This document shows positions 1-22,272 of a DNA stretch of 22,272 bases, in pieces. The DNA comes from a virus. Numbering within the stretch: position 1 is the stretch's first letter; every line of letters begins with the position of its first letter. The DNA lies in IMG/VR virus record IMGVR_UViG_3300048590_000800, positions 1 to 22,272 of that record; one strand, 5' to 3'. The position numbers and the translations under genes are program-made. A model generated the notes under the pieces. The model searched no databases. It was not told the DNA's origin and saw only the letters and a program-made list of their open reading frames with translations.

Positions 1-1
1 G

Positions 2-358
2 CAGACCGCGCGCCACAACGAAGCGGTGAACGCCGCGCGCGAGCTCGGCACCGTGCAGGCCGTCGCAGGCTTGGGCGCGACCATCGCGCAGCAACCGCCG
101 CGCATTCACGTGGGCGGCAACTACGGCAACACCGACAACAGCACCCACGGGCCGATCGACAGCTACAACGAGGACAACGACCAGGACAACGACGTCGAAC
201 AGTCCGGCGATGGCAGCGCCTTCGGCGACGACAACATCGTGAACAACGGCGAGTTCCGCGACGAATCGCCCGGCCCGATCGACAACAGCGACGACGGTGA
301 CGACTGCAGTGGCGAGAGCTGCAATCCGACCGCGCCGCCTGCCGAGGAAGCCCCATGA
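2..358 (+). CDS. C-terminal part of an unidentified protein with acidic Asn/Asp-rich tail (5' partial)
   Basis: The reading frame is open from the window edge to a stop that overlaps the holin start (ATGA). A GTG at 26 is available, but the frame continues upstream, so this is probably the 3' end of a longer gene. The visible part has an Ala-rich helical stretch, then about 80 residues rich in Asp, Asn, Gly, Ser and Glu, with two near-repeats around GPIDSYN and GPIDNSD, and ends in Pro/Glu. This looks disordered and strongly acidic. I do not recognise a family. Its place directly before the lysis cassette suggests a late virion or tail-associated protein, but that is inference from position only. 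Confidence 0.55.
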   Translation, partial: QTARHNEAVNAARELGTVQAVAGLGATIAQQPPRIHVGGNYGNTDNSTHGPIDSYNEDNDQDNDVEQSGDGSAFGDDNIVNNGEFRDESPGPIDNSDDGDDCSGESCNPTAPPAEEAP

Positions 359-591
359 GGGACCACGGCAACGAAGCGGCCGTTGCTGCCGCGAAAGCGA
401 TGCCGCCCGCGATGGTGTCGATCGCCACGACCGTCGGCGGTTTGTCGCTCAACGACTGGGTGCTCATCGCCACGCTGATCTACATCGTGCTGCAAGCCGG
501 CTGGCTGTTGCTCAAGGCCTACTGGGCCTTGCGTGATCGCCGCGCGCGCCGCGACCGCGAAGAAGCCGACGATGAAGCCGTCGACGAGTAA
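355..591 (+). CDS. Phage holin (small membrane protein)
   Basis: A 78-aa protein with a hydrophobic segment at about residues 34-58, a weaker one at 16-30, and a highly charged Arg/Glu/Asp C-terminus. This size and layout is typical of holins, and the region around GGLSLNDW resembles HP1-type holins. Holins make holes in the inner membrane at the time of lysis and activate or release the endolysin. The gene overlaps the upstream ORF by ATGA, and its 3' end overlaps the endolysin start by 20 nt. The family call is from pattern and context; the holin role itself is well supported by position. Confidence 0.8.
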   Translation: MRDHGNEAAVAAAKAMPPAMVSIATTVGGLSLNDWVLIATLIYIVLQAGWLLLKAYWALRDRRARRDREEADDEAVDE

Positions 592-1045
592 GACGGCAGG
601 CGGCATGGGCGCCGCACTGCTGATGCTCGTCATGGCCTTCGTGGCGCACCACGAAGGCTACGTGCCGCGCAGTTACGCCGACCCCATCGGCGTGCCCACG
701 ATCTGCTACGGCCACACCGGCCCGGACGTGACGCCCGGCCGCACGGCCACGCGCGAGGAATGCACCGAGCTGCTGCGCGCCGACATCGCGGTGGCCTATG
801 ACACGGTCATCCGCTGCATCGATGGCCCGATGACGAATGGGCAGACCGCCGCGCTGGTGAGTGCCACGTTCAACACCGGCCCGAAGATCGTCTGCGGATC
901 CACGCTGCAACGCCTGGCGAATGCCGGCGACTGGCGCGGTGCCTGCGCGCAGCTCGATCGCTGGGTGTATGCCGGCGGTCGGGTGCTGCCCGGTCTGGTG
1001 AAGCGGCGCGCCGCCGAGCGCGCACTGTGCGAGCAGTGGCCGTGA
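572..1045 (+). CDS. Endolysin: GH24 phage lysozyme, probably with SAR signal-anchor
   Basis: A 157-aa T4-type muramidase that cleaves peptidoglycan during lysis. The catalytic triad is visible with T4 spacing: Glu28 in HHEGY, Asp37 in ADPIG and Thr43 in VPT (Glu+9, Glu+15). Residues 10-26 are a weakly hydrophobic Gly/Ala/Met/Val segment just before the catalytic Glu, as in SAR endolysins (P21, P1) that are exported by Sec and released from the membrane when the holin fires. The start at 572 was chosen over a GTG at 533 because it has an AAGAAG-like ribosome site and gives a normal N-terminus. The stop overlaps the next start (GTGA). Confidence 0.93.
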   Translation: MKPSTSKTAGGMGAALLMLVMAFVAHHEGYVPRSYADPIGVPTICYGHTGPDVTPGRTATREECTELLRADIAVAYDTVIRCIDGPMTNGQTAALVSATFNTGPKIVCGSTLQRLANAGDWRGACAQLDRWVYAGGRVLPGLVKRRAAERALCEQWP

Positions 1046-1455
1046 ACGCACTCGCCCTCAAAGTTGCCCCGTGGCTGCTGCTGGCCTGGCTGCTGTCCGT
1101 TGTGGGCGCCTGGCACCTCGGGCACAGCAACGGCGTCGACGACGAACGTCAGCGCGTGCAGGCGGCGCAGGCCAAGACGCTGATCGACGACCTGCAGCGC
1201 GCGGCCGAAACGACGCTCGAGATTTTCTCCGTCGCGCGCGACACGGCCCAAGCCATGGCCGCAACACGCGACCACACGACCCAAACCGTGAAACAGGTGG
1301 TGCGCTATGTCGATCGCTATCCGGACTTCGCTCGCGTTGTTCGCCCTGCTGAGCTTGAGCGCCTGCGACAAGACCAACGTGCGCGGATCCGAGCCGCAGC
1401 CGAAGCCGGTAGCGTGCGCACCGGAAGCCCTGCTGGCGTGCCCGCCGCCGAGTGA
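1042..1455 (+). CDS. Rz-like inner-membrane spanin (i-spanin)
   Basis: A 137-aa protein from a GTG that overlaps the endolysin stop (GTGA); a GTG at 1027 is an alternative. It has an N-terminal transmembrane segment at about residues 5-25, then a long charged, Gln/Ala-rich helix likely to be a coiled coil. This is the standard topology of Rz, which sits in the inner membrane, spans the periplasm and, with the outer-membrane lipoprotein Rz1, fuses the two membranes in the last step of lysis. The Rz1 frame starts inside this gene, which is the classic arrangement and strengthens the call. Confidence 0.85.
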   Translation: MNALALKVAPWLLLAWLLSVVGAWHLGHSNGVDDERQRVQAAQAKTLIDDLQRAAETTLEIFSVARDTAQAMAATRDHTTQTVKQVVRYVDRYPDFARVVRPAELERLRQDQRARIRAAAEAGSVRTGSPAGVPAAE

Positions 1456-1693
1456 GGCGGTACCGGCGAACCTGGGCGAAGCCGAGGCCATCGACGCGGA
1501 AGACGCCGGCCGCTGGGAACAGTGCGTGATCCAGCACAACGCCGCCCTCGATTGCTTCCGCATCCTGCGCGCCCGCGGCTATGTCACCTGGCCGGAACCG
1601 GCACCCTCGGCACCGGCAGCACCCCAGCCCCGCACCCGGGGCGAGCGGCCCGAGCGGCCGCCGCGCGAGGCGAGGGCAGAGCGGAACCGGTAG
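1307..1693 (+). CDS. Rz1-like outer-membrane lipoprotein spanin (o-spanin)
   Basis: A 128-aa lipoprotein starting inside Rz in a different frame and running 238 nt past the Rz stop. It has a signal peptide with a lipobox ending LSAC, so lipidation is expected at Cys20. Further cysteines could make disulfides, and the C-terminus is rich in Pro and Arg. It would bind the periplasmic end of Rz at the outer membrane. Embedded Rz1 proteins are often near 60 aa, so this one is long; the extra part lies outside the Rz overlap. Confidence 0.85.
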   Translation: MSIAIRTSLALFALLSLSACDKTNVRGSEPQPKPVACAPEALLACPPPSEAVPANLGEAEAIDAEDAGRWEQCVIQHNAALDCFRILRARGYVTWPEPAPSAPAAPQPRTRGERPERPPREARAERNR

Positions 1694-1724
1694 CACTCTG
1701 CGAAAAGTCGCAGTCCGCAATACG

Positions 1725-1747
1725 AACGGCGCCCATGCGGCGCCGTT
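1725..1747 (+). terminator. Hairpin between converging genes, probable terminator
   Basis: A perfect 9-bp stem (AACGGCGCC / GGCGCCGTT) with a 5-nt loop lies between the 3' ends of the rightward lysis cassette and the leftward regulatory block. There is no strong T-run on the + side. It may be a weak bidirectional terminator. Confidence 0.5.
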
Positions 1748-1761
1748 GTCGTGAGGGGGAA

Positions 1762-2331
1762 TCAGTTGCGCGCCAAACACTCGATCGCGAATTGAACGGG
1801 GTATGTCGCGACGCGATGTTCGCGGCCCTCGCCCGGCGTAGTGAGGTAATACTTCAGCAGCCGGAAGCCGATGCCGATGCGCTCCGCGACTTCGCGCTGC
1901 GACATGCGCGTGAGTTCGATCAGCCCGCGCAGGTAGTCGACGCTTGGGTCGTGTCGCGACGCATCCGGTACCGGCGGCGTGAACGCCAGGCGCACGCGCG
2001 CCAGCCACACGAATTCCGCGCCGAACAACTGGCCGATGTCGCGGGCGGTGACCCATCCCGTTTCGCGCTCGTTCGGTCGCGGCGATGCGTGAGTGTCTGG
2101 CAGTGCAGACGACAGAATGATGTAGCCCTCCCGCGCCCACGCCGCCGCGTCTTTCCGAGTTTCATCGTCCGTTGCTTCGGCGTAGCGGGCGGCCTGCTGC
2201 TGAATCGTCAGCGCGCCTTCGCGCACGTTCGCGATGCGCCAAAGCGGCGATTCCTCGAACTCGCGAGCCAGGGCTGCGGCTTCAGCGAGAACCGCCCCGA
2301 GCGCCGGGGCGGTCAGCTCTTTGTTGTTCAT
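1762..2331 (-). CDS. Unknown phage protein with C-terminal helix-turn-helix
   Basis: A 189-aa protein of no family I can name. The N-terminal half is Ala/Glu-rich and helical. Near the C-terminus the stretch from RMSQREVAERIG to about KYYL has the helix-turn-helix pattern of XRE-type DNA-binding domains, and a second possible helical pair lies around RDIGQLFGAEFVW. Its ATG overlaps the stop of the upstream leftward gene (ATGA), so the two are co-translated and may act together. A regulatory role is inferred from the HTH and its companions. Confidence 0.65.
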   Translation of the reverse strand: MNNKELTAPALGAVLAEAAALAREFEESPLWRIANVREGALTIQQQAARYAEATDDETRKDAAAWAREGYIILSSALPDTHASPRPNERETGWVTARDIGQLFGAEFVWLARVRLAFTPPVPDASRHDPSVDYLRGLIELTRMSQREVAERIGIGFRLLKYYLTTPGEGREHRVATYPVQFAIECLARN

Positions 2332-2768
2332 CGCTTCAAGAACCTCCGAATTTTCAATGCGCGTCGCTTGTCACGCACTGTGTCACGCGAAATCCCGTGC
2401 CGCTGCGAAACGACGACGTCCGGCATCTTTCCGAGATCCGCAATCTGTTCATCGGTCCACACATGATTTGTTTTTTTCGGCCGCAGCGCAGCGATCCCGT
2501 GCCGACGACGATAGTCGTTGACGGATTGCTGTGTTCGGCCAGTGATTTCGGCGATCATCGAGTCGGGCACTTTACCGAGCATTGCTATCTCGTCATTCCC
2601 CCAGCCCTTCTGCCGCGCGCGAGCGGCGTCAAACGCCGGAATTTTCAGCTTCCGCCGTCGATATGCGATTCGCGACTCCGTGCTGCGCAGCAGCGCCGCC
2701 AGTTTGTTGTCGGGCATCGTTCCCAACAGCGTGTTAAAGCCTTCATCCCAACTCTCATAATCTGCCAT
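2328..2768 (-). CDS. Protein with three tandem HTH-like repeats
   Basis: A 146-aa protein built from three copies of a roughly 45-residue unit. Each unit carries LGxxPD, a helix, a turn containing S/T, a second helix ending in RR or RRxxxI, and a hydrophobic end. The PD-anchored starts are LGTMPD, LGKVPD and LGKMPD, and two of the units are preceded by a Trp. This is what a triple helix-turn-helix DNA-binding protein would look like, with each unit contacting one half-site. A good ribosome site (GGGAGG) precedes the ATG, and the gene is coupled to the next leftward gene. I know of no named family with this exact layout. Confidence 0.7.
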   Translation of the reverse strand: MADYESWDEGFNTLLGTMPDNKLAALLRSTESRIAYRRRKLKIPAFDAARARQKGWGNDEIAMLGKVPDSMIAEITGRTQQSVNDYRRRHGIAALRPKKTNHVWTDEQIADLGKMPDVVVSQRHGISRDTVRDKRRALKIRRFLKR

Positions 2769-2781
2769 GCAACCTCCCGAG

Positions 2782-2803
2782 AAGCCCCGCCGGAGCGGGG
2801 CTT
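2782..2803 (-). terminator. Stem-loop after the 58-aa gene
   Basis: A perfect 9-bp GC-rich stem (AAGCCCCGC / GCGGGGCTT) with a CGGA loop, just after the stop of the 2810-2986 gene and just before the ribosome site of the 2768 gene. Without a following U-run on the minus strand it is probably a partial terminator that lowers expression of the genes beyond it. Confidence 0.5.
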
Positions 2804-2809
2804 GTTGGT

Positions 2810-2986
2810 TCAGACGAGACCGGCCAGCTCGGCCAAGCGATCGCGCGTGACGATCTGACCGTTCGCGTTCTTCCAGTACGCCGCGCCGTTGAACGTGCCC
2901 TTGCCGCGCGTCAGGCCCAGTTCGCGGGCGATCTTGTTGGCTTCGCGCAGGGTGCGGATCGGGTGGGTCTGCGTCATCGTGTTCAT
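2810..2986 (-). CDS. 58-aa protein, first gene of a repressible leftward transcript
   Basis: The start at 2986 has a clear GAGGAAA ribosome site; the longer frame up to 3079 would run back through the promoter. The protein begins MNTMTQ and has a basic helix (REANKIARELG) followed by a compact part with GKGTFNGAAYWKNANGQ. No family is recognised. It is the first gene after the palindrome-bearing promoter at 3032-3060, so it is likely a quick-response or lysogeny-related small protein. That function is inference. Confidence 0.65.
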   Translation of the reverse strand: MNTMTQTHPIRTLREANKIARELGLTRGKGTFNGAAYWKNANGQIVTRDRLAELAGLV

Positions 2987-3031
2987 GCTGATTTCCTCGT
3001 TTCGCCGCGCCGGGGTGGCTGGCATGTGTAT

Positions 3032-3060
3032 AGAATAAGGGAACATAGTTCCCAATGCAA
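3032..3060 (-). promoter_or_regulatory. Leftward promoter with palindromic operator
   Basis: Read on the minus strand: a -35 box TTGCAT, a 17-bp spacer and a -10 box TATTCT. The spacer holds the palindrome GGGAACATAGTTCCC (3039-3053; arms GGGAAC/GTTCCC). A protein bound there would block RNA polymerase. It drives the 58-aa gene at 2986. No second copy of this operator was seen in the window. Confidence 0.65.
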
Positions 3061-3081
3061 GCGAGAATGTGAAACGCATTG

Positions 3082-3351
3082 TTACGGGCTTGGTGGTTTT
3101 TCCGCCTGCTGGCGCCGGTACTCGGCGACCAGCAGGCGGCCGATCAATCCAGACCGCTTGCGCGGCCCTGCGAGCGCTTCCAGGGCTTTGGCCGCGAGCG
3201 GTGTCAGGTTCACCCGGATCGACTTGCCCCCGGCCTTCCTGTGCTGCGCTGTCCAGTCTGCGGCCAGCTCGGCCGGCGACACGTTCAACGGATGGATGCG
3301 GGGCCGGCCGCGGTCGGCGGTGGGCTTGGCGACGGGCTTGGGCTGGGTCAT
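3082..3351 (-). CDS. Putative ribbon-helix-helix DNA-binding protein
   Basis: An 89-aa protein with a basic, Pro-rich N-terminus. The second half reads as a beta strand (KSIRVNLT), a helix (PLAAKALEALAG), a turn and a basic second helix, which is the order of the MetJ/Arc ribbon-helix-helix fold. Such proteins act as dimeric repressors or as partners in DNA-processing modules. Its ATG overlaps the stop of the upstream gene (ATGA), and it ends just before the 3032-3060 promoter, so it may regulate that promoter. The fold is inferred from pattern only. Confidence 0.6.
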   Translation of the reverse strand: MTQPKPVAKPTADRGRPRIHPLNVSPAELAADWTAQHRKAGGKSIRVNLTPLAAKALEALAGPRKRSGLIGRLLVAEYRRQQAEKPPSP

Positions 3352-3620
3352 GGCGTGGTCACCAGGTACGGGCCGGGTTCTCCGGCGGTGAACCCGAGCG
3401 CGCGGCGGGCGCGCTCGAGCATTTGGACGTCATCGGACTCGATCATGGCCTGCTGGGTGTCGCGCAGCAGGCGGAAGCGTTCGCCGGTCAGCTGGTCCGA
3501 CGAATTCTTGAACAGCAGGGCGCCCGAACCATCGGCGCGCCCTTCGGCCTTCACGTTCCACCGCAGCGCGCGCACGCGCTCGGGTTCGTCAGCTTGGGCG
3601 GGTAGGCGAATTCGCAGCAT
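3348..3620 (-). CDS. Unknown 90-aa phage protein
   Basis: A 90-aa soluble, charged protein with a helical middle rich in Arg, Glu and Gln. No domain is recognised. It overlaps the gene on each side (32 nt with the 334-aa gene, ATGA with the ribbon-helix-helix gene), and no separate ribosome site is visible, so translation is likely coupled. Gene density and overlap support it as real. Confidence 0.6.
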   Translation of the reverse strand: MLRIRLPAQADEPERVRALRWNVKAEGRADGSGALLFKNSSDQLTGERFRLLRDTQQAMIESDDVQMLERARRALGFTAGEPGPYLVTTP

Positions 3621-4593
3621 GGTAGGGAAAGCCTTGTCGAGGAAGATGAAGAGCGGTGAATTCTATAGCGGCCACTCGCTGGAAAATTCCGCAGTTTTCG
3701 GCCGCGTGGGCTGTGTTCTGTGCACCATGGCCCAGCCGAGTGCGAACCGGCAGCGTGTGGATCGTGGCCATCGGTCGCGGTTCCGGAACCGGCACAGGTT
3801 GGACCGGAACCGGCGGAATCTGGTCGTTCTCAGGAACGGGCGCCCCCTGCACCCCGGCCGGCGAGGGCGCTTGCAGCTTGCGCGGCTCGACGACGACCCC
3901 GCGCTTGGCCAACCGCTTCGCGTTGTGCAGTTCCTGGGCTTCGAAGGCCGCCACGACTTGGCCATACAGCGGATGGTCCGGCGTCACGCGAATGCGGTCG
4001 TTCTCGAAATAGTCGGACTGGGTGTCGGTGCCATTCTCGACAAAGAACTGCGCGCGCACGGCCGCGCTGAATCGTTGGTAGTGGCGGGCATAGATCGTGA
4101 TCGTCCCTTCGGGCGAACTCCGCAGCGATCCGGCGCTGTAGCCCGCCTTCTGCAGTTTCGCATCCTTCGCGTCTTTGATGCCGTTCCAGTAGAACCGCAG
4201 GGCGCTAGAACCGGCAGCATTCGTCGGAACCGGCAGGGTGTCGACTTCGGGCTCGCTGTTGTCGATGGCCTCGCTCGGCATCGCGGTCGCTTCGGTCGTC
4301 TCCAACGCCTCCGGCGCTTGATCGGCCGGCGCGATCAATTCGGCGGTGATGAAGTTCGCATCCCATCCGTCGCGGAACATGCGTTCGAACTTGGCCACCT
4401 TGCTGGCGCTGGCCACGTATCCGCCGGCGCGATGCACCCAGCGTCCGCCGAGGCCTTCAATAAGGCGCGCTGCGCGCGTCTTCCACCCATTAGACGACGG
4501 CGTGCGAACGACCAGGCAATTGCGGGCGTAGCGGTAGGAGGAAACGCTGTAGGTGCCATTGCTGGCGGCGATGTTGTCGGCGGTTGTCGTCAT
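3589..4593 (-). CDS. Unknown 334-aa phage protein with Pro-rich linker
   Basis: The start at 4593 (MTTTADN) has a GAGGTGG ribosome site; an upstream extension to 4677 would cover the 29-aa gene. The N-terminal ~75 residues contain Tyr/Arg-rich segments (SSYRYARNCL, GLGGRWVHRAGGYVAS) that look like a small folded domain. A Glu/Pro/Ala linker follows, then a second folded part around residues 125-230 and a Pro-Val repeat tail. No family or catalytic motif is recognised. It is the largest gene of the leftward block and sits behind the operator-bearing promoter at 4755-4782. Confidence 0.65.
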   Translation of the reverse strand: MTTTADNIAASNGTYSVSSYRYARNCLVVRTPSSNGWKTRAARLIEGLGGRWVHRAGGYVASASKVAKFERMFRDGWDANFITAELIAPADQAPEALETTEATAMPSEAIDNSEPEVDTLPVPTNAAGSSALRFYWNGIKDAKDAKLQKAGYSAGSLRSSPEGTITIYARHYQRFSAAVRAQFFVENGTDTQSDYFENDRIRVTPDHPLYGQVVAAFEAQELHNAKRLAKRGVVVEPRKLQAPSPAGVQGAPVPENDQIPPVPVQPVPVPEPRPMATIHTLPVRTRLGHGAQNTAHAAENCGIFQRVAAIEFTALHLPRQGFPYHAANSPTRPS

Positions 4594-4603
4594 GGCGGCC
4601 ACC

Positions 4604-4693
4604 TCAGTTGACGCCGTAGGCGCGCAGCGAATGAACCACCGGGCGCGACAGCGCCCAGCCAGCCAGAACAACAGCAACGGTCATCAGGATCAT
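4604..4693 (-). CDS. 29-aa single-span membrane microprotein
   Basis: Starts with MILMTVAVVLAGWALS, a hydrophobic span of about 16-18 residues, followed by a short basic tail ending at an Asn. A GGAG ribosome site lies 7-8 nt before the ATG. It is the first gene after the 4755-4782 promoter and ends 10 nt before the next start. Phages use such microproteins for superinfection exclusion or to modulate membrane complexes, but no function can be assigned here. Confidence 0.55.
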   Translation of the reverse strand: MILMTVAVVLAGWALSRPVVHSLRAYGVN

Positions 4694-4754
4694 GGTCTAA
4701 CTCCAGCCTGCAGAACCCCGAGGCGCGGGTGCCGGAAGATCCGGCGATGTGTTT

Positions 4755-4782
4755 AATATACGCCGTTATAAAAATAACGCAA
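4755..4782 (-). promoter_or_regulatory. Leftward promoter with palindromic operator
   Basis: On the minus strand: -35 TTGCGT, 16-bp spacer, -10 TATATT. The palindrome CGTTATAAAAATAACG (4764-4779, 6-bp arms) fills the spacer and touches the -35 box, an arrangement expected of a repressor site. The leader to the 29-aa gene would be about 55 nt. This is a local AT-rich patch in a GC-rich region. Confidence 0.6.
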
Positions 4783-5007
4783 GCCCCCGCGCGCGATTTT
4801 TCGCAACGGAATGTCACGCAAGCGCCTCCCGCCTCCCGCACCCTCCCGCCATCGCTGCCGGCCTGCGCCCTCGAACACCGCCACCCCGGACCCCGGGACG
4901 CGATCTTGGGGGCCGAAATTCAGCAGGGAGGGCAGGGGCAGGCGCGCAAACCCGTGGAACTGCCCCGCGCCGGACACCTAAGCCATTGATCCCCTAAGAA
5001 AATGTTG

Positions 5008-5309
5008 TCCACGTTTTGTTGCGAAACTTCCACGGTTTGCCCCTCGCACTTCCACGGTTTGCGCCAAAACTTCCACATGGACACTTTCCCGATTCCACCC
5101 TGTTCTTCTTCTTTAGATGATTGATTTAGAGAGAGAAACAGTGAGGAAGGCGGGGCGAGAGCAGTTCCACTGCTTGAAACAACCGATTGAATCCGACTTC
5201 CACGTTTTCAAACCCCCTTCCACGGGAAAACGTGGAAGTCGTGGAGGCGCAGTTTTCTTGTGCGATCAATGGCTTATGTGTACGGTGCGGGGCACTTCCA
5301 CGGTTCCAC
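5008..5309. repeat. Phased TCCAC motif array, possible attP arm sites or iterons
   Basis: TCCAC, often within ACTTCCACGG, occurs on the + strand at 5008, 5029, 5051, 5072 and 5094, then at 5166, 5199, 5219, 5297 and 5305, and inverted (GTGGA) at 5232 and 5241. The first five are spaced 21, 22, 21 and 22 bp, two helical turns apart, so bound proteins would line up on one face. A repeat-free AT-rich gap (about 5100-5160) splits the array in two. It lies directly before the tyrosine recombinase gene, as an attP with arm and core sites would. The 4783-5000 stretch just upstream shows nothing clear beyond C-rich repeats. Confidence 0.6.
5195..5240. repeat. 15-bp perfect inverted repeat
   Basis: The arm GACTTCCACGTTTTC (5195-5209) is repeated as its exact reverse complement at 5226-5240 around a 16-nt loop that itself holds one more TCCAC. 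It lacks a T-run, so it is more likely a protein-binding or recombination site than a terminator. Confidence 0.7.
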
Positions 5310-5316
5310 ACGGGAA

Positions 5317-6390
5317 ATGCCTGTGCCCCCCCTGAGCGAGCTGTTGCGCACCTGGTGCGACCACCTGCAACACAACCGCGGCCGCGCTGTCGCGACGGTC
5401 GAGAAGTACCGTCAGGCCATCGAGCGGCTGGCCGCCTGGTGCGCGAACCCGCCGGCCGAACCGCACCTGCGCCCGTCGACGCCCGACCCGCTCAAGCTGA
5501 CGCCGGCTGACCTCAACACCTTCTGCGGTCCGTTCGCGCACTCGACCGGCCTGGGCGCGCGTGCACGCCGCCCCCTGGTCGCAGCGGTGCGCGGCTTCTA
5601 TCGCCACGCGTTTGGCCAGCGCACCCCAGCCGAGAAACTGGAATATCCGAGCAGCGGCCGCCCGCTGCCAACCCCCATGACCCTGGGCAATGCCGAGCGC
5701 ATGCTGTCGTCGTGCGATGTGGCCACGCTGGCCGGCCTGCGCGACGCCGCCATCCTCGGCCTTTTCCTGGGCTGCGGGCTGCGACTGTCCGGGCTGTGTG
5801 CCCTCAATGAATCCGCCCTGGTGTGGACCGAGATTGCCGACCGCGAGCGCCTGCTGCTGCGCGTGCGCGAGAAAGGGGACCGCGAGCGCGTGCTGCCCGT
5901 GCCCGTCGAAGCCACCATGCTGCTGCGCGCTTACCTTGCGCACCCCGAGCTGCGCGACATCGATCGCAACACCGCCAGCGGTGACCGCGTGCTGTTCGTC
6001 AGCTTCCGCAACCGCCAGGTGCCACCGCACGATTACCACGGTGAAGCCAGGCGCATCGCCACCCGCAGCGTCTACGACATGATCTTGCGCCGCGGCCAGT
6101 CGCTGAACATCCCGCGCGACCAGATCCACCCGCACGCACTGCGCCATCTGTTCGGGACCGAGCTCGCCGAGTCCGACATCGATCTACTGCAGCGCCAGGC
6201 CCTCATGGGACACGCTGACCCGAAGAGCACCGAGATCTACACGCACCTCGCATCCCGAAAGCTCGCGCAGTCCGTCGACCGAGCCGCGCCGCTGTCGAAA
6301 ATGCGCGGCGCCTTGCTCGACACCCTGCGCGCCACGGATCGGGAAATGCTGAAGGCCAAGCGCCCGCGCGTTCACCCGCCCGACGTTTAG
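5317..6390 (+). CDS. Tyrosine recombinase / phage integrase (XerC/D-like)
   Basis: A 357-aa site-specific recombinase with an N-terminal SAM-like DNA-binding domain (about 1-115) and a C-terminal catalytic domain. The active site is complete: Arg156 in CGLRLSGL, Lys186 in REKGD, His273 and Arg276 in HPHALRH, His299 in MGHAD and Tyr308 in IYTH. It would cut and rejoin attP and attB through a 3'-phosphotyrosine. The ATG at 5317 (MPVPPL) was preferred; a GTG at 5260 in the same frame would add 19 residues that overlap the TCCAC repeats. It lacks features that mark integron integrases. The repeat array just upstream is its likely DNA partner. Confidence 0.9.
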   Translation: MPVPPLSELLRTWCDHLQHNRGRAVATVEKYRQAIERLAAWCANPPAEPHLRPSTPDPLKLTPADLNTFCGPFAHSTGLGARARRPLVAAVRGFYRHAFGQRTPAEKLEYPSSGRPLPTPMTLGNAERMLSSCDVATLAGLRDAAILGLFLGCGLRLSGLCALNESALVWTEIADRERLLLRVREKGDRERVLPVPVEATMLLRAYLAHPELRDIDRNTASGDRVLFVSFRNRQVPPHDYHGEARRIATRSVYDMILRRGQSLNIPRDQIHPHALRHLFGTELAESDIDLLQRQALMGHADPKSTEIYTHLASRKLAQSVDRAAPLSKMRGALLDTLRATDREMLKAKRPRVHPPDV

Positions 6391-6512
6391 AACTCGTATT
6401 GCTCCGGCCTGCCTCACCCTTGAAGACTGTGTTTGTAGGTGGGTGCAGCGGTTCCAGAAACTCACCCTAAAAACGGCCTAAATCGCCAGACGTTCAGAAC
6501 TGCGCGTTGCTC
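6382..6512 (+). repeat. Imperfect direct repeats after the integrase
   Basis: A 23-bp segment over the integrase stop (6382-6404, GACGTT..AGAACT..TTGCTC) recurs with a few changes at 6489-6512. The second copy overlaps a 7-bp inverted repeat ACTGCGC/GCGCAGT (6499-6525). The 6391-6569 stretch holds no other gene I can support. Confidence 0.45.
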
Positions 6513-6569
6513 ACAAAAGCGCAGTCCCATGGATCCCACCACCAGCCACGCCAACGGGTTGCAGACCGT

Positions 6570-7079
6570 ATGCACACACAAACACGCAGTTCATCCGCAG
6601 GAATCAATGCCGCACCGCCTGATTCGATCCCGTGCGACTCCACCCATGACCGCACCCCGGGGGCTCGGCGACCAGGCGCCCGACCGTCGACCCCGGGGGG
6701 CGGGTACCTCAACATCTGCACTGCTTTTGAAGCTGCCGTAGGCAGCGCGGCGCGCGCGCCGGCCGACCCGCGCATCGACGAGCTGCGCCGGATGAGCCTG
6801 CCGCGCGTCTGGCTGCGCGTGGCCGAAGCGATCGGCTACGAGACGTTCATGGACCTGTGGCGCGTGCTCTGTTCCGACGAATCGGTCCAGAACGACCGCC
6901 AGCGCGTGCGCGTGCCGTTGTTCTCGAAATACACCCGGTACCAGCGCAACCAGGTGATCCGGCGTCTGCACGAGGAAGGGCAAACGCCGAACGCGATCCG
7001 CCGCTACATTGCGCGGGCGACCGGCGAACGCCTGTGCAAAAGCACCGTGCTGACCGTGCTGAGGATCAAGGGCGAATGA
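6570..7079 (+). CDS. HTH protein coupled to the serine recombinase (possibly Mor-like)
   Basis: The well-formed part is the last ~100 residues: an N-terminal helical unit (LPRVWLRVAEAIG, then FMDLW), a linker with RVRVPLF, and a helix-turn-helix from RNQVIRRLHEEG to STVLTVLR. This order recalls the Mor/C transcription activators of Mu-like phages, but the match is by eye. The start is uncertain: ATG at 6570 gives 169 aa with a Pro/Arg/Ser-rich N-terminus, and ATG 6792 would give a short form; neither has a strong ribosome site. The stop overlaps the recombinase ATG (ATGA), so it may serve as a directionality or regulatory partner. Confidence 0.55.
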   Translation: MHTQTRSSSAGINAAPPDSIPCDSTHDRTPGARRPGARPSTPGGGYLNICTAFEAAVGSAARAPADPRIDELRRMSLPRVWLRVAEAIGYETFMDLWRVLCSDESVQNDRQRVRVPLFSKYTRYQRNQVIRRLHEEGQTPNAIRRYIARATGERLCKSTVLTVLRIKGE

Positions 7080-8707
7080 AGACCGCTGTCATCTATGCGC
7101 GCGTCAGCGACCGCAAGCAGGCCGAGGAAGACGTGTCGGTACCGTCTCAGGTCGACGCGGCGCGCGCGAAGGCGGAAGAGCTTGGCGCGACGGTGCTGCG
7201 CGTCTTCACCGACGACGGCCGTAGTGGGTACCGCGAAGCCTCGCGCCCCGGCTTCGATGCCGCGATGGACTTGGCCGTGACCTATCCGGCGACGCACTTC
7301 ATCGTCTGGTCCAGCTCGCGCTTTGCGCGCAACCGCGTCGACGCGACGCTGCGCAAGGTCGAGCTCGACAAGGCCGGCGTGCAGCTGGTCTACATCACGA
7401 CACCGATCGACCGGAACACCGACAGCGGCTTCATCCTCGACAGCGTGATGGAGATGGTCGACGAGCTGCGTTCACGGCAGATCGGCGCCGACACGCGCCG
7501 ATCGATGATCAGCAACGCGCGTGCCGGCTTCTTCTGTGGCGGCGTGCCGCCGTTCGGGTATCGGTCGGCCCCGTCGCCGGATAATCCGAAGCGCCGGGTG
7601 CTGGTGGTCGACGACTACGAGGCCGGCCTGGTGCGCGAGATCTTCGCGATGCGCTTGAAGGGGCTCGGAGGCAAGGGAATCGCCGCTGCATTGAACGCAC
7701 GCGGTGAACTGAACCGCGGTGCGCGTTGGAGCACGACCACGGTGCTGTCGCTGCTGCGTGCCGAGTCTGTGATCGGCCAGACCGTGTTCAACCGGAAGAA
7801 TCGCAAGACGATGCGGCTCAACCCGCGAGATACGTGGCTGATGATCCAGAGCCATGCGGCCATCGTCGACGCCGACACATGGTCCGCCGTGCAGTCGATG
7901 ATCGATGCCGCGGCCGACCGCTGCACGCACGGGTCGCCGAACAGCACGCACGCCTTCACCGGCATCTTGCGCTGTGGCCGCTGCGGCGCAGGCATGCAGA
8001 TCGAGACGGCGAAGGGGCGCAGCGCGCGCTACAGCTACTACAACTGCCGCAACGCGATGCGCGCGTCCGGCTGCGAGAACCGACGCCTGCCCGCGCCGGC
8101 CGTCGACAGCTACCTGATCGACGTGATCATGGACCGCGTGTTGAGCCCGGCGAACCTGCGAGACGTGGTGCAGAGCATCGAAGCCGAATACGGCCGCGCG
8201 GCGGCGAACCGGAACCGCGAGCGCGGTGCGCTGTTGCAACGCCTGCGAGAGATCCAGGCCCGCAACTCGAAGCTCTACGACGTGCTCGAACTGTACGGCC
8301 GCGACGCACCGAATCTGGCCGACCTGACGCAACGCATGCGGGACAACAACGCCGCGATCAAGGCCATCGAGCAACAGGTCCGGGCGCTCGACGAGCGCGT
8401 GGATCCGGAACTGACGATCGACGCAGGCTCGGTCGCATCACTCGGCGACTACCTGCGCGAGCTGCTGAAGACCGAGGCGAATGCCGCGAGGGCGAGGGCG
8501 TTTTTCGGTGGGTTCATCCGCGGCATCGTGGCTCACGCGGACCGGTTCACTATCGAATACGACACCGCGAAACTGATCGCTGCTGCGTCGCCGGTTCATA
8601 GTGCGGAATACTGGCTCCCCGAGTCGTGCGTACTGAGAACCGTTGAAGTGCCGATGCTGCGAGGCCTGAGTGCGTCGCGGGGCGGGTTGCGGCTAGCGGC
8701 GGGGTGA
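7076..8707 (+). CDS. Large serine recombinase
   Basis: A 543-aa serine integrase. The resolvase domain begins with IYARVSDRKQ, where Ser11 is the nucleophile, and continues with the Arg motif SSSRFARNRVD (about 79-89). The recombinase domain follows (about 150-270). A zinc ribbon is formed by Cys300, Cys303, Cys324 and Cys333, then a charged coiled coil (about 370-460) and a C-terminal tail. These enzymes integrate phages through attP/attB with double-strand cuts and a 5'-phosphoserine. The start is fixed by the ATGA overlap with the HTH gene. It ends by overlapping the oppositely oriented repressor by 15 bp. A complete tyrosine integrase lies just upstream, which is unusual. Confidence 0.93.
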   Translation: MKTAVIYARVSDRKQAEEDVSVPSQVDAARAKAEELGATVLRVFTDDGRSGYREASRPGFDAAMDLAVTYPATHFIVWSSSRFARNRVDATLRKVELDKAGVQLVYITTPIDRNTDSGFILDSVMEMVDELRSRQIGADTRRSMISNARAGFFCGGVPPFGYRSAPSPDNPKRRVLVVDDYEAGLVREIFAMRLKGLGGKGIAAALNARGELNRGARWSTTTVLSLLRAESVIGQTVFNRKNRKTMRLNPRDTWLMIQSHAAIVDADTWSAVQSMIDAAADRCTHGSPNSTHAFTGILRCGRCGAGMQIETAKGRSARYSYYNCRNAMRASGCENRRLPAPAVDSYLIDVIMDRVLSPANLRDVVQSIEAEYGRAAANRNRERGALLQRLREIQARNSKLYDVLELYGRDAPNLADLTQRMRDNNAAIKAIEQQVRALDERVDPELTIDAGSVASLGDYLRELLKTEANAARARAFFGGFIRGIVAHADRFTIEYDTAKLIAAASPVHSAEYWLPESCVLRTVEVPMLRGLSASRGGLRLAAG

Positions 8708-9451
8708 GACCAGCCCGGTCAGCATGTTGATCACCGTCGTGCGCTCGCCGTCGGTGAGTTTGTCGATCAGGTCATTGATGCGCTGGGCGTCCGATCGGTA
8801 GCTCGGGCCGGGGTCACGGACCTCGTGCACCAGTGCGGCACTGGGCCAGAGCCGTTCGACCTCGATGCGCACGTCGCGCATGCCCCATTCGGTCGGGTTC
8901 GGTCGCCACGGCGGGAACTCGCCGGCTTTCCAGCCGCAGAACTTCGCCGGACCCATCTCTCCCGCGACCAGGGCGTCCAGGTCGGTGGCGCTCATTCGGC
9001 GCAAAAAAATTCTGTCGCGACAGTAATCAGCGAGGAATTCCACTTCCTTGCGGCCGATAAATCTTGACCAGGTTTCGATGCAGGCGAAGGTCTTGCCGAT
9101 GTAGGTGGAGGTCAGATTCGCACTTTGTGCCACCACAGTCGCACGCAGTCCATCCGTGACCAGGATCGCTTCGGCCTCTTCAAAAACCATGTCCCAGTCG
9201 TCGATGATCGCTTCCGCGCTCGCGGCGGGCCGCGTGTTGAATGGCTTGCCGTAGCCGCAGACCAGCCAGGAGAGGCTGACGCCCTCGATCTCCGAAATCG
9301 GAGCCAGGGTTTCCGCGGTCGGCAGGAAGCCCTTGGCCATGCGCGCGAGCGTGCCCGTGCTGATCTTCAGCGCCGCGCCCCATGGGTAGAACTTGCGGCC
9401 GGCCAGCAATTGCTTCAGCCGATCCTCGAATCCGGTGATCTTCGTGCCCAT
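8693..9451 (-). CDS. CI-like phage repressor without a visible peptidase domain
   Basis: A 252-aa protein. Residues 7-71 resemble the CI-repressor helix-turn-helix domain: FEDRLKQLLAG, a helix pair around ISTGTLARMAKG, and a conserved SWLVCGYG ending. The rest does not show the Ser/Lys layout of LexA/CI self-cleaving peptidases, so SOS-type autocleavage is not expected and release from lysogeny may need another signal. The far C-terminus has a helical segment (DLIDKLTDGERTTVINMLTGLV) that could support oligomers. It is divergent from the promoter at 9466 and the ribbon-helix-helix gene, the usual immunity-switch layout. Confidence 0.8.
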   Translation of the reverse strand: MGTKITGFEDRLKQLLAGRKFYPWGAALKISTGTLARMAKGFLPTAETLAPISEIEGVSLSWLVCGYGKPFNTRPAASAEAIIDDWDMVFEEAEAILVTDGLRATVVAQSANLTSTYIGKTFACIETWSRFIGRKEVEFLADYCRDRIFLRRMSATDLDALVAGEMGPAKFCGWKAGEFPPWRPNPTEWGMRDVRIEVERLWPSAALVHEVRDPGPSYRSDAQRINDLIDKLTDGERTTVINMLTGLVSPRR

Positions 9452-9465
9452 TTTCAGAGAGCCCC

Positions 9466-9494
9466 TTGACGACGGCTCCGTCCGTGGATATTGT
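9466..9494 (+). promoter_or_regulatory. Strong rightward promoter with operator-like palindrome
   Basis: TTGACG, a 17-bp spacer and TATTGT form a near-consensus sigma-70 promoter pointing away from the repressor gene. The palindrome GACGGCTCCGTC (9471-9482) overlaps the -35 box and spacer, a likely repressor site. It would start transcripts near 9501 for the gene at 9539 and perhaps the early operon. Confidence 0.7.
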
Positions 9495-9538
9495 CTGACC
9501 CGGTATGCTCTATTATGAGCAACGCGGAGCGATTAGGA

Positions 9539-9724
9539 ATGAAACAAGCGAGTGTAACGCGCAGTCACCGGGACGAATCGTCGAGCCTGTCGCGGCTGAC
9601 GATCTGCCTGCCGCGCGACCTGAGCGCGCGCATCAAACAGGACGCTACCGTCGAGCGCCGCTCGACCAGCAGCCAGGTGGTGCACCTGATCGAGCGCGCG
9701 CTCAAAGGCAGGCGAAAAGCCTGA
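9539..9724 (+). CDS. Ribbon-helix-helix (Arc-like) regulator, Cro position
   Basis: A 61-aa protein. The core LTICLPRDLSARIKQ is a strand plus first helix, followed by a turn (ERRSTSS) and second helix (QVVHLIERALKG), the Arc/MetJ pattern in full. The ATG at 9539 was chosen because GGAG lies 10 nt upstream and the predicted transcript begins near 9501; a TTG at 9491 lies within the -10 box and is ruled out. Its place opposite the repressor is that of Cro in lambdoid phages, so it probably represses immunity or early promoters as a dimer. Confidence 0.8.
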   Translation: MKQASVTRSHRDESSSLSRLTICLPRDLSARIKQDATVERRSTSSQVVHLIERALKGRRKA

Positions 9725-9733
9725 AAAGAAAAA

Positions 9734-9765
9734 GCCCCGCGACCGGTTGCAGCCGGGCGTGGGGC
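9734..9765 (-). terminator. Intrinsic terminator for leftward transcription
   Basis: An 8-bp GC stem with one G-U pair (GCCCCGCG / CGTGGGGC) and an inner CCGG stem is flanked on its left by an A-rich run (9724-9733), which reads as a U-run on the minus strand. It would stop leftward RNA before the RHH gene and repressor, and may act weakly rightward. The rest of 9766-9881 is a leader with no clear -35/-10 pair. Confidence 0.65.
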
Positions 9766-9881
9766 GGGTCGGGGGTCATAACGGTTACGAGCCAGTCCTA
9801 ACACCCGCGTGCAGTATATCGACACGCACACCGTAGTGGCCCCTGTTTTCTCAGTCACGAGAGTAACGGGGTGTAGTTCAC

Positions 9882-10361
9882 ATGAACGATGCGTTTGACC
9901 GGCTCGACCGAGCCATTCACGCGACCGTCCACGAATACCAGGACGGTCGCACCCGCCAGCGCGGTGCGGTGGCGCTGGCGCCGCGAGTCGGCATGCAGGC
10001 CGGCACGCTCAGCAACAAAGCCAATCCGACGATCGACACCCACCAGCTCGGGCTTCGCGAGTCGATCCCGCTTCAGATTGCGGCGCACGATTTCCGCATC
10101 CTGCACGAGTACGCCCTGGCGCTCGGCCACGTGACGTACCGGCTGCCGGACGCCGATTCGCCGATTTCCGATCTCGCCCTTCTCGACGACTACTCGGCGT
10201 TCCACGCCGCGGTCGGGCGCAAGGCGCAGGCGATCCGCAACGCGCTGGCCGACGGCCGCATCGAGCGCGCGGAGGTCGATGACATTCGAGGGGAGTTCGA
10301 ATCCGCCGTCTGCGCCGGCCTCGAACTCCTCGCCCGCCTTGAGGTGCTGGCCCATGGCTGA
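9882..10361 (+). CDS. CII-type regulatory protein (CP76 family)
   Basis: A 159-aa protein matching the phage regulatory protein CII/CP76 family by its signature LDRAIHATVHEY near the N-terminus, LAPRVGMQAGTLSNKANP (a helix-turn-helix), THQLGLRESIPL and DFRILHEYA. The C-terminal third is a long charged helix likely used for oligomerisation. It is the first gene of the large rightward early operon and probably activates lysogeny or late-early promoters. A GGGG-type ribosome site lies in front of the ATG. Its stop overlaps the next gene start. Confidence 0.9.
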   Translation: MNDAFDRLDRAIHATVHEYQDGRTRQRGAVALAPRVGMQAGTLSNKANPTIDTHQLGLRESIPLQIAAHDFRILHEYALALGHVTYRLPDADSPISDLALLDDYSAFHAAVGRKAQAIRNALADGRIERAEVDDIRGEFESAVCAGLELLARLEVLAHG

Positions 10362-10554
10362 CCTGACCCAGCAGCAGCGTACCCACCGCGATCCCCCTCC
10401 CGCGGTGGCTCGTTCCGGCATCAGCGCGGCCTTCGAGTCGCCGCTCGTGAAGCGCCGAGAGATTGCCGGTGTGGGCCAGCACCTCTTCCAACTCTTCGGA
10501 CCCGAGCTGCTGCGCCACGCGCAGCAGCGCCAAGGAACACGCCATGAAGCATGA
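10354..10554 (+). CDS. Unknown 66-aa early protein
   Basis: Starts at MADLTQ, overlapping the CII stop by 8 nt, and ends overlapping the next start by 11 nt. It has a Pro/Arg/His-rich N-terminus and a helical end (GVGQHLFQLFGPELLRHAQQR). No family is recognised. The tight overlaps on both sides support it as a translated operon member. Confidence 0.55.
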   Translation: MADLTQQQRTHRDPPPAVARSGISAAFESPLVKRREIAGVGQHLFQLFGPELLRHAQQRQGTRHEA

Positions 10555-10897
10555 AGTCATCGTCTTGATGAACCTTGATCGCCCGCGCGCTGCGTCGCAG
10601 CGCCGCTACTGGCTGCGCTTGGGCGACGCGCTCGACATCGCCGGCCTGCAGGTCGAACTGCAGCGAGAAACGACAGTCGATGGCGAGAGCGCTGCCGTGC
10701 TGCGCTTCACCTACGCTGGCCAGTCGAAGCCGGCGCCGGTGCGGGCCTGCACGCACTTCGGCAGCCACGCGCCGCTGCGCCTGGTGCCGCGTGCCGTGGC
10801 CTTCTTGGCCGGCCAGCCCGAGGCGGTGCTCCTCGAAGCGCAGCAGACCGGCGACGCGCCGGCCGTGTGGCCGATGCGCATGGCGGTGGCCGCATGA
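10544..10897 (+). CDS. Unknown 117-aa early protein
   Basis: ATG at 10544 (MKHEVIVLMN) with an AAGGA ribosome site, overlapping the previous gene. It looks like an alpha/beta protein with hydrophobic strands at both ends and RRYWLRLGDALDIAG, then LQVELQRETTVDG, as a possible core. No motif points to an activity. Its stop overlaps the next ATG (ATGA). Confidence 0.6.
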   Translation: MKHEVIVLMNLDRPRAASQRRYWLRLGDALDIAGLQVELQRETTVDGESAAVLRFTYAGQSKPAPVRACTHFGSHAPLRLVPRAVAFLAGQPEAVLLEAQQTGDAPAVWPMRMAVAA

Positions 10898-11412
10898 CCG
10901 CGCCCGCCGAAAAGAGCACGCCCGTCCTGGTCCTCGAAGTGCTGCGTGACGCGAGCGAACCGATGTCGGCGCGCCAGATTCGCGAGGCGATCGACAGCGA
11001 CGGCGACCAGGCCGATCTGAGCCAGCGCATGTCCGTCGCGTTTTCGAACCTGTTCAATGCCGGACGCATCGACAAGGCTCGCGAGGGCACGGGATTCCCG
11101 CGCTACTGGATTACCGACGCGGGCAACGAATGGCTCGCGCGGCAGAGCGGCGAAGCCGATGAAGCACCGGCCGCGGAGGCTCAAACGGACATCTTCCTGC
11201 ATGCCAGCGACGACAAGGTGCGCCAGGACGCCGCCGCCGCGCTGGCCAAGCTGAAGGCCGAAGCCGATGCCCGCCACGCCAGCGGCGAACCCCATCCCGA
11301 TCGCCTGCTGATGCGCGAGGCCGCGATCCTGCTGATTCACGCTGCCGGCGAGCAGCCCATGACTCACCGCGCCCGCCGCGTCATCGAACAACTCCTGGAG
11401 CGTGCGGCATGA
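10894..11412 (+). CDS. Winged-helix protein, unknown role
   Basis: A 172-aa protein. Residues ~8-75 form a winged-helix pattern: VLEVLRDASEPMSARQIREAI, then a helix with SQRMSVAFSNLFNAG and a wing-like GFPRYWITDAG. Such domains occur in phage regulators and in replication or nuclease accessory proteins. The C-terminal half is Ala/Glu-rich and helical. Both ends overlap neighbours by ATGA. A DNA-binding role is likely; the target is unknown. Confidence 0.65.
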   Translation: MTAPAEKSTPVLVLEVLRDASEPMSARQIREAIDSDGDQADLSQRMSVAFSNLFNAGRIDKAREGTGFPRYWITDAGNEWLARQSGEADEAPAAEAQTDIFLHASDDKVRQDAAAALAKLKAEADARHASGEPHPDRLLMREAAILLIHAAGEQPMTHRARRVIEQLLERAA

Positions 11413-11753
11413 ACGCGATCACGCTCGAAACGATCGCCGGCCGCATCAACCTGGTGAGGAACGACGGCGGCGTCACGCTGAATTGCGGCCCGATCTGTCT
11501 GATCCTCAAGACCAGCGAACCGCCGACGCTCGACCGATTGCTCCCGATCGCGGTCGAGCGACTGCAGCATGCCGATCTTCGCCCCCTGTACATGGAAAGC
11601 GGCGTGCCCGGTTCGCCGTTGCTGCGCATCTATGCGGCCATCCACGAGGACGTGATCTACGTGAGCGGCGGCCCCTTCGTGCTTCGCCTGGGCGTGCTGG
11701 ACTGCGACGATCTCGCGGCGGCCATTGTCTCGCTGACGGGAGATGCGTCATGA
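11409..11753 (+). CDS. Unknown 114-aa early protein
   Basis: A compact protein with many beta-type segments (LNCGPICLILK, VIYVSGGPFVLRLGVL) and two cysteines near the N-terminal third. No family is recognised. ATGA overlaps on both sides place it firmly in the early operon, directly before the small tyrosine recombinase. Confidence 0.6.
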   Translation: MNAITLETIAGRINLVRNDGGVTLNCGPICLILKTSEPPTLDRLLPIAVERLQHADLRPLYMESGVPGSPLLRIYAAIHEDVIYVSGGPFVLRLGVLDCDDLAAAIVSLTGDAS

Positions 11754-12367
11754 CGCACCGCTCTGCCAACCGCGTGGTCTTCGAGCGGTATCTCACCGAA
11801 GCCGAAGAGCGCCAGATTTTGCAGTGCATTGCCGGTTGCAGCGGCGTGCTGGCCGCGCGCGACCACGCCTGGATGCGTCTGCTGCGCCAGACCGGCATCC
11901 GCGTCGAATCGCTTGCGCTGCTGAACGTTCGCGATGCGCGTGAGGCGCTGGCCAACGGCCGCCTCGTGTTGCGCCCCGAGATCTGCAAGGGCGGCCGCGG
12001 CTACGACGTGCGCGTGAACAAGGCCGCCGAGCAGGCGCTGCGCGATCTGCTGCGCGTGCGCCGGGATATGGATGCACCGGCCGACCCCGACGCACCGCTC
12101 GTGATGTCGCAGAAGTCCCGCGGCATGAGCATCCGCAGCTTTCAGGACCGCATGGCGCACTGGGTCGAAGCGTCGGGCCTCAAGGTCGATGCCTCGCCGC
12201 ACTGGTGGCGGCACACGTTCGCGCAGCGCATCAAGGCGCGCAGCGAATCGATCGACCCCATCGGCATCGTCCAAGTGGCACTGGGTCAGCGCACGAGGCA
12301 AGCAGCCAGCATCTACACACTGCCGACGCGCGAAGAAGTCGATGCCGCCATCGAGGGGGCCCGCTGA
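11750..12367 (+). CDS. Short tyrosine recombinase (catalytic domain only)
   Basis: A 205-aa protein that holds only the catalytic half of a tyrosine recombinase: Arg51 in TGIRVESL, Lys80, His151 and Arg154 in HWWRH, and Tyr189 in SIYTLP. The conserved GH motif before the tyrosine is GQ here (Gln180), and the N-terminal core-binding domain is absent. It is either an accessory invertase/resolvase that needs a partner, or a domesticated DNA-binding protein. Co-translation within the replication operon (ATGA upstream, TGATG downstream) suggests a role in genome resolution or recombination rather than integration. It is the second tyrosine recombinase in the window. Confidence 0.8.
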   Translation: MTHRSANRVVFERYLTEAEERQILQCIAGCSGVLAARDHAWMRLLRQTGIRVESLALLNVRDAREALANGRLVLRPEICKGGRGYDVRVNKAAEQALRDLLRVRRDMDAPADPDAPLVMSQKSRGMSIRSFQDRMAHWVEASGLKVDASPHWWRHTFAQRIKARSESIDPIGIVQVALGQRTRQAASIYTLPTREEVDAAIEGAR

Positions 12368-12588
12368 TGCACAGTCCCGCGATCGCCTTCGCTGTGTTCG
12401 CTGCCTTCATGGCCTGGTCGGCGCTCGGCGCCTGGTTGTTCCTGTACGTCGACAACCTGCCGCGCTACTCGCGCTTCGTCGACCACCTTGGCCCCTTCGC
12501 CGAGACCGCATCGGCGGTGCTTTGGCCGGTGACGCTGCCGATGTTCATGCACGAATGGAACAGGAAGCGCCGCCATGCGTCGCACTGA
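12367..12588 (+). CDS. Small two-span membrane protein
   Basis: A 73-aa protein with hydrophobic segments at about residues 5-27 and 46-60, joined by a loop with NLPRYSRF, and a basic C-terminus (NRKRRHASH). It is probably an inner-membrane protein with the tail in the cytoplasm. Its start overlaps the recombinase stop by one base (TGATG). Function unknown; superinfection exclusion is one possibility. Confidence 0.6.
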   Translation: MHSPAIAFAVFAAFMAWSALGAWLFLYVDNLPRYSRFVDHLGPFAETASAVLWPVTLPMFMHEWNRKRRHASH

Positions 12589-12871
12589 GCCCGCGCTGCG
12601 CCCGCACCCGTGGCCGCGGCCGCTGTCCGAGATCTGCACGATCGTCGGCCCGTTCGAGGAAGACCGCTCGCACGTCAACATCAGCACCCTGAGCGACGAG
12701 CGCAAGCGTCGCCTGTTCGGGTACCTGAAAGCGCGCGAGCCGGACGTGCTGGTGCATATCAACGACCCATTCATTCAAGCCGCGCGTCTGCGGTTCGGTG
12801 CGGGCGTGTTGCTGCCGCGCGAGATCGTCGACCGCGCGCTCGCGTGGCACCCGGAGCCCGCCCATGCCTAA
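12575..12871 (+). CDS. Unknown 98-aa early protein
   Basis: Starts 14 nt inside the previous gene. It has a Pro/Arg-rich N-terminus, then IVGPFEEDRSHVNISTLSD, a helical RRLFGYLKARE stretch and LVHINDPFIQAARLRFGAG. No family is recognised. The overlaps (14 nt upstream, 8 nt downstream) support it as real. Confidence 0.6.
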   Translation: MRRTEPALRPHPWPRPLSEICTIVGPFEEDRSHVNISTLSDERKRRLFGYLKAREPDVLVHINDPFIQAARLRFGAGVLLPREIVDRALAWHPEPAHA

Positions 12872-13202
12872 GAAAATCTCCAGCCCGAAACCGCGCGGCG
12901 GCATGCAGTCGGATCTGTTCAACGGCACCAGCCGCGCGCGCATCTACCGTAACCGCGCCACTGGCCGCCGCCCCGACCCCGAGCCCGCCGGCCACATCGC
13001 GCCGCCCGGTACCGGCCCCGAGGGCAAGACCTGCGGCGACTGCACGCACTGCCGCGTGCGCGCCGGCCGGTCCCGCCGCTTCTACAAGTGCGGCTTGGCC
13101 ATCGCTGCATGGACGCATGGCCGCGAATCCGACGTACGCCTCTGCGACGCCGCCTGCCGCCGCTTCGAAGCCGGCGAACCCAGCGCCACCGGGGTGCAGT
13201 GA
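12864..13202 (+). CDS. Cys-rich, probably zinc-binding phage protein
   Basis: A 112-aa protein with a basic N-terminus and a Cys cluster: CGDCTHC around residues 53-59, then YKCGLA and LCDAAC. The spacing suggests one zinc site made from these cysteines, with basic residues around it (RRFYK). Similar small Cys-rich proteins occur in replication operons of proteobacterial phages. It overlaps the previous gene and the next tiny ORF. Confidence 0.65.
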   Translation: MPKKISSPKPRGGMQSDLFNGTSRARIYRNRATGRRPDPEPAGHIAPPGTGPEGKTCGDCTHCRVRAGRSRRFYKCGLAIAAWTHGRESDVRLCDAACRRFEAGEPSATGVQ

Positions 13203-13261
13203 TGACCCGCCGCAAGCGCCGCCGCATCCGCCGCGCCTCACTGCCGGAAGTCCTGTTGTAG
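13202..13261 (+). CDS. 19-aa very basic peptide (doubtful)
   Basis: The ATG overlaps the previous stop (TGATG) and encodes a peptide with nine Arg/Lys residues in its first half (TRRKRRRIRRASL). Its size is at the limit of what can be judged. It may be translated by coupling or be chance. Confidence 0.25.
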   Translation: MTRRKRRRIRRASLPEVLL

Positions 13262-13318
13262 CCCGACCGATCGACACGGGGGAAACACACACGGACGGAC
13301 TGACAACGGCGGCGCACC

Positions 13319-16060
13319 ATGGCATCGATTCAAGAACTCAAGCGGCTGATCGACCTGCACGATCTGGCCGACAAACTCGGCCTCGAACGGCCGGGCGGGC
13401 AGGGCAATTACCGCTCGCCGCACCACAAGGACAAGAACCCGTCGTTGAGCGTGTTCAGTGACGGCAAGGCATGGAAGGACCACAGCGGCGAAGCGGGTGG
13501 CGACTGCATCAGCTTCGTGCAGTTCGTCGAGAACCTGCCCGACGTGCCCAGCGCGATGCGTCGCCTGCACGAGCTGTACAACCTGCCGAACGACAAGCCC
13601 GCCGCCGACGCACCGCGGCGTGAGCGCAGCCGCGAAGAATTCATCGCGGACCAGTGCCTGGCCAAGCGTTCGGGCGCTTTCGAATACCTGAAAGGCCGCG
13701 GCATCGCCGAAGCGGCCCTGATCTACGCGGCCGAACGCGGCACGCTGGGCTTCAACGACTGGACGAAGCCAGGCATGGAGCCCGGCGGCTTCGGCTACGG
13801 CGGCCCGGCCGCGGCCTTCATCACCCGCGATCTGCAGACCGGCGAAGCGCTGGCCGTCGACTTCCGCTATCTGGATCCGTCGCTCAATGGTGGCGTGAAG
13901 ACCAAGACGGTCGGCCCCAAGGACGGCGTGCCCTGGTTCGCCTGCGCGCGCCGGGTGAAGGCCGCCGACACCATCTACATCGTCGAGAGTTCGATCAATG
14001 CGCTCTGCATCGAGTCGCTGAACCTCTACAAGTCGGCCGCCGTGGCCATTCGTGGCGCGAGCAACTGGCAGACCATCGACTGGCGCTTCCTGATCGGCAA
14101 GCAGGCGGTGCTCGTGCTCGATGCCGACCTGCCGAACGAGAAGGGCGAGCGCCCCGGCGCGAAGGCCGCCTGGGGCCTGTATGACCTGCTGACCGGGCTC
14201 AATGTGGCCACCGTCATGGTCGACCAGGCGAGCTGGTACGCCGACGAAGTGAACGACGTGGCGGACATCGCCAAGAAGTTCGGCCTGGACAACCTGAAAG
14301 AACGCCTGCAGACCATAGAACCGTGGTGTATTCCCGGCCTGGTCGGCAAGGACGGCCCCGGCGGCAAACAGCGCGTGTACCTGCCGGCGCACGACTTCGC
14401 CGTGTACTGGCGTTACCGCGCGAAGAACGACTTCACGACCTTCGTCAGCAAGGTCGAGAAGGACGGCGACGACGGCGGCGAAACGCTCAAGTTCGAAGAC
14501 CTGTGCGGTTTCCGCATCGCGAGCATCACGCGCGTGACGATCGCGGGCGCCACCAGCACGATGTCCGGTGAAACCGACGACCAGCCCGAGACACAATTTG
14601 CCGTGTCGGTTCAGACCCCGCGTCACGGCGGCAAGCTGATCCGCCGCGTCTACGAAGACGACAAGCTGCACAACACCGACCAGTGGAAGAAGTTCGGCCC
14701 GATCTTCAACCAGTCGAAGTTCCTGCGCCTGGTCAACATCCTCGAACGCACCGCGCACTGCGGCGCGCGCGATGCGGTGAACTTCGTCGGCCTGTGCTGG
14801 CGCAACGGCCGCCTCGTGGTCAACGAAGGCCCGGACTGCTACTTCCGCGAGCCCGAGAAACAGTGCCCGTACAACCTGCTGACCTTCCCCAGCGGCCCGC
14901 GTGCCGACGCGCGCCGGGTGATCGAGGCCTACCAAACCACGTTCAAGGACAACGCCGCGGCCATCATGCTGGTGTGGGCGTTGGGCGGCCACCTGAAAGC
15001 CTTCCTCGGATTCTGGCCGCACCTGATCTGCCAGGCCGCCAAGGGCAGCGGCAAGAGCACGCTGATCAAGCGCCTGGAGCGCAGCATCGGCATGACGATG
15101 TTCTCGGGCCAGTCGTTGCAAACCGAATTCCGCCAGCTCACGACCGTCAGCTACACCAGCCACCCGGTGGGCTGGGAAGAGCTGAGTGCGCGCAAGCAGG
15201 AGATCATCGACAAGGCCGTCGCGATGCTGCAGGAGTGCTACCAGTACACGCCGACCAAGCGCGGCAGCGACATGCTGCCCTACCTGTTGTGCGCGCCCGT
15301 GCTGCTGGCCGGCGAAGACGTGCCGGTGCGCAGCCTGCTCGGCAAGGTGGTGCAGACCGACCTGACGAAGCGCAAGGGGCCGAAGATGCCGGAAGGCCTG
15401 CCGCGCTTCCCGGTGCGCCCGTTCATGGAATACCTGACCACGCTCACGCGCGAAGGCGTCGTCGAGACGATGGAGAAAGCCGCGGCGTGGCTGCGCCAGG
15501 GATCGCGATCACCCGACGACAGCGAAGGCGCGCAGCGTGCGGTGCTGAACTTCGCGGCCGTGCTCACCGCCTGGAAGCTGCTCGCCGACTTCGCCGGCAT
15601 GGAAGTGCGCGCCGGCAGCTTCATGGAAGACCTGCGCGCGCAGATGAACGCCTTTATCCGCGACACCGAGGGCGAGCGCCAGCCCTTCGTCTGGATCATG
15701 GAGATCGTGGCCAGCGAGATCGAGTCGAAACAGTTCCTGCACCCCTACGAGTTCGACGAGATCGACGGCGAGGACTGCATCATCTTCCGGCCGCAACACG
15801 CGATGGACCACATCAGCAGCACCGGCCGCCTGCGCGAGCACTGGAACGGCCTGCCGGTGAAGAGTGGCCGCGTGTTCAAGCAGCAGCTGGCCGGCGCGGG
15901 CGTGATCGTGAAAGACGAGCTGGACCGCCGCATCCACCAGCGCCGCCACGCCCACCTGAGCGCCATCAGCCTCAAGAAGCTCGCCGGCTTCGGCGTCTAC
16001 CTCTCCCAGCCCGAACCCGACTACCAACAGCCGCCGCTGCGCGCTGCGGCCAACTCGTGA
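13319..16060 (+). CDS. Phage primase-helicase
   Basis: A 913-aa replication protein with both activities on one chain. The N-terminus (to about 75) resembles a DnaG-type zinc domain (SPHHKDKNPSLSV and GDCISF), but most metal-binding Cys are missing, so zinc binding may be lost. A Toprim domain shows a Glu in IYIVESS (about 223) and the DxD of LVLDAD (about 265-270). The C-terminal helicase part has a Walker A (AAKGSGKST, about 574-582) and a Walker B-like VGWEEL. It would prime and unwind phage DNA at the fork. It is the largest gene of the early operon; its stop overlaps the next GTG. Confidence 0.9.
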   Translation: MASIQELKRLIDLHDLADKLGLERPGGQGNYRSPHHKDKNPSLSVFSDGKAWKDHSGEAGGDCISFVQFVENLPDVPSAMRRLHELYNLPNDKPAADAPRRERSREEFIADQCLAKRSGAFEYLKGRGIAEAALIYAAERGTLGFNDWTKPGMEPGGFGYGGPAAAFITRDLQTGEALAVDFRYLDPSLNGGVKTKTVGPKDGVPWFACARRVKAADTIYIVESSINALCIESLNLYKSAAVAIRGASNWQTIDWRFLIGKQAVLVLDADLPNEKGERPGAKAAWGLYDLLTGLNVATVMVDQASWYADEVNDVADIAKKFGLDNLKERLQTIEPWCIPGLVGKDGPGGKQRVYLPAHDFAVYWRYRAKNDFTTFVSKVEKDGDDGGETLKFEDLCGFRIASITRVTIAGATSTMSGETDDQPETQFAVSVQTPRHGGKLIRRVYEDDKLHNTDQWKKFGPIFNQSKFLRLVNILERTAHCGARDAVNFVGLCWRNGRLVVNEGPDCYFREPEKQCPYNLLTFPSGPRADARRVIEAYQTTFKDNAAAIMLVWALGGHLKAFLGFWPHLICQAAKGSGKSTLIKRLERSIGMTMFSGQSLQTEFRQLTTVSYTSHPVGWEELSARKQEIIDKAVAMLQECYQYTPTKRGSDMLPYLLCAPVLLAGEDVPVRSLLGKVVQTDLTKRKGPKMPEGLPRFPVRPFMEYLTTLTREGVVETMEKAAAWLRQGSRSPDDSEGAQRAVLNFAAVLTAWKLLADFAGMEVRAGSFMEDLRAQMNAFIRDTEGERQPFVWIMEIVASEIESKQFLHPYEFDEIDGEDCIIFRPQHAMDHISSTGRLREHWNGLPVKSGRVFKQQLAGAGVIVKDELDRRIHQRRHAHLSAISLKKLAGFGVYLSQPEPDYQQPPLRAAANS

Positions 16061-16212
16061 GGACCGAGACCGTGATCACCGTCCGCCGCTATCTCGCCGA
16101 ACAGTTCATCCGCCTCTTCGAATTCCTGCGCGCCGCCCACGGCACCGCGCAGGCCATCGCCGACCGTGCGTTGCAGCGCGCGCGTGCGGAATATCTCGCT
16201 GCATTGACCTGA
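16057..16212 (+). CDS. Small basic helical protein
   Basis: From GTG 16057 (overlapping the primase stop) it has 51 aa; GTG 16072 is an alternative with GAGG upstream and gives 46 aa. It is rich in Arg, Ala and Leu (RRYLAEQFIRLFEFL) and probably forms one or two helices. No family is recognised. Confidence 0.5.
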   Translation: MRTETVITVRRYLAEQFIRLFEFLRAAHGTAQAIADRALQRARAEYLAALT

Positions 16213-16230
16213 GCCTTGAGGACATCGCCA

Positions 16231-16587
16231 ATGAAGAAGCGTTACAAGCTGGAAGCCGGCATGGATACCAGCATCACCCTGGACATCGACACCGAAGTCA
16301 TCACCGAAGCACTAGCGCGCGAGATCAACGGATTCTGGACCAGCGCCGAGGATGTGCTCGAAGAGTCCGGTGGCGACGTATTCCAGGCTGCAGCGCGCCG
16401 CGCCGCGGGGGAGCTGATCGGGTTTCTGTTCGATGGCTTCACCACTGATGGCGCAGTGTCGGAGCTGAGCGAGAGCGAAGGCTGGCCCCCAGACGAAGTG
16501 CTGACGGGCATCCGCATCGTGGACCACGACCTGCCTGAGTTCGGATCTCTGGATTTCACCGTCACCACGATCGAGGTGGGAGCCTGA
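16231..16587 (+). CDS. DUF2528-like phage protein
   Basis: A 118-aa acidic protein starting MKKRYKLEAG with a GAGGA ribosome site. The pattern TLDIDTEVITEALAREING, FW, a Gly-Gly-Asp-Val segment, and later EGWPPDEVLTGIRIVDHD matches what I recall of DUF2528, found in proteobacterial prophages and plasmids with no known activity. It lies 18 nt after the previous gene and is followed at once by a 68-aa gene, a pair often seen together in early operons. Confidence 0.65.
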   Translation: MKKRYKLEAGMDTSITLDIDTEVITEALAREINGFWTSAEDVLEESGGDVFQAAARRAAGELIGFLFDGFTTDGAVSELSESEGWPPDEVLTGIRIVDHDLPEFGSLDFTVTTIEVGA

Positions 16588-16588
16588 A

Positions 16589-16795
16589 ATGCTGACCGCA
16601 GCGATTGCCTTGGATAACTGGAAATTCCCGATCTTCGAGCGCCACCTGCACCAGGCGGGCTATTCGTTCAATCGATCGGAAGGCCTGACCGCCAACACGA
16701 TGATTTTGTCGGTCACGACTGAAAACCTTGTGGCACTGAGTGAAGTGGTGCGAGCCGCGAACACCGAGGCCGCGCTGGCAAAGGAGGGTGCGTGA
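16589..16795 (+). CDS. Unknown 68-aa phage protein (last clear early gene)
   Basis: Begins MLTAAIALDNWKFPIFERHL and ends in an Ala/Glu-rich helix (SEVVRAANTEAA). It looks like a conserved small phage protein of the type that follows DUF2528 genes, with no known role. It starts 1 nt after the DUF2528 stop, and its own stop overlaps the next ATG. This is the last gene before signs of the cassette array begin. Confidence 0.65.
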   Translation: MLTAAIALDNWKFPIFERHLHQAGYSFNRSEGLTANTMILSVTTENLVALSEVVRAANTEAALAKEGA

Positions 16796-16881
16796 TGTCC
16801 GCCGAACCCGAAGCCTGCACGCAACCGCCGCATCCGGGTTTTGCAACAAATGATGATCCCGGAGGATTGGATCAAGCATGA
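16795..16881 (+). CDS. 28-aa ORF at the array edge
   Basis: The ATG overlaps the previous stop (TGATG). It encodes a short Pro/Gly/Asp-rich peptide (MSAEPEACTQPPHPG) that ends inside the next small ORF. It may be a real coupled peptide or the start of a gene cut short when the cassette array arrived. Confidence 0.3.
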   Translation: MSAEPEACTQPPHPGFATNDDPGGLDQA

Positions 16882-16933
16882 AGAATATTGGCAGGACGTG
16901 CCGCTTTACAGCGAAAGCGATGTTGCGGTCTAA
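16850..16933 (+). CDS. 27-aa ORF ending in attC1, remnant of the first cassette
   Basis: Encodes an acidic peptide with EDWIKHEEYWQDV. Its stop (TAA) sits inside the GTCTAAC box of attC1, as is typical of cassette genes. The frame is open upstream to 16796, so it may be the 3' end of a longer cassette gene whose front was lost; no GTTAGACC cassette start is present upstream. An alternative reading from ATG 16878 behind GGAGG also ends in attC1. Confidence 0.4.
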   Translation: MMIPEDWIKHEEYWQDVPLYSESDVAV

Positions 16934-17014
16934 CGGTTGAGTTAACTGGTGCCGCCGATGATGCCCGGTGTGCGACTAGAACGAAGCGGCATCCAGTTGA
17001 ACGAATTGTTAGCT
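16928..17014 (+). other. attC1 recombination site
   Basis: GTCTAAC (16928-16934) and GTTAGCT (17008-17014) are the outer boxes. The arms GTTAACTGGTGCCGC and GCGGCATCCAGTTGAAC pair fully except for two unpaired bases on one side, the extrahelical bases typical of folded attC. At 87 bp it is among the longer sites of the array. Confidence 0.85.
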
Positions 17015-17035
17015 GGCTAACTACACGGAGGCGAT

Positions 17036-17260
17036 ATGCGAACAAGAAACCACGATTGGTTCGATAGCGTGAAGGCGGTTCCGGTCTATGGCGTGCAGGT
17101 ATTCCATGACGGGAAGTGGTGCCACGCGGCGATCAACGGGAAACCAATTTTTTGCGACACGCCGGAGGAACGCGCAGAGCAGCGCAAGCGGTTGAAGCGG
17201 CTCTTGGCTGCGCAAGGCAAGGTGCCAGCTAACACCCGAGCTGTGCAGCCCGCGCCCTGA
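17036..17260 (+). CDS. Cassette A: unknown 74-aa protein
   Basis: Preceded by a GGAGG ribosome site 5 nt before the ATG. It has aromatic and Gly residues in the first half (NHDWFDSVKAVPVYGVQVFHDGKW), then CDTPEERAEQRKRLKRLLA, a basic helix. The C-terminus runs into attC2 and stops there. No family is recognised. It is the first clearly complete cassette, so it would be the best expressed if transcription enters from the early operon. Confidence 0.7.
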   Translation: MRTRNHDWFDSVKAVPVYGVQVFHDGKWCHAAINGKPIFCDTPEERAEQRKRLKRLLAAQGKVPANTRAVQPAP

Positions 17261-17316
17261 GTGCGCGGACATGCGAAACCGGACGTGCGCGGGTCTGCAC
17301 GAGCGAATAGTTAGAT
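17227..17316 (+). other. attC2 recombination site
   Basis: Boxes AGCTAAC (17227-17233) and GTTAGAT (17310-17316). The inner arms GTGCAGCCCGCGC and GCGCGGGTCTGCAC pair with one extrahelical base. The R box matches the start of cassette A (GTTAGCTGG), not that of the next cassette. Length 90 bp. Confidence 0.85.
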
Positions 17317-17328
17317 TGCGGAGGCGAC

Positions 17329-17619
17329 ATGATTGGATTTTGGATGGAAAACGGAATGCGGCCCGGCAGGCATGTGCTCGTAGATCTCGGGCCGACGCGC
17401 GAGGCCGAACAGCGATTTCTTGCGATGCGCGCACACCTCTCGCCGCGCAACTTCGAGCGCGTTGGCAATGACCGCCTCGTCGCTCGCGTGCCTCCGACGA
17501 AGGTAGGCTCGGTGCTTGCCGCCCTGCCTCAGATCCAAGCGGGTCAGGCCGACTACTGCTGGTGCACGCACGGATGGGTGGATGAGCAATCTAACGCTGG
17601 AATTCAGGCGCGGCCGTAG
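17329..17619 (+). CDS. Cassette B: unknown 96-aa protein
   Basis: GGAGG precedes the ATG by 4 nt. The sequence shows MIGFWMENG, GRHVLVDLGPTREAEQRFLAM and a C-terminal part with DYCWCTHGW that could hold a metal or disulfide. Its last residues (SNAGIQARP) are encoded by attC3. No family is recognised. Confidence 0.7.
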   Translation: MIGFWMENGMRPGRHVLVDLGPTREAEQRFLAMRAHLSPRNFERVGNDRLVARVPPTKVGSVLAALPQIQAGQADYCWCTHGWVDEQSNAGIQARP

Positions 17620-17646
17620 GCCGTCGCCTGGAATGACGTGTTAGGC
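17589..17646 (+). other. attC3 recombination site
   Basis: A compact 58-bp site: ATCTAAC (17589-17595) and GTTAGGC (17640-17646), with arms AATTCAGGCG and CGCCTGGAAT pairing around one extrahelical base and a GGCCGTAGGCC-type centre. Its R box and upstream bases (GCAATCTAAC) match the start of cassette B (GTTAGATTGC) over 10 bp. Confidence 0.9.
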
Positions 17647-17668
17647 GGCACTTTTGACGGAGCGATGA

Positions 17669-18001
17669 ATGCAGCAAGTGACAAAAGACATGATCGACTG
17701 CTGGCGCGCGAACTACGGGCTAGACAAGCGGAGCCCGGAGGACGCCGCGCGCTGGTGGGACGACGAATGCGGCATGGCTCCGGCCGGTGCGGTTGCGGCC
17801 CTTGGGCTGGCGCTGCGAGAGCTTGAAGCTCGGACAAGCCGCGATGCCGATTGGTACATGGCTGTCGTTTGGCCGTTGCTGCCAGTGCCCGGCGAGTTCG
17901 ACGGCATGGATGCGTGCGATCAATCGCGCTGGCGCAGCGTGGTTCGTATTGCTATTGAGCACACTCTTGCTGGTGAAAGAGGCATGACGCCTAACACATA
18001 A
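17669..18001 (+). CDS. Cassette C: unknown 110-aa protein
   Basis: Rich in Trp, Asp and Ala (CWRANYGLDKRSPEDAARWW; DADWYMAVVWPLL; CDQSRWRSVV), probably a helical soluble protein. It ends MTPNT with the stop inside attC4. The ribosome site is weaker (GGAG) than in neighbouring cassettes. No family is recognised. Confidence 0.65.
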   Translation: MQQVTKDMIDCWRANYGLDKRSPEDAARWWDDECGMAPAGAVAALGLALRELEARTSRDADWYMAVVWPLLPVPGEFDGMDACDQSRWRSVVRIAIEHTLAGERGMTPNT

Positions 18002-18044
18002 GTTCAGCGGCGGCGCAGCCGTCCGCTGCAACGCATAGTTAGCC
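17989..18044 (+). other. attC4 recombination site
   Basis: A 56-bp site: GCCTAAC (17989-17995) and GTTAGCC (18038-18044), arms GTTCAGCGG and CCGCTGCAAC with one extrahelical base, and a CGGCGCAGCCG centre. It is the most classical attC here. Its R box matches the start of cassette C (GTTAGGCG). Confidence 0.92.
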
Positions 18045-18073
18045 GTCGAGCGACGGCGTGTAAGGAGTACCAA

Positions 18074-18322
18074 ATGAGCAAGGCTCAAGAAATTTTCGAT
18101 GCGGCTTTTGCGATACCTCGCGACCCGCGCAGTGATGAATACCGACACGGTGTGCTCGAAATTCTGAAGTATAGGCTGCGCGAAACAAACCAAACATTCG
18201 GGAAAAAACAATACGTGATGGGATCTCCCCAAGCCGATGCCTATTACGCAGGTTGCGATGAAGGGCACCGCTTGGCTTCCAAATACATCGCAAGCCTTGT
18301 AGGCGATGGCAGCGACGGCTAA
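18074..18322 (+). CDS. Cassette D, first gene: unknown 82-aa protein
   Basis: AAGGAG lies before the ATG. The protein has AQEIFDAAFAIPRDPRSDEY, then RETNQTFGKKQY and a YYAGCDEGHRLASKY segment like small phage proteins with a Y/FxxG motif. The codons are visibly richer in A and T than in the phage core, which suggests another source. The stop lies in GGCTAAG, a remnant of its own lost attC. Confidence 0.7.
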   Translation: MSKAQEIFDAAFAIPRDPRSDEYRHGVLEILKYRLRETNQTFGKKQYVMGSPQADAYYAGCDEGHRLASKYIASLVGDGSDG

Positions 18323-18332
18323 GGAGAAGATG

Positions 18333-18650
18333 ATGGACGAAAAAGAACTGCAAGACGCGCACGAACAGGCGCAAGCACCGCTGTGTAACCCAGCGCACCA
18401 AGTCTATTTCCGCGCTGGGCTGATTGCCTGCCGCGAGTACATGGCTCGCTTCGTCGAGGCCCAAGATCCCGCGATTGCGCAGAGCATTCGTGCGAACTGG
18501 TGGCCGGCGCTTGGTGACGATCCGGGCGCGCCAAGGCTGCTGAATTGGGACGAGGTCGCGAACGGTGGTGAGGATGGCCCTTGGACACCAAAAGAGGTTT
18601 CGCCGTCAGTCGAGGCGTTGCCGCTGGCGGCGATGTTCTTGAAGGCATAA
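18333..18650 (+). CDS. Cassette D, second gene: unknown 105-aa protein
   Basis: ATG 18333 was chosen over 18330 because AAGGAG then stands at a normal 6-nt distance. Features: HQVYFRAGLIACREYMARFVE, a pattern common in small phage early proteins, then NWWPALGDD and a Pro/Glu-rich end. It follows the first D gene with no attC between. The stop sits in the GCATAAC box of the collapsed attC5. Confidence 0.7.
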   Translation: MDEKELQDAHEQAQAPLCNPAHQVYFRAGLIACREYMARFVEAQDPAIAQSIRANWWPALGDDPGAPRLLNWDEVANGGEDGPWTPKEVSPSVEALPLAAMFLKA

Positions 18651-18663
18651 CACAGCGTTAAGC
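18645..18663 (+). other. attC5, collapsed site
   Basis: Only GCATAAC, five bases and GTTAAGC remain; the paired middle is gone. It marks a cassette border but probably can no longer fold into an active site. Confidence 0.6.
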
Positions 18664-18687
18664 GGCCACGGGCCGAAGGAGTAAGAC

Positions 18688-18927
18688 ATGGCGACAGCCT
18701 CTCCCTGTGGTCCGCTTGAACCCATAGTTCGGGGGCAGCGCGACAAGCTCCAAGAGGGCGTTTACTGGACCGTGATGCAGAACTGGGACGGGAAACTCTG
18801 GCCCCGGCTATGGCCGAACGAGAAGTGGGCATGGCGCGAGTTGGAGCGCGAAACAGGGCTCGCTCGGGCGCAGATCAAGAAGCGGTGCGACTGGACTTTG
18901 GTTCGGGTTGCGCTGACCCGAGTATGA
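18688..18927 (+). CDS. Cassette E: unknown 79-aa protein
   Basis: AAGGAG lies upstream. It is Trp-rich (YWTVMQNWDGKLWPRLW; KWAWRELERETG) with a basic C-terminus (RAQIKKRCDW). No family is recognised. Its stop lies just before the GCCGAAC box of attC6. Confidence 0.65.
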   Translation: MATASPCGPLEPIVRGQRDKLQEGVYWTVMQNWDGKLWPRLWPNEKWAWRELERETGLARAQIKKRCDWTLVRVALTRV

Positions 18928-18928
18928 C

Positions 18929-18986
18929 GCCGAACACCGGCAATAACCCGCGAGCGTAGCGAGTCGGGTTGATTGGCTAGTTATGC
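18929..18986 (+). other. attC6 recombination site
   Basis: A 58-bp site: GCCGAAC (18929-18935) and GTTATGC (18980-18986). Arms CAATAACCCG and CGGGTTGATTG pair with an extrahelical base. The outer box deviates by one base from the RYYYAAC consensus. It closely resembles attC7. Confidence 0.8.
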
Positions 18987-19005
18987 CGAACCTACGGAGA
19001 ACGAA

Positions 19006-19263
19006 ATGGGAACCGACACAGACACCTTGATCGGAGTTGCGCAGGCGCTGGAACAAAAGCGCGCGTTGGCGATCGTCGCTGACATTGCCGCAATGGGCGA
19101 CTTCTTCACGGGCAGCGAAGCATTCCGCGCAGGATGGGATTCGGCGTGCGAGGAAATTACAGAGCGATTGCGCACCGAGGTTTGGGCAGGATGCCTGCCG
19201 CCGATTGATGCGGCAAAGACGATAGAAGCCAATGCCGGGCCGTGCCCGGAGATCAAGGCATAA
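19006..19263 (+). CDS. Cassette F: unknown 85-aa protein
   Basis: GGAGA precedes the ATG. The sequence is acidic and helical, with GSEAFRAGWDSACEEITERL, a FxxGWxxA...EI..RL pattern seen in many small phage proteins of unknown role. The stop falls within GCATAAC of attC7. Confidence 0.7.
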   Translation: MGTDTDTLIGVAQALEQKRALAIVADIAAMGDFFTGSEAFRAGWDSACEEITERLRTEVWAGCLPPIDAAKTIEANAGPCPEIKA

Positions 19264-19314
19264 CACCGGCAATGAGCCGCGCCGGTAGGCGTCGGCTCGA
19301 TTGGATGGTTATGC
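19258..19314 (+). other. attC7 recombination site
   Basis: A 57-bp site: GCATAAC (19258-19264) and GTTATGC (19308-19314), arms CAATGAGCCG and CGGCTCGATTG with an extrahelical base. Its R box matches the start of cassette F (GTTATGCC). Confidence 0.88.
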
Positions 19315-19346
19315 CGCTGCGACACGACAACATACGGAGAATGAAG

Positions 19347-19931
19347 ATGGGCAGAGAAATCCGCAAAGTACCGCCGAACTGGCAGCCGCCGAAGATTGAG
19401 CGACCGAACCATCGCCGCGGCCAGATGGAAGAACGCGACCAACCGATGTTCGACCGCGCCTTTGCGCCAGCGATGCGCGAATGGATCGCCGAGTGGGAGA
19501 AGTGGGAGCGTGGGGAGCGCCCTGACTATTGCGACGATGAAGCATCGCGCTCACTTCCGTATTGGAAATGGGAGGGCGGACCGCCTGACCCGGAATACTA
19601 CAGGCCCGATTGGAAGCCGGAGGAAATGACATGGTTCCAACTGTACGAAACCGTCAGCGAGGGAACGCCGGTAACACCAGCCTTTGCTACGCGCGAGGAA
19701 TTGGTTGAATACCTTGTAGCCAACGGCGACTACTGGGACCAGAAACGCAGGGCCGAAGGCTGCTCGATCATGCGTTGCACACCTTGGCCTCGGGCAGAGG
19801 CTGAGTCTTTTGTGTTCGGCGCCGGGTGGGCGCCATCGATGATTGTGTCGGACGGGCGCGTGATGACAGGAACCGAAGGCATGGCCGCCTTGAGGCATAA
19901 CACATGCTCTCCGACGGATTTGCCGGGATAA
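19347..19931 (+). CDS. Cassette G: conserved phage-type 194-aa protein
   Basis: ATG 19347 has CGGAG at a proper distance; ATG 19341 is too close. The protein begins [12 protein letters not shown] and carries [31 protein letters not shown] and [13 protein letters not shown] recall this pattern as a widespread protein of proteobacterial phages and prophages with no known function. Finding it as an attC-bounded cassette is notable. Its last residues are translated from the half attC at 19895 and beyond, so the C-terminus differs from the usual end. Confidence 0.75.
19895..19901 (+). other. attC8, half site at the right end of the array
   Basis: GCATAAC matches the start of cassette G (GTTATGCC) as its own R box, but no GTTRRRY box follows before the tail gene. 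A GCCGGG/CCCGGC hairpin lies at about 19922-19939. The site is therefore truncated. Confidence 0.6.
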
Positions 19932-19990
19932 CGCCCGGCGAATCGGCTGGACCCCGCTTGACACCAGCGAATCCGAGATCACATCCGACT

Positions 19991-20044
19991 GCAGAGACGG
20001 GATAATCGATAGTCCCTCTCTGCGGTCTCACCGCTCCCGTTTTT
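19991..20044 (+). terminator. Intrinsic terminator between array and tail module
   Basis: GCAGAGA/TCTCTGC with inner GGGA/TCCC forms a first stem (19991-20023). GCGGT/ACCGC (20022-20034) forms a second, followed by TCCCG and five T (20040-20044). The two overlap by two bases, so alternative folds are possible. It would end the early or cassette transcript. The 19932-20074 gap also has TTGACA at about 19959 but no fitting -10 box. Confidence 0.7.
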
Positions 20045-20074
20045 CTTGCTCGCCGCCGCGCACAGGCTGCGAGC

Positions 20075-20437
20075 ATGACCGGTCCTGCCATCCATCACTT
20101 CGAAGGCCTGCAGCGTTGCGTGTGGGCGGGCATCACCTGGGAACGGGCGATGTGGCTGGACGACGACGTGACGGGCCGCGTGTCCTTCGTCGGCTGGGAC
20201 ATCACGATGGTGATCACCGGCGCCGACGACGCGCCGCTGCTGACCCTCGACACCGACACGGGCGGCATCACGCTGCACGACGCTGGCCTGCAGACCGAAT
20301 ACTTCCTGCCGCAGCTGACACCCGCGCAGGCGACCGCGCTGCCGGACGGCACGCACGAGTATCGGATCACGGCTTCGAACGGCACCGACGTGATGGGCCT
20401 GTTCGCCGGTCGCATCGAGAAACGGACGACGGTATGA
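20075..20437 (+). CDS. Phage tail-associated protein (BppU-like N-terminal domain type)
   Basis: A 120-aa beta-rich protein: [58 protein letters not shown] and GLFAGRI. This pattern is common in small phage proteins encoded just before collagen-like fibres and resembles the immunoglobulin-like BppU N-terminal fold, probably a baseplate or fibre-attachment element. Its stop overlaps the tailspike start (ATGA). The ribosome site is weak. Confidence 0.65.
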
Positions 20438-22272
20438 GCCTGCGCCTCTACATCCAGGAAGATCGCGTCATCGCCTACGCCGCGCCGATGGGCTTGCCGG
20501 GCGCGCGTGGTCCGCAGGGCGAGCAAGGTGTCCAGGGCGAGGTTGGGCCGCAGGGCATCCAGGGCATCCAAGGCGAGGTTGGGCCGCAAGGCCCGCAGGG
20601 CATTCAAGGTGATACCGGCCCCCAAGGCATCCAAGGCCCCACCGGCCCCGCAAACTCCCTCAGCATCGGCACCGTCACCACCGGCCTTTCCGCCTCGGCG
20701 ACGATCACCGGCACCGCGCCGACGCAGACGCTGAATCTGACGCTGCCGCACATCGGCGTTGTGCCAGAGGGATACGGCGCTGTCGGCGACGGAGTGACCG
20801 ACGACACGCTCGCGATCCGCGCCGCAATCACTGCCGCTGGCGCCAATGGGACGGTGTTGTTCACCGCGGGGAAGACCTACCTGTTGTCCGGGGCTTTGAC
20901 GCCACTGGAAGGCCAGACGTTCATCGGGTATGGCGCGACGTTGAAGCGAATTGCCGAGGTTGCGTCGAGCACGGCAACGGCTATCGGAACCGGCTCAGGT
21001 CCGACATCGATCACTGTCGCTGACGGCTCGCTGTTCAGCGTCGGGATGGATGTCACCGTCTACAACGGGGCCAGCTTCGATGCGTACTCGCATCGCATCT
21101 TGAGCATCGCGGGAAATGTGCTGAGCGTCGCAACGAACTTCGCCACAGCATTCCCAGCGGGCGGCACGGTGATCACTGCGTTCTCGCCGATCTACGCGTC
21201 AAGCATTGCCGGCATCAAGATCATCGGACTGGAGTTCGACGGCAATCGCGCGAACAACGCGACCCTGGCGAAGTGGCAGCTTCATTCGGCCGTAGTGCTG
21301 TATTCGGATCGGGGTGTTGTGCAGGACTGCTACGTGCACGACGAAGTGTCGGAAGGGCTCACGCTGGGTGGCGCAGGCGTGTCAGCCCGTAACAATTCGA
21401 TCACCGACTGCGGCGGTAACGGCATCCATTTCAGCGGTTGCGCCGGGGCAGAGGCATCAGGGAACTACATCAAGAACTGCAACATCCTCGGCACTGCACC
21501 GGGTCACACTGATGGCCTCATCTGTTTCAGCAACGCGACAGAATACACGCACATCGTCAACAACTACTTGGACACCGGGATCAGCGGCGTAGCGTCAATT
21601 GACTCTGACGACAACAGCAACGTCGTCATCACTGGCAACATCATCCGCAACTGCACTACGACGGCAATCGAGGGGACGTTCCCCGCGACGACAAAGGGCG
21701 GAAAGTGCACTGTCACCGGGAATCTGATCTACGACAGCATCAAGGTCGAAATCAATTTCACGCCGTCGTTCGCCGCGGGGAGTGGCCCATACGGATGGGT
21801 TGTCGCGAATAACTACTTGTCGAACACGAGTGTTATCGTAGCCAAGGGCTTTGGCATATCCGTGTCCGGAAACGTCATTTCGATGCCGTCAGACACCGTG
21901 AATGTCGCGGTCGCGGTGAGCGATTGCCAGCAAGTGACGATCGCTGGGAACCAGATTACTGGTGGCTTGAACGCGATCTACGTTTCAGGCGCGAATTGCG
22001 CGGCGATCAAGGTTTCAGGCAACACGCTGCTGAACAACTACCATCGCGGCGTGAACGTGAACAGCGATGTTACTGGTCGAGCGATCAGCTTCGACGGGAA
22101 CACCGTCATCGTGGAGTCTGGCTACACCACGAACGGCAGTTACAGCGGCATCAACGCACAGAACAACAGCGTCGTCACCAACAACGTGATGGATGTGCAG
22201 ACGACGAGCACGCAAGCGGCAATCGGATGCCCGAACGGGGCGGCCGGAGTGAACGGCGCGATCGTGACCGGC
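20434..22272 (+). CDS. Collagen-like tailspike with pectate-lyase beta-helix (3' partial)
   Basis: Open to the window end (613 codons, no stop). Residues 1-19 are a short conserved head ([19 protein letters not shown]). Residues 20-73 are 18 Gly-X-Y triplets that form a collagen-like trimer stalk. After a linker, [20 protein letters not shown] is the classic start of Pectate_lyase_3 right-handed beta-helix domains. The rest shows repeated N-N, V-x-G-N and I-x-G-N rungs typical of such helices in tailspikes that bind or cut surface polysaccharides. Gln in the Y positions and PQG/IQG repeats are usual in phage collagen. It is likely the receptor-binding depolymerase. Confidence 0.88.
20491..20652 (+). 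repeat. Collagen-like Gly-X-Y coding repeat
   Basis: Eighteen uninterrupted triplets. At DNA level, blocks such as GGCGAGGTTGGGCCGCA occur twice, and GGCATCCA recurs several times, so stalk length can change by slippage or recombination. Confidence 0.85.

What the first reader, a model, noticed from the sequence alone, without database searches (positions are those of the whole stretch)
5008..5309. TCCAC motifs phased at 21-22 bp around an AT-rich gap
Five motifs are spaced 21, 22, 21 and 22 bp; five more plus two inverted copies follow after an AT-rich gap at about 5100-5160. Phasing by two helical turns implies one-sided protein binding. The layout arm-core-arm directly before int fits attP; an iteron-type origin is the alternative.
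Basis: partly seen in the sequence, partly recalled or inferred. Interest (0 to 1): 0.65.

Follow-up and report, generated by a model that had tools for sequence, protein, structure and literature searches.

The report
Phage replication origin, not attachment site
The regularly spaced TCCAC repeats are most likely the start point for copying this phage's DNA, read by the tip of its own primase-helicase; the site where the phage joins the host chromosome lies about 3.4 kb away, and related phages keep the same layout but use a different repeat word that changes together with the protein.

Summary
TCCAC lies at 5008, 5029, 5051, 5072, 5094, then 5166, 5199, 5219, 5297, 5305, with inverted copies at 5232, 5241 and one more at 4954 (0 of 2000 shuffles gave such a chain). 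The attP reading is not supported. Related lysogens keep the array whole; the likely attP is at 8593-8641, in the 3' end of the large serine integrase gene, joined to tRNA-Asn in lysogens. The array travels with a CHC2/Toprim primase-helicase (13319-16060), not with the tyrosine recombinase beside it. P2-like Burkholderia phages with the same primase but unrelated integrases carry the same layout, and so do plasmid prophage KS14 and its relative FLC5, which lack a tyrosine integrase. Phages with a near relative of this recombinase but another primase carry different repeats. Geometry and two IHF-like sites are conserved while the repeat word differs between phages, all copies together. Word changes covary with primase residues 824 and 878-879 in a predicted C-terminal winged helix, whose best structural match is the SaPIbov1 replication initiator. 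No experiment was run; origin function is inferred.

The parts
4952..4959 (-). outermost left iteron, inverted (CCGTGGAA)
   Evidence: the same outer inverted word in relatives (offset 16-)
4979..4991 (-). left IHF-like site (TAAGCCATTGATC; WATCAANNNNTTR on the minus strand, one mismatch)
   Evidence: sequence; present in relatives with other words
5008..5103 (+). five direct iterons at 5008, 5029, 5051, 5072, 5094
5100..5141 (+). pyrimidine-AT-purine hairpin in the AT-rich gap (candidate opening region)
   Evidence: sequence, fold, same layout in relatives
5166..5228 (+). three direct iterons at 5166, 5199, 5219
5227..5245 (-). two inverted iterons (GTGGA at 5232 and 5241)
5264..5276 (+). right IHF-like site (GATCAATGGCTTA)
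   Evidence: sequence; related site in 62 of 70 arrays by a relaxed pattern
5297..5314 (+). tandem pair of end iterons, 8 bp apart
   Evidence: conserved pair in relatives
13319..16060 (+). CHC2/Toprim primase-helicase, proposed initiator
   Evidence: Pfam and PHROG 5629; goes with the array
15671..15997 (+). predicted C-terminal winged helix (residues about 785-893) with candidate specificity residues 824, 878, 879
7076..8707 (+). large serine integrase (more likely the integrase of the phage)
8593..8641 (+). proposed attP of the serine integrase, core 8612-8622 TGGCTCCCCGA shared with the 3' end of tRNA-Asn
5317..6390 (+). tyrosine recombinase next to the array; role unknown

Best explanation
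The region 4952-5314 is the phage's replication origin, an iteron array. The phage's own primase-helicase (13319-16060) binds the repeated word TTCCACGG through its C-terminal winged helix. Two IHF-like sites probably bend the DNA so that iterons on both sides of the AT-rich hairpin region come together on one face, the AT-rich stretch opens, the helicase loads and the primase domain starts DNA synthesis. Shown from sequence: the array, its conserved geometry, its association with the primase rather than the recombinase, and the covariation of word and protein residues. Inferred: binding by the primase, IHF binding, strand opening and origin activity. Integration is most likely done by the serine integrase at attP 8593-8641, into tRNA-Asn.
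For: (1) Double dissociation. G404 and G227 tyrosine recombinases are 77% identical, but G404 lacks the window-type primase and has the unrelated word GGGTGCAAGT, against TCCACGGGTT in G227. KS5, KL3, Carl1, AP3, Mana and Musica have integrases without blastp similarity to the window's recombinase, but the same primase and the same array downstream of it. (2) KS14 and FLC5, without a tyrosine integrase (KS14 is a published plasmid prophage), carry the array. (3) In 53 of 80 primase loci from viral contigs a strict pattern finds the array, in nearly all of these within about 0.7 kb after the primase gene, with words at fixed offsets. (4) Among 229 variable primase columns, residue 879 tracks word position 7 best (63 Y with A, 15 H with G) and residue 824 tracks word position 4 best; tree-aware tests p 2e-5, 4e-6 and 1e-7. 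(5) The primase C-terminus is predicted as a winged helix (pLDDT 88.5); the best match by Foldseek and by VIA-align is the SaPIbov1 replication initiator helicase, Z 7.8.
Against: No binding or replication experiment. In P2-like relatives the array adjoins the 3' end of the primase gene, so co-inheritance by linkage could produce part of the covariation; phages with a distant array (window, yong1, L008, KS14) obey the residue 879/word 7 rule but all have H, so they do not test both states. Exceptions exist: L173 (H with A), L165 (N824 and R878 but GCCATGAGTC), G393 (N with G). GC skew is inconclusive: turning points near the array in yong1 and KL3, not in AP3. The window's iterons are more degenerate than those of many relatives. 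The left IHF-like site was an anchor of the array scans, so its conservation there is partly by construction. A structural Z under 8 is only suggestive.
Confidence: 0.85

Rival explanations
1. attP of the adjacent tyrosine recombinase: arm sites with IHF sites around a core at about 5219-5238 (TTCCACGggaaaaCGTGGAA).
For: Lies directly before the recombinase gene; two IHF-like sites; inverted pair with a 6 bp spacer conserved in yong1.
Against: Array whole in lysogens; occurs with unrelated integrases and without a tyrosine integrase; another attP found; in KL3 and AP3 the published integration sites are at the far side of the integrase gene, away from the array.
Confidence: 0.03
2. Regulatory region (operator or enhancer) for the recombinase operon, bound by a repressor or by the Mor-like protein.
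For: It lies upstream of the tyrosine recombinase, Mor-like and serine integrase genes in this group.
Against: Present without these genes in P2-like phages; the word tracks primase residues. A secondary regulatory role is not excluded.
Confidence: 0.06
3. Centromere or copy-number/incompatibility locus rather than the origin itself.
For: Repeats near parA in KS14 and FLC5.
Against: In the annotated P2-like relatives with integrases (KS5, KL3, AP3, Mana, Musica) no par gene is annotated in the stretches read; the word tracks the primase.
Confidence: 0.05

Closest known systems
SaPI Rep and SCCmec Cch/Cch2 initiator helicases with iteron origins
   Same: Helicase with a C-terminal DNA-binding domain that reads short repeats just downstream of its own gene (PMC7581432); the best structural matches of the primase C-terminus are SaPIbov1 Rep (8tch) and Cch (5dgk).
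   Different: Here the helicase is fused to a CHC2/Toprim primase, the array has about a dozen words in a fixed geometry with two IHF-like sites and a hairpin, and the origin may lie kilobases from the gene (window, yong1).
Phage P4 alpha protein and its iteron origin
   Same: Toprim-type primase, helicase and C-terminal DNA-binding domain in one protein acting on an iteron origin (PMC4234260, and general knowledge).
   Different: phmmer with the whole primase matched only DnaG-type primases among solved structures; a P4-like second site (crr) was not looked for.
P2-like Burkholderia phages KS5, KL3, AP3, Carl1, Mana, Musica and plasmid prophage KS14
   Same: Same primase family (53-56% identity) and same array layout.
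   Different: Myoviruses with other integrases or none; words GCCACGAGTC, GCCACGGGTT, GCCCCGAGTC, TCCTCGG; the array is closer to the primase gene.
Serine integrase attP/attB systems
   Same: The proposed attP at 8593-8641 is an imperfect inverted repeat around a short core in the large serine recombinase gene.
   Different: The target is the 3' end of tRNA-Asn, with about 11-15 bp shared.

Membership tests
tyrosine recombinase attP | site is split between the two prophage ends in lysogens | tested here: not met
   array whole in G086 inside a 43.4 kb prophage bounded by TATCTGGCTCCCCGA repeats; whole also in L008, L015, G227, G113
tyrosine recombinase attP | presence depends on its integrase | tested here: not met
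   array beside unrelated integrase types and without a tyrosine integrase in KS14 and FLC5
tyrosine recombinase attP | arm-binding N-terminal domain in the integrase | tested here: inconclusive
   Pfam finds only the catalytic domain, residues 125-312
iteron origin of the P4 alpha / SaPI Rep type | many copies of one short word with regular spacing beside an AT-rich stretch | tested here: met
iteron origin of the P4 alpha / SaPI Rep type | array goes with the gene of the initiator helicase | tested here: met
iteron origin of the P4 alpha / SaPI Rep type | initiator has primase/helicase domains and a C-terminal winged helix | tested here: met
   CHC2 and Toprim by Pfam, GKSTL motif, predicted winged helix matching SaPIbov1 Rep; the helicase part was not modelled
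iteron origin of the P4 alpha / SaPI Rep type | C-terminal domain determines iteron specificity | tested here: inconclusive
   strong covariation of residues 824, 878, 879 with word positions 4 and 7, but indirect and linkage is not fully excluded
iteron origin of the P4 alpha / SaPI Rep type | supports autonomous replication and is bound by the initiator | not testable with these tools
   needs experiment
large serine integrase attP (8593-8641) | imperfect inverted repeat near the integrase gene, half of it joined to host DNA in lysogens | tested here: met

The most novel reading that the evidence does not exclude
A family of phage origins keeps a rigid architecture of about a dozen sites, two IHF-like sites and a hairpin, while the word itself is repeatedly rewritten in all copies at once, in step with two or three residues of the initiator's winged helix; the rewriting may be driven by selection against cross-replication or incompatibility between co-resident phages, plasmid prophages and satellites.
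Probability: 0.35. Interest if true: 0.68.

Novelty: new variant of a known kind. Interest (0 to 1): 0.55.

Why it matters
If right, it supplies the replication origin of a widespread group of betaproteobacterial temperate phages (yong1-like siphoviruses and P2-like Burkholderia phages), for which I found no origin described in the papers searched, and it moves the attachment site of the window phage to the serine integrase gene. The natural series of matched words and winged helices is a ready test bed for how an initiator and all of its iterons change specificity together, and for whether this decides which phages can share a cell.

Tried and rejected
Rejected: attP of the tyrosine recombinase (array whole in lysogens, present without that enzyme). 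Rejected: recombinase as the protein that reads the word (recombinases 77% identical, words unrelated). An early idea that TTCCACG-6 bp-CGTGGAA (5218-5238) is a recombination core was dropped for the same reasons. KS14 and FLC5 first seemed to lack the array; reading a different word showed it. The first word finder gave apparent exceptions to the residue 879 rule (L143, L120, L121); reading words at fixed positions removed them. GC skew was inconclusive. Rfam gave no credible match. phmmer of the primase against solved structures found only DnaG-type primase domains. Integrase searches in plasmids found only distant recombinases. No match to the P4 alpha origin-binding domain appeared in the structure search, which excludes nothing.

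Full report
Observation. TCCAC occurs at 5008, 5029, 5051, 5072, 5094, 5166, 5199, 5219, 5297 and 5305 on the + strand and inverted at 4954, 5232 and 5241. No chain of more than two phased copies appeared in 2000 dinucleotide shuffles of the region.

Surroundings. The window is a fragment of a temperate phage: endolysin, the array, a tyrosine recombinase (5317-6390), a small gene related to one annotated as a Mor-like regulator in yong1, a large serine recombinase (7076-8707), a repressor-like gene, a CII-like gene, a second small recombinase and a CHC2/Toprim primase-helicase. Phage yong1 (MT855965) has the same order and an array in the same place.

First clue. Viral relatives of the recombinase all have arrays at this place, but the repeated word differs: TTCCACG in the window, yong1 and close to it in L008 and L010; GCGCGGGTT in L009; GGGGGCAAG in L014; GGGTGCAAGT in L015; TCCACCA types in L016 to L018. 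Two sites matching the IHF consensus WATCAANNNNTTR or close to it flank most arrays in opposite orientation.

Not attP. Relatives of the recombinase were found as prophages in Burkholderiales genomes. In G086, G113 and G227 the prophage ends at the 3' end of the serine integrase gene, joined to tRNA-Asn. G086 is bounded by 15 bp repeats 43.4 kb apart and holds a whole array. Free phages carry GGTTCATAGT-9 bp-TGGCTCCCCGA-9 bp-ACTGAGAACC in the serine integrase gene (window 8593-8641); lysogens L008 and L015 carry the left half joined to tRNA-Asn sequence. So the serine integrase is the likely integrase. In KL3 and AP3, relatives by primase, the published integration sites lie beyond the integrase gene and not at the array.

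It goes with the primase. P2-like phages KS5, KL3, Carl1, AP3, Mana and Musica share the primase (about 55% identity) but have integrases without blastp similarity to the window's recombinase; each has the same array just downstream of the primase gene. KS14, published as a plasmid prophage without a tyrosine integrase, and its relative FLC5 have it too, with the word TCCTCGG. Conversely G404, whose recombinase is 77% identical to that of G227, lacks this primase, carries another primase-helicase and has the unrelated word GGGTGCAAGT. In 53 of 80 primase loci from viral contigs a strict pattern finds the array, in nearly all within about 0.7 kb of the primase gene. Offsets of the words from the left IHF-like site are nearly constant: one inverted, three direct 21 bp apart, the hairpin gap, two direct 21 bp apart, one 32 bp on, two inverted, and a tandem end pair 8 bp apart.

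Which residues read the word. In 83 non-redundant arrays, tyrosine at primase residue 879 goes with A at word position 7 (63 cases) and histidine with G (15); the other 5 are L173, L242, L016, L018 and G393. N824 and R878 go with C at position 4. Among 229 variable columns these residues score highest for those positions. Correlated-evolution tests on a tree built from the rest of the protein give p of 2e-5, 4e-6 and 1e-7. Linkage between the primase 3' end and the array may add to this, since the two are neighbours in most of these phages. The columns nearest the array are not the best scoring ones, which speaks for a functional link.

Structure. Primase residues 694-913 are predicted with mean pLDDT 88.5; the last part has a winged-helix order of elements, with residue 824 next to a helix start and 878-879 in the last strand. 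The best structural matches are SaPIbov1 Rep (8tch, Z 7.8) and, lower, SCCmec Cch (5dgk, Z 5.4). For SaPI Rep and Cch2 the C-terminal domain is reported to bind iterons directly downstream of the helicase gene (PMC7581432). Z values of this size are suggestive only.

Mechanism. The best-supported reading is an origin: the primase-helicase binds the words through its winged helix, IHF bends the DNA, the AT-rich hairpin region opens and the helicase-primase starts replication. Binding, bending, opening and origin activity are inferred and need the experiments listed.

Novelty. Iteron origins read by the C-terminus of a replicative helicase are known. New here, as far as the papers searched show, are this origin in two unrelated phage groups, its rigid geometry, the repeated wholesale change of the word, and candidate specificity residues.

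Noticed in passing
window 8593-8641; L008:13287, L015:13283, L009:13273, L014:13301: Probable attP of the large serine integrase, with tRNA-Asn 3' end as target.
   Followed up: yes
window 5317-8707: Tyrosine recombinase, Mor-like gene and serine integrase are kept together in most relatives; the job of the tyrosine recombinase is unknown. G104 and G393 show no serine integrase match next to Mor.
   Followed up: partly
L074:9600-10200, L073:25250-25800: KS14 and FLC5 carry the array with the word TCCTCGG; KS14 has Q at the residue equivalent to 878 and T at word position 4.
   Followed up: partly
L004/L270 (yong1): Host given as Microcystis, but its relatives here are Burkholderiales phages and prophages; the host assignment may deserve a check.
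   Followed up: no
L015/G404 and L014: Primase and array replaced together by another primase-helicase and other repeats, with the recombinase module kept.
   Followed up: partly
relatives, between the words at offsets 252 and 284: TGCCTATTTTT, a T-rich element just before an iteron, in 42 of 70 arrays; not found in the window.
   Followed up: partly
upstream of arrays in relatives: CCCCC-n-CCCCC stretches between primase gene and array in 38 of 70.
   Followed up: no
window 11744-12364: A second, catalytic-domain-only tyrosine recombinase of 206 aa, also kept in yong1 and prophages.
   Followed up: no
L076:18399-18595: Tandem CACTCGCACAG-type repeats in a small gene of phage FLC10.
   Followed up: no
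L012: This contig ends exactly in the hairpin gap of the array.
   Followed up: no

Follow-up and report, generated by a model that had tools for sequence, protein, structure and literature searches.

An array of attC sites in a phage genome fragment, with cassette genes opposed to attC polarity

Here we describe a phage-borne array of seven attC sites, all on the minus strand, whose eight cassette open reading frames (ORFs) all lie on the plus strand, as does the phage early operon. The window, by which we mean the whole stretch of DNA analysed, is an entire virus record of 22,272 bases, itself incomplete. We consider it likely that the array is a phage-adapted set of cassettes (a CALIN) that is read through from the phage operon and served by an integrase in trans. 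The carriage of attC sites by phages is not new, and phage CALINs are already published (PMC9892861); what goes beyond these is the opposed polarity of sites and genes and the recurrence of that layout.

The array (16928-19901) sits between the primase side and the tail-fibre end of the window, with phage genes on both sides (Table 1), and the first-pass annotation, which had placed it within a phage genome between early and tail modules, was right about this setting. The left part of the window encodes lysis genes, regulators, two tyrosine recombinases, one large serine recombinase and a DNA primase, the relatives of which belong to phages and prophages of Beta- and Gammaproteobacteria. The protein p20075 on the right flank has no relative among the viral contigs, for which reason no empty site is demonstrable, both flanks occurring together in no relative; a DNA search of named phages with the whole region returned tail-fibre repeats only and nothing for the array. 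Homologues of the two tyrosine recombinases and the large serine recombinase that this one phage combines (5260-6390, 6857-8707 and 11747-12367) all recur in several relatives. Short TTCCACGGTTT/CCACGGGTTT repeats stand upstream of a tyrosine recombinase both in the window (5000-5310) and in the primase relative L040 (around 16450-16760), and this repeat region is a possible origin or regulatory region.

Table 1. Features of the array and its flanks, in window coordinates (CM R1, the covariance model described in the text).
Feature	Position	Strand	Evidence
Phage DNA primase, left flank, early module	13319-16060	+	phrog_5629, 1239.7 bits
68-aa gene, left edge of array	16589-16795	+	Homologue (64.5%) in intI phage L278
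attC A, 87 bp	16928-17014	-	CM R1 52.4 bits, E 1e-10
c1, 74 aa	17036-17260	+	Frame +0 best coding; no family match
attC B, 90 bp	17227-17316	-	CM R1 41.1 bits
c2, 96 aa	17329-17619	+	Frame +0 best coding
attC C, 58 bp	17589-17646	-	CM R1 51.1 bits; 84% to attC in class 1 integron pABWA45_2
c3, 110 aa	17669-18001	+	Frame +0 best coding
attC D, 56 bp	17989-18044	-	CM R1 49.2 bits versus 14.5 on plus; 82% to dfrB2 attC, R388
c4, 82 aa, related to early-region genes of other phages/prophages	18074-18322	+	45-49% to L112, L008/L084, L009
c5, 105 aa, common to Mu-like prophage cassette	18333-18650	+	78% DNA identity to G201
attC E, 89 bp, overlaps c6 start	18645-18733	-	CM R1 22.5 bits, E 0.0017
c6, 79 aa, start inside attC E	18688-18927	+	Frame +0 best coding
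attC F, 58 bp	18929-18986	-	CM R1 30.9 bits; weak fold
c7, 85 aa	19006-19263	+	Frame +0 best coding
attC G, 57 bp	19258-19314	-	CM R1 43.4 bits
c8, 196 aa, runs through right-end core	19341-19931	+	Frame +0 best coding
Lone right-end core, GTTATGC (plus-strand reading GCATAAC)	19895-19901	-	Sequence and comparison with ends next to intI
Phage tail fibre/spike on the right flank, truncated where the record ends	20434-22272	+	PHROG tail families, Pfam Beta_helix and Collagen

The sites were identified with a covariance model derived from attCs of Xanthomonadales chromosomal integrons, located through their intI genes, and of two plasmid class 1 integrons, all oriented along the cassette direction and with no phage sequence among them; it was used in place of a home-made attC scanner, which scored both strands equally and gave off-target matches. 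The model finds seven attCs between 16928 and 19314, all in the same orientation (best plus-strand score 14.5 bits), six with E values from 1e-10 to 1.6e-5 and one weaker (18645-18733, E 0.0017), with E values that rest on a short calibration. These are full-length matches to a directional model, with the R''/R' and L''/L' arms, extrahelical bases and hairpin of attC architecture, and the sites are 56-90 bp long, directly oriented and imperfect in their arms. A covariance-model check of the kind proposed by the first-pass annotation bears out its claim that the repeats are real attCs, and does so with a model built from bacterial attCs only. Run over 95 related phage loci (1.46 Mb), the same model gave E values below 1 in two alone, L040 (full record L153) and L033.

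Five of the seven sites fold significantly better than their shuffled counterparts, beating nearly all shuffles, and those at 18645 and 18929 do not; as sites E and F are weak or poorly folding, part of the array may be decaying. Site E is an attC of 89 bp and not, as was once considered, a remnant of 22 bp. Several window sites are resembled by bacterial integron attCs (74-88% identity), two of which lie in class 1 integrons: the blastn partner of site C is the attC adjoining qacG2 on pABWA45_2 (84%), and site E is 74-77% identical to attCs of roughly 85-90 bp in several Xanthomonadales genomes. A search of 299 Xanthomonadales genomes gave matches to the array in 55, with sites C, D and E accounting for most of them; Rfam, which holds no attC family, gave no match.

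The small ORFs separated by these sites have good ribosome sites, and codon use makes frame +0 the best of six in all eight, in agreement with the protein relatives of c4, which support the plus strand. Their codon use is less phage-like, and none has a significant match in Pfam, PHROG or PADLOC. In a canonical attC an extra base stands in the arm beside the end of the cassette gene, and genes follow the attC polarity. Here no ORF runs along the attC polarity as in a canonical bacterial cassette, and the mobile unit, in order of expression, is attC-ribosome site-ORF, whereas in bacteria it is ORF-attC. The initial reading had paired each attC with a small ORF and its own ribosome site, and had missed that the two are opposite in polarity.

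No match to the integron integrase model TIGR02249 above its cut-off (265 bits) was found in this incomplete 22-kb record, whose two tyrosine recombinases score 57 bits and nothing at all. Seven attCs within 2.4 kb and no intI gene in the record make the array a CALIN and not a complete integron. That the array is without an integrase, as had been noted, is true of the record and not of its relatives L040 and L033, which have intI. At the right end, where the array had been extended to 19901, the last attC ends at 19314 and a lone core follows at 19895-19901. This core was considered as a degenerate attC and dropped; an attI-side core is possible, yet it is without GAATTTAAGTT, an attI motif that many intI phages have. 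Several of these phages have GAATTTAAGTT just upstream of intI and after it an RRRY that varies, which is what one would expect of an attI to which different first cassettes have been joined. No clear attI was found in the 22-kb record.

These missing elements, the weakness of sites E and F and the truncated look of the left-edge cassette would all fit a dead relic, that is, cassettes captured once and now decaying after recombination had ceased. Five sites with scores of 41-52 bits and well-formed folds, together with eight intact ORFs preceded by ribosome sites, argue against this, and we regard it as unlikely. The 68-aa gene at the left edge is possibly a decayed cassette gene, as its relative in the intI phage L278 directly follows an attC.

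One cassette gene, c5, has a counterpart in the Xanthomonadales genome G201 (78% over 316 bases); the homology begins just within the start codon and extends as far as CATAACAC at the attC junction, where it breaks off. The counterpart lies within a Mu-like prophage, unrelated to the phage of the window, with transposase, major head, terminase and endolysin genes and with two attCs (62.4 and 51.2 bits) whose polarity is once more contrary to that of the ORFs; two IntI genes are found elsewhere in that genome.

In two primase relatives of the window, L040 and L033, the primase has a bona fide integron integrase as its neighbour (425.8 and 477.5 bits, respectively, for a cut-off of 265). Their attCs are on the minus strand, to the left of a plus-strand intI, and their cassettes are reversed, encoding a radical SAM protein and a C5 methyltransferase in L040 and carrying a methyltransferase-like and a PAPS-reductase-like gene in L033. 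A profile built on integrases of this type has relatives encoded in 146 viral stretches, not all of which are established as IntI. Among viral arrays with attCs found by the covariance model, 33 of 34 are mostly reversed (93 cassettes reversed, 3 in the same direction), whereas none of the ten bacterial arrays is (21 reversed, 93 in the same direction). The corresponding Fisher test (p = 1.7e-34) assumes that cassettes are independent of one another, which does not hold, and the count of arrays is the more reliable measure. Because the codon model had phage genes as its training set, the window's among them, bacterial strand calls are noisier; when only ORFs of 90 aa or more with a clear margin are counted, the reversed-to-same ratios are 61:1 in viral and 3:35 in bacterial arrays, where the bacterial controls are Xanthomonadales only and many of the viral records are fragments. 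In several viral cassettes the coding strand is fixed by domains (C5 and Dam methylases, PAPS reductase and exonuclease).

The published complete circular phage genome MW202573 has reversed attCs by the same model, and P12002L gave one weak match only (17.5 bits, E 0.12). From the published phage TJE1, which served as a control, the model recovered three attCs in canonical orientation; reversal is thus not universal in phages. In two further viral records, L265 and L214, attC and ORFs alike lie downstream of intI and share its strand, which is another way to cassette genes that are co-directional with the phage operon. A hallmark screen with two PHROG models found a terminase or portal in 13 of 38 intI records, and other terminase families were seen directly. 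In a tree of IntI proteins the viral members cluster (8 changes compared to 31.5 for shuffled labels), and as its bacterial sampling is mainly Xanthomonadales and class 1, we draw no origin from it; class 1 IntI1 (L147 and L148) branches among the viral IntIs in this limited-sample tree.

In many intI phages the integron seems to close the early operon, next to a presumed attachment-site region. The gene after intI resembles an ordinary phage tyrosine integrase by its sequence start in L261, L271, L304, L255, L251 and L298. In KX853513 (Virus Rctr41k, L311), an IntI-like gene is followed by small ORFs and a methyltransferase (4680-9824), with a weak attC match of 17 bits. Relatives without an array have repeated WSS/WVV-type domains after the primase and upstream of a reverse transcriptase detected by PADLOC (L037, 10451-13139; L005, 12918-15803). 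These reverse transcriptase regions resemble a diversity-generating retroelement, and in L005 one frame joins the start of the reverse transcriptase to a type II methyltransferase.

An assembly chimera, or a fragment of a host integron joined to phage DNA, might be suspected in a single metagenomic record with no near copy found and with cassette ORFs less phage-like in codon use, but is very unlikely given the phage genes on both sides, the reversal of the ORFs, unlike in host integrons, and a layout shared with independent phages, including the circular MW202573 and a chromosomal prophage. Small genes can be separated by hairpins that act as terminators or leader elements, yet it is highly improbable that these are phage terminators or regulatory repeats and not attC, as they match a directional attC model over its full length, share DNA identity with attCs of known integrons and border homology that ends at the core junction. 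Equally hard to sustain is an artefact of orientation, with the true genes on the minus strand and the cassettes canonical: the window's cassette ORFs are without domain matches and long antisense frames do arise in high-GC DNA, but frame +0 is best in every case, c4 has plus-strand protein homologues, ribosome sites precede the plus-strand ORFs, and in related arrays the ORFs that bear domains are likewise reversed.

If the window holds a phage-adapted array, as we favour, its cassettes would owe their expression to phage-operon transcription that reads through the array and not to an integron Pc, and the recombining strand (bottom relative to attC) would be the plus strand. Cassettes may come and go through the action in trans of an IntI that a host integron, or an intI phage in the same host, provides; alternatively, they may have been acquired with the help of an intI that the phage no longer carries. 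In the phage layout attI would be the point of entry for new cassettes and would lie where the early operon ends downstream; of the genes arriving there, only those opposed to attC polarity would be sense to phage transcription, and cassettes of opposed polarity would be selected for and exchanged among phages.

Integrons are bacterial gene-capture platforms with cassettes driven from Pc. On balance we lean, by a little, towards phages keeping an integron branch of their own, with resident intI lineages, an attI where the early operon ends and a shared pool of reversed cassettes, of which the window would be an intI-less member. In such a branch each gene would be preceded by an attC of opposing polarity, and the phage operon would thereby express the cassettes that insert at attI; cassettes for DNA methyltransferases, PAPS-reductase-like and radical-SAM proteins, as well as many unassigned ones, would move between unrelated phages. 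Phages would then run their own cassette exchange, probably for anti-restriction and other early functions, and a route would link the bacterial and phage cassette pools. The phage form predicts both strand choice and the direction of expression, and the array is a source of small phage genes to screen for counter-defence.

Among 10,705 phage genomes, Qi et al. 2023 (PMC9892861) found 3 complete integrons, 1 In0 and 17 CALINs, and IntI1 recombined phage attCs in their assay; with CALINs reported in 17 phages, the first-pass suggestion that such a class of phages might be undescribed does not stand. Those phages are like the window in having attC arrays mostly without intI, and methyltransferase genes are frequent in their arrays; unlike here, we found no mention there of opposed ORFs or of a recurrent locus with its own intI lineage. 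Papers on reversed orientation or on intI lineages at recurrent phage loci were not found in the open-licence literature, preprints excluded, which makes this weak evidence. The sedentary chromosomal integrons of Xanthomonadales share the attC sequence and structure type, with matches at sites C, D and E, but differ in that their ORFs mostly follow the attC polarity (93:21) and diverge from intI. Canonical integrons have oppositely directed Pint and Pc promoters, with cassettes read from Pc (PMC11551772). In Spirochaetota, IntI is reverse-oriented (PMC9668308), and there, as in the phage form, the usual opposition of intI and cassettes is broken; however, it is the integrase gene that is turned in Spirochaetota, whereas the window's relatives have a canonical intI/attC layout with the ORFs turned. 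The viral L265 and L214 look nearer to the turned-integrase layout of the Spirochaetota type.
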